Assembly: GCF_020711235.1 (NCBI RefSeq)
Contig: NZ_JAJFAV010000021.1
Coordinates: 1-64,000, forward strand
Origin: Hymenobacter sp. 15J16-1T3B
GTDB lineage: Bacteria > Bacteroidota > Bacteroidia > Cytophagales > Hymenobacteraceae
Length of the DNA stretch: 64,000 nt
Direction: 5' to 3'
The translations under genes were made by a program, and so were the position numbers. The notes below the pieces were generated by a model. That model did no database searches, was not told where the DNA came from, and was given only the letters and a program-made list of their open reading frames with translations. Positions within the stretch are counted from its first letter, which is position 1; the number at the start of each line of letters is the position of its first letter. Of the stretch, positions 1 to 64,000 are shown in pieces.

Positions 1-96
1 AAAGGGCGAGCCGGGCACGAACCGCAAGAAGGGAAAGAAGGCCGCGGCCCGGGAAGAAGGGCGGCCGCGGCGGGAGCCAAAGCGAAGGACCAGTGA
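1..96 (+). other. possible 3' tail of an upstream gene (frame uncertain)
   Basis: The first 96 bases encode Lys/Arg/Ala-rich peptides typical of a basic C-terminal tail. The frame from base 1 ends at TGA 94-96 with the residues AGAKAKDQ. The frame from base 2 reads GTNRKKGKKAAA before becoming implausible, so either a frameshift near bases 48-60 or a chance open frame is possible. Nothing identifies the protein. The next gene starts 115 bases downstream and has its own -7 box, so this fragment is a separate unit. Confidence 0.25.
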
Positions 97-181
97 GTTG
101 GCCCGCGCACGGCGCCGTTGTAATTACCCCGCTGAGTAAGTCCGGGCAGAGGGTGTCCCAACGCCCAAGGTCCGCCGGCCG

Positions 182-189
182 TATGTTTG
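182..189 (+). promoter_or_regulatory. -7 promoter element (TATGTTTG) of the M28 peptidase
   Basis: TATGTTTG matches the Bacteroidota -7 consensus TAnnTTTG at every fixed position and lies 22 bases before the ATG at 212. No clear -33 TTG was found at the usual distance. A second, weaker box, TACTTGCC, sits at 201-208. Confidence 0.5.
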
Positions 190-211
190 TGCTTTCCGCG
201 TACTTGCCCCT

Positions 212-1876
212 ATGATGCATTTCCGTTCCTGGCTTGTCATGGCCAGTTTGGCGCTGCCGCTGACCGCGGCGGCCCAGTCGCTCACCCTCGATAAATCCGT
301 CACGTCGGCCCTGAAGAAGGTGAAGGCCGACGACGTCAAAGCCCACATCCAGTACCTGGCCGACGACAAGCTGCGCGGCCGGCAGCCCGACACCGAAGGC
401 TACCAGATGGCCGTCGACTACGTGACCAAGCAGCTGCAGTCCTTCGGCGTGAAGCCGGCCGGCGACAACGGCAGCTACGTGCAGAAAGTGCGCCTGCGCC
501 GCGCCTTCCTGCAGCCCGAGCCGCTGCTGGCCCTCATCGAAGACAAGAAAGTGCCCACTCCGCTGCGCGCCGGCGAGGATTTCGTGTACTATCCCAATCC
601 GGAGCAAGCGAAGGTGTTTCAGCAGGCCCCGCTGGTGTTTGCTGGCTACGGCATCACCGCCCCCGAGCTGAAGTACGACGACTACGCCGGCCTCGACGTG
701 GACGGCAAAATCGTGGTGGTGCTGCGCGGGGCGCCCAAGGCTTTCCCCTCGACGGTGGCCGCCGCCAGCCAGGATTTGCTGATGATTATGCAGAACGCCG
801 CCCGGCACCGCGCCACGGGCGTGCTGGTGGTCAGCCCCAGCCCCAAGGCCCAGCTGCCGAGCGTGAAGCGCGGCGCCTACAGCGTGCTCGACGCCAAGGG
901 CAAGGTGGCCGCCTCGCGCAGCTACTTGCCGGGCGTGGGCTTGCGGGTGGTGGGCGCCGCCACGGTAGGCACGCTGCAAAACCTGCTGCTCGCTGCTAAG
1001 TCGGATACCGGCCGGGTGCTCACGGCGCTGCGCGCCGGCAAGCCGGCCTCGCTGCCGCTGCGCACGGTGGCCAAGGTGGACTTCGGCAGCACTTACAAGG
1101 ATCTGGACTCCTACAACGTGGTGGGCCAGTTGCCGGGCTCCGACAAGGCGCTCAGCAAGGAGTACGTGGTGCACTCGGCCCACCTCGACCACCTCGGCGT
1201 GGCCGCCGCGGTGAAGGGCGACTCCATCTACAACGGCGCCCACGACAACGCCTCGGGCGTGGCCTCGGTGCTGGAAATTGCCCGCTTGTACTCGCAGCTC
1301 AAAGAGAAAGAGCGGCCCAAACGGTCGGTGCTTTTCGTGCTGCAAACCGGCGAGGAGCTGGGCTTGCTGGGCTCGGCCTATTTTGCTGCCCACCCCACCG
1401 TGCCCAAGGACAAGATTGTGGCCGACGTGAACACCGACATGCCCACCATCATTGCTCCGCTGCTCTCGGTGGTGCCGCTGGGCGCCCAGCATTCTTCCCT
1501 GATGCAGCCGGTGCAGCGCGCCGCCCAGTACCTCGACCTTGCCGTCGAAAACGACCCGGAGCCGGAGCAAAACCGCTTTATCCGCTCGGATCAGTACAGC
1601 TTCGTGATGCAGGGCATTCCGGCCCTGCACATTAAGTACGGCAACAAAACCGCCGACGGGAAAAACAACCTCAGCGAGCTGGTGCAGAAATGGCGGGCCG
1701 ACACCTACCACAAGCCCCAGGACGACATCAACGGCCTGTTTGATTTCGAGGCGGGCGTGAAGTACGTGCAGCTGAACTTCCTCATCGGCTACCAGATTGC
1801 CAACGACCCGCAGCGCCCCACCTGGAACAAGGGCGACTTTTTCGGCAGCCGCTTCGGCGCCGGCCGGCGGCAGTAG
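212..1876 (+). CDS. secreted M28-family zinc aminopeptidase with PA domain
   Basis: 554 aa exported metallopeptidase that probably cleaves N-terminal residues of peptides outside the cytoplasm. Residues 1-21 form a signal peptide ending in AAAQ. A PA-like insert domain occupies about 110-270 and the M28 fold runs from about 290 to the end. The co-catalytic zinc site is readable: HLDHLG (His about 323), AHDNASG (Asp about 345), the catalytic Glu pair in TGEELG (about 380), Asp in VNTDMP (about 408) and His in PALHIKYG (about 472). The ATG at 212 is followed by a second ATG at 215, which could also serve. The gene stands alone and ends before a strong hairpin shared with the convergent MarR gene. 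The substrate is not predictable. Confidence 0.9.
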   Translation: MMHFRSWLVMASLALPLTAAAQSLTLDKSVTSALKKVKADDVKAHIQYLADDKLRGRQPDTEGYQMAVDYVTKQLQSFGVKPAGDNGSYVQKVRLRRAFLQPEPLLALIEDKKVPTPLRAGEDFVYYPNPEQAKVFQQAPLVFAGYGITAPELKYDDYAGLDVDGKIVVVLRGAPKAFPSTVAAASQDLLMIMQNAARHRATGVLVVSPSPKAQLPSVKRGAYSVLDAKGKVAASRSYLPGVGLRVVGAATVGTLQNLLLAAKSDTGRVLTALRAGKPASLPLRTVAKVDFGSTYKDLDSYNVVGQLPGSDKALSKEYVVHSAHLDHLGVAAAVKGDSIYNGAHDNASGVASVLEIARLYSQLKEKERPKRSVLFVLQTGEELGLLGSAYFAAHPTVPKDKIVADVNTDMPTIIAPLLSVVPLGAQHSSLMQPVQRAAQYLDLAVENDPEPEQNRFIRSDQYSFVMQGIPALHIKYGNKTADGKNNLSELVQKWRADTYHKPQDDINGLFDFEAGVKYVQLNFLIGYQIANDPQRPTWNKGDFFGSRFGAGRRQ

Positions 1877-1983
1877 CGCGGGCTTCCGCCCGCAGGTGTT
1901 AGGCCGATTGTGGCCGCAGAAGTGAGACTGACCGGTTGTAGATTACTATTCGATGGACGCAGGCGGCAGCCCGCTCTACCCGC

Positions 1984-2018
1984 AAACGGCCCGCCGGTTT
2001 CAGACCGGCGGGCCGTTT
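1984..2018. terminator. bidirectional terminator hairpin
   Basis: A perfect 15-bp stem (AAACGGCCCGCCGGT at 1984-1998 with its complement at 2004-2018) closes a 5-base loop. The A-rich start and T-rich end of the stem make it usable from both sides. It lies between the stops of the convergent peptidase and MarR genes. Confidence 0.8.
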
Positions 2019-2023
2019 GTCGT

Positions 2024-2764
2024 TTAGGCCTGCGGAGGCTGCTCGGGCCCCGCTCCGGCCGGCGGGCCGCCGGCACCCGTGGGGCGCCACTCCGGCGACA
2101 CGTGCGGGAAGTGCTGCTGGCGCATTTCTTCCAGGCTGGCGGGGCGGGCGGCGGCAAACACCGGGAAGTGAAAGGCGTCGAGCTTGGTGAGCAGGTAGGC
2201 CAGCTGCTCCTGCTCGGCCGCGCTGAGGTTGCCGGCGGCCATGGCGGCTACCTGGCTCATGCTGGCAAACACCTCGAAAAGCACGCGCTGGCCCTCGGGC
2301 GTCAGGCTCAGCAGCTTGCGGCGGCGGTCGGTGGCGTGCGGAGCTTCCTGCACCAAGCCGGCCGCGAGCAGGCGGCGGATGATTTCGGAGCCGGTGGGCT
2401 TTTCGTGGATGTTGCGGGTGATTAGCTCGCTTTTGCTCAGCGGCCCGCGGCCGTACACCGTGGCCAGGTAGGTGAAGTCGTCGTAGGTGATGAGCGGGGT
2501 GTTGAGCAGGGCTAGGCGCGAGTAGGTGCGCAGGTAGCGGTACATGAACGTGACGAACTTGCCGATAACCGAGGCCGCCGTCTCCATTGGGTGGCTGGGC
2601 TCCCGCTCCACCGTCTGCCGCCGGGGCGCGTCGGCCGAGCCGGTGCGGGCCTGCAGCCAGCGGCTGAACTCGGCCAGCTCCGTGGCCGAATCGACGGATT
2701 GGGGAGAGTCACGGTGAAACTCCTCCGAAAGCAGTACCAGCTGTTTGATGAGGCTGTAATCCAT
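2024..2764 (-). CDS. MarR-family transcriptional regulator
   Basis: About 246 aa, longer than the usual 140-180 aa MarR protein, with a variable N-terminal part (1-75), a winged helix-turn-helix (about 90-190) and a Pro/Gly-rich tail. The winged-helix signature is clear: LSKSELITRN, EIIRRLLAAGLV, then the wing DRRRKLLSLTPEGQRVL. I chose the ATG at 2764 (MDYSLIKQ). The frame stays open upstream to 2848, but that extension is Cys/Arg-rich and would run over the promoter. It is divergent from the TonB-dependent receptor, and a long inverted repeat lies between them, so it is likely an autoregulated local repressor of that receptor. The ligand is unknown. Confidence 0.85.
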   Translation of the reverse strand: MDYSLIKQLVLLSEEFHRDSPQSVDSATELAEFSRWLQARTGSADAPRRQTVEREPSHPMETAASVIGKFVTFMYRYLRTYSRLALLNTPLITYDDFTYLATVYGRGPLSKSELITRNIHEKPTGSEIIRRLLAAGLVQEAPHATDRRRKLLSLTPEGQRVLFEVFASMSQVAAMAAGNLSAAEQEQLAYLLTKLDAFHFPVFAAARPASLEEMRQQHFPHVSPEWRPTGAGGPPAGAGPEQPPQA

Positions 2765-2850
2765 AAAAGCACGAAGGCCACGGCCGGCCGACTCTTGCCC
2801 GCCGGCCGCGTAACGAAAGGTACATAAACATTTAAAACAAAGCCGCAATT

Positions 2851-2909
2851 AGGACGTTTTTAGACTAAATGCGCTAATATCGCGCCGCCGAAACGTCTAA
2901 AAACATCCT
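2851..2909. promoter_or_regulatory. long inverted repeat, probable MarR operator at the receptor start
   Basis: The arms AGGACGTTTTTAGAC (2851-2865) and GTCTAAAAACATCCT (2895-2909) pair at 14 of 15 positions around a 29-base spacer. The left arm contains the smaller palindrome TTTAGACTAAA (2859-2869). The right arm ends two bases before the receptor ATG at 2912, so bound repressor would cover the transcription or translation start. As RNA the arms could also form a hairpin next to the start codon. A weak -7-like box for the marR side, TACCTTTC on the minus strand, lies at 2815-2822. Confidence 0.6.
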
Positions 2910-2911
2910 AC

Positions 2912-5377
2912 ATGCGCCCACTCCTACCCTTCCTGCGCCCGGCCGTTGTCGTCGCGGCGGCCGCGCTGAGCAGCTATGCCGCCGAGGCCCAGACCACCGG
3001 CATCATCACCGGCACGGTGCGCGACCGGCGCACCCAGGAGCTGCTGCCGGGCGTGTCGGTGGTGGTGGAAGGCGCTAATACGGGCACGGTGACCGATGAG
3101 CAGGGCCGCTACCGGCTGGCGGGCGTGCCCACCGGCAGCTACAACCTGCGCGCCTCCTTCGTGGGCTACGACGCGCTGCTGCGGGCCAACGTGGTGGTGA
3201 CCAGCGGCAACGCCAACGTGCTCAACTTGGAGCTGAACCCGGCGTCCCAGCAGCTCGGCGAGGTGCAGGTGGTGGCCAACCGCGCCATCCGCGTGGCCAC
3301 GGCCGAAACACCCTTATCGGTGCAGCGGCTGAGCGTGGAGGAAATCCGCTCCAACCCCGGCGGCAACTTCGACATCAGCAAAGTGGTGCAGACCTTGCCG
3401 GGCGTAGGCGGGGGCGGCACCGGCGGCACGGCCGGTTTCCGCAACGACATCATCATCCGCGGCGGGGCGCCCAACGAAAACGTGTTTTACCTCGACGGCA
3501 TCGAGGTCCCGGTCATCAACCACTTCCAGACCCAGGGCTCGGCCGGCGGCCCCACGGGCATTCTGAACGTGTCGTTTATCGAGGACGTGACCCTGAGCAC
3601 CTCGGCCTTCGAGGCGCGCTACGACAACGTGCTGTCCTCGGTGTTTCAGTTTCGGCAGCGCGACGGCAACCCCGACCGCCTGCAGGGCAACGTGCGCCTG
3701 AGCGGCACCGAGGTGGCCGGCACTCTGGAAGGACCATTGGCGCCAAAAACCACGTTTCTGGCCTCGGCGCGGCGTTCTTACCTACAGTACCTGTTCCGGC
3801 TGATTGACATTCCCATCCGCCCGAACTACTGGGACTTTCAGTTTAAGACGACCACCAAACTCTCGCCCAAAACCACCGTCACCACGCTCGGGCTGGGCGC
3901 CATCGACAAGTTTCGGCTGGCCGTGCCGCGCGAGTCCTCGCCCGACAAGGAGTACGTGCTGCGCTCCAACCCCAGCATCGACCAGTGGAACTACACCGTG
4001 GGCGCTTCCCTGCGCCAGCTGCTCGACAACGGCTACCTGAACGTGGCCTTGAGCCGCACCCAGCTCGACAACAAGCTGGACCAGTTCCAGGACGGGCAGA
4101 CCGGCGACGAAACCAAGCGCGTGCTGCTGACCCGCTCGGGCGAAACCGAAAACAAGCTGCGCGTGGACGTGAACAAGGCCCTGGGCAAGTGGCAGTGGGC
4201 CTACGGCGGCTCGGCCCAGCTCATCGGTTACGACAGCCGCTACTTCGCCCGCCTGCGCCGCGAAGTGCGCGACGCGGGCGGCAATGTCGTCTCGCCCGAC
4301 GTGGACGTGCGCTTCCAGACCGACCTGAGCTTTCTGCGCTACGGGCTGTTCGGGCAGGTCACGCGCACCCTGCTGCCCGACGACCGACTGACCCTCTCGG
4401 CCGGCCTGCGCACCGACGGCAACACCTTCACCGACGACGGCCACCACCTGCTGCGCACCCTTTCGCCGCGCGTGTCGGCCTCTTACGCCCTAGCCGACAA
4501 GTGGAACCTGAATGCCTCGGTGGGCCGCTACTACAAGATTCCGCCGAGCACCATCCTGGGCTTCCGCGACGAGGCCGGCAACGCCGTCAATAAAGCCAGC
4601 CGCTACATCCGCTCCGACCACTACGTGGCCGGCCTGGAGTGGCTGCCGGGCCCCGCCACGCGCTTCACGCTGGAAGGCTTCTACAAACGCTACGGCCACT
4701 ACCCCGTGTCGGTGCGCGATGGTATTTCCTTGGCCAACCTCGGCGGCGACTTCGCGGCCCTGGGCAACGAGGCGGTGAGCAGCACCGGGCGCGGGCGCAC
4801 GTTCGGGGTCGAGTTTTTCTTCCAGCAGAAGCTCACCCGCCGCATTTTCGCCGTCACCTCGCTGACGGCTTTCCGCTCGGAATTCAGCGGCCGCAACGGG
4901 CAGTACGTGCCTTCGGCCTGGGATTCGCGCTTCCTGGCCTCGGCGCTCTTCGGCTACAAGTTCGGCCGCGGTTGGGAAGTGGGGCTGAAGTACCGCTTTG
5001 CCGGCGGCTCGCCCTACACGCCGTTTGACGAGGCCGTGTCGCAGGCCAGCTACCTGGCCACCGGCCGCGGCGTGCTCGATTACGCGCGCCTGAACACCCT
5101 GCGCCTGGGCAACTTCCAGCAGCTGGACTTCCGCCTCGACAAGAAAATCAACTGGCGCCGCACCACGCTCGACTTGTTCATCGACCTGCAGAACGCGCTG
5201 CTCATTGTCAATCCCAGCCAACCGAGCTATACCTTCCAGCGCCTGGCCGACAACTCCGGCTTCCAGACCGCCGACGGCCAGCCCCTGCAGCCCAACGGCT
5301 CGAATGCCATTCCGGTGCTACTGACCGATGACGACGCGCTGATTACGCCTACCATCGGTTTCATCTTCGAGTTCTAA
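2912..5377 (+). CDS. TonB-dependent outer-membrane receptor with carboxypeptidase-like N-domain
   Basis: 821 aa outer-membrane active transporter or receptor. Order: signal peptide (1-26, ending AEAQ); a carboxypeptidase-regulatory-like beta domain (about 30-115, with GTVRDRRTQELLPGVSV, DEQGRYRL and FVGYD); a plug domain (about 125-235, with LPGV and IIIRGGAPNENVFYLDGIEV); then the beta-barrel ending in a terminal Phe (FIFEF), as expected for BAM-assembled barrels. No SusD partner follows, so it is not a classical SusCD polysaccharide system. Control by the divergent MarR protein is likely from the operator-like repeat overlapping its 5' end. A small ACP-like gene starts 11 bases after its stop. 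The cargo is unknown. Confidence 0.92.
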   Translation: MRPLLPFLRPAVVVAAAALSSYAAEAQTTGIITGTVRDRRTQELLPGVSVVVEGANTGTVTDEQGRYRLAGVPTGSYNLRASFVGYDALLRANVVVTSGNANVLNLELNPASQQLGEVQVVANRAIRVATAETPLSVQRLSVEEIRSNPGGNFDISKVVQTLPGVGGGGTGGTAGFRNDIIIRGGAPNENVFYLDGIEVPVINHFQTQGSAGGPTGILNVSFIEDVTLSTSAFEARYDNVLSSVFQFRQRDGNPDRLQGNVRLSGTEVAGTLEGPLAPKTTFLASARRSYLQYLFRLIDIPIRPNYWDFQFKTTTKLSPKTTVTTLGLGAIDKFRLAVPRESSPDKEYVLRSNPSIDQWNYTVGASLRQLLDNGYLNVALSRTQLDNKLDQFQDGQTGDETKRVLLTRSGETENKLRVDVNKALGKWQWAYGGSAQLIGYDSRYFARLRREVRDAGGNVVSPDVDVRFQTDLSFLRYGLFGQVTRTLLPDDRLTLSAGLRTDGNTFTDDGHHLLRTLSPRVSASYALADKWNLNASVGRYYKIPPSTILGFRDEAGNAVNKASRYIRSDHYVAGLEWLPGPATRFTLEGFYKRYGHYPVSVRDGISLANLGGDFAALGNEAVSSTGRGRTFGVEFFFQQKLTRRIFAVTSLTAFRSEFSGRNGQYVPSAWDSRFLASALFGYKFGRGWEVGLKYRFAGGSPYTPFDEAVSQASYLATGRGVLDYARLNTLRLGNFQQLDFRLDKKINWRRTTLDLFIDLQNALLIVNPSQPSYTFQRLADNSGFQTADGQPLQPNGSNAIPVLLTDDDALITPTIGFIFEF

Positions 5378-5388
5378 GCCTGCCGCTA

Positions 5389-5649
5389 ATGGTAAGTTCC
5401 GAGTCCTCGGCTGTTGAGCGCACCCTCGGCCAGCTGCTCTACCGGGACCATTGGACGCCCGAGCCCGTGGCACCCTTAGCGCTGACGTTCCGGGCCCTGG
5501 GCATGAGCGAGCTGGACCTGCACCTGCTGCTGTTTGAGCTGCAGATGAGCCACGGCGCGGTGTACCCCGCCGACTGCGTAGCCCTCGACGACACGCTGCA
5601 CTACTTGGTGGTGCTGACGGCCGTGCTGAGCCCGCTGCCCACCCACTGA
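5389..5649 (+). CDS. small acyl-carrier-protein-like protein lacking the modifiable Ser
   Basis: 86 aa. By eye the region from LTFRALGMSELDLHLLLFE onward follows the pattern of acyl carrier proteins (LGxDSLDLVEL, then a Glu-rich helix, then a late helix preceded by DDT and followed by hydrophobics). At the place of the phosphopantetheine-bearing D-S it has Ser40-Glu41, so it could not be loaded as a normal ACP. It starts 11 bases after the receptor stop and is probably co-transcribed with it. The ACP assignment is inference from pattern only; it may instead be an unrelated small helical protein. The nearest potential partner is the acyl-adenylating enzyme 0.85 kb downstream. Confidence 0.6.
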   Translation: MVSSESSAVERTLGQLLYRDHWTPEPVAPLALTFRALGMSELDLHLLLFELQMSHGAVYPADCVALDDTLHYLVVLTAVLSPLPTH

Positions 5650-5654
5650 CAACC

Positions 5655-6203
5655 GCCCGATCTGTGGGGTATTAGCGGCAGCAAAGTAGCGGCCTCGGAT
5701 GCCCCGAATGCCTGGGCATAGCGCAGATCGGCCCAGGTCTGCTTGCCCCGGCCCCACTGGACCAGATAAAGCGCTTTTCCAGGTGCTCGTAGCGGAGCCC
5801 TGCCGCAGGCACTACGCGTCCGCGGCGCCGGAGCGGTCCAGGCCCGTTGCTGCTGCAGGCGGGCAACAACCAAGTCATTGACCTGCAGCTATTGTTGGAT
5901 GCGGCTTTCTTCACTATAAGCCCAGGCCAGCGCGTTATATACTTCGCGTTTGGCGGGCTCATGACCAAGGAAGCGAGCGGGCCAGCAGCGTGGGTGTTTC
6001 CGCCGACTCTGCTGGTTGGCAGCCCGTCAGCCGCGGGTCCAATCCCAGTGCGGCGCAGAGCAGGTAGCCTCGGCTTTTCATACGGGTGAAGTAGGTAGCG
6101 CTTGCAATTGCCAATGCGCCGGGCGCGCCGGTGGTTGCCAGGGCCTGCGCCGGTTTAGAGTCCGGGTAGACTGCCCGCTGCCGTCGGTCTGCCCCGTCGC
6201 CTC
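5655..6203 (-). pseudogene. decayed leftward gene (one frameshift, one in-frame stop)
   Basis: The minus strand carries protein-like sequence broken in two ways. From about 6200 to 5959 one frame reads through PAQALATTGAP, YFTRMKSRGYLLCAALGLDP and TPTLLARSL to a stop. About 5965 the sense jumps to another frame (RFLGHEPAKREVYNALAWAY, SEESRIQQ), meets TAG at 5889-5891, then continues with LQVNDLVVARLQQQ and ALYLVQWGRGKQTWADLRYA to about 5655. Composition and continuity suggest one former gene of about 180 codons. I do not recognise the family. The plus strand here has no convincing gene. Confidence 0.4.
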
Positions 6204-6209
6204 ACATAA

Positions 6210-6446
6210 TCGGGGGAATTAGGCCTTTACCAAGGCCCAGCTGACTGCTTTATAAAGTCAGATGTACGCAATAACTACGACCAGCTCACTAAGCTAGGAA
6301 GTCGCATCGAGCAACTCTGTAATCGCCCTAGCATGCACAAAATCATCTGGCAGCCTCCTGCTTTTGACGGCTTGCCAAGACGGCGTAGCTACCTTTTCCC
6401 CTTATTTTCAAAAGTCAGGCGACGCGCATCATTAGCCCTGCATTAG
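6210..6446 (+). other. low-GC open fragment without a start, possible gene remnant
   Basis: The frame from 6210 to the TAG at 6444-6446 has no early start codon but reads like protein (KSDVRNNYDQLTKLG, RIEQLCNRPSMHKIIWQPP). Its base composition is clearly more AT-rich than the flanking genes. A short hairpin, GCCTT-TACC-AAGGC, lies at 6223-6236. It may be a remnant of a transferred gene. The stretch 6447-6493 holds nothing else that I can see except the leader of the next gene. Confidence 0.25.
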
Positions 6447-6493
6447 TCGGCTCGATTCCCCAGCTTTGGACTACTGACTCGCCCTTCTCCGCC

Positions 6494-7939
6494 ATGACCG
6501 CCCCCAACTTCTACCAGCACATCCACCGCACCCTCGGCCAGCAGGCCGAGGCCGTGCTGCTGGAGTGGCCCGGCGCCGGGCCGCGGGGCACGTTGGCCCG
6601 CTACACCGGCCGCGACCTGGCCGGCCGCATCGGGGCTTACCAGCAACTGCTCGCGCAGCGCGGCATCCGGGCCGAGCAGCCGGTGCTGCTGCTGCTGCCC
6701 GTGGGCGCCGAGCTGATTTGCGGCTTGCTGGCCGTGATGAGCCTGGGCGCCGTGCCGGTGCTGCCACCCGCCGGGGCTTCGGTGCGCCGCCTGCTGGCAT
6801 TGCGCCGAGGCGCGGGCATCGGGGCGGCGCTAGCGCCGGCGCGGCTGGCGCGGCGCTACGGCTGGCTGACGCGCGGGCTGGGGCTGCGGCTGCTAGGCGC
6901 CCCGGACGCCGCGGCCGCCGCCGAGCTGCGCCCCCCGCAAGCCGTAGCCGCCGAGCTGCCGGCGCTGGTGTCGCACAGCTCGGGCTCCACGGGCCGGCCC
7001 AAGGCCATCCGGCGCAGCCACCGGGTGCTCACGGCGCAGCACGAGGTGCTGCGGCAGGTGTTTCCGCCCTGGGCCGGGCAGCGCGACTTCCCGCTGTTCC
7101 CCAACATTCTGCTGCACAATTTGGCCGTGGGCGCCACCACGGTGCTGCCCGACGTGCCCTGGGGACACCTCGCCGACCTCGACGCGGCCCGGGTGCTGGC
7201 CCAGCTGCAGCTCACGGGCGCCGAGACGCTGACCGGCAACGTGTTCTACTTCACCCGCCTGCTCGAGCAACTGCGCCGGCAGCCGGTGGCCTTGCCGGCC
7301 GTGCGCGCCGTGGGCGTGGGCGGCTCGCCGGTGCCCGAGTGGCTGCTGGCCGGCCTGCAAGCGGCGCTGCCCCAGGCGGCCGTCTACGGCATCTACGGCT
7401 CCTCGGAAGCCGAGCCCATTGCCGTGCGCCGCTACGACGCGGCCCGGCCCGCCAACCCGCGCCAGGGCTACTGCGTGGGCCCGGTGGTGGCCGGCTTGCA
7501 CTGCCAGCTGCGCGGCACGGGCACCAGCCTCGACATGCCCGACGGCCGGCGCTTCGCCGTGGGCGAAATCACGGTGCGCGGCCCGCACGTGGCCGCCGCG
7601 CCCGATGGCTGGCTGGCCACCGGCGACTTCGGCTACTTCGACGACGACCAGTGCCTGTGGCTGACCGGCCGGCAGGGCAACGAAACGGTGCACCGCGGCG
7701 TGCAGCACTACCAGCTCGAGCACATGCTGCAGCAGCTGCCCGGCGTAGAGCGCGCCGCCGCCCGCGCCACGGCCACCGGCTTTGCGGTGTACGTGCAGGG
7801 CCCAGCCGACCTGGAAACCGTGCGGGCCGCGCTGGCGGCCCAGTTTCCGCCCGGCCTGTGCAAGCAGCTGCACCACCGCCCCGCCCTGCCCGTCGATGGG
7901 CGCCACCACTCCAAAATCCTCTACGACCAACTGCGCTAA
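6494..7939 (+). CDS. AMP-dependent acyl ligase (ANL superfamily)
   Basis: 481 aa adenylate-forming enzyme that would activate a carboxylic acid with ATP. Core motifs are present: the P-loop SSGSTGRPKAIRRSH (about 160-176), the A5-like YGSSEAEPIA (about 299), the A7-like TGDFGYFDD with downstream TGRQ (about 376), and a C-terminal Lys in RHHSKILYDQL (about 472) in place of the usual PxxxxGK. It is shorter than typical acyl-CoA synthetases (500-560 aa), with a reduced C-terminal lid. It is the first gene of a three-gene unit: the DUF3419 gene follows after 16 bases, and a kinase overlaps that. The context suggests an acyl or amino-acid adenylate feeding a small-molecule or lipid pathway. The acceptor (CoA, carrier protein or amine) cannot be told. 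Confidence 0.85.
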   Translation: MTAPNFYQHIHRTLGQQAEAVLLEWPGAGPRGTLARYTGRDLAGRIGAYQQLLAQRGIRAEQPVLLLLPVGAELICGLLAVMSLGAVPVLPPAGASVRRLLALRRGAGIGAALAPARLARRYGWLTRGLGLRLLGAPDAAAAAELRPPQAVAAELPALVSHSSGSTGRPKAIRRSHRVLTAQHEVLRQVFPPWAGQRDFPLFPNILLHNLAVGATTVLPDVPWGHLADLDAARVLAQLQLTGAETLTGNVFYFTRLLEQLRRQPVALPAVRAVGVGGSPVPEWLLAGLQAALPQAAVYGIYGSSEAEPIAVRRYDAARPANPRQGYCVGPVVAGLHCQLRGTGTSLDMPDGRRFAVGEITVRGPHVAAAPDGWLATGDFGYFDDDQCLWLTGRQGNETVHRGVQHYQLEHMLQQLPGVERAAARATATGFAVYVQGPADLETVRAALAAQFPPGLCKQLHHRPALPVDGRHHSKILYDQLR

Positions 7940-7955
7940 GCGCCCCGCTGCCGTG

Positions 7956-9095
7956 ATGCATTCCGAATTCTATAACGTCGACCTCGACCGGCTGCGCTAC
8001 GCGCTGGTGTGGGAAAGCAGCCGCACCCTGGCCGCTGCCTTGCAGGTGCAGCTCACCGACGAGCTGCTCGTCATCTGCTCGGCCGGCTGCAACGCCCTCA
8101 ACGCCCTGCTGCTCGGCGCCCGCCGCGTAACGGCCATCGACCTGAACCCGGTGCAGCTGCACTTGCTGGAGCTGAAGCGCTACCTCATTCTGCACCACGC
8201 GCCCGCGGTGCTGCGCGCCTTGCTCGGCCTCGACGGGCCGGCTGCGGTGCTGGCCACTTGGCAGCAAATCGAGCCGGGCCTGCCGGCGGCGCTGCGGGCA
8301 TACTGGGCGCCGTTCTTCGAAAGCCACCCCAGCGGCATTTTGCCGGCCGGCAAGCTGGAAAGCTACCTGCTCGGCTTCTTGCCCACGCTCAGCCCGGCCG
8401 TGCAGCAGCGCCTGCGCCACCTGCTCACCTGCGAGTCGGTGACGCAGCAGCAGCGCTGGTTTCGGGAGCAGCTGCACGGCACCGAGTTCGAGACGCAGTT
8501 CGTGAGCTACTTCGACGAGGCCAACCTCAGCCGCGGGCGCGACCCGAAACTGTTCAAGTACGCCGAGGAATCGGGCGGCCGGGCCTTTTACGCGCGGCTG
8601 ACGGCCCAGCTGAGCACCGAGCTGGTGCGCGACAATTTCTTTTTCCGCTTCTTCTTTTTCGGCCCCGAAGGCCTGCCCGAGCACGTGCTGCCGCCCTGCT
8701 ACCAGGTGCGCAACCACGGCCGCCTGCGCAGCCGGCTCCACCGCCTAAGCACCGTGCAGGGCGAGGCCTGCGAGTACCTGCTCAGCCCGGCCGGCCGCGC
8801 CATCAGCAAGGCCAGCCTCTCCAACATCTTCGAATACGTGAGCCCCGCGGACTTTGCCCGCGTGCGCGCTGCCCTGCAGGCCCGCCCCGCTGCCCCGGCC
8901 CTGCGCGCCGTGTACTGGAACCTGCTGCAGGCCCAGGGCGACGCGGCACCGGCCACCTCCGGCGCGGAAGCCACGCCCGCCCACGCCCAGCTGCCCGGCA
9001 GCTGCTTTTACTTCCGCGACGTGCGCGTGCTCGGCGCCGGCCCGGCCGATACCCTTGTCCACTCCTCGTTGCCCCAAGCCGAAGTTTATGTCTAG
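7956..9095 (+). CDS. DUF3419 / BtaA-like 3-amino-3-carboxypropyl transferase
   Basis: 379 aa. The N-terminal SAM-binding region (LVICSAGCNALNALLLGA, then VTAIDLNPVQLHLLELK; about 35-75) and the C-terminal block (LSNIFEYVSPADFARV, later YWNLL; about 285-320) are hallmarks of DUF3419. Its characterised member BtaA moves the 3-amino-3-carboxypropyl group of S-adenosylmethionine onto diacylglycerol in betaine-lipid synthesis. The usual partner BtaB (N-methyltransferase) is absent here; the partners are an acyl ligase and a kinase-fold protein. The product is therefore probably not ordinary DGTS. ATG 7956 is preferred; a GTG directly before it is possible. The last 8 bases overlap the next gene, indicating translational coupling. 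Confidence 0.85.
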   Translation: MHSEFYNVDLDRLRYALVWESSRTLAAALQVQLTDELLVICSAGCNALNALLLGARRVTAIDLNPVQLHLLELKRYLILHHAPAVLRALLGLDGPAAVLATWQQIEPGLPAALRAYWAPFFESHPSGILPAGKLESYLLGFLPTLSPAVQQRLRHLLTCESVTQQQRWFREQLHGTEFETQFVSYFDEANLSRGRDPKLFKYAEESGGRAFYARLTAQLSTELVRDNFFFRFFFFGPEGLPEHVLPPCYQVRNHGRLRSRLHRLSTVQGEACEYLLSPAGRAISKASLSNIFEYVSPADFARVRAALQARPAAPALRAVYWNLLQAQGDAAPATSGAEATPAHAQLPGSCFYFRDVRVLGAGPADTLVHSSLPQAEVYV

Positions 9096-10284
9096 CCCCG
9101 CCTACTACTGCTCGCCCGGCTTCATTGAGAGCCTGATGCGCGCCCACGCCCCCCAACGACGCCTGCGCGTGCTCGACGTGCAGCCGCTGGCCGTCGACAG
9201 CTCCGCCAGCATCCTGGCCGTGCTGACGGCGGGCCAGACCAGCCGGCCGGTGGGCCACTTCGGCCTGTTGGTCATCTTCGAGGCCGACGGGGAGCCGGCA
9301 CGCACCGAGCGCATGGTGCTCAAGCTCAAGCCGCCCGGCCACGAGGTATCGGCCATGCTGGCGGGGCTGGCCCAGGCCTGCGGCGGCGAGTTGGCCCGCA
9401 CCTACCCGGCCTTTGCCACGCGCAGCGGCTTTCACCACACCCACCACCGCGAGCTGGCCCTCTACGCCCAGACCGCGCCCGAGCTGATGCCCCGCATCTG
9501 GGGCCTGCACCACGACGACGAAGCCGAGGTGTACGCCATCCTGATGGAATACCTCGACCAGGCAGAGGTGGAATTGCTGAACTCGGTGATGCAGCCCGAG
9601 GCCTGGACCGACGAGCACCTGCGCACCGCCCTCGACCACCTGGCCGCTTGGCACGCCCGCCACCTCGTCGGGGAGCCCGACGGCGCGCTGCCGGCCTGGC
9701 CCGATCTGCCCTCCCCGGCCTATATGCAGCAGCTCAGCCCGCTCTGGCAGGCCTTGCTGACCAACGCCGCCACAAACCACCCCGCGCTGTATTCGGCCGA
9801 GCGCACGGCCTTGCTCCAGGAGGCCATTGCCCGCATCCCGGAGTACTGGGCCGAGCTGGCCGCCGCGCCGCGCACGCTCTGCCACAACGACCTGAACCCG
9901 CGCAACACCTGCTTCCGCCGCGACGCCGCCGGCCGCCTGCAGCTCTGCGCCTACGACTGGGAGCTGGCCACTTACCACGTGCCGGCCTACGACGTGGTGG
10001 AGCTGCTCAGCTTCGTGCTCGATGCCGACCGCTACCACCTGCGCCCGCACTACCTGGAGTATTACCGCCAGCAGCTGCACGCCCGCACCGGCCGCTTCGC
10101 CGACGCCGAGGCGTTTCGCCGCCTGGCCGGCCTAGCGGCGCTGGATTTTGGCCTGCACCGCCTGGGCATGTACCTGATGGCGCACACCGTGGGACCCTAC
10201 CCCTACCTGCCCCGCGTGGTCGACAGCTTTTTTGATACGCTGACCCAGCTGCAACCGCTGCGCCCGGAGCCGGTGTACGCCTGA
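9088..10284 (+). CDS. APH/choline-kinase-fold phosphotransferase
   Basis: 398 aa protein of the aminoglycoside phosphotransferase/choline kinase fold. The catalytic loop HNDLNPRN (about 265-272) is the Brenner-type HxDxxxxN motif, and YDWELA (about 288) supplies the metal-binding Asp in place of DFG. The N-lobe carries a Lys-containing strand (ERMVLKLKP). Members phosphorylate small hydroxylated molecules, but several act on aminoacyl or acyl substrates, so the substrate is open. The ATG at 9088 overlaps the DUF3419 stop by 8 bases (ATGTCTAG), so the two are coupled. A strong terminator follows 20 bases after the stop, which closes the operon. Confidence 0.8.
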   Translation: MSSPAYYCSPGFIESLMRAHAPQRRLRVLDVQPLAVDSSASILAVLTAGQTSRPVGHFGLLVIFEADGEPARTERMVLKLKPPGHEVSAMLAGLAQACGGELARTYPAFATRSGFHHTHHRELALYAQTAPELMPRIWGLHHDDEAEVYAILMEYLDQAEVELLNSVMQPEAWTDEHLRTALDHLAAWHARHLVGEPDGALPAWPDLPSPAYMQQLSPLWQALLTNAATNHPALYSAERTALLQEAIARIPEYWAELAAAPRTLCHNDLNPRNTCFRRDAAGRLQLCAYDWELATYHVPAYDVVELLSFVLDADRYHLRPHYLEYYRQQLHARTGRFADAEAFRRLAGLAALDFGLHRLGMYLMAHTVGPYPYLPRVVDSFFDTLTQLQPLRPEPVYA

Positions 10285-10304
10285 GTACGCCGCGGAATTG
10301 CCGA

Positions 10305-10344
10305 CGCCCCGCCCGCACTGCTGTGCCGGCGGGGCGCTGTTTTT
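10305..10344 (+). terminator. rho-independent terminator of the ligase/DUF3419/kinase operon
   Basis: The stem CGCCCCGCC (10305-10313) with GGCGGGGCG (10328-10336) is extended inward by GCAC/GTGC around a TGCT loop. It is followed by a five-T run at 10340-10344. It lies between the convergent kinase and LysR genes. Confidence 0.8.
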
Positions 10345-10361
10345 CTCAGGCCTCGGACCAA

Positions 10362-11249
10362 CTACTTCCGCTCTGCTACGGTCACCAGCCGCTCGACTTC
10401 GGCCCGCAGGTTGGCCACCACCACGGAGGGGTCGTCGCGGCGCGCGGTGAGGTAGACGGTGGTGTGGTGCGGCAGCGGCAGGAAGCGCAGGCCGGGTGCG
10501 GGACTGGCGGCGTAGGACATGGGCAGCACGGCCACGCCCAGGCCCGCGGCCACCAGGCTCAGGATGGTGGCACCGAAATCGGAGGTGATGGTGCGCCGGG
10601 GCGCGAAGCCGTACGCCGCGAACATGCCCCGCAGCGTCTGGGCGTAGGTGCCGTCGCCGGCGAAGGACGAGAGGATGAACCGCTCGTCGCGCAGCTCGGC
10701 CAAGGACGTGAACGTATCGGCCCGGACGGGGTGGGCGGCGGGCACGGCCAGGGCCAGTGGCTCGGCAAATACCGGCTCCGATACCAGTGCAGGGTTGCGG
10801 GCTGGCTCGCGCCAGAAGCCGGCGTCGAGCTGGTAGCTGAGCAGCTGCTGCTCGGAGTCCGCGGCGCCGATTTCGTGCAATTCCAGCGCTACCAGCGGGT
10901 AGCGGGCGGTGAAGCCCTGCAGCAGCCGCGGCAGCCAGTCGTAGGCCACCGAGCCCACGTGGCCCAGGCGCAGGCTGCCCACTTCGCCCCGGCTCAGCTG
11001 GCCGGCGTGGCGCTGCACCGCGTCGAATTCGGCGAGCAGGCGCGTCCACTCGGCCTGCAGCAGCTGGCCGGCGGCGGTCAGGCGCACGGTGCGCGAGCGG
11101 CGCTCCAGCAGCGCAAAACCCAGCTCCTGCTCCAGGCCCTGGATGTGACGGCTGAGCGAGGACTGCGTAATACCCAACTGCTCGGCCGTTTGCCAGAAGT
11201 GCAGGCGGTCGGCCAGGCGCAGAAAGTAGCGGATGTGGTGCAGGTTCAT
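10362..11249 (-). CDS. LysR-family transcriptional regulator
   Basis: 295 aa, the standard LysR length. N-terminal helix-turn-helix (residues about 1-60: MNLHHIRYFLRLADRLHF, then GITQSSLSRHIQGLEQELG, LLERRSRTVRLTAAG) followed by a periplasmic-binding-protein-like effector domain (about 90-290). The ATG at 11249 gives the family-standard N-terminus; an open extension to 11354 is rejected. The gene is divergent from a GNAT acetyltransferase gene, and inverted GTTGC/GCAAC repeats in between make control of that gene and of itself likely. The inducer is unknown. Confidence 0.92.
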   Translation of the reverse strand: MNLHHIRYFLRLADRLHFWQTAEQLGITQSSLSRHIQGLEQELGFALLERRSRTVRLTAAGQLLQAEWTRLLAEFDAVQRHAGQLSRGEVGSLRLGHVGSVAYDWLPRLLQGFTARYPLVALELHEIGAADSEQQLLSYQLDAGFWREPARNPALVSEPVFAEPLALAVPAAHPVRADTFTSLAELRDERFILSSFAGDGTYAQTLRGMFAAYGFAPRRTITSDFGATILSLVAAGLGVAVLPMSYAASPAPGLRFLPLPHHTTVYLTARRDDPSVVVANLRAEVERLVTVAERK

Positions 11250-11256
11250 TGATGCA

Positions 11257-11317
11257 GCAACGGCATTGGTTGCGGCGAAAGTAGCATTGTTGCGCATCAA
11301 CGCGCCGCCTAGTTTTG
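11257..11317. promoter_or_regulatory. LysR/GNAT divergent promoter with paired dyads
   Basis: For the rightward gene TTG at 11287-11289 and TAGTTTTG at 11310-11317 are separated by 20 bases, a full Bacteroidota -33/-7 promoter. For lysR, TACTTTCG on the minus strand lies at 11276-11283. Two dyads flank or overlap these: GCAAC-N7-GTTGC (11257-11273) and GTTG-N5-CAAC (11289-11301), the latter touching the -33 element. This is the expected layout for LysR activation. Confidence 0.55.
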
Positions 11318-11376
11318 TGGCTATTCCGCGCGGCGAGCTGCCGCGGGCGTCCACTCACTTGCTTTCCTTTTCCGTT

Positions 11377-11826
11377 ATGCTGCGCCTGCTCCGCACCGAT
11401 TCCGACAACGCCGATTTTCGCGCCCTGGTCCGCCTGCTCGACCAGGATCTGCAAGTGCGCGACGGCGCTGAGCACGGCTTCTACGCCCAATTCAACAAGG
11501 TCGACGCCATCCGGCACGTGGTGGTGGCCTATCAGGACGACGAGCCCGTTGGCTGCGGCGCCTTCAAGCCATTCGAGGCCGATTCGGTGGAAATCAAGCG
11601 CATGTTTGTGCAACCCGTGCACCGGGGCCGCGGCGTGGCCCAAGCCGTGCTGACGGAGCTGGAAGGCTGGGCGCGGGAGCTGGGCTACGCGGGCTGCGTG
11701 CTCGAAACCGGCAAAAAGCAGCCCGAAGCCATCCGCCTCTACCAGAAAAGCGGCTACCAATTTATCCCGAACTACGGGCAGTACATCGGCGTCGACAACA
11801 GCGTGTGCATGCAGAAGGCGGTGTAA
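11377..11826 (+). CDS. GNAT-family N-acetyltransferase (small)
   Basis: 149 aa, a single GNAT domain that would transfer an acetyl group from acetyl-CoA to an amine. The acetyl-CoA-binding segment VEIKRMFVQPVHRGRGVAQ (with RGRGVA as the Q/RxxGxG/A motif, about 70-90) and the C-terminal AIRLYQKSGYQFI (about 125-137) are typical. ATG 11377 is preferred because it follows the consensus promoter; the open frame upstream would run through that promoter. It is transcribed alone, divergent from lysR, which probably controls it. The substrate is not evident. Confidence 0.88.
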   Translation: MLRLLRTDSDNADFRALVRLLDQDLQVRDGAEHGFYAQFNKVDAIRHVVVAYQDDEPVGCGAFKPFEADSVEIKRMFVQPVHRGRGVAQAVLTELEGWARELGYAGCVLETGKKQPEAIRLYQKSGYQFIPNYGQYIGVDNSVCMQKAV

Positions 11827-11869
11827 GCGCGGCCTACGCCGGTCGGGCGCCCTGGCCTAAACCGGCTCT

Positions 11870-12937
11870 TTATAAGTCCTGGCCGAAGAGCGCGTAGTGA
11901 GCGGTTTCGGCGGGCAGGCCGTCGGTGAAGTGCAGGGAAAAGTTGCCGGTGCGCATCAGGCAGAAGATGACGTCGTCGTACCGCTCGCGGAAGTGCACCA
12001 TGCCGTAGGCGCCCAGGTACGACATCAGCCCGCGCTGCCGGTAGGCCGGGTGCACGCCCACGGTTTTGGCCAGCAGCTGCTTGCGGGCCAGGCGCGGGAA
12101 GTCGCGCTCAAACACGGGCGGCGCGTCGTCGGGCAGCGCCAGGTCGGTATAGTTGGGGTGGCAGAAGCTCAGCGCGGCCAGCTCGCCGCTAGCTTGGTCG
12201 CGAAACAGCACCGAGGTGTGCGGGCACAGCTTGGCGGCGTACTGCCGGTTGTAGAGCAGCCGAAACTGCGCCAGCGGCACCGGCCGGTAGCCGGGGTTGG
12301 CCCCGAAAATAGCTTGCACCAGCTCGAAAATGGCCGTTTCGTGCTCCTGCCAGGTGTGCTCGTTTAGCGGAATGAAGTCGAACGGAATCTTGGCCAGCTC
12401 GCGCAGCAGCATATCCTTTTCGGTGTAGACCGCCGGCACGTCTTGGGGCCGGATGCGGCGACTCTCGAAGGTGCTGACGGGCGCCAGCCCCAAGCCAGCC
12501 AGCAGCGCGGGGTAGTAATCGGGGTTGACGGGCTCCCGATCGAACACGCCCCAGCCGGGCGCGGGCGGCAGGCGCAGGCGGTAGCGGTGGTAAGTGTTGA
12601 AGTCGACGGGGCCGACGAGGCGGCGCCGGCCGCGCTGCCGGGCGTCGGCGCGCAGCAGCTCAAACGCTTCTTCGTTCAGCGCCGCATTGGGCATGGTTTC
12701 CCAGAAACCAAAAAACGCTTCTTCGGACTCGTGCGGGAAAATGCCGACCAAGCGCAGCGTGGCCTCGTCGGTGTAAAGTACGATGTCGTTGCGGCTGGCT
12801 TCGAGGGCAAACAGCTGCTCGGTCAGCGGCCGGCTTTCGGCGGGCCGCTGCGGCCGGTCGGCGTACACGCGGTCGGCAATCAGCCAGAAGGACTCGGGCA
12901 GCTGCCCTTGGTAAGAAATGCGGCGGAGGTTGCTCAT
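11870..12937 (-). CDS. GNAT-like protein of the UbiA/Rph-like set
   Basis: 355 aa. The C-terminal half looks like a GNAT domain: LLAKTVGVHP, AYRQRGLMSYL (acyl-CoA loop RQRGLM, about 310), then FCLMRTGNFSLHF. The N-terminal half (about 1-190) is not recognised but has regular alpha/beta character and may be a second, degenerate GNAT domain, as in other double-GNAT proteins. The ATG at 12937 (MSNLRRISYQ) is chosen over an Arg/Cys-rich open extension to 13048. It lies 132 bases downstream of the Rph-like gene on the same strand. No T-run terminator separates them, so co-transcription is possible. Acyl donor and acceptor are unknown. Confidence 0.7.
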   Translation of the reverse strand: MSNLRRISYQGQLPESFWLIADRVYADRPQRPAESRPLTEQLFALEASRNDIVLYTDEATLRLVGIFPHESEEAFFGFWETMPNAALNEEAFELLRADARQRGRRRLVGPVDFNTYHRYRLRLPPAPGWGVFDREPVNPDYYPALLAGLGLAPVSTFESRRIRPQDVPAVYTEKDMLLRELAKIPFDFIPLNEHTWQEHETAIFELVQAIFGANPGYRPVPLAQFRLLYNRQYAAKLCPHTSVLFRDQASGELAALSFCHPNYTDLALPDDAPPVFERDFPRLARKQLLAKTVGVHPAYRQRGLMSYLGAYGMVHFRERYDDVIFCLMRTGNFSLHFTDGLPAETAHYALFGQDL

Positions 12938-13069
12938 AGAAGTAAAAGATAAGGCGGCCCGGGCCCGCAAATAGCTGCCGCAACAGCCGCGTGGCGCGCA
13001 CCGCCGGCTTGGCGGGACACCACATCGTCGCCCGGGCGCTTGCCACAACTCAGGCAGCGCCTCTGCGCG

Positions 13070-15700
13070 CTACAGCAGCTCGATTTCGCCGCTGCGGCCG
13101 TCCATGCGCACGCGTTGGCCGCTCTGCAGCCGGCGCGTGAGGCCGGGCACGTTGATGATGGTGGGAATGCCCAGCTCGCGCAGCAGAATCACCGAATGCG
13201 ACAACGAGGAACCCTTTTCGATGATGACGCCGCGGCACACCGGAAACAGCGCCGCCCAGCCTGGGTCGGTGCGTAGGGCGCAGACGATTTTGCCGGCCAC
13301 GGCCAAGCTGTCCTCGGGGCTGGTCACCACAATGACTTCGCCGCTGAGCTGCCCAGGGTAGCAGCCGGTGCCGCGCAGCAGCCCGGGGTCGGCGGCCTCG
13401 TCCGCCGCGGGTGCCGCCGCGGGCGGGGCGGGCACCGTCACGCGGCTGGGCACGTGCTGCTGGGCGTAGCGGGCAAATTCCTGCTGCCGCTCGGCCACCA
13501 GCACGCGCAGCGACGCGGTTTCGGCAGTTTCTTCGGCGGCAGCGGCGCGCACCGGTTGGATCCGCGTCGCGGCGGCAGCGGATTCGCTCAAGCGGCGGGC
13601 GGCGGCTTCGATTTCGGCCTCGGTCAGGTAAAACACGTCGCGGGCGGTGGCCAGCTCGCCGGCGGCGGTCAGCTGCTCGCCCAAGGCCAGGTACAGCCCG
13701 CGGTACATGCCAAACAGGCGGGTGCGCTCCAGCCGCAGCGCCTCGCGGTGCGCAATGGCGCGCTGCAACTGCTGCAGCCGCTGGCGCAGCTGCCGGCGGC
13801 GCCAGGGCAGGCGCCCGCGCAGCAGCGCGTCGATATCGGCCTGGGCGCCGTGCTGCACGGTCTGGTCGGCAGTGCCGAAGGCGGCGGGCGCAGCGCCGGG
13901 CACGAGGTAGTTGCGCAGGTACTGGTAGAAAATCAGCGGGCGGGTGCGCATGGTCGCGGTTTCCAGCTTCAGCTCCCCCACCGTCCGGTCGCCGAACTGC
14001 TCGATGAAGGCGGCTACCTCGGCGGCAAACGCGGGAAAGCGGGCTTGCACCTGGGCGGGCAAGTCGTCGGAAAAATCAACGATGAGCTGGCGCAGCGGCT
14101 CCTGGGGGCGGGCCAGCGCGGCCAGGGCCAGCAGGCGGCGGGTGGGTTGGGTGCTGGCCAGGTCCTGGTCGGCGGCCAGGTAGCGGCGCAGCAGCTCCTC
14201 GGGCTCCGGGGCGCCCACTTGCCGCAGCTGGCGCAGGGCCCGGCCGTTGGTCATCATCACGTAGAAGTCGTTGACGATGGGCGTGGACCACTGTCCCAGC
14301 AATTCGGCGTCGAGGCGGGCTTTTTCGGCCAGCAGCTCGGCCGGGCTCAGCGCCTGCAGCGGCCGGGCGTAGAAGCGCTGGTAATGGGCCGCAAACCGGG
14401 CCTGAAACGTGCGCACGGCCCCGTCGAGGCGGGCAAAGGCCAGCAGCAGCCGCGAGAGGTTCAGCAGCAGCCGCGGCGCCAGCCGGAGCTTGTCGCGCAG
14501 GCTTTTCTCCCGGGTCTGCACGAAGTCGACGGGCTCTTCCAGGCCCATCATGCGCTCCATGTCGTCCTTGTTCTGGCGAAAGGCGGGCAGCAGTTGTAGG
14601 CCGCGGTACCAGTTGTTGATGTGGTAGTAAATGCGGCCCTGCACCAGCCCGAGCAGGTTGGTCACCACCGGCTCCTGCGCCGCAATCTGCGCCGGGGGCA
14701 GGCCCAGCGCGTGCATGGTTTGGCGGTACACGGTGGCGTAGGCGCGGCGGGCAAAGCTGAACGTAAGCGGCGTGGTGACCCCGCAGTAGCTTTCCTGGAT
14801 GTTGCTGTTGTCGTACACGACGACCTCCGGAATGGGCTGGGTAATAGGCCGGGCCTGCACCACCCACAGCGCCCCGGCCGCATCCACCACGAACTCCACG
14901 TCCTGGGGCCCGCCCAGCTCCGCTTCCAGCCGCTGCCCCAGGCCGAACAGCGCCGTCAGCTGGGCCTCGCTCAGGCAGGGCGCGGCCGGCCCTGGCCCGA
15001 CGACCTGCGCCGTGAGGCCGCCCGCGGGCCGGGCCACCAGTTGCTCGTCCTGGCCGCCGAGCACGCGGCGGTGCGCCTGCCCGGTGGCTTTCAGCAGGTA
15101 GAACTCGTCGGGCGGCAGCTGCCCGCTCACCAGCCCCTCGCCGAAGCCGCGCACGGCGTGAACGGCCAGCTCCTGCGGGTACTCGGGAAAGGTGGTGAAC
15201 ATCACTCCGCTGGCCGCGGGCGTCACCTGGCGCTGAATAATGACGGCCGGGCGGGCCCGTAGCGAGAGGCCTTTTTGGCGGCGGTAGGCCAGAGCCCGCT
15301 CGGAATAGGCCGAGGCGGCACAACGGGCCACGGCCGCCAGCACGGCGTCTTCCGAAGTCAGGTTCAGAAACGAGTCCATCAGCCCGGCGAAGGCATCGTG
15401 GCGGCCGTCCTCGTCGGCCACGGAGGAGCGCACCACCACCGGCTCGGCGGGAAAATTCCAGCGCTGCAGGGCCGCGCGCACCTGCGTTTGCAGCGCCGCG
15501 GGCAGCGGCCACTGCGCCAGCCGGGCGTGGAGTTCTGCCGGGTGGTGCGCGCCGGCCAGCGCCCCGTCGAATTCCTCGGCGGGAATGACGGCGAAATCGG
15601 GCACGCGCAGGCCGGCGGCTTGCAGCCGTTGCAGCCCGCGGGCTTTGCCCCCCACGGTGGCCTCGGGGTACTGCCGGGCGTTGTCGGTCGTAATCAGCAT
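13070..15700 (-). CDS. Rph/PEP-synthase-like ATP-dependent phosphotransferase
   Basis: 876 aa with the three-part layout of rifampicin phosphotransferase and PEP synthase. An ATP-grasp N-domain (about 1-300) has VGGKARGLQRL, VVRSSVADEDG and VEFVVDAAG, WVVQARPI. A large mostly helical middle domain (about 310-770) follows. The C-terminal swivelling domain carries the phospho-histidine in EKGSSLSHSVILLREL (His about 835). The size matches Rph (about 870 aa) rather than PEP synthase, which has a TIM-barrel PEP domain. The middle domain is where the acceptor would bind. It starts 9 bases after the UbiA stop, so the two form an operon. Resistance to rifamycins cannot be assumed; the UbiA neighbour hints at a prenylated or lipid acceptor. 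Confidence 0.75.
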   Translation of the reverse strand: MLITTDNARQYPEATVGGKARGLQRLQAAGLRVPDFAVIPAEEFDGALAGAHHPAELHARLAQWPLPAALQTQVRAALQRWNFPAEPVVVRSSVADEDGRHDAFAGLMDSFLNLTSEDAVLAAVARCAASAYSERALAYRRQKGLSLRARPAVIIQRQVTPAASGVMFTTFPEYPQELAVHAVRGFGEGLVSGQLPPDEFYLLKATGQAHRRVLGGQDEQLVARPAGGLTAQVVGPGPAAPCLSEAQLTALFGLGQRLEAELGGPQDVEFVVDAAGALWVVQARPITQPIPEVVVYDNSNIQESYCGVTTPLTFSFARRAYATVYRQTMHALGLPPAQIAAQEPVVTNLLGLVQGRIYYHINNWYRGLQLLPAFRQNKDDMERMMGLEEPVDFVQTREKSLRDKLRLAPRLLLNLSRLLLAFARLDGAVRTFQARFAAHYQRFYARPLQALSPAELLAEKARLDAELLGQWSTPIVNDFYVMMTNGRALRQLRQVGAPEPEELLRRYLAADQDLASTQPTRRLLALAALARPQEPLRQLIVDFSDDLPAQVQARFPAFAAEVAAFIEQFGDRTVGELKLETATMRTRPLIFYQYLRNYLVPGAAPAAFGTADQTVQHGAQADIDALLRGRLPWRRRQLRQRLQQLQRAIAHREALRLERTRLFGMYRGLYLALGEQLTAAGELATARDVFYLTEAEIEAAARRLSESAAAATRIQPVRAAAAEETAETASLRVLVAERQQEFARYAQQHVPSRVTVPAPPAAAPAADEAADPGLLRGTGCYPGQLSGEVIVVTSPEDSLAVAGKIVCALRTDPGWAALFPVCRGVIIEKGSSLSHSVILLRELGIPTIINVPGLTRRLQSGQRVRMDGRSGEIELL

Positions 15701-15709
15701 GCGGGCGGC

Positions 15710-16615
15710 TTAGGATAATCGGCGGGCAATTTCCACGATGATGGCCACGTAGCTCGTCAGCATAAACAGCGACACCAGCAGCTCGGCTACTTTCAGGGGC
15801 CGGGCGGCGGGCCGGCGCCAGCTCAGCCCGTAGGCCGCCGCGGTGGCCACAAACAGCCCGCCCATCAGCCCAAAGGGCCAAGCGCGGGCCTGCAGCAACT
15901 GCAGCAAGTAGCCCTGCACCGCCGAGCCGGCTAGTAGCACCAGCAGCACGGCCGCCATGGCCCCGCCGTAGCCCAAGGTGCGCGAGTAGGAGTCGACGCC
16001 GGGCCGCTCGTCGGGAGCGGGCTTGATTTTGCGGGCTATTTCGAAGGCCAGCCCGCCGAGCAAACTCAACAGCCCCAGCAGCAGCAGGGGCGGCGTGAAC
16101 CGCGGCGCGGCGGCGTAAGCGGCCCACACCCAGCCGATCAGCAGCGGCATGATGAGCAGGTGGGTGAGGGCGTAGAGCACCAGCCGGGCCCGCAGCCAGG
16201 CCGGCGCGAAAAACTCGTAGCGCATCACCAAGCTGTAGCCCACGGCCAGCCCCCAGGCCAGCAGCGTGGCCCCGCCCATCCAGCCCGACCAGGCCGCTTC
16301 GAGCAGCAGCCCGGCCCAGGCCAGCCGCTGCAACTGCCCCAGCGTCACGCGGCCCGATTGCAGCACCCGCTCGGGGAAGTTGACGGCGTCGGCGGCGTAG
16401 TCCTTGATTTCATCGAAGACGCGCAGGCGGAAAAAAAACGAGATGACCGCCACGATGCCCAGCGCCTCGCGCGGGCCGAAGCCGGCCAGGGCCGCGGCGG
16501 CTGGCTGGGTGGCCCGCGCCACGGCATACACCGTCAGAAACAGGATGGCGAACAGGGCCATGTTGACGGGCGGAAACCGCTCCTGCAGGTAGGCCCAGAA
16601 GGCTCGACTATTCAT
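15710..16615 (-). CDS. UbiA-family membrane prenyltransferase
   Basis: 301 aa polytopic protein (about 8-9 TM segments) of the UbiA fold, which transfers a polyprenyl chain from its diphosphate to an acceptor. The first Asp-rich motif is present as FDEIKDYAAD (Asp68, Asp72, Asp76). The second is altered to EIARKIKPAPDERPGVDSY, so activity may differ from MenA or UbiA. A separate, standard MenA is encoded elsewhere in this window, so this is not the menaquinone enzyme. It is the promoter-proximal gene of the leftward set, with a -7-like TAATTTGG on the minus strand at 16620-16627, only a few bases before the ATG. The gene divergent from it is an RND exporter. Confidence 0.8.
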   Translation of the reverse strand: MNSRAFWAYLQERFPPVNMALFAILFLTVYAVARATQPAAAALAGFGPREALGIVAVISFFFRLRVFDEIKDYAADAVNFPERVLQSGRVTLGQLQRLAWAGLLLEAAWSGWMGGATLLAWGLAVGYSLVMRYEFFAPAWLRARLVLYALTHLLIMPLLIGWVWAAYAAAPRFTPPLLLLGLLSLLGGLAFEIARKIKPAPDERPGVDSYSRTLGYGGAMAAVLLVLLAGSAVQGYLLQLLQARAWPFGLMGGLFVATAAAYGLSWRRPAARPLKVAELLVSLFMLTSYVAIIVEIARRLS

Positions 16616-16919
16616 AGGCCCAAATTACGGCGCCAGGGCCGCTCGTCCGCCCAATGACTGCCCGTTTCTGACCTTAGCCAGCTGCGAAACCGCCGGCGCG
16701 GGCGGCTCCATAGGCCACCGCTCCGGAAGAATTGACGCGGCGCGTTTTTGTGCGTTTCTAGCCAATAAAGGTCTTGGTACGGCGCCGTGGCGGCAGGTTT
16801 CTGCCGGCGGTGTTGCTTCGCCCAGGGCGTTTCGGATCTGACTTTAGAAAAATAGCATTTTCGGCCGCGCGCCTCTCCCGCTAGTACCAGATGCGGTACG
16901 CGCCGCGCTACTTTACGGC
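16616..16919. promoter_or_regulatory. divergent promoter region between UbiA-like and RND exporter genes
   Basis: No gene here. On the right side TACTTTAC (16909-16916) ends three bases before the exporter ATG, so its mRNA may be nearly leaderless. Just upstream is the dyad GTACC-N6-GGTAC (16884-16899). A short hairpin, CGGCAG-GTTT-CTGCCG, lies at 16791-16806. On the left side TAATTTGG on the minus strand (16620-16627) fits the UbiA-like gene. Confidence 0.45.
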
Positions 16920-19196
16920 ATGATCTACTCGCTCTACCGATTCCGTTTTTGGCTGCTGGCCCTGTTGCTGGCCGCCGGTGTGGCGCTCTGGCCGGGCGTG
17001 CGCCGGGCCGTGCAGGTCGACAACAGCCTGGAAGCCTGGTTTCTGCAGAACGACCCCAGCCTGCAGGCTTACCACGACTTTCAGCGGCGCTTCGGCAACG
17101 ACGAAGTGGTCATCGTCGGCGTGCACGACGCGGAAACGCTGCTCACACCCGCTTACTTCGCGCGCTTCCGCGAACTGAGTCGGGCGCTGGAGCAGCTGCC
17201 GAGCGTGGCGGCCGTCATCGGGCCCGGCAACGCGGTGGTGCCCGCCCGTGCCGGGGTGCTGGGCGGGGCCGGCCCGCAGCCGCTGCTGGCGCCCGGGGCC
17301 TCGCCCGCCGCGGTGCGCCGCACGCTGGCCGCGCACCCGCTGTTGCGCGAGCAGCTGTTTTCGCCCGACGCGCGCACCGCCCGCTTCGTGGTGGTACTGC
17401 GCCGCCTGCCCGGCTTCGATGCCCGGCGCGGGGCCATTCTGGACGAGGTGACGCGCACCGCCTACCGCCATGTGCCGCGCCAGAATGTGGCGCTGGGCGG
17501 CGTGGGCATCATTTTCGCCGGCCTCAACGCCCTCTCCCAGCACGATTTCGGCCTGTTTCTCGGGCTGGGCTACGCCTTGATGTTCGGCATCTTCCTGCTG
17601 CTGTACCGCAACGGTTGGCTGCTGCTGTACGTGCTCGGCATCGTGGGCGGGGCCACGTACCTGACGCTGGGCGCCTACGGCCTGCTGGGCCACCGCCTGA
17701 ACCTGATGACGGTGCTGCTGCCGGTGGTGCTCATCCTGCTCGGCATCATGGACGCCATGCACGTCATCAACGAGCGGAATCTGGTGGCCGAACCGGGAGC
17801 CGCTCCTACTGCGGCGCCGGCCCTTGCGCGCCGCGAATCGGCCCTAATGGCTTTGCAGCGCACGTTTTCGCCCTGCCTGGCCACCATGCTCACCACCGTC
17901 GCCGGCTTCTTGGCTCTGGTCAGCAGCCCGATGGCCATTCTGCGCAATTTCGGCCTGTTCGCCGCCCTTGGCATTGCCCTGTGCCTGCTGCTGACCTTCG
18001 TACTCGGGGCCATCATCTTGCCGCTGACCGCGCCCGCGCCCCGCGCCACCCGCGCCACCAGCCGCGGCCTGGCTCGTTTCTACGAGTATCTGCTGGCCCG
18101 CCCGCTCGGCTTCACGGCCGTGTCGGCGGCTTTCACGCTGCTGGCCGGGGCGGGCATTTTTCTGCTCAAAGCCGATACCTACACGCTCGGCTACTTTCCG
18201 GCCGACCACCCCGTGGTGCAGGACCACCGCCGCCTCGAAGCCACCTGGGGCCCCTACTTGCCCCTGGAGTTGCTCGTGGAGCCCCGCCCCGGCCACCGGC
18301 TCCGCGACGCGGCCGTGGTGCAGGCCGCGGCCGCCTTTGCCGATTCGGTGCGGCTGCTGCCGGGCGTGGGCCGGGTGTTCGGCTTTCACTCGCTCTACCA
18401 AGCCGGGCTCGACGTGCAGTTTCCGGGCCGGGGCCGCCGGGCGCTGGGCAGCCAGAGCCTGCTGAACGCCGTGGACCGGCAGCTGGCCACCGATTACCCG
18501 CAGCTGGCGGCCGAGTTTATTCACCGGCCCAGCGGCACGGGGCGCATCACCGTGGCCGGCCGCATGCTCTCGGCCCGGCAGCTCACGGCCAAAACCGACA
18601 CGCTGCTGCGCTTGGCTGCCCGCACGCTCGGGCCGGTGGCGCGGGTGCGACCCGCCGGCTACCAGCCCATGTACGCCCGCATCACCGAGTACGTGACGAC
18701 CTCGCAAACCCAGAGCCTGCTCCTTTCCATCGTCACGGTGTTCGGGCTGGTGTGGCTGTACGTGCGCAGCCTGCGCCTGGCCCTGCTCACGGTGCTGCCC
18801 AACCTGTTTCCGGTGCTGGTGCTGCTGGGCGTGATGGGCTGGTGCGGCATCCGGCTCGACACGGCCACGGCCAGCATTGCCGCCATCGTGCTCGGCCTCT
18901 GCGTCGACGACACGGTGCACTACATTCACCACTACCAAGAGGCCCGGCGCACCCTCGCGCCCCACGCGGCGCGGCTGGCCACCATCACCCACGTCGGGCC
19001 CACCATTGTGCTCACCAGCCTGATTTTGTTTCTGGGCTACGCCGTGATGGGCCTGGGTTCGTTGAAGACGGTGCAGCTGTTCGGCGTGCTCACGGCCGTC
19101 AGCGTGGCCGCCGCGCTGTTCGGCGAAATCGTCATTTTCCCGCTGGTGCTGGCGCGCTTCGACCGGGAGCCGGCCCCCGACGTGGTGCGGGCCTGA
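16920..19196 (+). CDS. MMPL/RND-superfamily exporter
   Basis: 758 aa inner-membrane transporter with two repeated halves. Each has one N-terminal TM segment, a periplasmic loop (about 30-190 and 410-590) and a five-helix bundle (about 195-360 and 595-750). The sterol-sensing-like segment LLPVVLILLGIMDAMHVINERN and its second-half counterpart AAIVLGLCVDDTVHYIHHY, with the paired Asp in VDD, are the expected proton-relay features. The length is typical for lipid-exporting MMPL/HpnN-like proteins rather than for 1,000-aa drug pumps. It is divergent from the UbiA-like gene and followed by a small unknown gene. Cargo is probably hydrophobic. Confidence 0.85.
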   Translation: MIYSLYRFRFWLLALLLAAGVALWPGVRRAVQVDNSLEAWFLQNDPSLQAYHDFQRRFGNDEVVIVGVHDAETLLTPAYFARFRELSRALEQLPSVAAVIGPGNAVVPARAGVLGGAGPQPLLAPGASPAAVRRTLAAHPLLREQLFSPDARTARFVVVLRRLPGFDARRGAILDEVTRTAYRHVPRQNVALGGVGIIFAGLNALSQHDFGLFLGLGYALMFGIFLLLYRNGWLLLYVLGIVGGATYLTLGAYGLLGHRLNLMTVLLPVVLILLGIMDAMHVINERNLVAEPGAAPTAAPALARRESALMALQRTFSPCLATMLTTVAGFLALVSSPMAILRNFGLFAALGIALCLLLTFVLGAIILPLTAPAPRATRATSRGLARFYEYLLARPLGFTAVSAAFTLLAGAGIFLLKADTYTLGYFPADHPVVQDHRRLEATWGPYLPLELLVEPRPGHRLRDAAVVQAAAAFADSVRLLPGVGRVFGFHSLYQAGLDVQFPGRGRRALGSQSLLNAVDRQLATDYPQLAAEFIHRPSGTGRITVAGRMLSARQLTAKTDTLLRLAARTLGPVARVRPAGYQPMYARITEYVTTSQTQSLLLSIVTVFGLVWLYVRSLRLALLTVLPNLFPVLVLLGVMGWCGIRLDTATASIAAIVLGLCVDDTVHYIHHYQEARRTLAPHAARLATITHVGPTIVLTSLILFLGYAVMGLGSLKTVQLFGVLTAVSVAAALFGEIVIFPLVLARFDREPAPDVVRA

Positions 19197-19210
19197 TTAT
19201 CTTGCCTTGC

Positions 19211-19657
19211 ATGGACACCCGCGCCTATTTCGCCAGCCTCGAAGAGATAGTAACGGACCCGGTGCTGCTAACCGGCTCGGCCGAGCGGCTCAACGAGGAA
19301 GTCCGGCAAAATGCCTGGCGCATCGAGCTGCCGGCCGAGCTTGCTGCGTCGTTGCGCGTAGCCGACTTCGCGCACTGGCTGCAGCGCGTCAAGCAGAACC
19401 GGCTGGCGCAACTGCGCCGGCAAGCCGTTACCGACGCGCTGCTCTACTACCTGTGGGTTGATTACCAGTCGGGCCACCTGCGCTTCAATTTTCTCAGCAA
19501 CTGCCACGAGCAGCTCCCGTTCAGTGCCCCCGTGGAGCTGGTGCGCAGCGAAGCCGCGCTGCTGGCCGATTTTCTGCGCTTCACGGCTCGGGCAGATTAC
19601 GCCGAGCCGGAAACGGAGTGGCGCGTGCGGGTGTACTGCGAAATCATGAGGGCCTGA
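19211..19657 (+). CDS. unknown protein downstream of the RND exporter
   Basis: 148 aa, cytoplasmic by appearance (no signal peptide or TM). It begins MDTRAYFASLEEIVTDPV, is rich in Leu/Ala/Glu helices and has a more aromatic C-terminal half (YYLWVDYQSGHLRFNF, CHEQLPF) suggestive of a beta-containing domain. I do not recognise a family. ATG 19211 is preceded by the -7-like box TATCTTGC (19198-19205), which begins one base after the end of the exporter gene, so it may have its own short-leader transcript as well as read-through. Confidence 0.75.
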   Translation: MDTRAYFASLEEIVTDPVLLTGSAERLNEEVRQNAWRIELPAELAASLRVADFAHWLQRVKQNRLAQLRRQAVTDALLYYLWVDYQSGHLRFNFLSNCHEQLPFSAPVELVRSEAALLADFLRFTARADYAEPETEWRVRVYCEIMRA

Positions 19658-19684
19658 CGTAGCTAGGTCGCTTCGCCACAGCTT

Positions 19685-19930
19685 TTACAGCTCCTCCGGC
19701 AGCTGCACCGCGTCGAGCCAGCACTGCAGCAGCGCGGGCTTCTGAAACAGGTTGATGAAGAGCACGCGCTCCTCGCCCGCGAGCCGCCAGATTTCGGCGT
19801 AAAAATCCTCCAGGGCCCACAGCTGCAGGCGGCAGCCGTGCTCGGCGCGGTCGGCCAGGTGGTGGCCGGCGCAGCGCAGCACTTCGGCCTGCTGGCCCAG
19901 GGAAAGCGTGGTAAAAGCGGCGTATTTCAT
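19685..19930 (-). CDS. small unknown protein
   Basis: 81 aa starting MKYAAFTTLSLGQQAEVLR, convergent with the preceding gene (27 bases between stops). It reads as a coherent small globular alpha/beta protein (ALEDFYAEIWRL, ERVLFINLFQ, LDAVQLPEEL) with ordinary local codon usage. An open extension to 19969 is Pro/Arg-like and is rejected. No family was recognised and no neighbour suggests a role. Confidence 0.6.
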   Translation of the reverse strand: MKYAAFTTLSLGQQAEVLRCAGHHLADRAEHGCRLQLWALEDFYAEIWRLAGEERVLFINLFQKPALLQCWLDAVQLPEEL

Positions 19931-20242
19931 GACAACACTAGGGGCAACTGCGCGGCCGGCGGTGGGCAATATACGGGAAGAATTGAATCGGCAAAGCAGC
20001 TGGCCGGTGGCGCCGGCCTAGCCGCTGGTGCCGTCGGCGGCCGGCCGTTGGCCCTATGCGGCGGCGCTACAGCCACGGGGCAGACGGCCTTGATCGGGGC
20101 CGCGCGCTGGTCGAAAACTACCCGCAGGCGGACGGCGGATGCGCGCCCCGCGTTTCGCTAAACCGGTGCCGTTTGCTGTTCGTTCCGGCCGGTTCGGCGC
20201 TACCTTCGCGTTCTTCTGACGCTCCACTTCCGCCGCGCCCGT
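19931..20242 (+). promoter_or_regulatory. intergenic region with -7 box of the YfcC-like gene
   Basis: No convincing gene in 312 bases. TACCTTCG at 20201-20208 matches the -7 consensus with one mismatch and lies 34 bases before the transporter ATG at 20243. A TTTG at 20172-20175 is farther upstream than the usual -33 spacing. The rest is GC-rich sequence without clear repeats. Confidence 0.4.
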
Positions 20243-21604
20243 ATGCCCTCGTTCCGCTTTCCGCACCCGTTGGTGCTCCTCGTTGGTTTCATTTTGCTGG
20301 CCGTCGGCCTGAGCTACCTCCTGCCGGCCGGCCGCTTCGAGCGGCGCCAGGACGAGGCCACCAAGCGCGAAGTGGTGGTGCCCGGCTCCTACCACCGCGT
20401 GGCGCCCACGCCCGTTTCGCCGCTGGATGCGCTGACGGCCATTCCCAAGGGCCTGCAGGACGCGGCCGACGTCATTTTCCTGGTGTTTCTGGCCGGCGGC
20501 GCCTTCACCGTGGTCGACCAGACCGGGGCCCTGCGCCGCGGCGTCGACTGGCTGCTGGAGAAGCTGCGGGGACGCGAGGCGCTGGTCATTCCGGTGGTGG
20601 CCCTGCTCTTCGCCACCATGGGCGCGCTCGAAAACATGCAGGAGGAAATCGTGCCGCTGGTGCCGGTGCTGCTGGTGCTCATGCGCCGCATGCGCTACCC
20701 CGTGCTGACGGCGGCGGCCGTGAGCATCGGCTCGGCGGCGGTGGGCGCGGCCTTTAGCCCCATGAACCCGTTTCAGGTGGGCATTGCCCAAAAGCTCGCC
20801 GGCCTGCCCTTGCTCTCGGGCCTGGGCTTCCGCCTGGTGTTTCTGGCCCTGGCCCTGTTGATCTGGATCGGCGGCACCTTGCGCTACGCCCAGCGCCACC
20901 GCGAACTGGCCCCGCTGGCCGTCGACGACGCGCAAATCGAAGCCGAGCACTCGGCCCACGAGGGCGGGCACCGCCACGGGCTGGTGCTGCTGCTGCTCTT
21001 CGTCACCTTCGCCTTTTTTGCCTACGGCGTGCTGGAGCTGGGCTGGGACTTCGGCCAGATGTCGGCTCTGTTCTTTGCCCTGGGCGTGGCCGCCGGCCTG
21101 GTGGGCGGGCTAGGCCTGACGGGCACGGCCGAGGGCTTCATTGCCGGTTTCAAGGACATTGCCTTTTCGGGCATGCTCATCGGCTTTGCCCGCGCCATTT
21201 TCGTGGTGCTGGAGCAGGGCCAGATTGTTGATACCATCGTCAACGGCCTTTCAGCCCCGCTGGCCCACCTGCCGGTGGCGGCCTCGGCCCTGGGCATGCT
21301 GGGCCTGCACACGGCCCTGCACCTGCCGGTGCCGAGCGTGAGCGGGCAGGCCGTGCTGACCATGCCCATCCTCACGCCGCTGTCGGACCTGCTCGGGTTG
21401 TCGCGCCAGGTCACGGTGCTGGCCTTCCAATACGGTGCGGGCCTCTGCGAAATCATCACGCCCACCAACGGCGCGCTCATGGCCATCGTGGCCGCCTGTG
21501 GGGTGCGCTTCGACCAGTGGTGGAAGTTCGTGTTTCCGCTCTACCTGCTGCTGCTCGCGCTGGCCGTGCTAGCCATTGTCGTCGGCATTGCCGTGGGCGT
21601 GTAA
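20243..21604 (+). CDS. YfcC/DcuC-superfamily transporter
   Basis: 453 aa, about 12 TM segments, an inner-membrane secondary transporter of the ion-transporter superfamily whose YfcC members take up carboxylates, amino acids or peptides. It begins with a short cytoplasmic end, TM1 and a PAGRFERR-type loop that is typical of YfcC proteins. Two re-entrant-like motifs, ENMQEEIVPLVPVL with AAFSPMNPFQVGIA, and GLCEIITPTNGALMA, mark the two inverted repeats. A His/Glu-rich loop (about 230-245, AEHSAHEGGHRHG) separates the halves. It is monocistronic, followed by a hairpin. The substrate is not predictable. Confidence 0.85.
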   Translation: MPSFRFPHPLVLLVGFILLAVGLSYLLPAGRFERRQDEATKREVVVPGSYHRVAPTPVSPLDALTAIPKGLQDAADVIFLVFLAGGAFTVVDQTGALRRGVDWLLEKLRGREALVIPVVALLFATMGALENMQEEIVPLVPVLLVLMRRMRYPVLTAAAVSIGSAAVGAAFSPMNPFQVGIAQKLAGLPLLSGLGFRLVFLALALLIWIGGTLRYAQRHRELAPLAVDDAQIEAEHSAHEGGHRHGLVLLLLFVTFAFFAYGVLELGWDFGQMSALFFALGVAAGLVGGLGLTGTAEGFIAGFKDIAFSGMLIGFARAIFVVLEQGQIVDTIVNGLSAPLAHLPVAASALGMLGLHTALHLPVPSVSGQAVLTMPILTPLSDLLGLSRQVTVLAFQYGAGLCEIITPTNGALMAIVAACGVRFDQWWKFVFPLYLLLLALAVLAIVVGIAVGV

Positions 21605-21607
21605 GCT

Positions 21608-21629
21608 CCGGGCAGCGGCTGCTGCCCGG
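21608..21629. terminator. hairpin between convergent genes
   Basis: CCGGGCAGC (21608-21616), loop GGCT, GCTGCCCGG (21621-21629) form a perfect 9-bp stem between the convergent transporter and membrane-protein stops. No long T-run follows on either strand. Confidence 0.6.
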
Positions 21630-22187
21630 TTAGGCTTTGGCGTAGGCCAGCGCCGGCTGCGGAGCGCCCGTGCGCACGGCCAGGCCGAGCAGCGCCCAGA
21701 GCACGCAGCTGTAACCGCCGAAAACGATGCCCGCGGCCAGCTCGCCCACCAGCCACTGCGTGAGCAGGGCCAGGGGCAGCGTCAGGCCGCAGAGCACCGG
21801 CACGAAGCGGCGCCAGTCAGTCCAGACGCCGGCCCGCCACACGGCCACGCCGGTGATGAGCATCATGGCCATGCTGCCCGGCCAGGCCATGTCGCACACG
21901 AAGTAGTACCAGGTTTCGAGGCGGCCGGTGGTGGCATCGAACAGTTGCTGAACGGAAGCCAGCACCAGCAAGGTTATCTGCAGCATCGATAGCCCCCGCG
22001 CCACCGCTCCCGGGCCCAGCACCCGCAGGCGGCGCATGCCCACGGCGCTGCACAGCCAGCCCGCCAGAAACAACCAGCCGGCCGCATCGCCCACAACGTG
22101 CTGCGGCGGCCAGTGCTGCATGGTGAGCATCAGGGCCATCATGGGGCTGAGCAGAATGGCGACTTGGCCGAGCGTGCGGTGGTTCAT
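21630..22187 (-). CDS. unknown six-TM membrane protein
   Basis: 185 aa with about six hydrophobic segments (near residues 8-25, 33-50, 62-82, 95-115, 128-145, 150-170) joined by short loops with conserved-looking Trp/His (LTMQHWPP). The C-terminus is short and cytoplasmic. No catalytic motif was recognised. It resembles the small GldL/DoxX-like size class but has none of their diagnostic motifs. The ATG at 22187 gives a plausible N-in start. It is isolated and convergent with the transporter gene. The 199 bases upstream show no gene. Confidence 0.7.
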   Translation of the reverse strand: MNHRTLGQVAILLSPMMALMLTMQHWPPQHVVGDAAGWLFLAGWLCSAVGMRRLRVLGPGAVARGLSMLQITLLVLASVQQLFDATTGRLETWYYFVCDMAWPGSMAMMLITGVAVWRAGVWTDWRRFVPVLCGLTLPLALLTQWLVGELAAGIVFGGYSCVLWALLGLAVRTGAPQPALAYAKA

Positions 22188-22386
22188 GGCAAATGGGCGT
22201 TTCAGGGTTGCCCAAACTTACCGCCGGCCCCAGGCGCCGTCAATCGCATGATCGGGGCCCGGGTTGCCCGCTTGGCTTCGCCGCCTGGCCTGCTTGCGGC
22301 ATTTTGACGCCCGTACTAGGCTCGCTGCGCCCAAAGATGTGGTTCTGCTGCAGCAGTGCAGCGCGGTTTGGCGCGGCGGGGCGGCC

Positions 22387-23184
22387 TTAGTGCACCGCCC
22401 CGCTCCAGCAGAATTCGTTGTTGGGCAAGGCGTACCAGTCGGCGTTTTCGTTCACGCTTTCGCCTTTCACGCGGCCCACGTAGGCCAGTTCGTGGCCAGC
22501 GGGCACTAGGCGGGCAGGCGCGCGGCGGTATGGCTCGCCGTGGCGGATGTTGACGCGCGAGCGGGTGCGCACCACGCCCGCGGCGGCCTCGTGCGGCAAG
22601 AGGTCGGGCGCGGCCTGGCCGGTGCAGCGGGCGTACACGGCGGGCACGTCGCGCAGCAGCTGCTCGTAGCTGCGGTTGCTCTGCGCTAGGCCCGAATGGG
22701 GGTCGGTTTTGCGGTGCGGGTCGAGGATGTGGTGGCCCACAATGGCCCGGGCCGGGTCGAGGCGAAATTTCCAGCAAAGGTAGGCCAGCACCCACACGTA
22801 GCGGCGGTAGGCCTCGTCGGCATTGATGTTGGGCCCGAAGCAGTACTCCACCCCGATAGCCGCGTCGTTGGCGTTGGCGCCGTAGCGGCGGTTGTCCTCC
22901 GTCACGCTGTAGAGCACGTGCCAGGCCTTTTCGGGCGGGGCCGTGAGGGCTGGCACGCACTCCAGGATCTGCCGGTCATCGACGAACAGGTGGGCCGAGG
23001 CGCTGATCTGGTTGCGCGACTCTTCGTAGTAGCGCACGTTGCCGGCGGCCGTGGAGCCGCGGTTGCCCGTGTCGTGGGCCACCACGAAGCGGATGGGCGC
23101 GGCCGGAATGCCGGCGCGGCGCTTGGTGTGCGGCGTCAGCCAGCTTTGGCTGATGGGGTACTCGAGGTCGGGGAACTGGCGCAT
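22387..23184 (-). CDS. N-acetylmuramoyl-L-alanine amidase with C-terminal SH3-like domain
   Basis: 265 aa peptidoglycan amidase of the Amidase_2/PGRP type, cleaving the bond between muramic acid and L-Ala. The zinc site is visible: FVVAHDTGNRG (His37) and VGHHILDPHRKTDPH (the GHxxxxxxxKxDP element, about 145-160). Residues about 205-265 (VRTRSRVNIRHGEP, ENADWYALPNN) look like a bacterial SH3 wall-binding domain. There is no signal peptide, so it is released by lysis or a dedicated route, as for phage endolysins. It is the last gene of a leftward pair, 57 bases after the large membrane-protein gene. Confidence 0.85.
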   Translation of the reverse strand: MRQFPDLEYPISQSWLTPHTKRRAGIPAAPIRFVVAHDTGNRGSTAAGNVRYYEESRNQISASAHLFVDDRQILECVPALTAPPEKAWHVLYSVTEDNRRYGANANDAAIGVEYCFGPNINADEAYRRYVWVLAYLCWKFRLDPARAIVGHHILDPHRKTDPHSGLAQSNRSYEQLLRDVPAVYARCTGQAAPDLLPHEAAAGVVRTRSRVNIRHGEPYRRAPARLVPAGHELAYVGRVKGESVNENADWYALPNNEFCWSGAVH

Positions 23185-23241
23185 AGCTTACTGCAAGTGG
23201 CGGGCCCGGCCCGCGGTGGTCGGCTCGAAGTCCGGTCGTAC

Positions 23242-24885
23242 TCAGCCCGGAATCTGCTCGGCGCCCAGCGGGGGCACCTCGTCTCCCGGTTGAGCGGCCT
23301 CGGGTCCCATGTCGTCTTCCGCGCGGTGCAACACCGCGCCCGTCGTCGGGTCGGCCAGCGACTCGCCCGCCGCCACGGCGGCAGCGGTTGCCGCGGCAGT
23401 TGCCACGGGCGCGGCAGGCACCATGGTCACGGTGGGGGCGGCTACCACGGCTGCGGGCACCGTGGCGTAGCCCGGGGCCACGTAAGCGGCTGCCTCGGGC
23501 GCGGCGTAGGAAGCCGGGAGCGGCGCGGTGGGCGGCGCGGGCACCGGAGTCATTAGCAGCGGCGTGGTGCCGGGGCCGGCTGCCACGGCGCCACCCGCGG
23601 TAGGCGCGTTGACGGCCTCGGTCCCGGGTTTGTTTTCTTGCCACTTCAGGCCCAGGTAGGTGGCGCTGCTGATGGCCAGCAGCAGGGTTTCGTTGTTGTT
23701 CCACTCGGGCAGGGCCACCGTTTTGTACACCGTGCGCACGAAAAAATAGCCCAGCAGCACCGTGATGACCACTTTCTGCAGGCGGTGAATGCTCACGCCG
23801 TTGCTGTCGGAGAGAATGTCGGTCATCCAGCCGTGGCTGACTTCGGGGCCGCCGGGCAGGGCCTTGCCCACGTCGCCGCCCATGCCGATGAGCCCGCTCA
23901 GCCCAGCCGTGCCCGCACTGATGCCCAGCAAGGACAGCGTGGTCATGCTGATGTTGGTCATTTCGCCCGTCACGCAGTAAATGACCAGGTAGCAGCTCAT
24001 GATGATGAACGTCCACCAGGCCAGTTGGGTCTTGGCCAGGCTGAAGGGCCGCTGCATGGAGTCCAGGGCCACGCCGGCGCTGGTCAGCTCGCCCTCCTTG
24101 CCGGTGCGCAGCAGGGCCGAGCGGTGCGCCAGCGCAATGATGCCCAGCGCCAGGAAAAACACCCCGACCCCGGCCACCCACAACGCGCTGGGCTGCACCA
24201 GCTGAAAGTGCACACTGCGGTCGGGCCCCGGAAACAGCTCCGTAAACACTTGGTCGTCGTAGCCCAAGCCGATTTTGCCGGGGTGCGTGAACTTCCACGG
24301 CGAGCCGTACACAATGTCCCAGTACTGCAGGTTGGCCGGCGTGCGGTCGAGCTTGAAAAGCACCTTGTCGTAGGCCGCGTTCAGGTCGTTAAGCACCGAG
24401 TCCTCGCTTACGGCCCGGCCCACGAGGTCGGGGGCGGCCACGGTGCTCAGGGTGTCGTCGTCGGTGAGGTAGGCGGCGGCGCGGTGCCGCGAGCCAGCGG
24501 CTTTGCTGTCGGTGCCGGCCAGGTACACGGCCAGCGGCGGCATGTTGCGCAGCGGCGTGTCGTCGATGTAGAGCACCATTTGCCGGGCCTTGGCGTGGGC
24601 GCGCTCCGGGCTCATGCCCATTTTTTCCAGAGCCGCTTCTTCGTCGTGCAGCCAGCGCCCCAGCCCGTCGACTTCCAGGGTGATGGTGCTACCCAGCTTA
24701 AACAACGAATCCTGCCCGGCGTCGGCCGTGGCGTGAATGTTCTTGATGACGGGCCGAAACACCTGGGGCCGTTGCTGAGCGCGCGCCTCCGGCAGCAGGA
24801 CGCCCACGAGAAGCCAGGCCAGCAGCACTAGCCGGCCGTAACGGGGCGCGTTGGGCGCCAGAGTAAGCGAAAAAAATGGCAGCAT
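23242..24885 (-). CDS. secreted/membrane protein with four TM helices and Ala/Pro-rich tail
   Basis: 547 aa. Layout: signal peptide (about 1-36, LLPEARAQQ); an exported alpha/beta domain (about 37-225); TM1 (WVAGVGVFFLALGIIAL); TM2 (AWWTFIIMSCYLVIYCV) preceded by the motif RPFSLAKTQL; TM3 (TLSLLGISAGTAGLSGLIG); TM4 (KVVITVLLGYFFVRTVY); then a cytoplasmic or disordered Ala/Pro/Val tail of about 130 residues. The Ser-Leu-Ala-x-x-Q-x-Ala-Trp motif before TM2 followed by a GISAG-type helix recurs, as far as I recall, in many bacterial hypothetical membrane proteins, but I know no function. ATG 24885 is chosen because an open extension to 24972 lacks signal-peptide character. The amidase gene lies directly downstream. 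Confidence 0.75.
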   Translation of the reverse strand: MLPFFSLTLAPNAPRYGRLVLLAWLLVGVLLPEARAQQRPQVFRPVIKNIHATADAGQDSLFKLGSTITLEVDGLGRWLHDEEAALEKMGMSPERAHAKARQMVLYIDDTPLRNMPPLAVYLAGTDSKAAGSRHRAAAYLTDDDTLSTVAAPDLVGRAVSEDSVLNDLNAAYDKVLFKLDRTPANLQYWDIVYGSPWKFTHPGKIGLGYDDQVFTELFPGPDRSVHFQLVQPSALWVAGVGVFFLALGIIALAHRSALLRTGKEGELTSAGVALDSMQRPFSLAKTQLAWWTFIIMSCYLVIYCVTGEMTNISMTTLSLLGISAGTAGLSGLIGMGGDVGKALPGGPEVSHGWMTDILSDSNGVSIHRLQKVVITVLLGYFFVRTVYKTVALPEWNNNETLLLAISSATYLGLKWQENKPGTEAVNAPTAGGAVAAGPGTTPLLMTPVPAPPTAPLPASYAAPEAAAYVAPGYATVPAAVVAAPTVTMVPAAPVATAAATAAAVAAGESLADPTTGAVLHRAEDDMGPEAAQPGDEVPPLGAEQIPG

Positions 24886-25211
24886 GATGGTTGACAAACG
24901 GGAGTACCGACGAGGTAAAATGGCGTCGCAGTCAATAACTTTAACGCAAATAAAACACGGTATTAATGCCACTATTATTCACCACCAAAAGTCCTTCAAT
25001 TGGCCTCAATAACGACCAGGTATAATTACCTGAATAGACACACCAATAACCCCGCGTTTTTACGGGTAAAACATATCCAGGCAATAGGTGTGGGGGCAGG
25101 AAAAGCGCTAATTAACCCAGCTGGTATTTCCTGCTAACAACTGGGTTTACAAACGTAACGATTGGCTCGGATGCCGCAACACCGGCAGCGGCCCCCCGCC
25201 GGCCGAACGCC
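24886..25211. promoter_or_regulatory. AT-rich intergenic region with dyads
   Basis: No gene in 326 bases, which are clearly more AT-rich than anything nearby. Dyads: CAGGTA-TAAT-TACCTG (25017-25032), CCAGCTGG (25117-25124), and AACCCAG (25114-25120) paired with CTGGGTT (25141-25147). It lies between two leftward genes, so it probably carries the promoter of the 547-aa membrane protein and its amidase, with operator-like palindromes, plus the 3' end of the preceding transcript. Confidence 0.45.
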
Positions 25212-25949
25212 TTACGACGGCTGGCCAGTGGGGGCCAGGGTAGCCAGGGCCTGCTCCCGCTCGGCGTCGCGCACGATGATGCTGAGCGTGGAGGCCACGT
25301 AGCGGTTTTCCTGCTCGTGCGGGGTTTTGCCGAGGGTGTCGAAGTCGCCGTTGATGTCGGTGAAGCTCACCACTTGGGTAAAGAGCGTTTTGTCTTCCAC
25401 GTCGGTCAGGGCCGAGCCGATGACGTTGCCGAGCTGCAAAATCAGCCCCACCGTCTGCGTCGGGGCTTTCACGATGGCGGCCGTCACTTGCTGCAGCAGG
25501 CTTTTGTAGGTGTCGTTGCTCTGGGCGGCGGCCAGCACCTGCCCGGTGTCGCGCAGGTCCTTTTTGCTTTTGAGCACCGACACGAGCACGTGCACCTGGC
25601 AGGGCGGTTTCTGGTCGGGCTGCTCCTGCTTCCAGTAGTACACGGTGCGGTCGACGGGCAGGTCCTCGTTGTCGTCGACGCGGGCGAAGCTGTTGAGCGT
25701 GAGCGTGCGCGGCTCCTGCATCTGGTCATCGATGACCACCACGAGCAGATAGAGGTTGGCGTAGCCGGGAAAGGGCGGAATGCGCGGGGTGTGGTTGTCC
25801 TTGACGAGCAGGCGCGAGAGGCGCACCTCCAGGCCACTGACGTTGCCGGAATCGGGAATGATGCCGCGGGCCCCGTCGAGGCGGCCGGGCTGGGCCGCGG
25901 GCAGCGACACGGTGGACACAATGGCGTCGTCTTGTAAGCTGAGGGCCAT
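25212..25949 (-). CDS. unknown beta-rich protein of the wall-hydrolase region
   Basis: 245 aa, no signal peptide or TM. The first two thirds alternate beta-like strands with acidic loops (ANLYLLVVVIDDQ, LTLNSFARVDDNEDLP, CQVHVLVSVLKSKKD), which resembles a C2-like or jelly-roll sandwich with possible Ca-binding Asp. Residues about 150-190 are helical (LLQQVTAAIVKAPTQTVGLI). The C-terminal part includes SFTDINGDFDTLG. I do not recognise the family. It is upstream of the 4-TM protein on the same strand but separated by 326 AT-rich bases, and divergent from the muramidase. It may belong to the same functional group; that is inference. Confidence 0.65.
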   Translation of the reverse strand: MALSLQDDAIVSTVSLPAAQPGRLDGARGIIPDSGNVSGLEVRLSRLLVKDNHTPRIPPFPGYANLYLLVVVIDDQMQEPRTLTLNSFARVDDNEDLPVDRTVYYWKQEQPDQKPPCQVHVLVSVLKSKKDLRDTGQVLAAAQSNDTYKSLLQQVTAAIVKAPTQTVGLILQLGNVIGSALTDVEDKTLFTQVVSFTDINGDFDTLGKTPHEQENRYVASTLSIIVRDAEREQALATLAPTGQPS

Positions 25950-26157
25950 GAGCGGAAAACGAAGGAGGTGAAAACGACAAAAACCACAGCAACCAAGCCG
26001 CGCGGAGCAGAACTCGTTGGGCGAATTGCCGGCGGCCTTTTCAAGCCTACGCGGACGGCTACCTGGGCACCGTCAATTACGACTAACCCGAGCTTGCATC
26101 TGCATAATTAAAATAATTCCGCCTCGCCCCCAATTATTCATTCACCTTTTTGCTAAT

Positions 26158-26192
26158 ATCGACCTGCGCCCCGCTTTTGCCGGCGGGTCGAT
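26158..26192 (+). promoter_or_regulatory. leader hairpin upstream of the muramidase
   Basis: ATCGACC (26158-26164) pairs with GGTCGAT (26186-26192) around a GC-rich inner segment, 33 bases before the muramidase ATG. An AT-rich stretch (26095-26157) with several TAATTA-like words precedes it and probably contains the promoter. No gene fits in 25950-26225. Confidence 0.35.
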
Positions 26193-26225
26193 TACGGTTC
26201 CCTTTTGCTTTTTTTGATTGTTGCT

Positions 26226-26921
26226 ATGGCTGCTTTTACGCACTACTACCCCACCCTGCTCGCCAACGAAGGCGGCTACTGCCACGACCCGCTCGACCCG
26301 GGCGGCGAAACCTACCGCGGCATTGCCCGCACCGCCAACCCGCACTGGTCCGGCTGGCCCGCCGTCGACGCCGTCAAGGCCCACCTGGGCTTGCCCCACC
26401 CCGTGCCCCAGGCCGACTGGCACCAGCTCAACGTGGCGCTGGCCGCCGATGCTCCGCTGGCCGCGGCCATCGAGGCCTTTTACAAAGCCGCCTACTGGAA
26501 CCCGCTGCACCTCGACGCGGTGAACTCGCAGCCCATTGCCGACCAGCTGGCCGACCACGGCGTGAATGCCGGCACCGGCCGGGCGGCCAAAATGTGGCAG
26601 TACTTGCTCAACACCGAATTCGGCGCCCACCTAGTCCTCGACGGCGAAATCGGCCCGCAGAGCGTCGCCGCGCTCAACGCCGTCGACGCCGGCCATTTCT
26701 ACCAGCGGTTGATTGCCATGCGCCAGGCCTTTTACAAGTACCGCGCGGGCGCCTTCACGCCGGCCGAAGCCACCGCGCTGGCTGCTTGGCACCAGTTTTT
26801 CGCTCAGCAGCTCAACCTGCACACCGACGCGCGCATGGAAAAATACCTGGCCAGCTGGCTGGGCCGCACCCACGAAGCCTTCACGCCCACGCCCGCTTCG
26901 GTTGCGGCGGCCACGGCGTAA
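26226..26921 (+). CDS. GH108-type N-acetylmuramidase (lysozyme, ZliS-like)
   Basis: 231 aa lysozyme of glycoside hydrolase family 108, cutting the glycan backbone of peptidoglycan. The diagnostic N-terminal motif is intact: LLANEGGYCHDPLDPGGETYRGIA with catalytic Glu15. The C-terminal part (about 95-205: ADHGVNAGTGRAAKM, DGEIGPQSVAALNAVD, YKYRAGAFTP) matches the peptidoglycan-binding-like half of phage endolysins. There is no signal peptide. ATG 26226 is chosen because it gives the family N-terminus. It is divergent from the unknown 245-aa protein, and with the leaderless amidase nearby it suggests a phage-derived or lysis-linked module. Confidence 0.85.
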   Translation: MAAFTHYYPTLLANEGGYCHDPLDPGGETYRGIARTANPHWSGWPAVDAVKAHLGLPHPVPQADWHQLNVALAADAPLAAAIEAFYKAAYWNPLHLDAVNSQPIADQLADHGVNAGTGRAAKMWQYLLNTEFGAHLVLDGEIGPQSVAALNAVDAGHFYQRLIAMRQAFYKYRAGAFTPAEATALAAWHQFFAQQLNLHTDARMEKYLASWLGRTHEAFTPTPASVAAATA

Positions 26922-26943
26922 TGCACTTTTCATAAAACGGTAA

Positions 26944-27026
26944 GAACGTCCTGCTGCGCTTGCCGAAGCCTTACTACCGAACAAACGACGCGGTAGTGAG
27001 GCTTCGGCAAGCGCAGCAGGACGTTC
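26944..27026. repeat. 36-bp inverted repeat with 11-base loop
   Basis: The left arm 26944-26979 begins GAACGTCCTGCTGCGCTTGC. The right arm 26991-27026 is its reverse complement at 35 of 36 positions. It fills the gap between the convergent muramidase and 128-aa unknown protein, so it can act as a bidirectional terminator. Its length and near-identity suggest a mobile palindromic element. Its sequence differs from the other long palindromes in this window. Confidence 0.85.
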
Positions 27027-27048
27027 CGGTTCAAAAGAGCCTTACCGA

Positions 27049-27435
27049 CTAGCGCGCCGGGCGCAATTCGTCGGCTTCGAAGACGCGCGGCACTTTCTTT
27101 TTGCGCACCACAATCTGGTACCGGGCGCGGTCGTGCCGCTCGTCCCACATGATGTCGGATACGACGCCGCGCAGGCGAGGCTGGCCGGGCTCCAGGTCCA
27201 CGGCCTCCACCGCGTCGCCGAAGCCGAACGGGGGGCGCTGCACCGGGCGGAACAGCTCGGGGCGCACGAGGTAGTTGCGCTCGTCGTAGCGCAGCGTAAT
27301 CCACTCCTCGTCCTCGCTGATTTTTTCGAAAAGCTTGTCGAGCGGCTCCACCCACTCAAAGGAGCGGCGGTTGGCCGGGTGGAGGTAGGAATAACCGTAG
27401 GCGGGCGACCAGCCATACAGGCCGTATTCGAGCAT
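27049..27435 (-). CDS. conserved unknown protein, DUF6960-like
   Basis: 128 aa, cytoplasmic. It begins MLEYGLYGWSPAYGYSYLHP, then PLDKLFEKISEDEEWITLRY and LVRPELFRPV, a pattern I associate with the small DUF6960 proteins of Bacteroidota (GLYPW, HP, KVFE, LRYG, RVxPxLF). The second half (FGFGDAVEAVD, VVSDIMWDER, YQIVVRKKKVPRVF) looks like a small SH3-like barrel found at the C-terminus of that group. ATG 27435 is preferred; an open extension to 27528 is not protein-like. Function is unknown. It is convergent with the muramidase across a long palindrome. Confidence 0.7.
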   Translation of the reverse strand: MLEYGLYGWSPAYGYSYLHPANRRSFEWVEPLDKLFEKISEDEEWITLRYDERNYLVRPELFRPVQRPPFGFGDAVEAVDLEPGQPRLRGVVSDIMWDERHDRARYQIVVRKKKVPRVFEADELRPAR

Positions 27436-27794
27436 CGGACGGGGCACGGAAAGCGGAGTTGCGGTGAGAAATAGACCTCCAAAACACCGCTGCGCAGCCG
27501 CGGGTTCGGCGGGCGGCAAAAGTAGCACCGTCCAATTCGTACCGCCGGGCCTGCGGCGCAGGATTAGCCCGAGCCCGGGCAGCTGCCCTCGGAAGGCCCG
27601 GTTTAAAGCGGCGGCCTTTGGCGCCGGGAGCTAGGAGCTTCGCGACCAGCAGCCCAATCCCCAGGCACCTATGAGGCCGGGCGGCGTAGCGACGGGCACG
27701 CGCCCAACCCCGGCTGCGACGCCCGCGGCCACCAGGAATGGACCGTGGCGGTACTCTGCGAGCCGGAGGACTACACTGGCCCCGCAGCGGCACG
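27436..27794. other. intergenic stretch, nothing recognised
   Basis: About 360 GC-rich bases between two leftward genes. Open frames here are Arg/Pro/Ala-rich and lack protein character. I see no strong hairpin or clear -7 box; a leader and promoter for the 128-aa gene should lie near its left end. Confidence 0.4.
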
Positions 27795-28472
27795 CTACGC
27801 CTCGTCCTCTAGGATTTCGCCGCCGGCCGCGTGCTCCAGCAACCGCTGCCGCAAGGCCGGGCCGTCGTGCAGGTGGGCGAAGGACAGGCGCTCCTCGCGG
27901 CCGCTGCGGTAGCGGATCAGCAGGTCCGCTTCGCCCACGGCCACCAGCGTGTCGATGTCGGCCCAGCGCCAGTGACGCAGCGCCACCAGCGGGTTGGGGC
28001 GCAGGCTAAAGCCCTCGGCGTGCAGGTGCAGGTGGCGGCGGGCGTCGAGGCGGCGCAGGCCGAAGGCCAGGCCCACGTACACCAGCGCCACGGCCCAGTA
28101 CAGCCAGGGCAGCACGTGGAACCGGGGCGGGGCGCCGGCGTCGGCAGCCTCGTGGTGGCGGTGCCAGATGTGGTAGCCTTCAAGCGCCAGAATGCCCGCG
28201 CCGGCAATTTCCAGCCACTCCACCCGGGCGCGGTGGTGCGGGTGCTGCTGCAGGTGGCGCAGCTCCCGCACTAGCAGCAGCACGTAGGCCGCGCCCACCC
28301 CGATTTCGGCTGCCGTCACCCAGCTCAGCGTCTCGCCCTGCAGCAGGGGCAGCAGGCTGCTGAGTAGCACTAGCGCGGGCACCAAGTGCGAGAGGGCCTT
28401 GGCGCGCTGCCGCCGGGCGTGGTGGCGGTGGTATACAACAATGCGGCTGGAGTCGGGGGCGAAGGAATTCAC
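27795..28472 (-). CDS. four-TM membrane protein with soluble C-terminal domain
   Basis: About 225 aa from the GTG at 28472 (VNSFAPDSSRIVVYHRHH). The frame is open to an ATG at 28535, but that extension is Arg/Pro-rich, so GTG is preferred with modest certainty. Four hydrophobic segments (LVPALVLLSSLLPLL, IGVGAAYVLLLV, IAGAGILALEGYHIW, LYWAVALVYVGLAFGL) are followed by about 80 soluble residues (LHAEGFSLRPNPLVALRHW, DIDTLVAVGEADLLIRY) resembling a bacterial PH-like domain. His-rich loops lie between TMs. It is just downstream of the methyltransferase on the same strand and probably co-transcribed. The role is unknown. Confidence 0.65.
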   Translation of the reverse strand: MNSFAPDSSRIVVYHRHHARRQRAKALSHLVPALVLLSSLLPLLQGETLSWVTAAEIGVGAAYVLLLVRELRHLQQHPHHRARVEWLEIAGAGILALEGYHIWHRHHEAADAGAPPRFHVLPWLYWAVALVYVGLAFGLRRLDARRHLHLHAEGFSLRPNPLVALRHWRWADIDTLVAVGEADLLIRYRSGREERLSFAHLHDGPALRQRLLEHAAGGEILEDEA

Positions 28473-28539
28473 GGCGCCCAAGCACGGCAAAATCCGGCCG
28501 GGGCGCAACTCCGCGCGCATCCCTGCAGGGGCCAATGCC

Positions 28540-29649
28540 TCAGCTGTGCAGCTGGTAGAAGCGGAAAAACGGGTGCTCGATGGGCAGAATTTCGGTGCGC
28601 GCGAAGCCGGCCCCGCGGGCGTAGCGGGCCAGCGTGCCGGGGCGCATCACGGTGCCCGTTTCGGCCGACGGGTCCTCGGCCTTGCCCACCGGCAGGCAGT
28701 GCAGAATGCTGAAGCCGTACATCAGCCGCTCGATGGGGTCGGCGCTGGCGGAGAACTGCTCGGCCACCCGCTCGTCCATCACCAGTACGGCGCCGCTGGG
28801 GCCTGCCAGGCGGCGCATGGCGCGCAGCACGGCCACCGGCTGGCTCATGTCGTGGATGCACTCGAAGGCCGTGACCAAGTCGTAGTGGCCCTCGGTGAGC
28901 GGGGCATCGGCCGCGTCGCGCACCCGGATGCGCACCCGCTCCGAGAGGCCCGCGGCGGCCACGTTGGCCTGGGCCAGCGCCACCGACTCCTCGTCCAGAT
29001 CGAACCCATCGACCACGATATCCGGGTAGCACTGCGCCAGGCCGATGCCCGACCATCCGGCCCCGCAGCCGATGTCGGCCACGCGGGCGGGCCGCTCGGA
29101 TTGGCGCAGGCGGGCGTCGATATCGGGCAAGCCGGGCAGCCACTCCCGGCCCAGCTGCTGCAAGAACATGGTGCGGTTTTGCCCGGCCTGCCCCTCGCGC
29201 ATGTCGGGCCCGTAGGCGCCGAAGGAGAGGCCGCCGCCGCTGCGGTACGAGGCCACCACCGCGGGCAGCGGGTGCACGATGCCGGCCATGAGTTGGGCCA
29301 TGGGGGCGAGGTACTGCAGGCTGTTTTCGTCGGCCAGCACTTCGGCCGGGCCGGGCGGCAGCGCATACCGCCGCTCGGCGGCCGGGGCATGCTCGTCGTC
29401 GACGGTGAGAATGGCCGATACGGTTTGCTGCTCCAGCCACTCGCAGGCGTAGCGGGCGTCGGTGCCGGTGCGGCGGGCCAGCTGGGCGGCCGTGAGCGGG
29501 CCGCTGCGGGCCAGGACCTGGTAGTAGCCCAGCCGCACGCCCAGATACACGCCGAATACGTCGAAGGCGCCCAGCAGGGACTGCACGAACCGGTCGGCAA
29601 AGGCGTCGGCGCTGACCTCGGCGGCCGCGGCGGTGATGGTGGTTTCCAT
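28540..29649 (-). CDS. SAM-dependent methyltransferase with N-terminal winged helix
   Basis: 369 aa class I methyltransferase. The N-terminal 110 residues form a winged-helix-like module (LTAAQLARRTGTDARYACEWLEQQ) as in Rv2258c-type and O-methyltransferase-like proteins. The Rossmann core carries motif I VADIGCGAGWSGIGLA (about 190-205), an acidic end of strand 2 (VDGFDLDEESVALA) and DLVTAFECIHDMSQP (about 255-270). The acceptor is unknown; related proteins methylate small molecules. It is first in a leftward pair with the 4-TM protein and divergent from the glycogen genes, with 183 bases between them. Confidence 0.88.
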   Translation of the reverse strand: METTITAAAAEVSADAFADRFVQSLLGAFDVFGVYLGVRLGYYQVLARSGPLTAAQLARRTGTDARYACEWLEQQTVSAILTVDDEHAPAAERRYALPPGPAEVLADENSLQYLAPMAQLMAGIVHPLPAVVASYRSGGGLSFGAYGPDMREGQAGQNRTMFLQQLGREWLPGLPDIDARLRQSERPARVADIGCGAGWSGIGLAQCYPDIVVDGFDLDEESVALAQANVAAAGLSERVRIRVRDAADAPLTEGHYDLVTAFECIHDMSQPVAVLRAMRRLAGPSGAVLVMDERVAEQFSASADPIERLMYGFSILHCLPVGKAEDPSAETGTVMRPGTLARYARGAGFARTEILPIEHPFFRFYQLHS

Positions 29650-29832
29650 AACGCGTGGGGGTTAGGTTGATAACACCGCCGACGGACGGCTTCCGCCGGG
29701 CTTATCCTCAAGGTAATCAATATCAAGCACTAGCGCCCCGGGCCGCTGGCGCGGGTGTAACCACGACCGGCACAACCTAAACTCGACAAAAGCAGTTAGT
29801 GCGAACTGATTTGCCGCACACCGCTTTTGCTC

Positions 29833-31686
29833 ATGCCTAGCACCTTCACTCCGAAACCACCGCGCCCCGCTGCCCAGCCGGCCGCACCCGTGGCCGCCCT
29901 GCCCGCTGGAATGGGCGCCATTTTGCACCCCGAGGGCGTCACCTTCCGCGTGTGGGCCCCGCACGCCCAGGCCGTATCGGTCGTCGGGCCCTTCAACGAC
30001 TGGGACGCCGAGTCCCACCCGCTGCGCCACGAAGCCGACGGCTACTGGGCCGCCACCGTGGCCGCGCTGCCCGCCGGCACCGAATACAAGTTCTGGCTCA
30101 AGACCGAAGACGGCCGCGAGCTGACCCGCCACGACCCCTACGCCCGCCAGGTCACGCACTCGGCCGGCAACTCGGTGGTGCACGACCCCAGCTTCGACTG
30201 GGGCGACGACCACTTCGAGATGCCCGCCTGGAACGAGCTGGTCATCTACGAGCTGCACGTGGGCACCTTCTACGCCCCCGACCCCGCCCGCCCCGGCACC
30301 TTCCGCGACGCCATCGAGAAGCTGGGCTACCTGCGGGACCTGGGCGTGAATGCCGTCGAAATCATGCCGGCCACGGAGTTTCCGGGCTCCCTGTCGTGGG
30401 GCTACAACCCGGCCCACCCCTACGCCATCGAAACCGACTACGGCGGGCCTCTGGCTTTCAAAGAGTTTATCCGCGCCGCCCACCAGCACGGCATTGCCGT
30501 GATTCTGGACGTGGTCTACAACCACTTCGGCCCCGGCGACCTGGACCTGTGGCAGTTCGACGGCTGGCAGGAAAACGACGGCGGGGGCATCTATTTCTAC
30601 AATGATTGGCGCGCCGAAACGCCCTGGGGCCACAACCGCCCCGACTACGGCCGCCCCGAGGTGCGCCAGTACATCCGCGACAACGCCCTGCTCTGGCTGG
30701 AAGAATACCGCGTCGACGGGCTGCGGGCCGACGCCATTGCCCACATCCGCAACGTGGACGGCACCACCGACCCCGCCCGCGACCTGCCCGACGGCTGGAG
30801 CCTGATGAAGTGGATCAACGAGGAAATCCACGCCCGCATGCCCTGGAAAATCACCATTGCCGAGGATTTGCTCGGCAACGAGTACATCACCAAAACGCCC
30901 GGCGAGGGCGGCCAGGGCTTCTCGGCCCAGTGGGATTCGGCCTTCGTGTACCCCATCCGCGACGCGCTGGTGACGCCCAACGACCAGGACCGCAGCATGG
31001 CGGCCGTGGCCGCGGCCCTGACCAAAGTCTACAACGGCGACGCGTTTCAGCGCGTGGTCTACACCGAGTCGCACGACGAGGTGGCCAACGGCAAGGCCCG
31101 CGTGACCGAGGAAATCATGCCCGGCAACGCGGCCTCCTGGTTTCCGAAGAAGCGCTCCACCCTGGGCGCCGCGCTGGTCTTCACCGCCCCGGGCATCCCG
31201 ATGATTTTCCAGGGCCAGCCCATGCTCGCCGACGGCTCGTTCAGCGACGACCAGCCGCTAGACTGGAGCCGCGAGGAGCAGTTCGGGGGCCTGGTGCACC
31301 TGTACCGCGACCTGATAGCGCTGCGCCGCAACCAGCGCGGCACCACCGGCGGCCTGCGGGGCCAGCACATCGAGGTGCTGCACGTCAACGACGAAGACAA
31401 GGTGCTGGCCTTCCGGCGCTGGGCCGACGGCGGCCCCGCCGATGACACCGTCGTGCTCTGCAACTTCGCCGACCGCAGCCACGAAGCCTACACCATCGGC
31501 CTGCCCGCAAGCGGGCAGTGGCACGTGCGTTTCAACTCCGACTGGGCCGGCTACGACCAGGAGTTCGGCAACTTCGAGAGCGTGGGGACTCAGGCCGACG
31601 CAGGCGACTACGACGGGCAGCCGTTTGCGGGCTCCTTCGGGCTGGCGCCCTACTCGGTGCTCATTATTTCGCAGGACGCGGACTAG
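29833..31686 (+). CDS. GH13 alpha-glucan enzyme, branching-enzyme-like
   Basis: 617 aa. An N-terminal CBM48/early-set domain (about 20-110: GVTFRVWAPHAQAVSVVG, FNDWD) precedes a GH13 barrel with the four conserved regions: DVVYNHFGPG, GLRADAIAHI (nucleophile Asp), ITIAEDLLGN (acid/base Glu) and ESHDEVANG. A C-terminal beta domain ends the protein. The region pattern fits 1,4-alpha-glucan branching enzyme or trehalohydrolase-type enzymes; the following glycogen synthase makes branching more likely. ATG 29833 is used; a TTG two codons earlier is possible. A terminator after the gene and a separate -7 box show that it is not strictly co-transcribed with the synthase. Confidence 0.88.
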   Translation: MPSTFTPKPPRPAAQPAAPVAALPAGMGAILHPEGVTFRVWAPHAQAVSVVGPFNDWDAESHPLRHEADGYWAATVAALPAGTEYKFWLKTEDGRELTRHDPYARQVTHSAGNSVVHDPSFDWGDDHFEMPAWNELVIYELHVGTFYAPDPARPGTFRDAIEKLGYLRDLGVNAVEIMPATEFPGSLSWGYNPAHPYAIETDYGGPLAFKEFIRAAHQHGIAVILDVVYNHFGPGDLDLWQFDGWQENDGGGIYFYNDWRAETPWGHNRPDYGRPEVRQYIRDNALLWLEEYRVDGLRADAIAHIRNVDGTTDPARDLPDGWSLMKWINEEIHARMPWKITIAEDLLGNEYITKTPGEGGQGFSAQWDSAFVYPIRDALVTPNDQDRSMAAVAAALTKVYNGDAFQRVVYTESHDEVANGKARVTEEIMPGNAASWFPKKRSTLGAALVFTAPGIPMIFQGQPMLADGSFSDDQPLDWSREEQFGGLVHLYRDLIALRRNQRGTTGGLRGQHIEVLHVNDEDKVLAFRRWADGGPADDTVVLCNFADRSHEAYTIGLPASGQWHVRFNSDWAGYDQEFGNFESVGTQADAGDYDGQPFAGSFGLAPYSVLIISQDAD

Positions 31687-31706
31687 CCCCGGCAACACAC
31701 TTGGGC

Positions 31707-31752
31707 GGCGGGCGGCGGCGGTTTTGAAAAAAACGGCGCCGCCCGCCTTTTT
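31707..31752 (+). terminator. rho-independent terminator after the GH13 gene
   Basis: GGCGGGCGGCG (31707-31717) pairs with CGCCGCCCGCC (31737-31747), with further pairing across the A/T-rich loop. A five-T run follows at 31748-31752. It precedes the separate promoter of the glycogen synthase. Confidence 0.8.
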
Positions 31753-31788
31753 GCGACTGGTTTGCCCGCAAAACCACCGGGCAGCTTC

Positions 31789-31796
31789 TATCTTGC
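31789..31796 (+). promoter_or_regulatory. -7 box (TATCTTGC) of the glycogen synthase gene
   Basis: TATCTTGC fits TAnnTTTG with the last positions altered and ends 29 bases before the ATG at 31826. A TTTG occurs at 31761-31764, slightly too far for a standard -33 element. Confidence 0.45.
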
Positions 31797-31825
31797 CGCA
31801 AGTCCTCCAACGCGCCCCTTACCGA

Positions 31826-33670
31826 ATGCAGTTTCCCGCCTCCGCCCCCGAAACCGTTGTGCCCAGCGCCTTGCTCCTGGAAGTCGCCTGGGAAGTGTGC
31901 AACCAGGTCGGCGGCATCTACACCGTTATCCGCTCCAAGGTCCCGGCCACCGTCGACGTGTGGAACGACCGGTACTGCCTGCTCGGCCCCTATTTTCCGC
32001 AACAGGCCCAGGCCGAGTTCGAGCCCCTGTCGGACACCCAGCTGGCGGCCGCCTACCACGACCCGGTGGCCCGCGCCGTGCGCCGCCTGCGCCAGCAGGG
32101 CGTGGAGGTGCACTACGGCCACTGGCTCGTCACCGGCAAGCCGCGGGTGGTGCTCTTGTCGCCGTTTCAGGCCTACAACCAGCTCGGGCAGCTCAAGGCC
32201 GACCTCTGGGAGCACCACCACATTCCCTCGCAGGAGCACGACGACCTCTTGCACCAGGTTACGGCCTTTGGGCACCTGGCCACGCGCTTCGTGCAGACCT
32301 TGGAGGCCGAAGCCGCCGCCGCCGAGTACCGCATCATTGCCCACTTCCACGAGTGGATGGTGGGCTCGGCCATTCCGGCCCTGCGCCGCGAGCAGTCGAA
32401 GGCCAAGCTGGTATTTACCACCCACGCCACCCTGCTCGGCCGCTACCTGGCCATGAACGACCCGAACTTCTACGACCACCTGCTGTACGTGGACTGGGAG
32501 CGGGAAGCCAAGCACTTCAACATCGAAACGGCCGTGCGCATGGAGCGCGCCGCCGCCCACGGCGCCCACGTGTTCACCACCGTGTCGGAGCTGACGGTGC
32601 GCGAGTGCATTTACCTGCTCGACCGCATTCCGGACGCGGTGCTGCCCAACGGGCTAAACATCGAGCGGTTTGTGGCCCTGCACGAGTTTCAGAACCTGCA
32701 CCAGCTCTACAAGTCGAAGATTCACGAATTCGTGATGGCGCACTTTTTCCAGTCGTACTCCTTCGACCTGGACAAGACGCTGTACTTCTTTACCTCCGGC
32801 CGCTACGAGTACCACAACAAGGGCTTCGACCTCACGCTGGAGGCCGTGGCGCGGCTGAACTACCGCATTCAGCAGAGCGGGCTCGAAGGGCAGGTGGTCT
32901 TGTTCATGATTACCAAGCGGCCCTACCACAGCATCAACGCCGAGGTGCTGCAGAGCCGGGCCATGCTCGACGAAGTGCAGAGCACCTGCGAGGCCATCGA
33001 GCAGCAGGTGGGCGAAAAGCTGTTTTACCAAGCCGCCAGCTCCGCCGACTACCAGCTGCCCAACCTCAACAGCCTCGTCGACGACTACTGGAAGCTGCGC
33101 TACCGCCGCGCCCTGCAAAGCTGGAAGACCACCCGCCTGCCCCCGGTCGTGACCCACAACCTCGTGGACGACGGCAAGGACGAAATCCTGGAATTCGTGC
33201 GCCGCGCCAACCTGGTGAACAACCGCCACGACCGGGTCAAGGTCGTCTACCACCCCGATTTCGTGTCGACTACCTCCCCGCTGTTCGGCATGGACTACGG
33301 GCAGTTCGTGCGCGGCTGCCACCTGGGCGTGTTTCCGAGCTACTACGAGCCCTGGGGCTACACCCCGCTGGAGTGCATTGCCAGCGGCGTGCCGGCCGTC
33401 ACCTCCGACCTCTCCGGCTTCGGCGACTACGTGCAGCAGCACGTGCCCGACCACGAGCAGAAGGGCATTTTCGTGGTGCGCCGCAAGGAGCGCAGCTTCG
33501 ACGAGGCCGCCGAGGAGCTGACCGACATGCTCTGGCGCTTCGTGATGCTCAACCGCCGGGAGCGAATCATGCAGCGCAACCAGGTGGAAAGCTCCTCCGG
33601 ACAGTTCGACTGGCACCAGCTGCGCCAGCACTACGACCACGCCTACGAGTTGGCCCTGGAGCGGGAGTAA
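31826..33670 (+). CDS. GT3-family glycogen synthase
   Basis: 614 aa glucosyltransferase of the GT3 (fungal/animal-type) family, elongating alpha-1,4-glucan, with UDP-glucose as the usual GT3 donor. Signature stretches: LEVAWEVCNQVGGIYTVIRS near the N-terminus (substrate-binding Gly pair), FHEWMVGSAIPAL, TTHATLLGRYL, TVSELTVRECIYLL with LPNGLN, and PSYYEPWGYTPLECIASGVP near residue 505, carrying the retaining-GT Glu. This is distinct from the bacterial GlgA (GT5). The upstream GH13 enzyme supports a glycogen role. The downstream DUF4198 gene starts 6 bases after the stop and is likely co-transcribed. Confidence 0.9.
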   Translation: MQFPASAPETVVPSALLLEVAWEVCNQVGGIYTVIRSKVPATVDVWNDRYCLLGPYFPQQAQAEFEPLSDTQLAAAYHDPVARAVRRLRQQGVEVHYGHWLVTGKPRVVLLSPFQAYNQLGQLKADLWEHHHIPSQEHDDLLHQVTAFGHLATRFVQTLEAEAAAAEYRIIAHFHEWMVGSAIPALRREQSKAKLVFTTHATLLGRYLAMNDPNFYDHLLYVDWEREAKHFNIETAVRMERAAAHGAHVFTTVSELTVRECIYLLDRIPDAVLPNGLNIERFVALHEFQNLHQLYKSKIHEFVMAHFFQSYSFDLDKTLYFFTSGRYEYHNKGFDLTLEAVARLNYRIQQSGLEGQVVLFMITKRPYHSINAEVLQSRAMLDEVQSTCEAIEQQVGEKLFYQAASSADYQLPNLNSLVDDYWKLRYRRALQSWKTTRLPPVVTHNLVDDGKDEILEFVRRANLVNNRHDRVKVVYHPDFVSTTSPLFGMDYGQFVRGCHLGVFPSYYEPWGYTPLECIASGVPAVTSDLSGFGDYVQQHVPDHEQKGIFVVRRKERSFDEAAEELTDMLWRFVMLNRRERIMQRNQVESSSGQFDWHQLRQHYDHAYELALERE

Positions 33671-33676
33671 GCGGCC

Positions 33677-34501
33677 ATGCAACGTCTGCTCCTGCCCTGC
33701 CTGCTGCTGGCGGCCACGGCGGCCCTGGCCCACGAGTTCTGGCTGCAGCCCACGCGCTTCGCGGTGGCGGCGGGCAGCCGCGTGCACCTGGGCCGCTGGG
33801 TCGGGGCCGATTTTCAGGGCACGCGCTGGACCGGCCTGAGCGCCCGGTTGGAGCAGCTGACGCACTTCGAGCCCGGCACCGCCGCCCCTGCCGACCTCAC
33901 TGCCGCCGCCCGCGCCGCCGACACGCTCAGCACCACCGTGGCACTGCGGCAGCCCGGCGTGCACCTGCTGGCCCTGCAAACCAACGACGCCTTTATCACC
34001 CTGCCCGCGACCGAGTTTGAAGCTTATCTGAAGGAAGAAGGCCTGAGCGACGCGAGCTGGCTGCGGCAAAAGCGCAAGCAGCAGGAGCAGCCCGGCCGCG
34101 AAGCCTACCGCCGCTGCGCCAAAACCCTGCTGCTGGCCGGTCCCGCCGCGGCCCTGACTGCCGATACCACTTACCGCCGCCGCGCGGGCCACCCGCTCGA
34201 AATCATTCCCGAGCAAAACCCCTACGCCTTGGCGCCCGGGGCCTCGCTCACGGTGCGGGTGCTGGCCGATGGCCGCCCGGCCGCGGCCCAGGCCGTGCAG
34301 GTGTGGCTGCGGCCCCTGGGCGGGCAGCCGCCCAAACATTTTACCCTGCACACCAACCAAAACGGCCGGGCGCTGTTTCAGCTGCAGTACCCGGCCGAAG
34401 TGCTGCTGGCCACCGTGCGCATGGTGGCCCTGCCCAAGCACCCGCAGGCCGATTGGCAGAGCACCTGGGCCTCCCTCACTTTTGGGGCCCCGGGCCGTTG
34501 A
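33677..34501 (+). CDS. DUF4198-domain secreted protein
   Basis: 274 aa with a signal peptide (1-18, ending ALA) and the mature N-terminus HEFWLQPTRF. This His-Glu-x-Trp start is the hallmark of DUF4198 proteins, a group including the NikM-like periplasmic part of cobalt/nickel uptake systems. The C-terminal half (about 175-270: GHPLEIIPEQNPYALAPG, LTVRVLADGRPA, FTLHTNQNGRALFQL) is an Ig-like domain with an NG-type turn. No transporter genes accompany it. It is 6 bases downstream of the glycogen synthase, an odd pairing, so its role there is unclear. Confidence 0.75.
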   Translation: MQRLLLPCLLLAATAALAHEFWLQPTRFAVAAGSRVHLGRWVGADFQGTRWTGLSARLEQLTHFEPGTAAPADLTAAARAADTLSTTVALRQPGVHLLALQTNDAFITLPATEFEAYLKEEGLSDASWLRQKRKQQEQPGREAYRRCAKTLLLAGPAAALTADTTYRRRAGHPLEIIPEQNPYALAPGASLTVRVLADGRPAAAQAVQVWLRPLGGQPPKHFTLHTNQNGRALFQLQYPAEVLLATVRMVALPKHPQADWQSTWASLTFGAPGR

Positions 34502-34564
34502 AATTGATGGAAAACCTATAACTTCGTAGGGTTCCCCTCGTACCTGAGACCCGGCTTTTTTTCT

Positions 34565-34572
34565 TACCTTCG
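34565..34572 (+). promoter_or_regulatory. -7 box (TACCTTCG) of the STAS gene
   Basis: TACCTTCG matches TAnnTTTG with one mismatch, 38 bases before the ATG at 34611. An eight-T tract lies immediately upstream (about 34555-34562). The same box word occurs before the YfcC-like gene. Confidence 0.5.
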
Positions 34573-34610
34573 CAACCTACCCCCCTCTCGAAAGCAACCA
34601 CCTTCCTGGT

Positions 34611-34985
34611 ATGAAGTACTCCATCGATAAAAAAGAGAACTACACGATCATCACGATTGACGAGAAAAAGCTCGACACTACCGTTGCGCCGGATCTGAAG
34701 TCGGAGTTCGTGAAGCTCAACGCCGAGGGCATCAACAACCTGATCCTCGACCTGCAGAATGTGAAGTACACTGATTCGTCGGGTCTGAGCTCCATCCTGA
34801 TTGCCAACCGCCTGTGCAACTCCACCGGCGGCCTGCTGGTGCTGACCGGCCTGCAAGACCACGTGATGAAGCTTATCACCATCTCGAAGCTGGAGTCGGT
34901 ACTGCACATCCTGCCCACGGTGGAAGAAGGCATCGACCGCATTTTCCTGCACGCCATCGAGCGTGACTTGACCAGCAAGGAGTAG
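34611..34985 (+). CDS. STAS-domain protein (anti-sigma factor antagonist type)
   Basis: 124 aa single STAS domain of the SpoIIAA/RsbV type, which in other bacteria binds an anti-sigma kinase and is switched by Ser phosphorylation. The phosphorylation-site motif DSSGLSS (about 55-61) follows the strand LILDLQNVKY. It uses more Lys, Ile and Asn than its neighbours, and the gene is noticeably less GC-rich, typical of a conserved highly expressed gene. No partner kinase is in the window. It ends at a perfect 12-bp hairpin and is followed by the ribonuclease Z gene. Confidence 0.88.
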   Translation: MKYSIDKKENYTIITIDEKKLDTTVAPDLKSEFVKLNAEGINNLILDLQNVKYTDSSGLSSILIANRLCNSTGGLLVLTGLQDHVMKLITISKLESVLHILPTVEEGIDRIFLHAIERDLTSKE

Positions 34986-35009
34986 TTTCCGCTTAGTTGT
35001 CAGTCGAGA

Positions 35010-35054
35010 GGTTGTCAGTTGTCAGTGCGAGAAGCTGGCAACTGACAACCTTCT
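35010..35054 (+). terminator. terminator of the STAS gene built from a short repeat word
   Basis: GGTTGTCAGTTG (35010-35021) pairs perfectly with CAACTGACAACC (35039-35050), followed by a T/C run. The word TTGTCAGT occurs three times within 34997-35026, suggesting growth by small duplications. Confidence 0.7.
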
Positions 35055-35113
35055 TCTTTTGGTAGCGGCCCCAGCTAGTGCTGACAATGGATAACTAACA
35101 ACAGACCACTGTT

Positions 35114-36025
35114 TTGGAGTTTGAGCTTACGATACTCGGCAGCGCTTCCGCCACGCCCATGCTCGGGCGCCACCACACGGCGCAGGTGCTCACCGTGGGC
35201 CGCGAGCCGTATCTGATTGACTGCGGCGAAGCTACCCAAGAGCGCCTGATCGAGCAACGCATCCGCTTTGGGCGCATCAACCGCATCTTTATCTCGCACC
35301 TGCACGGCGACCATTTCTTCGGCCTGTTCGGGCTGCTGGGCACCCTGCACCTGCAGGGCCGCACCGAGCCGCTGCAGCTGTTCGGCCCCGCCGGCCTCGA
35401 CGAAATCATCACCACCCAGCTGCGCTGCTCCGGCACGCCCCTGGCCTACGACGTGGACTTCGTGGCCGTCGACACCGAGCGGCACCAGCTGATTTATTCC
35501 GACCACTTGGTGCAGGTGTACACGCTGCCCATGCGCCACCGCATTCCGTGCTGCGGCTACCTGTTTCGGGAGCAGCCGCGGCGCCGGCGCTTGGTGAAGG
35601 AGGCCCTGCCCGACTCACTCACGCCCGAGCAGCTGCAGGCCCTGACCCGCGGCGAAGACCTCAGCGACGAAGCCGGCCACGTATGGCTGCGCCACCACGA
35701 CGTGAGTACCGAGCCGCCCGCGCCCCGCAGCTACGCCTACTGCTCCGACACGGTGTACCAGGAAAGCTTAGCCGAGCTGGTCCGCGGCGTCGACCTGCTC
35801 TACCACGAGTGCACCTTCCTGCACGAAATGCTCGACCGGGCCCAGCAAACCGGCCATTCCACCGCCCGGCAGGCTGGGCAGCTGGCGCGCCTAGCCGAGG
35901 CAAAGCAACTGCTTATCGGCCACTTCTCCTCCCGCTACCGCGACCTGCAGCCCTTGCTCAGCGAAGCCCGCCGCGAGTTCGAGCCCACGCAGCTGGCCGT
36001 GGAAGGCCTAACGGTGACGCTGTAG
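35114..36025 (+). CDS. rnz: ribonuclease Z
   Basis: 303 aa metallo-beta-lactamase-fold endonuclease that removes 3' trailers from tRNA precursors. It opens MEFELTILGSASATP, and the zinc motif SHLHGDHFFG gives HxHxDH at about 62-67. Later ligands are seen in LPMRHRIPCCGY, YCSDT (Asp) and GHFSSRY (His), as in the short-form RNase Z. The start is a TTG at 35114; no ATG gives the family N-terminus. It follows the STAS gene after a terminator and ends just before a long palindrome. Confidence 0.92.
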   Translation: MEFELTILGSASATPMLGRHHTAQVLTVGREPYLIDCGEATQERLIEQRIRFGRINRIFISHLHGDHFFGLFGLLGTLHLQGRTEPLQLFGPAGLDEIITTQLRCSGTPLAYDVDFVAVDTERHQLIYSDHLVQVYTLPMRHRIPCCGYLFREQPRRRRLVKEALPDSLTPEQLQALTRGEDLSDEAGHVWLRHHDVSTEPPAPRSYAYCSDTVYQESLAELVRGVDLLYHECTFLHEMLDRAQQTGHSTARQAGQLARLAEAKQLLIGHFSSRYRDLQPLLSEARREFEPTQLAVEGLTVTL

Positions 36026-36048
36026 CCGGGGCATTACGCCAAAGGAAA

Positions 36049-36179
36049 AGCACGTCATTCCGAGCGAAGCCGATCAATCTCGCGTGCTGACTTCCAATAG
36101 TAATTTCTTTGTTCAAAGAGGGCTTTACTACCTGGCATCAGCACGCGAGATTGATCGGCTTCGCTCGGAATGACGTGCT
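36049..36179. repeat. 42-bp perfect inverted repeat with 47-base centre
   Basis: The left arm 36049-36090 begins AGCACGTCATTCCGAGCGAA. The right arm 36138-36179 is its exact reverse complement. The centre (36091-36137) is AT-rich and unrelated. It lies between ribonuclease Z and the queuosine-precursor transporter. Arm length and perfection suggest a recent palindromic mobile element of the kind scattered in Bacteroidota intergenic DNA. It may also stop read-through. Confidence 0.9.
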
Positions 36180-36211
36180 ATTTGCTGCTCTAAACGACTT
36201 ATTTTGCCCTC

Positions 36212-36985
36212 ATGTCTACTCCGGCCAACTCGCTGTTTGCCCACAAGAAGCAGCAGCTCTACCTGGTGCTCAGCGCCATCTTCATCGTCAATGCCCTGCT
36301 AGCCGAAATCATCGGGGTGAAGATTTTTCACGTCAACGGGTTAATCGGCCTGCCCGAAACGGTGCCGGGCGACCTGACGGCGGGCGTGCTGATCTGGCCG
36401 GCAGTGTTCGTGACGACGGACATCCTCAACGAGTACTTCGGGCCCAAGGGCGTGCTGCGGGTGAGCCTGCTCACGGCCGGGCTGATCCTCTATGCCTTTG
36501 GCGTCATCTACGCCACCACCCGGCTGCAGCCGGCCGCCTTTTGGCTCGACGTGAACAAGGCCGACGCCCAGGGCCGGCCCTTCAACATTGACTACGCCTA
36601 CCAGAGCATTTTCCGGCAGGGCGGCAACATCATCATCGGCTCCATTGCGGCCTTCATCGTGGGCCAGCTGCTCGACGCGACGGTGTTTCAGCGCCTGCGC
36701 CGCATCACCGGCAGCCGCCTGATCTGGCTGCGCGCCACCGGCTCCACGCTTATTTCCCAGCTCGTCGACTCGTTCGTGGTGTTGTTCGTGGCTTTCTACG
36801 TGTTCGGCAATTGGTCCTTCGAGCAAGTGCTCAGCGTGGCCAACACCAACTACTGGTATAAATTCGCGGCCGCCGTGCTGCTCACGCCGGTGCTTTACCT
36901 GGCCCACAACCTCATCGACCGGTACCTGGGCCAGGCGGAAACTACCGAGCTGCAGACGGAAGCGGCCCAGAACGTGTCGGTGTGA
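36212..36985 (+). CDS. yhhQ: queuosine precursor transporter (YhhQ family)
   Basis: 257 aa inner-membrane ECF-like transporter, probably importing the 7-deazaguanine precursor of queuosine. About six TM segments are seen. Family marks are VNALLAEIIGVKIF in TM1, TAGVLIWPAVFVTTDILNEYFG (about 55-75) and the late RATGSTLISQLVDSFVVLF (about 170-190). Loops carry a non-TM insertion (about 105-125) usual for Bacteroidota members. ATG 36212 follows the box TATTTTGC (36200-36207) by four bases, so the leader is very short. A secreted protein gene follows 15 bases after the stop. Confidence 0.88.
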   Translation: MSTPANSLFAHKKQQLYLVLSAIFIVNALLAEIIGVKIFHVNGLIGLPETVPGDLTAGVLIWPAVFVTTDILNEYFGPKGVLRVSLLTAGLILYAFGVIYATTRLQPAAFWLDVNKADAQGRPFNIDYAYQSIFRQGGNIIIGSIAAFIVGQLLDATVFQRLRRITGSRLIWLRATGSTLISQLVDSFVVLFVAFYVFGNWSFEQVLSVANTNYWYKFAAAVLLTPVLYLAHNLIDRYLGQAETTELQTEAAQNVSV

Positions 36986-37000
36986 GGCTTGCCCTTGGTT

Positions 37001-37657
37001 ATGAAACTGCTTTTTCCGCTACTAGCCGCTGGCCTGCTTTCCACCGGCGCCACTGCCCAAATAATGGTCCCGCCCGGGCCGGGGGGCGTGCCCGGCCGTA
37101 TGCCCACGCGGGCGCTGGGCCCGACGGGCTATGCGACTGCGCAACCGGGCACCTGCGTGTTGCCAGACAGCTCCCGCGTCAAGGGGGAGCTGTGGCTGCG
37201 CTACGGCAAGCACCCGAACTTGGAAGTCGAAACCGACGACGGGCAGAAACGGGAGTACACGCCCCGGCAGTTGGCGTATTTCACCATCGGCCCGGCCACG
37301 TTTGTTCCCGTTGACTTCGTGCAAAATGCCCGCAGCACGGATAGCACCAGCATCACACCGGTCTTTGCCAAGGTGCTCGAAAAAGGCAACATCGAAGTCC
37401 TGCGCTACAGCTACACGGCCAACGTGGGCGGGGTGCGCATGTCCACGTTGCTGCTGCGGCAGCGCGGCGCCACGACCTGGGCGCAGCTACCCGAAGGCGG
37501 GGCCATGACCAGTCAAAAACGCCTGCGCGAGGTAGTGGGGCCCTTGGTGGCCGATCAGCCGTCCTACGCCCGCATCCTGACCACCGGCCGCATCACGATT
37601 GAAAACCTGCCGGAGTTTCTCCATTCGTACAACGCCTACGCGGCGAAGCAGCCTTAA
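37001..37657 (+). CDS. secreted protein of unknown function
   Basis: 218 aa with a clear signal peptide (MKLLFPLLAAGLLSTGATAQ). The mature part starts with a Pro/Gly/Met-rich stretch (IMVPPGPGGVPGRMP) followed by a compact domain (GELWLRYGKHPNLEVETDD, YTPRQLAYFTIGPATFVPV, KGNIEVLRYSYTANVGG) of likely beta structure. The C-terminal 50 residues are helical (LREVVGPLVADQPSYARILT). I do not recognise the family. ATG 37001 is preferred over a TTG four codons earlier. It lies between the transporter and trpS on the same strand, 9 bases before trpS. Confidence 0.7.
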   Translation: MKLLFPLLAAGLLSTGATAQIMVPPGPGGVPGRMPTRALGPTGYATAQPGTCVLPDSSRVKGELWLRYGKHPNLEVETDDGQKREYTPRQLAYFTIGPATFVPVDFVQNARSTDSTSITPVFAKVLEKGNIEVLRYSYTANVGGVRMSTLLLRQRGATTWAQLPEGGAMTSQKRLREVVGPLVADQPSYARILTTGRITIENLPEFLHSYNAYAAKQP

Positions 37658-37666
37658 CTTTACCCC

Positions 37667-38644
37667 ATGTCCCGCATCCTGACCGGCATTCAGAGCACCG
37701 GCCGCCCGCATTTGGGCAACCTGCTCGGCGCCATCCTGCCCGCCATCGAATTATCGAAAAGCGCGGCCAACACCTCCCTGCTCTTCATCGCCGACCTGCA
37801 CTCCCTCACGCAAGTGCGCGACGCGGAGTTGCTGCGCCACAACACCTACTCGGTGGCCGCCGCGTGGCTAGCCTGCGGCTTCGACACGGAGAAGAACCTG
37901 TTCTACCGGCAGTCGGACGTGCCGCAGGTAACCGAGCTGGCTTGGTACCTGTCGTGCTTCACGCCCTACCCGATGCTGGCCAACGCGCACTCGTTCAAAG
38001 ACAAGTCGGACCGGCTCGCGGACGTGAATGCGGGCCTGTTTACCTACCCCGTGCTCATGGCGGCCGACATCTTGCTCTACGACGCGGACTTTGTGCCGGT
38101 GGGCAAGGACCAGATTCAGCACCTGGAAATCACCCGCGACATTGCCAGCACCTTCAACAACCGCTACGGCGACACCTTCGTGCTGCCCCAGGCCCGCACC
38201 GACGAACAGATCCAAACCATTCCGGGCCTCGACGGGCAGAAGATGAGCAAGTCCTACGGCAACATCATCGACATCTTCCTCGACGACAAGGCCCTGCTGA
38301 AAAACATCCGCGGCATCGTTTCGGACAGCACCCCGCTGGAGGCGCCCAAAAACCCGGATACCGACACCACTTTCAAGCTGTTTTCGCTGCTGGCCACGCC
38401 CGAGCAAACGGCCGAAATGCGCCAGAACTACCTCAACGGCGGCTACGGCTACGGCCACGCCAAGCAGGCCCTGTTCGAGGTCATCCGCACGCGCTTCGCC
38501 CAGGAGCGGGAGCAGTTCAACTACTTCATGCAAAACCTGCCGGAAGTGGACCGCCGCCTCGCCGAAGGCGCCCGCAAAGCCCAGGACTATGGCAGCACGG
38601 TGCTCAACAAAGTGCGGGAGAAAGTAGGCTACCAAGCCCGGTAG
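37667..38644 (+). CDS. trpS: tryptophanyl-tRNA synthetase
   Basis: 325 aa class Ic synthetase that charges tRNA-Trp. The HIGH-equivalent PHLGN is at residues 14-18 and the KMSKS loop GQKMSKSYGN at about 192-196. Other family stretches: FIADLHSLT, FYRQSDVPQVTELAWYLSC, PVLMAADILLYDADFVPVGKDQ. Full length for the family. The box TAACTTTA (37655-37662) overlaps the upstream stop and ends four bases before the ATG. A very strong terminator follows at 38743. Confidence 0.96.
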   Translation: MSRILTGIQSTGRPHLGNLLGAILPAIELSKSAANTSLLFIADLHSLTQVRDAELLRHNTYSVAAAWLACGFDTEKNLFYRQSDVPQVTELAWYLSCFTPYPMLANAHSFKDKSDRLADVNAGLFTYPVLMAADILLYDADFVPVGKDQIQHLEITRDIASTFNNRYGDTFVLPQARTDEQIQTIPGLDGQKMSKSYGNIIDIFLDDKALLKNIRGIVSDSTPLEAPKNPDTDTTFKLFSLLATPEQTAEMRQNYLNGGYGYGHAKQALFEVIRTRFAQEREQFNYFMQNLPEVDRRLAEGARKAQDYGSTVLNKVREKVGYQAR

Positions 38645-38651
38645 CAGCCAG

Positions 38652-38862
38652 CCGTCCTTGCGAACGAACCGAAGGTCGACGTAGTCAAGCGCGGCAATGA
38701 TGCCGCTCGCGGCACGACGGCCCGACTGGCACCAACCGAAAACAGCCCCGCCCGAAACCAAGTAACTCTGGTTTCGGGCGGGGCTGGTTTTTGGGTCGGA
38801 GGTATTGCGCCGGCGGGGCTGCTGGAGGAAGGATTACTTCGTCGTGCCTCCTCGCAAGGACG
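38652..38862. repeat. composite repeat element around the trpS terminator
   Basis: Outer arms CCGTCCTTGCGA (38652-38663) and TCGCAAGGACGG (38851-38862) are a perfect 12-bp inverted repeat. GGCACGA (38711-38717) and TCGTGCC (38841-38847) form inner arms. Bases 38665-38689 are identical over 25 bp to 45949-45973 in another palindrome. The terminator of trpS sits inside. It is best read as one or two copies of a dispersed palindromic repeat, partly rearranged. No gene is present in 38645-38928. Confidence 0.65.
38743..38792 (+). terminator. strong terminator of trpS
   Basis: CAGCCCCGCCCGAAACCA (38743-38760) pairs perfectly over 18 bp with 38769-38786 around an 8-base loop, followed by G and five T (38788-38792). 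Confidence 0.9.
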
Positions 38863-38928
38863 GAGGGGTGGCCCGCGGCCTTTTTCAGTGCCGTTTCAGC
38901 GGCAAGCTTCCCTTCACCACCTGGCTAC

Positions 38929-39825
38929 TCAGTACGTCAGGCCGTCGTAGCCTTGGTGGCGGGGCTGCTCGTTGCGGAAGTTGAAGCCCACCTTGCTGCC
39001 GCGGCTGACCTGCTGGTTTTCCAGCTTCTGCTTGACGGTAATCTTCTGGATGTCCTGAATGGGCGGGGCCATCAGGTCGTTGTTGACGGCCGCAATCATG
39101 GCGCTTTCCACGTACAGGCGCATGGCGTCCTCGTTGACGACGTTGTGCTCCATGTCGTTGTCGGGCAGGTCCAGCTGTTTGGCGCCCTCGATGTAGTAGT
39201 GGTTGTCTATGTTGATGAGCAGGCGGCCGACCAGGTAGCCCGGGTCGTTCAGGCGCTGGTACTTGATGCTGTCGGCCATGAAGTTGTAGGCCATGATGTG
39301 GCCGAAGAAGCGGCGCCGGAAATCCTCGCTCACGTAGCGCGAGCCGAACAGCGGGAAGTCGTCGGGGAAGGTGATGATGTTGGAGTGCATCACGAACACC
39401 AACAAGTCGCCGCTGAAGCGGATGTGAAACTCCAGCTCGTTGACCGGCCGGTACTCGATGACCACGCTGGAATCCACCGAGGTGACGCGGCGCGTCAAAT
39501 CCAGCACCAGCTCCTGCGTGACGGTGCGCAGGCACTCGAAGGCAGCTTGCGCGTTGCGGAAAATGGCTTGCTTGGCGGCTGATTTCTGCCGCAGGCCCTC
39601 GAAGATGATGTCGAGCTTGTCTTCGGGTTCTTCCGGCTCGGCTTCGGCCGCCGCTTTTTTGCGGCCGGCGGGCTTGGCGGGCTTGTCGGCTTTGGCCGGT
39701 TTGGCCGATTTCGCGGTGCTGGCCTTGGTTGCCTTGGCGGGCTTCTCGGCGGGGCGGGGGTCTAGCTCGGTGGGAGTTTCGGTGAACTCAGCAGATGGGG
39801 TCGGGCGGTTGTTTTCCTCGGGCAT
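38929..39825 (-). CDS. conserved unknown protein with Lys/Ala/Pro-rich N-terminal tail
   Basis: 298 aa. Residues about 20-70 are a low-complexity tail with repeated AKP/AKA/DKPAKPA units and basic RKKAAAE, like histone-H1 or nucleoid-protein tails. The rest (about 75-298) is a folded domain: LDIIFEGLRQKSAAKQAIFR, YRPVNELEFHIRFSGDLLVF, TFPDDFPLFGSRYVSE, LLINIDNHYYIEGAKQLDL. I recognise it only as a conserved Bacteroidota-type protein without a known function. The tail suggests nucleic-acid binding or a flexible linker. ATG 39825 is the only sensible start. Leftward, downstream of the CoA-transferase gene by 90 bases. Confidence 0.75.
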   Translation of the reverse strand: MPEENNRPTPSAEFTETPTELDPRPAEKPAKATKASTAKSAKPAKADKPAKPAGRKKAAAEAEPEEPEDKLDIIFEGLRQKSAAKQAIFRNAQAAFECLRTVTQELVLDLTRRVTSVDSSVVIEYRPVNELEFHIRFSGDLLVFVMHSNIITFPDDFPLFGSRYVSEDFRRRFFGHIMAYNFMADSIKYQRLNDPGYLVGRLLINIDNHYYIEGAKQLDLPDNDMEHNVVNEDAMRLYVESAMIAAVNNDLMAPPIQDIQKITVKQKLENQQVSRGSKVGFNFRNEQPRHQGYDGLTY

Positions 39826-39915
39826 AGGTGAGCAGGCGGAGCCGTTTGGGGGTCAGGGGCAAGCGGGACGGAGCGTCCCTTCGAAATGCTGCGGAATGCC
39901 TAATGCTACGAATCT

Positions 39916-41115
39916 TTAGCCCGGGGGGATGGAATTTTCGACCGAAAGCTGGTCGGCGGCGTCCGGCGCGGCCGCCGAGTCGCCCAGCGCCGGCGGCCCG
40001 GCCAGCGCCGGCACCGCGGGCCACTGCGGGCTGCGAAACGCCACCGTGCGCAACCCCGGATGCGCAAACGCCGCCGTGGGCGGCAGCAGCATGGCTGCCG
40101 CGCTGGGCTGCTGCAGGGCCTGCCCCACGGTGCGCACGGCCCCGGCGGGCACGGCGGCCGTTTCCAGCCGGGCCAGCAGTTCGGCCCCGCTGATCTGGCC
40201 GATGCGCCCGGCCAACAGCGCTTCCAGTTCGGCGCGGTGCCGCACGCGGGCCCCGTTGGTCCGGAACCGCGCGTCTGCGGCCCACTCCGGCTGGCCGAGC
40301 GCCGCGCACAACTCCTGAAACTGCCGGTCGGAGCCCACGGCCAGAATCAGGCGCACGCCGTCGGCGCCCTGGTACACGGTGCCGTAGGGCACGATGCTGG
40401 GGTGGCCCGAGCCCAGGGGCTGCGGGTCGTGGCCGGTGACGAGGTAGGTGCTGGCTTGGTTGGCCAGCGAGGCCAGCCCGGCTTCCCAGAGCGACACCTG
40501 CACCAGGGCCCCCTGGCCCGTCCGCTCGCGGCGGTAGAGGGCCGTGAGCAGGCCTTCCTTGAGTTGGTGGGCGGCCAAGAGGTCCATCAGGGCCACGGGC
40601 ATCTTGAGCGGGGGCTGGCCCGGCTCGCCGTTGAGGTGCATGAACCCGGCCTCGGCCTGCACCACCGCGTCGTAGCCGGCGCGGGGCTCCTGGGGGCCGT
40701 AGCCGGTTATCTGCCCGTAGATGAGCCGCGGGTGCTGCTGGCTGAGCGTGGCGTAGTCGACCTGCAGCTTTTCCGCGTCGCCGGGCTTGTAGCTGGCCAG
40801 CACGATGTCGGCCGCGCCGGCCAGGCGCTGCACCAGGGCCCGCCCGGCCGGCGTGCGCAAATCGGCCACCACCGACTGCTTGCCCCAGTTGGCGCAGGCG
40901 AAATAGGCCGACACGTCGGCGTCGGCGGGCTCGGCCGGGGTTTTCCAGCTGCGGGTCACGTCGCCGGCCGGCGGCTCGATTTTGGTAACGTCGGCGCCCA
41001 GTTCGGCCAGGAACTGCCCGACCTGCGGGCCGGCCAGCACGGCGGCCAGCTCCAGCACGCGCAGGCCGCGGAGGGGAAGCTCGGAAGCGGAGAAGTCGTT
41101 CAAAGAAAAAGGCAT
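39916..41115 (-). CDS. CaiB/BaiF-family (class III) CoA-transferase
   Basis: 399 aa enzyme that moves CoA between carboxylic acids. N-terminal PLRGLRVLELAAVLAGPQVGQFLAELGADVTKIE is the family signature with the LAGP loop. DLRTPAGRALVQRL, ADIVLASYKPGDAEKL and GYGPQEPRAGYDAVVQAEAG contain the catalytic Asp in YDxxxQAxxG. The C-terminal part has LLARLETAAVPAGAV. ATG 41115 (MPFSLNDF) is chosen; the open extension upstream to 41526 is antisense to other coding sequence. It stands among unrelated genes, so the acid is unknown. The -7-like TACTTGC on the minus strand is at 41147-41153. Confidence 0.9.
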   Translation of the reverse strand: MPFSLNDFSASELPLRGLRVLELAAVLAGPQVGQFLAELGADVTKIEPPAGDVTRSWKTPAEPADADVSAYFACANWGKQSVVADLRTPAGRALVQRLAGAADIVLASYKPGDAEKLQVDYATLSQQHPRLIYGQITGYGPQEPRAGYDAVVQAEAGFMHLNGEPGQPPLKMPVALMDLLAAHQLKEGLLTALYRRERTGQGALVQVSLWEAGLASLANQASTYLVTGHDPQPLGSGHPSIVPYGTVYQGADGVRLILAVGSDRQFQELCAALGQPEWAADARFRTNGARVRHRAELEALLAGRIGQISGAELLARLETAAVPAGAVRTVGQALQQPSAAAMLLPPTAAFAHPGLRTVAFRSPQWPAVPALAGPPALGDSAAAPDAADQLSVENSIPPG

Positions 41116-41192
41116 TGAGGAAAGGCAGCGGCCTACGGCCGAAAACGCAAGTATGCATCTTCGGCCGCCAACTTCCGGGTCCGCTCTTCGGG

Positions 41193-41972
41193 TTACGACA
41201 AGGGCTTGCGGGCCGCCGCGGGCACGGCGGGCGTGGCTAGCTTCACTTTGTAGCGCCTCACGCCGTTGTACTCCTCTTCCATTTTTAGCACCTCGTTGGT
41301 TTTGGTGGCAATCCAGAACACGGCGTAGTTCTGCGCGTCGTAGTTGATGCGCAGCTTCCAGCACTCGGCCGTGGCCGCGCCGATGAGCGGAATGGTTTCC
41401 TTGCCGACGACCTCGTAGGTGTACCATTTGGGCAGGACGGGCCCGCCGGGGTGGTAGAAATTGAGCACGAACTTTTTGCCTGGGGCGTAGTCGAGCAGCT
41501 CGAAGGTTTCCAAGTCCAGCTCCCAATTCAGCGTGGGTGCGGGCGTGGGCACGACCAAGGCGGCCTGCCGGTTGCCGGCCACCGAGTCGGTCCCAACGAT
41601 GTTATCGCCCAAGAAATTGAAGGCCGCTACCCCGGCCCGGCGGCTGCTGGTGCGGTGGTAGACGGGCCGAAAGTTGTCGAGGCGGTTGCGCGACAAGAGT
41701 TGGCGGTTCGTCGTGGAGTCGCCCGAAAACCACTGCTGGCTGATGACGACCTCCCGACGGTTGGCGTCAATGGCCACGTGGCGCAGCCACAGGGCAGAGT
41801 TGTTGGCCTGGGGCCGGTTGCCGCGCTGCATGAACACCAGGTACTGGCGCATGCCCGGGCGCAGTTTGCGCAGCTGCTTGGCCAAGAACGTGCGGATGGT
41901 GTCGGGGGCCGACTGGCTGAAGCCGACCAGGGGCAGCAGGGCCAGCGCCCAGGCCGTTAGGAAGCGTTTCAT
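41193..41972 (-). CDS. secreted protein, DUF3108-like, unknown function
   Basis: 259 aa with signal peptide MKRFLTAWALALLPLVGFSQ. The mature domain alternates beta strands (MRQYLVFMQRGN, WLRHVAIDANRREVVISQQW, LDLETFELLDYAPGKKFVLNFY, YEVVGKETIPLIG, CWKLRINYDAQNYAVFWIAT) and resembles the lipocalin-like or DUF3108-type periplasmic proteins that end in a W-x-A/S-x-K-xxxVLKME motif. No catalytic residues are apparent. ATG 41972 is used. Leftward and directly upstream of the CoA-transferase gene (77 bases). Confidence 0.7.
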   Translation of the reverse strand: MKRFLTAWALALLPLVGFSQSAPDTIRTFLAKQLRKLRPGMRQYLVFMQRGNRPQANNSALWLRHVAIDANRREVVISQQWFSGDSTTNRQLLSRNRLDNFRPVYHRTSSRRAGVAAFNFLGDNIVGTDSVAGNRQAALVVPTPAPTLNWELDLETFELLDYAPGKKFVLNFYHPGGPVLPKWYTYEVVGKETIPLIGAATAECWKLRINYDAQNYAVFWIATKTNEVLKMEEEYNGVRRYKVKLATPAVPAAARKPLS

Positions 41973-42180
41973 AGCGAAAAAGGGTAGGCAAAAAGGCAAA
42001 ATGCCTACTTAGACACCCGCCGGCGCGGGGCGTTGCATTCGCCGCGGGCAATAGTTGCAAGCCCGGCTTGGCCCTCGCCCGCGGCCGGGAAAGCGCCGGA
42101 GCCGCAGTACTTCTTCGCCAGCCCGGCCCCAGCGGCACCGGCCGCGCAGCCGGTTCGGGCCACTGCCGTACCTTGCCGTC

Positions 42181-43230
42181 ATGACCAACGCCATCCAAAC
42201 CGGCCTGCTTGCCTACGGCATGTCGGGCCAGCTGTTTCAGGCGCCGTTTGTGGCTGCCCACCCCGCTTTTGAGCTGCGCGCCGTGGTGGAACGCAGCCGC
42301 AAGCAGGCCCAGCAACGGTACCCCGACGTCATCAGCTACCAGTCAGTGGCCGAGCTGCTGGCCGACGAGGCCCTTGAGCTGGTTATCGTGAACACGCCCA
42401 ACGACTCGCACGTGCAGCTGGCCCGCGAGGCCCTGCAGGCCGGCAAACACGTGCTGCTGGAAAAGCCCGTGGCCACAACCGTGGCCGAGTGGCGGGAGCT
42501 CTGCCAGCTGGCCCGCGCGGCGAACCGCCAGCTGCTGGCCTACCAAAACCGCCGCTGGGACTCCGATTTCCAGTCGGTGCGCCAGGTGGTGGCCAGCGGG
42601 CAGCTGGGCCAGCTGGCCGAAGTCACCTTCCGCTTCGACCGCCACAAGCTGCCCCTGCACCACAAGTTGTTCAAGGAAGAACCCCACACGCCCGGCAGCG
42701 GCCTGCTTTTCGACCTGGGCCCGCACGTGCTCGACCAGGCGCTGAGCCTGTTTGGCCGTCCCGCGCACGTGCGCCGCACCCAGGGCCAGTTCCGGCCCGG
42801 CTCCCAGGTCACCGACTACTTCCAGCTGCAGCTGCACTACCCGCAGGGCCCGCTCGTGACGGTAGTCGGCGGGCTGGTGATTCCCGAGCCCCTGCCCAGC
42901 TTCGTGCTGCACGGCACCCACGGCAGCTACCTCAAGCCCCGCGCCGACGTGCAGGAAGCCCAGCTCAACGAAGCCATGTCGCCGCTGGCCCCCGGCTACG
43001 GCCTGGAGCCCGCCGAGCTGGCCGGTCAGCTGACGGTGGTCGGCGAGGATGGCCGGCGCCAGACCAGCGCCGTGCCCGCGCCAAAGGGCGACTATATGGG
43101 CTTGTTCGAGGCCGTGTACCAGACCTTGCGCCACGGCGCCCCCTACCCCATCACCGAGGAGCAGCTGTTGTGGCAATTGCAGGCCTTCACCGAGCCCGAC
43201 GACGCCTGGGAGCTGCGCCGGGCGGAGTAG
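42181..43230 (+). CDS. Gfo/Idh/MocA-family NAD(P)-dependent oxidoreductase
   Basis: 349 aa. The N-terminal Rossmann domain (about 1-120) has GLLAYGMSGQLFQAPF in place of the standard GxGxxG, and the conserved EKP at 94-96. The C-terminal alpha/beta domain (about 125-345) contains NRRWDSDFQSVRQVV, GSGLLFDLGPHVLDQAL (with the His and Asp equivalents of the family catalytic site) and GLFEAVYQTLRHG. Such enzymes oxidise or reduce sugars or cyclitols. A -7-like TACCTTGC (42169-42176) ends four bases before the ATG. It is monocistronic and ends before an inverted repeat. Confidence 0.9.
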   Translation: MTNAIQTGLLAYGMSGQLFQAPFVAAHPAFELRAVVERSRKQAQQRYPDVISYQSVAELLADEALELVIVNTPNDSHVQLAREALQAGKHVLLEKPVATTVAEWRELCQLARAANRQLLAYQNRRWDSDFQSVRQVVASGQLGQLAEVTFRFDRHKLPLHHKLFKEEPHTPGSGLLFDLGPHVLDQALSLFGRPAHVRRTQGQFRPGSQVTDYFQLQLHYPQGPLVTVVGGLVIPEPLPSFVLHGTHGSYLKPRADVQEAQLNEAMSPLAPGYGLEPAELAGQLTVVGEDGRRQTSAVPAPKGDYMGLFEAVYQTLRHGAPYPITEEQLLWQLQAFTEPDDAWELRRAE

Positions 43231-43248
43231 CCGGGCCGCTGGGGTAAG

Positions 43249-43297
43249 GCGAGGCATCTGGGGCACGTCATCGGCCGTGCTCACCCAGATGCCTCGC
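43249..43297. repeat. 14-bp inverted repeat between convergent genes
   Basis: GCGAGGCATCTGGG (43249-43262) and CCCAGATGCCTCGC (43284-43297) pair perfectly around 21 bases that contain a further GCAC/GTGC pairing. Flanking GAAT/TTT-like bases extend it weakly. It probably serves as a terminator for the oxidoreductase and the convergent SDR gene. The sequence is unlike the other palindromes here. Confidence 0.7.
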
Positions 43298-43325
43298 TTT
43301 GCTCGACCTGGCTACGCTTTGCCGG

Positions 43326-43982
43326 CTAGTACCGGTGCGCCAGCGCCACAATGTCTTTGACTTCGAGGACGCGCTTTTCGTAGCCGTGGCGGGTTGCGTT
43401 GAGCATGGCCCGGCCTACTTCGGCCATGGTCGAGACGAAGCCCGGGGTCAGCCGCCGCGCCAGCGGGTACAGCCAGGCCACGTACTTGTAGAACGGCAAG
43501 ATGTTGCGCTGCCCGGGCGTGGCTTTCATGAAGCCCGGCCGGAACGCGTACCCGTTCGGGAAGAGGCGCAGCAGCTCGTTTTCGGTGCGGCCCTTCACGC
43601 GGGCCCACATCTGCCGGCCTTTCCCCGACGAGTCGGTGCCGCTGCCCGAAACGTAGCAAAACGTCAGCTGCGGATTCAGGAGGGCCAGGGTGCGGGCAAA
43701 GCCTAGCGTCAGGTCGTAGGTCAGGCGGGTGTACTCGGGCTCCTTCATGCCCACCGACGAGACACCCAGGCAGAAGTAGCAGGCGTCGTAGCCCTGTAGC
43801 TCCTGGGCAATGGCCTCGGGGTGTTCAAAGTCCTGGAGCAAGACCTCGCGCAGTTTGGGGTGCTGCCGACCGGTGGGCTTGCGCGTGACGACCAGCACCC
43901 GCTGCACGTCGGGGGCCTGCAGGCATTCGAGCAGCACGCCTTCGCCCACCATGCCGGTGGCACCGGTTACGATTACGTTCAT
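43326..43982 (-). CDS. NAD(P)-binding SDR-like protein (atypical, YwnB/HTATIP2-type)
   Basis: 218 aa Rossmann protein starting MNVIVTGATGMVGEGVLLE, with the TGATGMVG dinucleotide-binding loop. It has YVSGSGTDSSGKGRQMWARVKGRTE with a Ser and Lys where atypical SDRs keep their catalytic set, though the Tyr of YxxxK is replaced. Overall length and the PGFMKATPG segment match the small epimerase-like proteins related to HTATIP2. It may reduce a carbonyl or act as a redox sensor. Leftward, convergent with the oxidoreductase and divergent from the helicase. Confidence 0.85.
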   Translation of the reverse strand: MNVIVTGATGMVGEGVLLECLQAPDVQRVLVVTRKPTGRQHPKLREVLLQDFEHPEAIAQELQGYDACYFCLGVSSVGMKEPEYTRLTYDLTLGFARTLALLNPQLTFCYVSGSGTDSSGKGRQMWARVKGRTENELLRLFPNGYAFRPGFMKATPGQRNILPFYKYVAWLYPLARRLTPGFVSTMAEVGRAMLNATRHGYEKRVLEVKDIVALAHRY

Positions 43983-44168
43983 CTGGTTGGTTATCCGTGG
44001 GGTGTGTTCTTGCTACGACGCAGCGCCCCCGCCGATACTTTATCGGCGGGCCTAATTTCTTGTTCCTGCGCGTTGCCCGGGCCCGCACACTACGGCCGAG
44101 CGGCAGGCTGTCAGCGGGTTGCCGGCGCCGCCCCGAACCATCCTGGCGCCGGGGCTGTTCTTTTCGCG

Positions 44169-44176
44169 TATCTTTA
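44169..44176 (+). promoter_or_regulatory. -7 box (TATCTTTA) of the helicase gene
   Basis: TATCTTTA matches TAnnTTTG except for the last base. It lies between the first in-frame ATG (44119) and the TTG at 44248, which supports the later start for the helicase. Confidence 0.5.
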
Positions 44177-44247
44177 GCCAGAATACGCTGCTGTTTGCTG
44201 ACCAGGAACCCAAGGTCAGCCATCTTTTCAACCCAATTGCTGAACCC

Positions 44248-45840
44248 TTGACGTTCGACGATTTCCAACTGCACCCCGACGTAGCCGACGGGGTACACGG
44301 CATGGGCTACTCCAAGCCCTCCCCCATTCAGGAGCAGGCCATTCCGGCCGCGCTGGCCGGCAAAGACCTCATTGCCTGCGCCCAGACCGGCACCGGCAAA
44401 ACCGCCGCCTACCTGCTGCCCGTCCTTGATTTCATTGCCTACGAGCGCCCCGAGCACACCACTGCCCTCATCCTCTGCCCCACGCGCGAGCTGGCCAAGC
44501 AGATCGACGAGCAGGTGGAAGGCTTCGGCTACCACGTCGGGGCTTCGTCCATTGCCATCTACGGCGGCGGCAAAAGCGAGAACTGGGAGCAGCAGAAGCG
44601 CGCCCTCACCCAAGGCGCCGACATCATCATCGCCACGCCCGGCCGCCTGATTGCGCACATGCAGCTGGGCTACGTGAAGCTCGACCAGATCGACTTCCTC
44701 ATCCTGGACGAAGCCGACAAGATGCTGGACATGGGCTTTTCGGATGACATCATTCAGATTGTCAACCACCTGCCCACCAAGCGCCAGACCCTGCTCTTCT
44801 CGGCCACCATGCCGAACAAGATCCGTGAGTTTTCGAAGAAGATTCTGCACGAGCCGGAGGAAATCCGCCTGGCCGTGTCGAAGCCGGCCGAAAACATCAA
44901 CCAGCAGATGTACATGGTGTACGACACCATGAAGCTGGCTTTGCTGGAGCACCTCATCGGCGAGCTGGACGTGCAGAGCATGATCCTGTTTACTTCGCGT
45001 AAGATGAACGTGGGCCCCATCGAGCGGGCCCTGCGCAAGAAAGGCCTGAACGTGCGCGGCATCACCTCCGACCGCACCCAGGAGGAGCGCGAGCAAGTCA
45101 TGCGCGACTTTAAAAACAAGCAGTTCCAGATCCTGGTGGCCACCGACGTAATGTCGCGCGGCATCGACGTGAGCGAGCTGAGCCACGTGGTGAACTTCGA
45201 CCTCCCGCGCGACGCGGAGGATTACGTGCACCGCATCGGCCGCACGGCCCGCGCCGGCACCTCGGGCATGGCCATTACGTTCGTGTCGGACCACGACCAG
45301 GACGCGGTGGTGAAAATCGAGAAGCTCATCGAGCGGGAGCTGGAAAAGAAGCCCACGCCCCCCGAAATTGGTCCTTCGCCCGAGTTTGACCCTAAGAAAT
45401 ACCGCGGCCGCGGCGCCGCCGGTCCTGGGGGCCGCGGCGGCAAATCCTCGCCTTTCGGCGGCGGTGGCCGTAGCAGCGCCGGCCGCTCGGAGCGGCCGGC
45501 GCACGCCGCGCCCAAACCGGCCCCGGCAGTAGCCCTGGCCGAAGGTGCCGAAGCCCCCGCCGTAGCCGGCGAAACCGAGGAGCAGAAAAAGCGCCGCAAG
45601 AAGCGCCGCCGCGGGCCCAAGCCCGAAGGCGCCACGGCCGGCGGTATCGAAGCCACGACGAGCACCGCGGAAGGCGCTGCCCCAACGGCAGCCGTTGCCG
45701 ACGGCGAAGGCAGCACTGGCGAAGCCGCCAAGCGCCGCCGCAAGCGCGGCGGGCGCAACCGCAGTGGCCGCGGGCCCAAGCCGGAAGGAGTAGGTGCGGC
45801 CGACTCGGCACCGGTAGCCTCGGCGGCCGCGGCTGAGTAA
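44248..45840 (+). CDS. DEAD-box RNA helicase with basic/Gly-rich tail
   Basis: About 530 aa ATP-dependent RNA helicase. Motifs: Q motif GYSKPSPIQEQ, Walker A AQTGTGKT (about 45-52), PTRELA, DEAD (about 153), SAT (about 186), and HRIGRTAR (about 328). After residue about 385 comes a long low-complexity tail with RGRGAAGPGG and two KRRKKRRRG-type basic blocks, as in Bacteroidota RhlE-like helicases. The proposed start is the TTG at 44248 (LTFDDFQLHPDV), the usual N-terminus of the family, downstream of a -7 box; an in-frame ATG at 44119 lies before that box. A terminator follows immediately. Confidence 0.92.
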   Translation: MTFDDFQLHPDVADGVHGMGYSKPSPIQEQAIPAALAGKDLIACAQTGTGKTAAYLLPVLDFIAYERPEHTTALILCPTRELAKQIDEQVEGFGYHVGASSIAIYGGGKSENWEQQKRALTQGADIIIATPGRLIAHMQLGYVKLDQIDFLILDEADKMLDMGFSDDIIQIVNHLPTKRQTLLFSATMPNKIREFSKKILHEPEEIRLAVSKPAENINQQMYMVYDTMKLALLEHLIGELDVQSMILFTSRKMNVGPIERALRKKGLNVRGITSDRTQEEREQVMRDFKNKQFQILVATDVMSRGIDVSELSHVVNFDLPRDAEDYVHRIGRTARAGTSGMAITFVSDHDQDAVVKIEKLIERELEKKPTPPEIGPSPEFDPKKYRGRGAAGPGGRGGKSSPFGGGGRSSAGRSERPAHAAPKPAPAVALAEGAEAPAVAGETEEQKKRRKKRRRGPKPEGATAGGIEATTSTAEGAAPTAAVADGEGSTGEAAKRRRKRGGRNRSGRGPKPEGVGAADSAPVASAAAAE

Positions 45841-45860
45841 GCGTGACCTGATTAGTACCG

Positions 45861-45896
45861 AAAAGCCCCGTAGCCGACGCTGCGGGGCTTTTTTAT
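45861..45896 (+). terminator. rho-independent terminator of the helicase
   Basis: AAAAGCCCCGTAGC (45861-45874) pairs with GCTGCGGGGCTTTT (45879-45892) around loop CGAC, with two more T residues extending the run. Confidence 0.88.
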
Positions 45897-45931
45897 TAAC
45901 CAGCCATTGAATCTACGCCGGACCTCTACTT

Positions 45932-46003
45932 CGTCATCCTGAGCAGGGCGAACCGAAGGTCGACGTAGTCAAGGACCTTCGGTTCGCTCTGCTCAGGATG
46001 ACG
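45932..46003. repeat. 30-bp inverted repeat with 12-base loop
   Basis: The left arm 45932-45961 begins CGTCATCCTGAGCAGGGCGA. The right arm 45974-46003 is its complement at 29 of 30 positions. Bases 45949-45973 (arm plus loop) are identical to 38665-38689. The start of the arm, CGTCATCC, also resembles the CGTCATTCC of the 36-kb palindrome. It lies between the helicase terminator and the efflux operon, with no gene in 45841-46148. Confidence 0.88.
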
Positions 46004-46066
46004 GGCTAATAGCTGGTTCCCGCATTCAACTTCGCCCCGTGGCGCTGACGCTTCACCCCGGGTTTG

Positions 46067-46087
46067 GCCCCGCTTCGGGGCTTTTTT
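46067..46087 (+). terminator. second terminator, without an evident gene before it
   Basis: GCCCCG-CTT-CGGGGC (46067-46081) followed by TTTTTT (46082-46087). It lies 64 bases after the palindrome and 61 bases before the efflux operon. No open frame ends here, so it either backs up the helicase terminator or ends a short RNA starting within 45900-46060. Confidence 0.7.
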
Positions 46088-46148
46088 CGAGCGGGCGGTG
46101 GCCCATTGAGCGTGCTTAGCAGCGGATTCAGGCCCTAGCAACCCGCTT

Positions 46149-47561
46149 ATGCGCTACCTCGCCCGCTTACTTCGCCCCGCCTCGGCAGCCCTGCTGCTTT
46201 TTACTGCCCTGCCGGCTCGCAGCCAGGATGGGGCTACTTCGGCCGCCCGATTTCCGGTACTCGACGGCTACGTGGCCCAGGGCCTGCGCAGCAACCTAGC
46301 CCTGCAGCAGCGGCAGGCCGCCGGCGACAAAGCCGAAGCCGCTTTGCGAGTAGCCCGGGCGCTCTTCTACCCCAGCCTGGACTTCAACGCCCGCTACAGC
46401 GCGGCCAGCGGCGGGCGGCGCATCGAAATACCAGTGGGCGACCTGCTCAACCCCACTTACGCTACGCTCAATCAGCTCACCGGGACGGATAACTTTCCGC
46501 AGCTGCAAAACCAGAGCACACCCTTTCTGCGGCCCCACGAGCAGGAAACCAAGCTGCGCCTGACCGTGCCGGTGTACCAGCCGGCGCTGCGCTACAACCA
46601 GGCCATCAGCCGCGAGCAGGCCGCCGTGGCCGCCCTCGACGTGCAGCGCTACCGCCGCGAGCTGGTCAAGGAAATCAAGGTGGCCTACTTCAACTACCTG
46701 GCCGCCCGGCGCGTCATCGAGCTGTACGGCCGCACCCGGCAGCTGGTGGAGCGCAACCAGCACGTCAGCGAGAAGCTGGTGCAGAACCAGCGCGCCACGC
46801 CCGACGTGGTGTACCGTGCCCGGGCCGAAGTCAGTGCCGTGGACCAGCAGCTGGCCGAGGCCCGCAAAAACGAGCAGGTGGCCCGGGCCTACTTCAACTT
46901 CCTGCTCAACCAGTCCCAGGAGCAGCCCGTGACGGCCCTGCCCGACTCGGCCCTGGCCCTGCCCGCGCCCCAGCCCCTGCCGGCCCTGACCGAAACCGCC
47001 GGCACCACCCGCGAGGAGTTGCAGCAGCAGCAGAAGGCCGTATCGATGGCCGACCTCAGCCTGGGTCTAGCCCGCTCGCGCTACCAGCCCACCGTGGCCG
47101 GCCTCGTCGACCACGGCTACCAGGGCCCGCGTTACGACTTCCGCAACCGCGACGGTAACCGCTTTACGCAGGCCTCGCTGGTGCTGAACTGGAACCTGTT
47201 TGGGGGCCTGCAAAACCGCGCCCAGACGGCCCTAGCCCGCGCCGAGCAGCGCCAGCAAACCACCCGTCTGCAGGAAGCTCAGGCCCAGATCAGCCTGGAA
47301 GTGCGCCAGGACTACTACGCCCTGGAAGCCACTCGCGCCACCGTGCTGGCCGCCGAAGCCCGCCTGCGCAGCGCTGCCCAGGCCTTCCGGCTGGTGAGCC
47401 GGCAGTACGAGGAAGGCCTCACCCCGCTGTTGCAATTCATCGACGCGCGCACCACCTACACCAACGCCGAGCTCAACCTCATCCTGAGCAAGTATGCCTA
47501 CCTCGGCCAGCTGGCCCGAGTGGAGCGCAGCGCGGCCACTTACCCGCTGGCGGCTGAATAG
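46149..47561 (+). CDS. TolC-family outer-membrane efflux protein
   Basis: 470 aa channel component of a tripartite pump. Signal peptide about 1-26 (ALPARSQ). Two internally similar halves of long coiled helices follow (first about 40-240, with QRQAAGDKAEAALRVARAL and YRRELVKEIKVAYFNYLAAR; second about 280-470, with LARSRYQPTVAGLVD and QISLEVRQDYYALEATRATV), typical of outer-membrane efflux proteins. It is the first gene of an operon with the adaptor (79 bases later) and the RND pump. Confidence 0.92.
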   Translation: MRYLARLLRPASAALLLFTALPARSQDGATSAARFPVLDGYVAQGLRSNLALQQRQAAGDKAEAALRVARALFYPSLDFNARYSAASGGRRIEIPVGDLLNPTYATLNQLTGTDNFPQLQNQSTPFLRPHEQETKLRLTVPVYQPALRYNQAISREQAAVAALDVQRYRRELVKEIKVAYFNYLAARRVIELYGRTRQLVERNQHVSEKLVQNQRATPDVVYRARAEVSAVDQQLAEARKNEQVARAYFNFLLNQSQEQPVTALPDSALALPAPQPLPALTETAGTTREELQQQQKAVSMADLSLGLARSRYQPTVAGLVDHGYQGPRYDFRNRDGNRFTQASLVLNWNLFGGLQNRAQTALARAEQRQQTTRLQEAQAQISLEVRQDYYALEATRATVLAAEARLRSAAQAFRLVSRQYEEGLTPLLQFIDARTTYTNAELNLILSKYAYLGQLARVERSAATYPLAAE

Positions 47562-47640
47562 AGCCCGTTTCACCGTCCCTTCCGACAACTCGCGGGCCCG
47601 GTCACTACACCGCCCCGCTCAGCCCTTTGCTAACAAGCCC

Positions 47641-48711
47641 ATGCTACGCCCAGCCTTACTCCTGCTTACCGCTTCCGCCGCGCTGCTGACCGCCAGCAGC
47701 TGCGGCTCCAAGGAAACCCAGGCCGCAGCCGCGCCGCCTACCGCGGAAGCTTCGGCCGATACCGAGCTCATCCCGGTGCAGACGGTGCCGCTAGCCGCTC
47801 AGCCGCTGACCGAGGCCATCCGTGCCAGCGGCAAGCTTTCCTCCGCCACCGAGCTGCGCCTGGGCTTCAAAGTCGGCGGTATCGTAACAGAGCTAGGTCC
47901 CCGCGAAGGCGACGAGGTGCGCCGCGGGCAGGTGCTGGCCCGCGTGAATCCGGCCGAGGTGGGGGCGCAGGTGACGCAGGCGCGGGAAGCCCTGGCGCAG
48001 GCCGAGCGCAGCCTGCAGCGCAGCCAGAACCTGTACCGCGACTCGGTGGCAACGCTGGAGCAGGTGCAAAACGCCCGCACTGCCGTGGCTGCCGGCCGCG
48101 CCGCCGTGCAGGCCGCCGAGTTCAACCAGCAGTACGCCACCATCGTGGCGCCGGTGAGCGGGCGGGTGCTGAGCCGCCGCGCCGAGCCGGGCGAGCTGGT
48201 GGCCGCCGGCGCCCCGGTGTACGAGCTCAGCTCCTCGGACGCGGCCTGGGTGCTGCGCGTGGGCCTGGCCGACCGCGACGTGGTGCGCGTGCGCCTCGGC
48301 GACGCGGCCACCATTCACCTCGACGCCTACCCGGAACTGGACTTCCGGGGCCGCGTGAGTCGACTGGCCCAAACCAGCGACCCGGCCAGCGGCACCTACG
48401 AGGCGGAAATAACCGTGCAGCCCGCCGGGCGCAAGTTGGTATCGGGGCTGGTGGGCGAAGTGGACATTACTCCACGGGCCGGGGCGGCCGTGGCCACGGT
48501 GCCGGTGGAGGCTTTGGTCAGCGCCGACGGCAGCCGGGGCTACGTGTACACCCTGCGCGGCCGCGGGCCGCAGGTGCAGCAGCACCCGGTGCGCGTGCTG
48601 CGCCTGCTGGGCGGGCAGGTGGCCATAGCCTCCGAGTTGCCGCTAGGCACGCCCATCATCAGCCAGGGCGCGGCCTACCTCACGCCCAGCTCGCGGGTGA
48701 CGGTGCAGTAA
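47641..48711 (+). CDS. RND efflux membrane-fusion adaptor lipoprotein (HlyD/AcrA-like)
   Basis: 356 aa periplasmic adaptor. The N-terminus MLRPALLLLTASAALLTASSC has a lipobox with acylated Cys, so it is anchored in a membrane. Order: beta-barrel strand (about 50-70), lipoyl half (ELRLGFKVGGIVTELGPREG), a short coiled hairpin (about 105-165, QAREALAQAERSLQRSQNLY), second lipoyl half (ATIVAPVSGRVLSRRAEPGE), then beta-barrel and membrane-proximal domains. ATG 47641 gives the lipoprotein signal. It lies between the TolC and RND genes; its start is 36 bases plus one gene before the pump. Confidence 0.92.
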   Translation: MLRPALLLLTASAALLTASSCGSKETQAAAAPPTAEASADTELIPVQTVPLAAQPLTEAIRASGKLSSATELRLGFKVGGIVTELGPREGDEVRRGQVLARVNPAEVGAQVTQAREALAQAERSLQRSQNLYRDSVATLEQVQNARTAVAAGRAAVQAAEFNQQYATIVAPVSGRVLSRRAEPGELVAAGAPVYELSSSDAAWVLRVGLADRDVVRVRLGDAATIHLDAYPELDFRGRVSRLAQTSDPASGTYEAEITVQPAGRKLVSGLVGEVDITPRAGAAVATVPVEALVSADGSRGYVYTLRGRGPQVQQHPVRVLRLLGGQVAIASELPLGTPIISQGAAYLTPSSRVTVQ

Positions 48712-48747
48712 CCCCCGCTTCTCTCCCACTCCAAACCGAAGAACGCC

Positions 48748-51700
48748 GTGCGTATCGCCGCTTTTTCCGTCAAGAACTACCAGTTCATGCTGGTGGTGTT
48801 TCTGCTGGCGCTGGGCCTGGGCCTGAACGCGCTGCTGACCATGCCCCGGGCCGAGGACCCCTCGCTGTCCTCGCCGAGCTTCGCCGTGGTGGCCGTGTAC
48901 CCGGGCACCAACCCCACCGACATGGAGGATTTGGTGGTCAAGCCCCTGGAGGAAAAGCTCAACGGGCTCGACAACGTCAAGAAGCTCGTCACCACCATCG
49001 ACGACGGGCTGGCCGTGGTGCGCATCGACTTCGTGTACTCCGAGGACCCCGACGACAAGTACGCCGAGGTGCTGCGCGAAATCAACAACCTGCGCCCCCA
49101 GCTGCCGGCCGATCTGGCCGCGCTGGAAGTGCAGAAGTTCACCCCTTCGGACGTGAACATCCTGCAGGTGGCGCTGGTGTCGCCGACCTTGCCCTACAGC
49201 GCGCTGCAACAGCAGGCCGAGGAGCTGCAGGACCGCCTGCAGAAAATCAAGGCGCTGAAGAAAGTGGAAACCTGGGCCTACCCGCTGCGGCAGGTGCGCG
49301 TGAACCTGAACCTGGAGAAAATGGCCCGGCTCGGGCTAGGGCTGAACCAGGTGCTCGGGGCCATTCAGAGCGAAAACGTGAACATTCCCGGCGGCTCGGT
49401 GGAAGCCGGCCCCAAGAAGTTCAACATCAAAACCAGCGGCCGCTACGCCGACCTGGCGGAGGTGCAAAACACCGTGGTGCAGGCCTCGGCCCAGGGCGTG
49501 GTTTACCTCAAGGACGTGGCCGACGTGAGCTTCAACTACGAGGAGGAAAACTACCTCGGCCGGCTCAACGGGCAGCGCGCCGTGTTCGTGTCGGCGGCCA
49601 TGAAGGACCAGCAGAACATCATTGCCGTGCGCGACGAGCTGACGCCGGTGCTGGCGCAGTTCCAAAAGGATTTGCCCAAGGACATCCAGTACGTCAAGAG
49701 CTTCGACCAGGCCGATAACGTGGGCCACCGCCTCACGGGCTTCACCCGCGACTTCGGCATTGCCATCTTCCTGGTGCTGCTCACGCTAATTCCGCTGGGC
49801 TGGCGGGCCTCGGTGGTGGTCATGATTTCCATTCCGCTCTGCCTGGCCATCGGGCTGGCCATCCTAAATTTGCTCGGCTTCAGCATCAACCAGCTCAGCA
49901 TCGTGGGCTTGGTGGTGGCCCTGGGTTTGCTCGTCGACGACAGCATCGTAGTGGTCGAAAACATCGAGCGGTACCTGCGCGCCGGCTACGGCCGGGTGCA
50001 GGCCGCCATCAAGGCCACCGAGCAGATCAGCCTGGCCGTGGTGGGCTGCACCGCCGTGCTCATCCTGGCCTTTTTGCCGCTGGTGTTTCTGCCCGAGGGC
50101 GCCGGCGACTTTATCCGCTCCCTGCCCATGGCCGTCATTACCACGGTGCTGGCTTCGCTGTTCGTGGCCCTGACCATCGTGCCCTTCCTGTCGAGCCGCA
50201 TTCTGTCGGCGCACGAGCACGCCGAGGGCAACTTCTTTCTGCGCGGGCTGAACCGGGTGCTGGAGCGCACCTACAAGCCATTGCTCGACCGCGCCCTGCA
50301 CCGTCCCTACCTGGCGCTGGCCGTGGCCGGGGCCATCTTCGTGGGCGCCCTAGCCCTAATTCCGACGGTGGGCTTCAGCGTGTTTCCGCGCTCCGAGAAG
50401 CCCATGTTCCTGGTGACCATCGAGACGCCGCTGGGCACCTCGCTCTACGAAACCGACCGCGTGGCCCGGCGCGTGGAACGCGAGCTGGCCCGGGAGCCGC
50501 AGGTGCGCAACTACGCCACCAACGTGGGCCACGGCAACCCGCGCATCTACTACAACATCGTGCCGCGCAACACCACCGCCAACTTCGCCGAGCTGTTCGT
50601 GCAAACCCAGCCGCTGGAAGTCAAGGAGCTGGAGGCGCTGGTGACCCGCCTGCGCGGCCGGCTGACCAACGTGCCCGGGGCCAAAATCGAGGTCAAGCAG
50701 TTTGAGCAGGGCCCGCCGGTGGAGGCGCCCATTGCCATCCGCGTCTTCGGCGACAACCTCGACTCCCTGCGCAGCCTGGCCTTCCGCGTCGAGAAGCTGC
50801 TGGCCCGCACCGAGGGCACCATCTACGTGAATAACCCGCTCACCGCCCTGGGCACCGACCTCAAGGTGCGCATCAACAAGGACAAGGCCGGCTTGCTGGG
50901 CATCCCGGTCAGCGAAATCGACCGCACCGTGCGCCTGGGCGTGGCCGGCCTGAACGTGGGTACCTTCCAGGTGGAGGGCGACGACAACGACTACAACATC
51001 AACGTGAGCTTGCCCCGCGGGCAGCGCCAGACCCTCGACGCCTTCGACAAGCTCTACGTGACCAGCCGCTCGGGCGCCCTGGTACCCCTGCGCCAGCTGG
51101 CCGACCTGCGCCTGGAAGCCAGCCCGACCAGCATCCGCCACTACGACAAGGACCGCTACGTGACCATCACCGCCTCGGTGAAGCCGGGCTACCTGACCAA
51201 CAACGTCTACGAGAAGGTCATCGGCCAGCTCGATGCGTTCAAGTTTCCGGCCGGCTACCGCTACGTGGCCGCCGGCGAAAAGGAAAGCGCCCAGGACTCC
51301 TTCGGCGGGCTCGGCACCATTGTCATCATCACCATCTTCGGCATCTTGGCCGTGCTCATCCTGGAGTTCCGCACCTTCAAGAGCACGCTCATCGTGCTGT
51401 CGGTCATCCCGTTGGGCGTCATCGGCGCGGTGGTAGCCCTGCTGCTCACCGGCAATTCTTTCTCTTTCGTGGCCGTCATCGGCCTGATTGCCCTCATCGG
51501 CATCGAGGTGAAGAACTCCATCCTGCTCGTGGACTTCACCAACCAGCTGCGCCTGCAGGGCCGGGGGCTGGACGAGGCCATCGAGGAAGCCGGGCAGGTG
51601 CGCTTCATTCCCATCCTGCTGACCACGCTCACCGCCATCGGCGGGCTGGTGCCGCTGGTGCTCGAAGGCAACCCGCTCTACTCCCCGCTGGCCTGGGTGC

Positions 51701-51843
51701 TCATCGGCGGGCTGATTTCCTCGCTGCTGCTCACGCGCATCGTCACGCCGGTGCTATACAAATTGTTACCGCCTACCCTGCCCGAAACCGCTAAAACGCC
51801 CGCCAGGGTCGAACAAGCCGCCGGGGAGCTGGTTCCGGCTTAG
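48748..51843 (+). CDS. RND-family efflux pump, inner-membrane component
   Basis: 1031 aa proton-driven exporter of the AcrB/HAE1 type with 12 TM helices and two large periplasmic domains (about 35-330 and 555-850). The TM4 proton-relay segment VVALGLLVDDSIVVVENIERYL (about 392-412) has the expected Asp pair. GLIALIGIEVKNSILLVDF (about 915) is the TM10-11 counterpart with a Lys. The start is GTG 48748 (MRIAAFSVKNYQFML). The gene ends the operon that exports drugs or hydrophobic compounds; the regulator is not adjacent. Confidence 0.94.
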   Translation: MRIAAFSVKNYQFMLVVFLLALGLGLNALLTMPRAEDPSLSSPSFAVVAVYPGTNPTDMEDLVVKPLEEKLNGLDNVKKLVTTIDDGLAVVRIDFVYSEDPDDKYAEVLREINNLRPQLPADLAALEVQKFTPSDVNILQVALVSPTLPYSALQQQAEELQDRLQKIKALKKVETWAYPLRQVRVNLNLEKMARLGLGLNQVLGAIQSENVNIPGGSVEAGPKKFNIKTSGRYADLAEVQNTVVQASAQGVVYLKDVADVSFNYEEENYLGRLNGQRAVFVSAAMKDQQNIIAVRDELTPVLAQFQKDLPKDIQYVKSFDQADNVGHRLTGFTRDFGIAIFLVLLTLIPLGWRASVVVMISIPLCLAIGLAILNLLGFSINQLSIVGLVVALGLLVDDSIVVVENIERYLRAGYGRVQAAIKATEQISLAVVGCTAVLILAFLPLVFLPEGAGDFIRSLPMAVITTVLASLFVALTIVPFLSSRILSAHEHAEGNFFLRGLNRVLERTYKPLLDRALHRPYLALAVAGAIFVGALALIPTVGFSVFPRSEKPMFLVTIETPLGTSLYETDRVARRVERELAREPQVRNYATNVGHGNPRIYYNIVPRNTTANFAELFVQTQPLEVKELEALVTRLRGRLTNVPGAKIEVKQFEQGPPVEAPIAIRVFGDNLDSLRSLAFRVEKLLARTEGTIYVNNPLTALGTDLKVRINKDKAGLLGIPVSEIDRTVRLGVAGLNVGTFQVEGDDNDYNINVSLPRGQRQTLDAFDKLYVTSRSGALVPLRQLADLRLEASPTSIRHYDKDRYVTITASVKPGYLTNNVYEKVIGQLDAFKFPAGYRYVAAGEKESAQDSFGGLGTIVIITIFGILAVLILEFRTFKSTLIVLSVIPLGVIGAVVALLLTGNSFSFVAVIGLIALIGIEVKNSILLVDFTNQLRLQGRGLDEAIEEAGQVRFIPILLTTLTAIGGLVPLVLEGNPLYSPLAWVLIGGLISSLLLTRIVTPVLYKLLPPTLPETAKTPARVEQAAGELVPA

Positions 51844-51924
51844 CACTTATGTACCGACCCGTTTGGTAGCAGCGCCCGGCCCGCTGCGGCCGCCTTTGCC
51901 CAGTCTAGGCGGAGTAAAGTAAAT

Positions 51925-51967
51925 GCTGACCAGCTGCGTCAGCCCTGCCTGAAACGCCCAGGGCGTT
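51925..51967. promoter_or_regulatory. two dyads upstream of the orphan ACP gene
   Basis: GCTGAC-CAGCTGC-GTCAGC (51925-51943) and the perfect 15-base palindrome AACGCCC-A-GGGCGTT (51953-51967) lie 28 bases or more before the ATG at 51995. Each could bind a dimeric regulator. The first could alternatively form a hairpin ending read-through from the efflux operon, although no T-run follows. Confidence 0.45.
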
Positions 51968-51994
51968 GCGCCAACCCCCTTTCTCACCATCCGC

Positions 51995-52249
51995 ATGGAA
52001 ACCTCAATTCAATGGCAGGTTGAACGCCTGCTGCGCCACAAACAACACTCGGCCTTTCGCCTGCAGCCCGATTCCAAGCTCAGCGACGACCTGGGCCTGG
52101 ATTCCATCGAACTGGTGGAGCTGGTCATCGACCTGGAACGCCGCTTCCACATCGAAATTCCCGATCCGCGGGTGGAAACGCTGCGCACCGTGCAGGACGT
52201 GGTCCGCTGCGTGGAAGACCTGCTGCTGACGCCCGCGCAGGCCGCCTGA
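51995..52249 (+). CDS. acyl carrier protein (orphan)
   Basis: 84 aa ACP with the phosphopantetheine attachment motif DDLGLDSIELVELV (Asp36-Ser37), then IDLERRFHIEIPDPRVETL and TVQDVVRCVEDLL, matching the four-helix fold. It is more basic at the N-terminus (VERLLRHKQH) than housekeeping AcpP, which suggests a specialised carrier. It lies between the RND pump and a LytS-type kinase, with no fatty-acid or polyketide genes adjacent. A partner must be elsewhere; within this window the only acyl-adenylating enzyme is at 6.5-7.9 kb. Confidence 0.9.
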   Translation: METSIQWQVERLLRHKQHSAFRLQPDSKLSDDLGLDSIELVELVIDLERRFHIEIPDPRVETLRTVQDVVRCVEDLLLTPAQAA

Positions 52250-52280
52250 TTAGGCCCCGAAACTATATCTTAGAGCTGCT

Positions 52281-53381
52281 ATGGAAGCTCCCGCCCCGCC
52301 CTTCGTCGCCCCCGACTACTCCGCCGCTGACACCTGCCGGCTGGCCCCGCGCACTTGGCTGCGCCTGGCCAAGTGGGAACTGGGCGAGGCGCAGCTGCAC
52401 CTGCTGGGCATCCCGCTGGTAGCACTGATTATCTGGCTGCTGCACAGCCGGGGCTCGGTGGCGGAGCTGGCCTTCGGCACGTTTTGCACCGCCGTCTGCT
52501 GGGAGGGCGACCGGCAAATCATGTTTGCCCTGCGCCGCCGCTACCCCAACTACCAGTCCACCCTAATCCGCTTAAGCCTGCAGGCCCTGCTGATTTTGGC
52601 CTACACCCTGCTGGTCAACGTGGGCATGGCCGCCGTGCGCAGCTGGGTGTTTATGCCGGAGCTGCAGTACGGCCAGTCCTACGCCAGCTGCCTGCTGCAC
52701 TCGCTGCCGGCCACGGCCATCGTGCTGCTGATCTACGAGTCGGTGTACTTTTTCCAGGAATGGAAACGCTATTACCTGCGCACCGCTTGGCTGGAAAAGG
52801 AGCGCGCCGTGAGCCAGCTGGCCGCCCTCAAGCAGCAGGTCGATCCGCACTTTCTGTTCAATACCCTGAACACGCTGGCGGCACTGGTCGGCGACAACGA
52901 GCCCGCCCAGGAATTCCTCGACGAGCTGGCCAACGTGTACCGCTACGTCCTCTCCCGCCGCGACCAGGCCACCGTGACCCTGGCCGAGGAAATGGCCTTC
53001 GTCGAGTCGTACGTGTACCTGAACAAGATTCGCCACCAGGAAGCGGTGCAGGTGCTGAGCCAGCTGCCCGCGGCCGTCCTGCAGCAGCACGTGCCGCCCT
53101 TGTCAGTGCAGATGCTGGTGGAAAACGCCATCAAGCACAACGCGGCCAGCCCGCAGCGGCCGTTGCGCATCGAGCTGTGCGAGGCCGCGGGCTACGTGCA
53201 GGTCAGCAACAACGTGCAGCCCAAAACCCAGCTGGCCCGCGGCGCCCGCCTGGGCTTGCGCAACCTGCAGGAGCAGTTTCAGCTGCTGGCCGGGCGCGAG
53301 GTGCTCGTCGAGCAGGACGCGGGCCGCTTTGCCGTCAAACTCCCCTTGCTTACCCCCGCCCATGCGCGCCGTACTCATTGA
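52281..53381 (+). CDS. LytS/YehU-type sensor histidine kinase
   Basis: 366 aa. Four N-terminal TM segments (about 45-165) have short loops and no large extracellular sensor. The His_kinase domain carries the phospho-acceptor in QQVDPHFLFNTLNTL (His about 189), followed by the short HATPase (about 270-360: MLVENAIKHNA, ARLGLRNLQEQFQLL). It overlaps the LytTR regulator gene by 20 bases, so the pair is translationally coupled. The -7-like TATCTTAG (52266-52273) lies eight bases before ATG 52281. Signals sensed by such four-TM kinases are unknown. Confidence 0.9.
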   Translation: MEAPAPPFVAPDYSAADTCRLAPRTWLRLAKWELGEAQLHLLGIPLVALIIWLLHSRGSVAELAFGTFCTAVCWEGDRQIMFALRRRYPNYQSTLIRLSLQALLILAYTLLVNVGMAAVRSWVFMPELQYGQSYASCLLHSLPATAIVLLIYESVYFFQEWKRYYLRTAWLEKERAVSQLAALKQQVDPHFLFNTLNTLAALVGDNEPAQEFLDELANVYRYVLSRRDQATVTLAEEMAFVESYVYLNKIRHQEAVQVLSQLPAAVLQQHVPPLSVQMLVENAIKHNAASPQRPLRIELCEAAGYVQVSNNVQPKTQLARGARLGLRNLQEQFQLLAGREVLVEQDAGRFAVKLPLLTPAHARRTH

Positions 53382-54141
53382 AGACGAAGCCCCCGCGGCC
53401 CAGCGCCTCACCCAGCTGCTCGGCCAGCACCCCGACGTGCAGGTGGAAGTCCGGCTGGCCAGCGTGGAAGAAGCCGTGGCCTGGTTTGCCTCGCACCCCG
53501 CCCCCGACCTCATCTTCGCCGACATCCAGCTGGCCGACGGGCTGAGCTTTGAAATCTTCGACGCGGTGGCCGTGCGCAGCCCCATCGTCTTCACCACCAG
53601 CTACGACGAGTACGCCCTGCAGGCCTTCTCGCTGCACAGCGTGGATTACCTGCTCAAGCCCATCAACGCCGGGCAACTGGGCCGGGCCCTGGGCAAGTAC
53701 CAGTTTTGGCAGCAGCAGGAACCCGCCCGCCAGCAGCAGCTCAGCAACGCCCAGCTCCTGCAGATGCAGCAGTTGCTCGACGCGCTGCCGCTGAGCCCGC
53801 CGCGCTACCGGCAGCGCTTCCTCGTCAGCACCGGCGAGCAGTTGCTCCCGGTGCCGGTCGGCGAGGTAGCCTACTTCTTCACCGCCCACGAGCTGGTGTA
53901 CCTGGTACGCCGCGACGGCCGCCGCTTTCCCGTCGACTACAAGCTGGACCAGTTGGAAAAGCTGCTCGACCCAGCGCAGTTTTTCCGCGTCAACCGGCAG
54001 TACTTGGCGGCCATGCCGGCGGTGGAGAAAATCTACACCTACCTCGGCGGCAAGCTCAAGCTGGAACTGCTGCCCGCCGCCGGCGAGGAGGTGCTCGTCA
54101 GCCGCGAGCGGGCCCCGGCCCTGAAGCGCTGGCTGGAATAG
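53362..54141 (+). CDS. LytTR-family response regulator
   Basis: 259 aa. A receiver domain (about 1-120, with phospho-acceptor Asp54 in FADIQLADG and FTTSYDEYALQAF) is joined by a Gln-rich linker (about 120-155, QQQEPARQQQLSNAQLLQMQQ) to a LytTR DNA-binding domain (about 160-259: VPVGEVAYFFTAHELVYLV, FFRVNRQYLAAMPAV). The ATG at 53362 lies inside the kinase gene's end. Cognate to that kinase by position. Targets would carry LytTR direct repeats. A terminator follows. Confidence 0.92.
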   Translation: MRAVLIEDEAPAAQRLTQLLGQHPDVQVEVRLASVEEAVAWFASHPAPDLIFADIQLADGLSFEIFDAVAVRSPIVFTTSYDEYALQAFSLHSVDYLLKPINAGQLGRALGKYQFWQQQEPARQQQLSNAQLLQMQQLLDALPLSPPRYRQRFLVSTGEQLLPVPVGEVAYFFTAHELVYLVRRDGRRFPVDYKLDQLEKLLDPAQFFRVNRQYLAAMPAVEKIYTYLGGKLKLELLPAAGEEVLVSRERAPALKRWLE

Positions 54142-54187
54142 CTGCGCGCCCCGGCCTACGCCAACCGTTTTTTTCGCCGATTACTGA

Positions 54188-54215
54188 CCCCGCCGTACCT
54201 GCCGGCGGGGCTTTT
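54188..54215 (+). terminator. terminator after the LytTR regulator
   Basis: CCCCGCCG (54188-54195) pairs with CGGCGGGG (54203-54210) around a 7-base loop, followed by CTTTT. The next gene has its own -7 box 200 bases downstream. Confidence 0.72.
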
Positions 54216-54408
54216 GGCGTGCTGCGGAGTTCGGCAATTTTTACCGCCAACTCTTCGCTGTCAATCAACACCTTGCCCGCACCGTCTTCGTATCGCTCAA
54301 TTGGCCGCGGCCGCCGCGTTCCGGCCGGGCGGTGCGCGCGGCTTCGGCCGGCGCGGGCCACGGCTGCTTTCGGGCGGATGCGCAGTCGTCTGCTTCGGCG
54401 GCTTGTTT

Positions 54409-54416
54409 TATCTTTA
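54409..54416 (+). promoter_or_regulatory. -7 box (TATCTTTA) of the light-sensing operon
   Basis: TATCTTTA lies 24 bases before the heme-oxygenase ATG at 54441. It is the same word as the helicase -7 box. A TTG/TTTG at the -33 distance was not obvious. Confidence 0.45.
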
Positions 54417-54440
54417 CCCTTCGCACCTGTCCCAACCGTT

Positions 54441-55004
54441 ATGTCTGTTGCCCTCACACGTCCCGTTATCCTGCAGCGTTTGCGCAGCGAAACGCACGCG
54501 TACCACGAGGCGCTGGAGCAAAACGCGTTCAACCAAGCACTGCAGGCAGGCACGCTCACGGCGGCGGTGACGGAGCAGTTTCTGGGCAAGCTGTACGGCT
54601 TTCTGCTGCCCTACGAGGCGCAGTTGCGCCACCACCGCCCCGGCCCCGAATGGCAGCCGGAGCTGCGCCAGCGCGCCCACCTGCTGCGCGCCGACCTACC
54701 CGCCGCCGACGCGCTGCCCCTCTGCTCCACCATGCCCCTGCTCGACACCTGGCCCCGGCTCCTGGGCGCCATGTACGTGCTGGAAGGCTCGACGCTGGGC
54801 GGGCAAGTTATTGCCCGGCAGTTGGCCCGGGCCGGCTTGGCCCCCCGTCGCTACTTCAGCGGGCACGCCGAGCAGACCGGGGCGCTGTGGAAAAGCTTTT
54901 GCCAGCTGCTGGGCGCCGAAGCCACCGCCGACAACGAGGCTGCCATCGTCGCCGCCGCTATTCAGACCTTTCAATTGCTACACGCGTGGATCGAGCAACG
55001 GTAG
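54441..55004 (+). CDS. bphO: biliverdin-forming heme oxygenase (BphO-like)
   Basis: 187 aa. It would open heme to biliverdin, the chromophore of the phytochrome encoded next. Proximal heme His is His22 in LRSETHAYHEALEQ. The distal helix is MYVLEGSTLGGQVIARQL (about 114-131), with the Gly pair that lines the heme. Length and motifs match the bacteriophytochrome-linked heme oxygenases. First gene of the light-sensing operon; its last 19 bases overlap the phytochrome GTG start, so the two are coupled. Confidence 0.88.
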   Translation: MSVALTRPVILQRLRSETHAYHEALEQNAFNQALQAGTLTAAVTEQFLGKLYGFLLPYEAQLRHHRPGPEWQPELRQRAHLLRADLPAADALPLCSTMPLLDTWPRLLGAMYVLEGSTLGGQVIARQLARAGLAPRRYFSGHAEQTGALWKSFCQLLGAEATADNEAAIVAAAIQTFQLLHAWIEQR

Positions 55005-57301
55005 TCACGACGGACGAAACCCTGATCAATGCCCCGGTCACGCTGACCACCTGCGACCGGGAACCGATTCATATTCCGGGCTCGATTCAGCCCTACGGCT
55101 TCCTTCTGTGCCTGGAGGAGGGCAGCCGGCGCGTGGTGCACGCCTCGGCCAATGCCGCGGAGCACATCGGCATCGACGCCACGGCGCTGCTGGGCGCGGG
55201 CCTGGAGCGCCTGCTGGACCCAACGGCCCTGGCCGAGGTGGAGCGTGCCCTGGAGGTGGCCGCGGAGGAGCCCAAGCTGCTGACCGTGCCCCTGCTGACC
55301 GGCGCGGGACGCCCGGCCTACCGCGTGGTGCTTCACCGCCACGACGGGCTGCTGTGGCTGGAGTTTGAGCCCGTGGCTGCGGGCGAAGCCAACGTGCTGG
55401 ACCTGGCCACCCTCAACCAGACCCTGGGCCAGATGCTGACCGCCGGCTCGGTGCTGGAATTCTGCCAGTTTGCCGTGGACCAAGTGCGCGACCTGACGGG
55501 CTTCGACCGGGTGCTCATGTACCGCTTCGCCGAGGACGCCAGCGGCGAGGTGGTGGCCGAGGCCAAACGCGAGGACCTGGAGCCGTTTTTTGGCCTGCAC
55601 TACCCCGCCACCGACATTCCGCAGCAGGCGCGGGCCATGTACCTCAAAAACTGGCTGCGCTTCATTGCCGACGTGGACTACCAGCCGGCCCCGCTGGTGC
55701 CGGTGCTCCACCCCGAGCACCAGCGCCCGCCCGACATGACGCACGCGGTGCTGCGCAGCGTGTCGCCCATTCACCTGCAGTACCTGCGCAACATGGGCGT
55801 GGCGGCCACCATGACGATTTCCATTATCCAGGAAAACCGCCTGTGGGGCCTCATCACCTGCCACCACCTCACTCCGCGGCTGCTGCGCTACGAGCTGCGC
55901 GAGCTGTGCCTCTTCATCGGCAAGACGTTTTCGGCCCTGCTCAAGACCAAGCAGCAGCAGGACGAGTTTGCCTACCAGCTGCACATCCGCGAAACCCAGG
56001 CCCAGCTGTTTGAGCAAGTGGGGCGCCACGCCAACTTCCTCGAGGGCCTGTACCAGCGCAAGCCCACCGTCACCGACGTGTTTGATTGCGGCGGGGCGGC
56101 CATTTGCTTCGAGGGCAACATCATCACGCTGGGGACCACGCCCACCAAGGCGCAGATTGCCGAGCTGACCCAGTGGCTGCAGCAGCACGCCCCGCAGGAC
56201 GTGTTTTACACCAACTCCTACGTGCAGCACAACCCCGCCGGCCTCGCCATTCGCGGCACGGCCAGCGGCATTTTAGCGGTGTCGCTCTCGCAGGAGTCCG
56301 GCGACTACCTGATCTGGTTCCGGCCGGAGGTGATTCAGACGGTAACCTGGGCCGGGCGCGAGCAAAAGGCCGAGCGGATGGAAAACGGGCTGCTGCACCT
56401 CTCGCCGCGCCAGTCTTTCGAAGCCTGGAAGCAAACCGTGGACAGCACCGCCGTGGCGTGGCGGCCCATGGAAATCAAGGCGGCCGAGGAAATCCGCCTG
56501 CACCTCTCCGACGTGCGCCTGAAAATCTTCAACGAGCTGCAGGCCCGCGCCGCCTCGCTGAGCAAGCTCAACTCGGAGCTGGAGCGCAGCAACGACGAGC
56601 TGGATTCCTTTGCCTACGTGGCCTCGCACGACTTGAAGGAGCCGCTGCGCGGCATTCACAACTACTCCATCTTCCTGCTCGAAGACTACGCCGACAAGCT
56701 CGACGCCGAGGGCACGCAGAAGCTGGAAACGCTGGTGCGCCTGAGCCGGCGCATGGAGGCCCTGATCGAGTCGCTGCTGCAGCTCTCGCGCGTGGGCCGG
56801 CAGGAGTTGGTGGTAGCCCCGACCGACCTGAATGCGGTGCTCGAAGACGTGCTCGACGTGCTGCAGCTCAGCTACCAGCGTATTGCTCAGCTGGTAACGG
56901 TGCACGGGCCGCTGCCCACGCTGCGCTGCGACGCGGTGCGGCTGCGCGAGGTCTTCGCGAACTTGCTCACCAACGCGCTCAAATACAACGACAAACCCAC
57001 GCCGCACGTAGAAGTGGGATTGGCCCCGGCCGGGGTGCGCGGTCCGCGCGGCACCGGCCAACCCGACGATTATTACGTGTTCTACGTGCGCGACAACGGC
57101 ATCGGCATCGACGCCCGCCACCACGAAACCGTCTTTAAGATCTTCAAGCGCCTGCACGCGCAGGACAAGTACGGCGGCGGCACGGGCGCCGGCCTGCCCA
57201 TTGCCCGCAAGATGGTGGAACGCCACGAGGGGGAATTGTGGTTAGAGTCGGAGCCTGGTCAGGGCACAACGTTTTTCTTCTCTCTTTCAAAGCACTTGTA
57301 A
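54986..57301 (+). CDS. bphP: bacteriophytochrome histidine kinase
   Basis: 771 aa red/far-red photoreceptor kinase: PAS (about 20-125), GAF (about 140-310), PHY (about 325-510), HisKA and HATPase (about 525-770). The biliverdin-attaching Cys is Cys23 in LTTCDREPIHIPGSIQPYG. The GAF domain has YPATDIPQQARAMYL (the PASDIP-like motif) and MTHAVLRSVSPIHLQYLRNM with the chromophore His. The PHY tongue shows WFRPE. The kinase part has the phospho-His in YVASHDLKEPLRG and the ATP-lid motifs DNGIGID and GTGAGLPIA. The GTG at 54986 is the only start that includes Cys23 with a natural N-terminus; it overlaps the heme-oxygenase end. Confidence 0.93.
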   Translation: MDRATVVTTDETLINAPVTLTTCDREPIHIPGSIQPYGFLLCLEEGSRRVVHASANAAEHIGIDATALLGAGLERLLDPTALAEVERALEVAAEEPKLLTVPLLTGAGRPAYRVVLHRHDGLLWLEFEPVAAGEANVLDLATLNQTLGQMLTAGSVLEFCQFAVDQVRDLTGFDRVLMYRFAEDASGEVVAEAKREDLEPFFGLHYPATDIPQQARAMYLKNWLRFIADVDYQPAPLVPVLHPEHQRPPDMTHAVLRSVSPIHLQYLRNMGVAATMTISIIQENRLWGLITCHHLTPRLLRYELRELCLFIGKTFSALLKTKQQQDEFAYQLHIRETQAQLFEQVGRHANFLEGLYQRKPTVTDVFDCGGAAICFEGNIITLGTTPTKAQIAELTQWLQQHAPQDVFYTNSYVQHNPAGLAIRGTASGILAVSLSQESGDYLIWFRPEVIQTVTWAGREQKAERMENGLLHLSPRQSFEAWKQTVDSTAVAWRPMEIKAAEEIRLHLSDVRLKIFNELQARAASLSKLNSELERSNDELDSFAYVASHDLKEPLRGIHNYSIFLLEDYADKLDAEGTQKLETLVRLSRRMEALIESLLQLSRVGRQELVVAPTDLNAVLEDVLDVLQLSYQRIAQLVTVHGPLPTLRCDAVRLREVFANLLTNALKYNDKPTPHVEVGLAPAGVRGPRGTGQPDDYYVFYVRDNGIGIDARHHETVFKIFKRLHAQDKYGGGTGAGLPIARKMVERHEGELWLESEPGQGTTFFFSLSKHL

Positions 57302-57748
57302 GTGATACCCTCCGCTCACAAACCCATCCTGGTGGTAGAAGACAGCGTGGAAGACTTTACGGCCCTGGGCCGGGCCTTCCGCAAACACGCGCTGCCCAAC
57401 CCCGTGCTGCGCTGCGAAGACGGCGACCAGGCCCTGGAATACCTGCAGGGCTACGGCAAGCACGCCGGCTGGCCCGCCCAGCTGCCCGCCTTCGTGCTGC
57501 TCGACCTGAACCTGCCCGGCACCGACGGGCGCGCCGTGCTCAGCAAGGTCAAGCAAGACCCGCACCTGCAGTCCATCCCGGTTATCATTTTCAGCACCTC
57601 CACCAACTCGCGCGACATCGAGGAGTGCTACCGGCTCGGCGCCAACAGCTACCTGACCAAGCCCATCGAGTTTTCGGCCCTGGAGGAGAAAACCGCCACG
57701 CTGGTCCGTTACTGGCTCGCCACCTCCGAGCTGCCCCCCGTAAGCTAG
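57302..57748 (+). CDS. single-domain response regulator of the phytochrome
   Basis: 148 aa receiver domain alone, of the Rcp1/BphR type. Asp68 in FVLLDLNLPGTDG is the phospho-acceptor. VIIFSTSTNSRDIEECYRLG and SYLTKPIEF supply the Ser/Thr and Lys of the switch. It starts with GTG at 57302 directly after the phytochrome TAA, with no gap. No output domain, so it passes phosphate or acts by protein contact, possibly to the hybrid kinase that follows. Confidence 0.92.
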   Translation: MIPSAHKPILVVEDSVEDFTALGRAFRKHALPNPVLRCEDGDQALEYLQGYGKHAGWPAQLPAFVLLDLNLPGTDGRAVLSKVKQDPHLQSIPVIIFSTSTNSRDIEECYRLGANSYLTKPIEFSALEEKTATLVRYWLATSELPPVS

Positions 57749-57764
57749 CCCCCGCCCGTTCTGC

Positions 57765-58892
57765 GTGAAGAAAATCCTCCTTGTCGACGACAACGAGCAC
57801 GACCGGATGCTGTACCGCCGCCTGCTGCGCAAGCAGGCTGAGCACCAGGAATTTCAGGTATTCGAAGCTGACTCGGGCGAAATGGCCCGCGTGCAGTTTG
57901 CCGCGCACCGCCCCGACTGCGTCCTGCTCGATTACAACCTGCCAGACACCGACGGCCTGGAGCTGCTGCTCGACCTGAAGCAGCTGGCCCCGGACGATTC
58001 GCTGTGCGTGGTGATGATAACCGGCGGCGGCAGCGAAGCCCTGGCCGTGAAGGCCCTCAACAACGGCGCGCTCGACTACTTGGTGAAGCAGCACTTCGAC
58101 CACGAACTGCTGTTCAAGACGGTGATGCACGCCATCGAGAAAAACGAGTGGCGGCAGCGCGTGGCCGAGCACCACCAGCAACTGCAGGCCGTCAACCAGC
58201 AGCTGGCCCGTACCAACCGCGACCTGGACAACTTCGTGTACGCCGCCTCGCACGACTTGCGCCAGCCGGTCAATAACCTGCGCGGCCTTTTCGACGAGCT
58301 GCGCCGCAGCGCCTCTTTCGACGACCCCGACCAAGCCGTTATCCTCGGCATGGTCGACGCCTCGCTCGACGCGCTGTCGACCACCATCACCGACCTGGCC
58401 GCGGTGGTGCAAATGGCCCGCCCCGAAGGCGAGCAAACCACCGAGCCCGTGGCCCTGGCCGACCTCACCGCCGACGTGCTGCAAACCCTGCACCCGCAGC
58501 TGCAGGCCGTGCAGGCCGACGTGGAGACGGACTTCGAGGAGCTGCCGGAGCTGGAATACGTGCGCAGCAACCTGCGCACCATCCTGCTGAACCTGCTCAG
58601 CAACGCCGTCAAATACCGCCACCCCGACCGCGCCCCGCGCGTGGCCCTGCGCACCACCGTGCGGGCCAACCAGCCGGTGCTGGAGGTACAGGACAACGGC
58701 CTGGGCATGGACCTGGAGCGCCACGGCCCGGAGCTGTTTCAGCTGTTTCGCCGCTTTCACCCCCACGCGGGCGAGGGCACAGGCGTAGGGCTGTTTCTGG
58801 TGAACCGGCTGGTGCAGGCCCACGGCGGCCGCATCGAGGTGGAATCGGAAGAGGGCCAAGGCACCACGTTCCGGGTGCACCTGCGGGGGTAG
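57765..58892 (+). CDS. receiver-histidine kinase hybrid (receiver first)
   Basis: 375 aa. An N-terminal receiver (about 1-125, Asp56 in VLLDYNLPDTDG) is joined by a coiled linker (about 125-150) to a histidine kinase: HisKA with phospho-His in AASHDLRQPVNNLRG (about 163), then HATPase (about 255-372: LLNLLSNAVKY, VQDNGLGMDL, GTGVGLFLVNRL). No TM or sensor domain, so input is a phosphoryl group, probably from the upstream phytochrome. The start is GTG at 57765, 16 bases after the response-regulator stop. Last gene of the light operon. Confidence 0.9.
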   Translation: MKKILLVDDNEHDRMLYRRLLRKQAEHQEFQVFEADSGEMARVQFAAHRPDCVLLDYNLPDTDGLELLLDLKQLAPDDSLCVVMITGGGSEALAVKALNNGALDYLVKQHFDHELLFKTVMHAIEKNEWRQRVAEHHQQLQAVNQQLARTNRDLDNFVYAASHDLRQPVNNLRGLFDELRRSASFDDPDQAVILGMVDASLDALSTTITDLAAVVQMARPEGEQTTEPVALADLTADVLQTLHPQLQAVQADVETDFEELPELEYVRSNLRTILLNLLSNAVKYRHPDRAPRVALRTTVRANQPVLEVQDNGLGMDLERHGPELFQLFRRFHPHAGEGTGVGLFLVNRLVQAHGGRIEVESEEGQGTTFRVHLRG

Positions 58893-58913
58893 GTTCCCGC
58901 CGGGCCGCCAGCC

Positions 58914-59315
58914 TTACTGCAGGGCCCAGTGGCGGGCGGCAATCAGCTCGGTAAAGCGCCGTAGGGCAATCGGCAGTGTGGGCATTACTTGGTTCATAGA
59001 ATCGTGAATCAGCCGCTGGCTAAGCGGCGTGACGGCCTCCACCACGGCCATGCGCTTGATCCCGCACTCCACAAACGAGGACATCAGCACGGAAGCCGCC
59101 CACTCCAGGTCGGCCGCCGGTACGTGGCCGAGCAGCCTGTCGTCGGCCACCCAGGCCCCGACGCGGTGCTCCCGCGCCAGTTGCAGGGCTTCATTGAGCG
59201 CGGCGCGGCGTTGTTCGCTACTGGCGTGGCCCAGCCATTCGGCTTCCAGGGCGCGTCGTTCACCCGCCTGCAGCAGGTACAGGCGCAAAAAAGGGTAATT
59301 GGCAAGTAGGTGCAT
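58914..59315 (-). CDS. small unknown protein, paralogue of the divergent gene
   Basis: 133 aa, soluble, without signal peptide. It has a long first helix (AGERRALEAEWLGHASS, ALNEALQLAREHRVGAW) then VADDRLLGHVPAADLEWAASVLM and a strand KRMAVVEAV. Side by side with the protein at 59553-59996 the order matches: helix, aromatic strand with WxxDxR/D, helix with W, then a hydrophobic strand, so the two appear to be distant paralogues, perhaps of an STAS-like fold. It is convergent with the light-sensing operon, 21 bases from its end. Function is unknown. Confidence 0.7.
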   Translation of the reverse strand: MHLLANYPFLRLYLLQAGERRALEAEWLGHASSEQRRAALNEALQLAREHRVGAWVADDRLLGHVPAADLEWAASVLMSSFVECGIKRMAVVEAVTPLSQRLIHDSMNQVMPTLPIALRRFTELIAARHWALQ

Positions 59316-59552
59316 GGCAGTGGAAAGAGCAGCAACGGGCGTATCCTCTTCGTCCTACTTGCCGCCAGGGCACCGCAGGCCAGGGTAGATACCCCGGCAA
59401 GATAGACAGCACGCGCTAGCTCGGCCGTAACGAGCTCGGTTAGTGTCCAAGCCGTCCGGAGTGAGCCGACGGGCATTTGCAGCTGCCTCGACCCTCGTAC
59501 CCTCCCTGCAATTCGTGCAAATTAACAGGGCTTTATTTCTACCTTGTGATAT

Positions 59553-59996
59553 ATGGAGCACAGCCAGCTATTCACTGAAACGACTACGTTTTACGCGGTT
59601 GAGTATTCGGCACACCCGCCCCTGCTGCGCGGGCGCGATACCCGCCCGCTGAGCGCCGAAGAAATTACCGAAACCTGTGAATTGCTGCTGGCTACGGCGC
59701 AGCGCTATGAGTGCTCCTATTGGCTGCTGGATGGCCGCTCTCACCAAGGCGAGCAGCCGCGGGAGCTGCACGATTGGATGCGCGAAGAGTATTTCCCTCG
59801 GGTGCGCCGCGAACTGGCCAAGCCCCCCTGCATTGCGTTCCTGGTGCCGCCGTTCGTCTGGGCTGGGCTGGTGGCCCAGGGCTACGAGCAGCCGCTGAAC
59901 GACTTTTCCCACGGGGTCCATATGGGCTGGTTCACCGACGAGGCGCCCGCGCTGGCCTGGCTAGATCGGCGCCGGGCCTTGCAGGAACACCGGTAA
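59553..59996 (+). CDS. small unknown protein, possible STAS-like signalling domain
   Basis: 147 aa, soluble. It contains AEEITETCELLLATAQRYEC, SYWLLDGRSHQGEQPRELHD, WMREEYFPRVRRELAKPPCI, and ends with GWFTDEAPALAWLDRRR, whose closing segment resembles the final strand and helix of PAS/STAS-associated proteins in Bacteroidota. I recognise it as a conserved type but know no function. The ATG at 59553 follows TACCTTGT (59540-59547) by five bases, so the message may be nearly leaderless. Divergent from its apparent paralogue; 237 bases, relatively AT-rich at the right end, separate them. Confidence 0.7.
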   Translation: MEHSQLFTETTTFYAVEYSAHPPLLRGRDTRPLSAEEITETCELLLATAQRYECSYWLLDGRSHQGEQPRELHDWMREEYFPRVRRELAKPPCIAFLVPPFVWAGLVAQGYEQPLNDFSHGVHMGWFTDEAPALAWLDRRRALQEHR

Positions 59997-60082
59997 TGGA
60001 CAAGCGGCGGCTGACAGCCCTCCCCGGCTGGCCCCTGACAACCCAACGCCAGCCCGACCCAATACGAAGTGTAGCCGGTGCG

Positions 60083-61018
60083 CTACAGCAGCTGCCCGAT
60101 GCCGAACAGCAGCACGAACAGCAGGGTGCTCATGGCCATCTGCTTGAGCAGCGGGTCCAGGCGCATCGACTCCTGCCGCTGCCACACCTGCACGCCGTTG
60201 AAGACGAGTAGCGGGGCCGCGCCTAGGAACAGCCATTGCCAGGGCGAATGGTAATTCTGCACCACGTACGTCACGGCCGCGCCCAGGCCCAGCAACAGCA
60301 GCAGCCAGTGGTAGAGGCGGGCGCGGCGCGGGCCCAGGCGCACCGGCACGGTGATTTTGCCGGCCAGCTCGTCGGAGCGCATGTCGCGGATGTTGTTCAC
60401 GTTCAGCACCGCGGCCGAAAAGCAGCCCAGGCTCACGGCCGGCAGCAGCACGTCGTAGGGCAGGGTGCGCGTCTGCAGAAAGTAGCTGCCGCACACGCCC
60501 ACCAAGCCGAAGAAGAGAAACACCGACACGTCGCCGAGGCCGGCGTAGCCGTAGGGCCGGGCGCCGGCGGTGTAGTTGACGGCGGCCCAGATGGCGGCCA
60601 GTCCCAGCAGCAGAAAGCCCATAAACAGCCACAGCCCGCCCGAGCCCAGCGCAGCCCACAGCAGCCCCAAGCCGGCCACGAGCGACGCGGCCCCGAACAC
60701 CACCATACCCTGCTTCATCTGCTGGGGGCTGATGGCCCCGCTCTGCACGGCCCGCTGCGGCCCCTCGCGGTGCACGCTGTCGGCCCCGTTCTGCGAGTCG
60801 CCGTAGTCGTTGGCCAGGTTGCTGAGCACCTGCAGCAGCACCGTGGTCAGGGCGGCCAGGCCGAGGACCAGGCCGTTGAACTCGTGGCGGCTGGCGGCCA
60901 GAAAGCCGCCCATCAGGATGCTGGCCAGCGCCAACGGCAGCGTGCGCGGCCGAAACGCCGACACCCAGGCCCCGACGAGGCTGGGTTTCTGCGGGGTTAG
61001 TTCGGGAGAAGTAGTCAA
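60083..61018 (-). CDS. menA: 1,4-dihydroxy-2-naphthoate polyprenyltransferase
   Basis: 311 aa, about nine TM helices, prenylates DHNA in menaquinone synthesis. Both Asp-rich motifs are standard for MenA: NLANDYGDSQNGAD (about 70-83) and NNIRDMRSDELAGK (about 195-210). FRPRTLPLALASILMG near the N-terminus is also typical. The start proposed is TTG at 61018 (LTTSPELTPQKPSLVG), giving the usual length. The frame is open to 61105, but a -7-like box lies between. It stands apart from other men genes. Confidence 0.9.
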   Translation of the reverse strand: MTTSPELTPQKPSLVGAWVSAFRPRTLPLALASILMGGFLAASRHEFNGLVLGLAALTTVLLQVLSNLANDYGDSQNGADSVHREGPQRAVQSGAISPQQMKQGMVVFGAASLVAGLGLLWAALGSGGLWLFMGFLLLGLAAIWAAVNYTAGARPYGYAGLGDVSVFLFFGLVGVCGSYFLQTRTLPYDVLLPAVSLGCFSAAVLNVNNIRDMRSDELAGKITVPVRLGPRRARLYHWLLLLLGLGAAVTYVVQNYHSPWQWLFLGAAPLLVFNGVQVWQRQESMRLDPLLKQMAMSTLLFVLLFGIGQLL

Positions 61019-61026
61019 AGCAAAAC

Positions 61027-61034
61027 GCAATCTA
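61027..61034 (-). promoter_or_regulatory. -7-like box (TAGATTGC) before menA
   Basis: On the minus strand TAGATTGC ends eight bases before the proposed TTG start at 61018. It fits TAnnTTTG in the first six positions. It supports the later start over the upstream open frame. Confidence 0.4.
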
Positions 61035-61161
61035 TCGGCCTGAGCACCACCAAGGGGCCACTGCGGCAGCAGCAGGCGCCCGGGCGGCGCAACCGGCCGC
61101 GACAAGGTTCTTGGCGGTGCTCAGGATGAGGCCACCTGGTCGGGCACGGCGGCGGGCCGTG

Positions 61162-61755
61162 TTATTTCATGATGGCGGCCACCAGCTCGTCGCTCATGGG
61201 CTTCACTTTCGATTTGTAAAAGCCCACCACCTGGCCTTGCTCGTTGATGAGGTACTTGCAGAAGTTCCAATCGGGCTTTTCGTCGGTCACGCCGTTTTGC
61301 GCCTTGTTGCCCAAAAACTGGTAGAGCGGGGCCGTATCGGCGCCCTGCACCGAGACTTTCTCGAAGAGCGGAAAGCTCACGCCGTAGTTTTTCTCGCAAA
61401 AAGCGGCAATCTGCTGGTTGGTGCCCGGCTCCTGCCCGCCGAAGTTGTTGGCCGGAAAGCCCAGCACCGTCACCCGGTCGCCGTGCTTGCGGTAGAGCTC
61501 CTCCAGCTCCTTGTACTGCGGGGTGTAGCCGCACTCCGAAGCGGTGTTGACGATGAGCAGTTTTTTGCCGGCAAACTGGCTCAGCTTGACGGGCTTGCCG
61601 GTAATATCGTTGACGGTAAAGTCGTAGACGGAGCCGCGGGCGGCGGGGGCGGAAGCGGTGGTTTGGGGCATAGCGGGGTCGTTAGGGCCGGAGGCCGAGC
61701 GCGCACCGCAAGCGGCCAGCGCCGCGGCCGCGGCGTAGAGAAAAAGGGCTTTCAT
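61162..61755 (-). CDS. glutathione-peroxidase-family lipoprotein
   Basis: 197 aa. The N-terminus MKALFLYAAAAALAACG has a lipobox Cys16, so the enzyme is membrane-anchored outside the cytoplasm. The peroxidase domain starts about residue 42: catalytic Cys75 in NTASECGYTPQY (Cys, not selenocysteine), Gln in FPANNFGGQEPG and Trp in KPDWNFCKYLI complete the triad. A resolving Cys is present in AFCEKNYG, so it probably uses thioredoxin-like reductants. ATG 61755 is chosen; the frame open to 61866 lacks signal character. Confidence 0.9.
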   Translation of the reverse strand: MKALFLYAAAAALAACGARSASGPNDPAMPQTTASAPAARGSVYDFTVNDITGKPVKLSQFAGKKLLIVNTASECGYTPQYKELEELYRKHGDRVTVLGFPANNFGGQEPGTNQQIAAFCEKNYGVSFPLFEKVSVQGADTAPLYQFLGNKAQNGVTDEKPDWNFCKYLINEQGQVVGFYKSKVKPMSDELVAAIMK

Positions 61756-61779
61756 GACTAACGGTGGTGAGAACGTGGA

Positions 61780-61787
61780 GCAAGGTA
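61780..61787 (-). promoter_or_regulatory. -7-like box (TACCTTGC) before the peroxidase gene
   Basis: TACCTTGC on the minus strand, 24 bases before the ATG at 61755. The same word occurs before the Gfo/Idh oxidoreductase gene. Confidence 0.45.
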
Positions 61788-61841
61788 GCCGCAGGCAAGC
61801 AGCTAACCCGGAGCAAGTACGGTTTGTTGGCCGCGGGGGTC

Positions 61842-62423
61842 TTAGCTGCGGCTCGGCGTGAGCCACTTTTCGACGTTCGAGGGCCGCCAGGCCTGCATCA
61901 GCGCCAGCAGCCCGCCGATGTTGTCGGCTACCAGCAGCTGCCCGCGGTTTTCGGCGCGCAGCAGGCCCTGCGCGGTCATGTGGTCGAGCAGAGTGATGAG
62001 CGCGTCGTAGAAGCCGGCTACGTTGAGCAGGCCCACCGGCTTGCGGTGCAGGCCCAGCTGGCCCCAGGTCAGCACCTCAAACAGCTCTTCCAGGGTGCCG
62101 AAGCCGCCGGGCATGGCAATGAAGCCCTCGGCCAGCTCGGCCATGCGCAGCTTGCGCTGGTGCATGTTGTCCACGACTTCCAGCGAAGTCAGCCCCAGGT
62201 GCGCCACTTCCTTGTCTTTCAGAAAACCGGGAATCACGCCGATGGCCTGGCCGCCGGCGTTCATGGTGGCATCGGCCACGGCGCCCATCAGGCCCACGTT
62301 GCCGCCGCCATACACCAGGGTAATGCCCAGCCGGGCCAGCGTCTCTCCTACCTGCGTGGCGTGCTGGCGGTATCGTTCGTCGGTGCCGGCGCTGGAGCCA
62401 CAGTACACTGCAATTGATTTCAT
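61842..62423 (-). CDS. LOG-family cytokinin-riboside-5'-monophosphate phosphoribohydrolase (TIGR00730 type)
   Basis: 193 aa Rossmann protein that would hydrolyse nucleoside 5'-monophosphates to base and ribose-5-phosphate. It has VYCGSSAGT at the N-terminus, VYGGGNVGLMGAVAD, and the diagnostic PGGFGTLEE (about 105-113) with MPGG before it. LRMAELAEGF supplies the conserved Arg/Glu. In bacteria its physiological role is unclear. Leftward, 86 bases from the argS stop. Confidence 0.9.
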   Translation of the reverse strand: MKSIAVYCGSSAGTDERYRQHATQVGETLARLGITLVYGGGNVGLMGAVADATMNAGGQAIGVIPGFLKDKEVAHLGLTSLEVVDNMHQRKLRMAELAEGFIAMPGGFGTLEELFEVLTWGQLGLHRKPVGLLNVAGFYDALITLLDHMTAQGLLRAENRGQLLVADNIGGLLALMQAWRPSNVEKWLTPSRS

Positions 62424-62470
62424 CTGGATTCGGGTAAGGCCCGGCGGCAGGCCAGCCTCGCAAAGTGGTT

Positions 62471-62500
62471 AAAAAGCAGAACGCGCCGAAGCGCGTTCTG
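62471..62500 (-). terminator. rho-independent terminator of argS
   Basis: On the minus strand CAGAACGCGC, loop TTCG, GCGCGTTCTG, then CTTTTT. A perfect 10-bp stem (62477-62486 with 62491-62500) directly follows the argS stop. Confidence 0.88.
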
Positions 62501-62509
62501 GAAAGGCCG

Positions 62510-64000
62510 TTACATCCGCTCCGGCGCCTGAATGCCGAGCAGCTTCAGGCTCTGCCGCAGCGTGTCGGCCACCTGGGCCGACAGCGCCACCCGCAGGCTG
62601 CGCTTGGCCGCGTCGGGCTCGGCCAGCACTTGCACGTCGTTGTAGAAACGGTTGTAGGTTTTGGCCAGGTCGTAAGCGTACTGGGCAATGACGGCCGGCG
62701 AGTAAGCCCGGGCCGCATCGGTCACGGCCGTGGGATACGAGGCCAGGGCCTGCACCAGGTCGCGCTCAGTGGCGTGCAGGGCGGTGGCGTCGGCGCTCAG
62801 CTCGGGCTGCACGCCCATTTCGGCCGCCTTGCGCCGCAGCTGGGCAATGCGGGCGTGGGTGTACTGGATGAAGGGGCCGGTGTCGCCGTCGAGCTTCACC
62901 GATTCCTCGGGGTTGAAGAGCATGCGCTTCTTCGGGTCCACCTTCAACAGATAGTACTTCAGCGCACCCAGGCCCAGCATGTGGTAGAGCTGGTCCAGCT
63001 CCGCGTCGCTCAGGCCCTCGGTTTTGCCCTTGGCCAGGGTGGCTTCCTTGGCAGCTTCGGTTACTTCCACCACCAGCTCGTCGGCATCCACCACGGTGCC
63101 TTCGCGGCTTTTCATCTTGCCCGAGGGCAGGTCCACCATGCCGTAGCTCAGGTGGTAGATGGCGTCAGCGTAGGGCTTGCCCAGCTTTTTGAGCACGAGC
63201 TTGAGCACCTGCATGTGGTAGTTCTGCTCGTCAGCAATGACGTAAACCGAGGAGTCGTAGCCGAAATCCTGGTACTTCAGCTCGGCCGTGCCCAGGTCCT
63301 GGGTCATGTACACGGAGGTGCCGTCGGCGCGCAGCAGCAGCTTCTGGTCGAGGCCTTCGTCGGTGAGGTCCACCCACACCGAGCCGTCCTCCTTGCGGAA
63401 GAACACGCCTTTCGCGAGGCCTTCTTCCACCCGCTCCTTGCCCAGCAGGTAGGTTTCCGACTCGTAGTAGAACTTGTCGAAATCCACCCCGATGCGCTGG
63501 TAGGTGTCATTAAATCCCTCGTACACCCAGCCGTTCATCTGCCGCCACAAGCTCACCACTTCCTCGTCGCCGGCTTCCCAGTCGCGCAGCATGTCCTGGG
63601 CGTGGCGCATCAGCGGGGCCTCGCGTTTGGCCACTTCGTTGGACACGCCCTCGGCTTCGAGCTGCTTGATTTGCTCGCGGTAGTGCTTCTCAAACAGCAC
63701 GTAGTACTTGCCGATGAGGTGGTCCCCCTTCATGCCCGCCGACTCGGGCGTTTCGCCGTGGCCGTACTCCTGGTAGGCCAGCATGGACTTGCAGATGTGA
63801 ATGCCGCGGTCGTTGACCAGGTTGGCCTTGGTGACTTCGGCGCCGGTGGCCTTCAGGATTTCGGCCACCGAGTAGCCGAGGAAGTTGTTGCGCAGGTGGC
63901 CCAGGTGCAGGGGCTTGTTGGTGTTGGGCGAGGAGTACTCCACCACCACGCGCTGCGGCCCACCGGTCTGCACCGGGGCGGCAATGTCCTGGCTGCGCAG
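62510..64000 (-). CDS. argS: arginyl-tRNA synthetase, 3' part (start lies beyond the window)
   Basis: About 497 C-terminal residues of the class I synthetase charging tRNA-Arg; the frame is open to the window edge, so the N-terminal tRNA-recognition domain is missing. The HIGH motif is HLGH in VVVEYSSPNTNKPLHLGHLR, followed by NDRGIHICKSM. The KMSKS equivalent is PSGKMKSREGTVVDADELV. LGALKYYLLKVDPKKRMLF, then QYTHARIAQLRRKA and the anticodon-binding helical domain follow to the end. Terminator right after the stop. Confidence 0.95.
   Translation of the reverse strand: MRSQDIAAPVQTGGPQRVVVEYSSPNTNKPLHLGHLRNNFLGYSVAEILKATGAEVTKANLVNDRGIHICKSMLAYQEYGHGETPESAGMKGDHLIGKYYVLFEKHYREQIKQLEAEGVSNEVAKREAPLMRHAQDMLRDWEAGDEEVVSLWRQMNGWVYEGFNDTYQRIGVDFDKFYYESETYLLGKERVEEGLAKGVFFRKEDGSVWVDLTDEGLDQKLLLRADGTSVYMTQDLGTAELKYQDFGYDSSVYVIADEQNYHMQVLKLVLKKLGKPYADAIYHLSYGMVDLPSGKMKSREGTVVDADELVVEVTEAAKEATLAKGKTEGLSDAELDQLYHMLGLGALKYYLLKVDPKKRMLFNPEESVKLDGDTGPFIQYTHARIAQLRRKAAEMGVQPELSADATALHATERDLVQALASYPTAVTDAARAYSPAVIAQYAYDLAKTYNRFYNDVQVLAEPDAAKRSLRVALSAQVADTLRQSLKLLGIQAPERM

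What the first reader, a model, noticed from the sequence alone, without database searches (positions are those of the whole stretch)
6494..10284. Three-gene operon: acyl-adenylating ligase, BtaA-like aminocarboxypropyl transferase and APH-fold kinase
The genes are packed (16-base gap, 8-base overlap) and closed by a terminator, so they act together. BtaA (DUF3419) transfers a 3-amino-3-carboxypropyl group from SAM, usually in betaine-lipid synthesis with BtaB, which is absent here. An AMP ligase plus a choline-kinase-fold protein instead suggests activation, attachment of the SAM-derived homoserine group and phosphorylation, that is, a new lipid head group or small metabolite. I know no described pathway with this trio.
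Basis: partly seen in the sequence, partly recalled or inferred. Interest (0 to 1): 0.78.

Follow-up and report, generated by a model that had tools for sequence, protein, structure and literature searches.

The report
Six-gene cluster, possible prenyl aminolipid
The three genes are half of a conserved six-gene set that probably builds an unknown fat-like molecule from an isoprenoid tail and an amino-acid head group, and related sets occur in distant Bacteroidota and on a plasmid of an unrelated bacterium.

Summary
The trio is real and correctly placed: AMP ligase (A), DUF3419 (B), APH-fold kinase (C), with a 16-base gap, an 8-base overlap and a strong terminator. But it is half of the unit. 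Three genes 1.6 kb downstream on the other strand belong with it: a tandem-GNAT acyltransferase (D), a PEP-synthase/PigC-like dikinase (E) and a remote UbiA prenyltransferase (F). All six sit together in 23 of 24 fetched loci of 8 kb or more that hold C; order and strand vary. Nine other Bacteroidota loci carry F, E and B with a membrane protein (V) and no C, 8 of 9 with HMG-CoA reductase (H), 7 of 9 with A and D; a Roseinatronobacter plasmid has H-F-E-B-V-D-A. B lies outside the clade of BtaB-paired DUF3419 proteins. In six MEP-pathway genomes the cluster's HMG-CoA reductase is the only one, and no full mevalonate diphosphate decarboxylase was found. Best reading: an undescribed pathway to a prenylated, acylated aminolipid with a SAM-derived head group. 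The gene set is shown; product and step order are inferred. My searches of open-access papers found no description.

The parts
6494..7939 (+). Gene A: acyl/aryl-AMP ligase (ANL superfamily, best NCBIfam hit PRK09274, then OleC-like), motifs A3, A5, A7, A8 and A10 lysine present
   Evidence: PF00501 97 bits; PRK09274 208 bits, below its cut-off of 478; motifs; A10 region P466, D468, R470, H471, S473, K474, I475 invariant in 7 of 7 rows including two V-type copies and the plasmid copy
7956..9095 (+). Gene B: DUF3419 protein, predicted SAM-dependent 3-amino-3-carboxypropyl transferase of a clade separate from BtaB-paired DUF3419 proteins
   Evidence: PF11899 122.3 bits; alignments; tree
9088..10284 (+). 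Gene C: APH/EcKL-fold kinase with HNDLNPRN catalytic motif and YDW metal motif
   Evidence: PF01636 50.9 bits, PF02958 40 bits; motifs, invariant in 7 of 7 rows
10305..10344 (+). Intrinsic terminator after gene C (13 pairs, TTTTT)
   Evidence: -30.8 kcal/mol, z -3.96
11870..12937 (-). Gene D: tandem GNAT acyltransferase (Pfam GNAT hit only at 13.2 bits, cut-off 25)
   Evidence: AF2 model pLDDT 86.9; Foldseek top hits tandem GNATs 2wpw E 1.9e-11 and mycothiol synthase 2c27 E 5.7e-11, TM about 0.55; alignment across both cluster types
13070..15700 (-). Gene E: PEP-synthase / rifampin-phosphotransferase / PigC-like dikinase, catalytic His invariant
   Evidence: PF01326 190.6 bits and PF00391 62.5 bits; PRK06241.2-4 713 bits, below its cut-off 1063; S834-H835 invariant in 12 of 12 rows
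15710..16615 (-). Gene F: remote UbiA-superfamily prenyltransferase, DEIKDYAAD motif
   Evidence: no Pfam hit itself; NCBIfam PRK13592 6.4e-22, 78 bits, cut-off 443; profile hits DGGGP synthase 6m31 8.6e-5 and chlorophyll synthase 2e-4; plasmid orthologue passes the PF01040 cut-off, 43.9 vs 34.2 bits

Best explanation
The locus is half of a six-gene pathway (A-B-C and D-E-F) that most likely makes an isoprenoid aminolipid. F moves a prenyl chain from a prenyl diphosphate onto a small acceptor; B transfers the 3-amino-3-carboxypropyl group of SAM to the acceptor, giving a homoserine-type head group; A activates a carboxylic acid and the tandem GNAT D transfers it, probably to the new amine; E and C (perhaps V in other clusters) supply phosphorylation steps that prepare the acceptor or the prenyl donor. 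Shown: the conserved gene set and most family assignments. Inferred: substrates, order, product, and that it is a lipid.
For: All six genes together in 23 of 24 fetched loci with C. The close form of B and C are in the same 20 of 150 family genomes; F is in 19 of those 20. In a 395-genome phylum sample all 10 strong F hits (E below 1e-25) lie on the same contig as B and within about 8 kb; the F profile held no row from 9 of these 10 genomes. All 9 V-bearing loci keep F, E and B, 7 of 9 also A and D, and a Roseinatronobacter plasmid has H-F-E-B-V-D-A, so the set has crossed phyla. F is UbiA-like, D a tandem GNAT by model, E keeps its catalytic His, C its kinase motifs, A its A10 lysine. That BtaA acts on a lipid hydroxyl is recalled knowledge.
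Against: No product or activity data. B's model has only weak PDB matches (best E 0.029), so its SAM fold rests on sequence. The window's F hits no Pfam model. UbiA enzymes also act on soluble or aromatic acceptors (recalled). The two kinases have no proven step. G052 keeps B and a C with an in-frame TGA but has no A, D, E or F within the 19.5 kb fetched and no F in the genome search. Two V- or E/F-bearing loci (L038, L080) lack a detected A, as does L072.
Confidence: 0.42

Rival explanations
1. The cluster makes a soluble, secreted specialised metabolite (for example a prenylated amino-acid derivative), not a membrane lipid; A and D load and transfer a small acid, and B alkylates a nitrogen or oxygen of a small scaffold.
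For: Patchy distribution (20 of 150 family genomes; 10 of 395 phylum genomes with strong F), presence on a plasmid, and a tandem GNAT of the clavulanic acid pathway as nearest fold of D fit specialised metabolism. E resembles the prodigiosin ligase PigC (223 bits) as well as PEP synthase.
Against: No exporter, carrier protein or NRPS/PKS belongs to the conserved set; F and V look like integral membrane proteins (by eye; no membrane prediction was run); DUF3419 proteins of known role act on diacylglycerol (recalled).
Confidence: 0.3
2. It is a betaine-lipid (DGTS) or diacylglyceryl-homoserine branch that has lost or relocated BtaB.
For: B is a DUF3419 protein over the Pfam cut-off with the conserved SAM-site-like region.
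Against: B falls outside the BtaB-paired clade (14 rows, 100/100); no BtaB homologue adjoins an E/F-linked B, the nearest being a 25% match about 7 kb away in L078; betaine-lipid synthesis needs no prenyltransferase, dikinase, ligase or kinase (recalled). Genome-wide absence of BtaB was not tested.
Confidence: 0.08
3. Prenyl-alcohol salvage linked to a head-group enzyme: V or C and E convert a scavenged isoprenoid alcohol such as phytol to the diphosphate that F uses, as VTE5, VTE6 and chlorophyll synthase do in plants (recalled).
For: F's second PDB hit is chlorophyll synthase (2e-4); two kinase-like genes accompany a UbiA enzyme; V has RK..H and DN..IP motifs like phytol/dolichol kinases (likeness recalled; alignment).
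Against: V matches no relevant Pfam, NCBIfam or PDB family; C is APH-fold; the idea does not explain A, B, D or HMG-CoA reductase.
Confidence: 0.12

Closest known systems
BtaA/BtaB betaine-lipid synthesis (DUF3419 + SAM methyltransferase)
   Same: B belongs to the same Pfam family (PF11899) and keeps the SAM-site-like region
   Different: separate clade from BtaB-paired DUF3419 proteins; no BtaB adjacent; five other enzymes are linked instead
UbiA prenyltransferases: DGGGP synthase and chlorophyll synthase
   Same: F's profile finds them as its only relatives below E 0.01 among solved structures (8.6e-5 and 2e-4); aspartate-rich DEIKDYAAD motif
   Different: too remote for Pfam in the window copy; acceptor unknown
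PEP synthase / rifampin phosphotransferase / PigC family
   Same: E has both end domains and the catalytic His
   Different: below the cut-off of all 25 listed of 26 NCBIfam families; substrate unknown
Fungal SidI-SidF mevalonyl module of siderophore synthesis
   Same: an activating ligase plus an acyltransferase using a mevalonate-derived acid, as V-type clusters could (enzyme names from the start of the abstract of PMC3709128 in the listing; that SidF is a GNAT is recalled)
   Different: no homology tested; Hymenobacter-type clusters have no linked HMG-CoA reductase

Membership tests
DUF3419 (PF11899) | Pfam score over the gathering cut-off | tested here: met
   122.3 bits against 28.2
BtaA/BtaB betaine-lipid system | BtaB methyltransferase next to the DUF3419 gene | tested here: not met
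   blastp with the methyltransferase beside the split DUF3419 gene of S. meliloti Ak57 finds homologues near 11 Bacteroidota and 3 rhizobial DUF3419 genes (in L094 about 1.1 kb off), none adjoining an E/F-linked one; one 25% hit in L078 lies about 7 kb away
BtaA/BtaB betaine-lipid system | B groups with BtaB-paired DUF3419 proteins in a tree | tested here: not met
   the 14 BtaB rows form one clade, 100/100, without the window protein (53 rows, midpoint-rooted for drawing)
Aminocarboxypropyl transferases | transfer of the group from SAM | not testable with these tools
   sequence motif only; structure match weak
ANL adenylating enzymes | PF00501 plus motifs A3, A5, A7, A8 and A10 lysine | tested here: met
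APH-fold kinases | PF01636 plus HxDxxxxN and metal-binding Asp | tested here: met
UbiA prenyltransferases | PF01040 over cut-off | tested here: inconclusive
   window copy no Pfam hit; plasmid orthologue 43.9 bits over 34.2; profile reaches DGGGP synthase
PEP-synthase-like dikinases | PPDK_N and PEP-utilizers domains with catalytic His | tested here: met
Tandem GNAT acyltransferases | two GNAT domains in the fold | tested here: met
   predicted model only, pLDDT 86.9; Foldseek 2wpw E 1.9e-11, TM 0.55, rmsd 6.7 over 377 columns

The most novel reading that the evidence does not exclude
The cluster family makes a new class of lipid in which a mevalonate-type hydroxy acid is a building block instead of an isoprenoid precursor: the HMG-CoA reductase of V-type clusters works in bacteria that make isoprenoids by the MEP route and appear to lack mevalonate diphosphate decarboxylase, A and D activate and transfer the acid, F adds a prenyl chain and B an aminocarboxypropyl head group.
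Probability: 0.17. Interest if true: 0.87.

Novelty: new variant of a known kind. Interest (0 to 1): 0.64.

Why it matters
A conserved, laterally moving gene set joins prenyl transfer to a DUF3419 aminocarboxypropyl transferase, a combination I found in none of the paper searches named here. If it makes a membrane lipid, it adds a class of isoprenoid aminolipids to bacteria. In six MEP-pathway genomes it also suggests a job for HMG-CoA reductase outside isoprenoid supply, which a single deletion and a lipid extract could test.

Tried and rejected
Trio as the whole pathway: rejected, because D, E and F accompany it in 23 of 24 fetched C-bearing loci. HMG-CoA reductase as a partner in Hymenobacter: rejected as a link. 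It is in 72 of 150 family genomes, including G010 and G030, which lack the cluster, and lies outside the cluster wherever both occur except in G126; Pontibacter-type G028 and G013 have the cluster and no HMG-CoA reductase. So the mevalonate idea applies to V-type clusters only. Mevalonate kinase as a second test: inconclusive; TIGR00549 gives no hit over its cut-off in any of 15 genomes, even in two that have the decarboxylase. V as a phytol-kinase relative: not confirmed by Pfam, NCBIfam or PDB. B by fold: uninformative. Plasmid collection with F and B of the window: one hit each. Literature: DUF3419 is in 4 papers of the library, and none of their titles or abstract starts concerns such a cluster; the listings show nothing matching; passages of PMC12419801 describe other operons. 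Searches were for parallels (SidI/SidF; unidentified aminolipids of Hymenobacter) and only listings were seen.

Weak points of the counts. The D profile A5 was built with rows from 7 of the 8 genomes that it then hits above 300 bits, so only the absence of further strong hits is informative. In L071 the D, V and H queries partly come from that locus itself; D there was first placed by position, and its likeness to the plasmid D (tblastn 7e-25) supports it. Loci shorter than 8 kb were left out. The F of L009 is cut by the contig end, and the C of L102 is in two pieces. Rows dropped before the tree: 6 of 59 hits (two pieces of a split S. meliloti gene; L003, L008, L013 and L104 as relatives of rows kept); five rows were trimmed at the start or end by hand and L079 to its DUF3419 part. 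The chance figure (2.8e-25 for 20 of 20 in 150) ignores shared descent and the adjacency of B and C.
Full report
Observation. A (6494-7939) is an AMP-binding ligase, B (7956-9095) a DUF3419 protein, C (9088-10284) an APH-fold kinase, each over its Pfam cut-off. The A-B gap is 16 bases and B overlaps C by 8. A hairpin of 13 pairs with a T run at 10305-10344 folds at -30.8 kcal/mol, z -3.96. The simple terminator scan by itself was at chance level (4 found, 3.5 expected).

The unit is larger. tblastn of the window's neighbours against 14 named-genome loci (Hymenobacter, Solirubrum, Pontibacter, Fibrella and two MAGs, one of them Rudanella) found D (11870-12937), E (13070-15700) and F (15710-16615) with the trio in 14 of 14, F being cut by the contig end in L009. 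In the window D, E and F are on the minus strand. Other neighbours are shared less: the M28 peptidase by 6 of 14, the TonB receptor and the LysR gene by 3 of 14 each. With ten further loci from unnamed family genomes the count is 23 of 24 loci with all six genes; the exception is G052. Order varies: A-B-C facing D-E-F in most, all six on one strand in L005, L008, L011, L102 and L105. A set kept through rearrangement is the best evidence of a shared task.

Co-occurrence. In a sample of 150 family genomes, B matched 22, of which 20 are the close form, and C matched exactly those 20. F matched 19 of them plus G126, which carries the other cluster type. In a sample of 395 phylum genomes, B matched 47; F matched strongly (E below 1e-25) in 10, each on B's contig and within about 8 kb. 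D matched above 300 bits in 8, all with B and F, but 7 of these 8 genomes had contributed rows to the D profile, so the useful result is that no other genome gave a strong hit. Weaker F hits (63 of 73) and D hits (354 of 362 genomes; G288 and G503, at 121.5 and 99.9 bits, are in the cluster) are mostly general UbiA and GNAT proteins in my reading.

A second cluster type. In G306, G213, G165, four genomes of family f38 and G126 the order is H (HMG-CoA reductase)-F-E-B-V, with A and D close by except in G126, whose contig begins just past V. V looks like a membrane protein, extended in some; its likeness to phytol/dolichol kinases is recalled from motifs and was not confirmed by any library. C was not found near any of the 9 V-bearing loci. 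G503 (with V) and G288 (without) carry F, E, B and a D-like GNAT with a phosphatidylserine decarboxylase and a fatty-acyl reductase domain. On a plasmid of Roseinatronobacter sp. S2, an alphaproteobacterium, F-E-B-V-D-A are consecutive, and pieces of HMG-CoA reductase lie on both sides of the record start directly upstream of F. The plasmid D matches the D profile at 1.6e-39 in a search of two sequences, and its F passes the Pfam UbiA cut-off.

Enzyme assignments. E has both end domains of PEP-synthase-like dikinases and an invariant catalytic His in 12 of 12 rows, but it is under the cut-off of all 25 listed NCBIfam families and also resembles Rph and PigC. F finds DGGGP synthase and chlorophyll synthase among solved structures. 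D is a tandem GNAT by model (pLDDT 86.9) and Foldseek. A keeps ANL motifs, including the A10 lysine, in both cluster types. C keeps HNDLNPRN and the metal Asp. B keeps the SAM-site-like motif; its model (pLDDT 75.8) has only weak matches, several of them SAM methyltransferases, best E 0.029.

Relation to BtaA. I took the methyltransferase beside a split DUF3419 gene of S. meliloti Ak57 as a BtaB query. It found homologues near 11 Bacteroidota and 3 rhizobial DUF3419 genes, and adjoining none of those linked to E and F; a 25% match lies about 7 kb from B in L078. In a tree of 53 of 59 sequences the BtaB-paired proteins form one clade at 100/100 and the window protein lies outside it. Calling B 'BtaA-like' is fair for the family, not for the betaine-lipid role. 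The E/F-linked set needs two changes on the tree, which fits one origin and the loss in G052; support for uniting the C-type and V-type is moderate (93/85).

HMG-CoA reductase. Six genomes (G126, G165, G354, G405, G417, G425) have their only HMG-CoA reductase in the cluster, have GcpE of the MEP pathway and show no full mevalonate diphosphate decarboxylase; the only hits there are two partial ones of at most 29 bits, in G126. G306 and G213 have the decarboxylase at 160-164 bits (also under the formal cut-off of 171), no GcpE and two reductases, one in the cluster. The G126 cluster enzyme aligns to a solved HMG-CoA reductase with the NIEN, DKK, GQD and C-terminal His motifs in register (naming these as catalytic is recalled). 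So mevalonate is probably not used there for isoprenoids. This does not carry over to the window: in Hymenobacter-type genomes the reductase is widespread and unlinked (71 of the 72 family hits are in genera g1 and g5), and Pontibacter-type clusters in G028 and G013 do without it. Alternative mevalonate routes were not excluded, and the mevalonate kinase test failed to discriminate.

Mechanism. I propose that F prenylates an acceptor, B adds the aminocarboxypropyl group, A and D add an acyl group, and E plus C (or V) phosphorylate intermediates. The conserved gene set and most families are shown; every substrate, the order and the membrane location of the product are inferred. Decarboxylase genes beside DUF3419 in G288, G503 and G280 could mean that some relatives trim the head group to an aminopropyl group, but they score close to ordinary housekeeping decarboxylases (PSD 350 bits against a cut-off of 371; LysA 293 against 298), so this is only a hint.

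Novelty. All enzyme families except V are known; I found no description of the combination (open-access full text only). I saw listings and abstract starts, and passages of PMC12419801, which describes other operons.

Noticed in passing
L039:8689-13573; L070:6187-10161: A DUF3419 gene sits beside genes for a long-chain acyl-ACP reductase (TIGR04058 in L039, 155 bits, cut-off 450), an aldehyde-oxygenase-like ferritin protein (PF11266 in L039) and a GNAT, with a fatty-acid desaturase in L039: another unassigned DUF3419 setting (L070 by sequence likeness only).
   Followed up: partly
L079:6497-11870: DUF3419 fused to a PEMT-like methyltransferase domain, next to a GNAT, a LysA-like decarboxylase and a diacylglycerol-kinase-like gene: possible one-protein BtaA-BtaB analogue.
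   Followed up: partly
L072:1238-10135; L080:5630-14534: F, E and B with phosphatidylserine decarboxylase and a fatty-acyl reductase (NAD_binding_4), plus a DAGK-like gene in L072.
   Followed up: partly
G000:C22:117738-118853 (L106:8733-10286): Hymenobacter-type genomes carry one HMG-CoA reductase although the three tested (G000, G136, G052) have GcpE and only weak partial or no mevalonate diphosphate decarboxylase hits; 72 of 150 family genomes have the gene. Its role there is unexplained.
   Followed up: partly
L102:11145-11951: In G139 gene C is interrupted by a transposase-like gene of 268 aa (named from sequence likeness, not from a library); the other five genes remain.
   Followed up: no
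L098 (G052): A decaying cluster: B and a C with an in-frame TGA remain; A, D, E and F are not in the 19.5 kb fetched.
   Followed up: no
L112:3679-10017: Rhizobium plasmid run of genes for ketoacyl-ACP synthase III, an oxidoreductase, an MBL-fold hydrolase, 'CoF synthetase' and DUF3419: a further unassigned DUF3419 setting.
   Followed up: no
window 10362-11826: A LysR regulator and a GNAT on the other strand lie between the two halves of the cluster in the window and in the close Hymenobacter loci L002, L003 and L010; a regulatory role is possible but untested.
   Followed up: no
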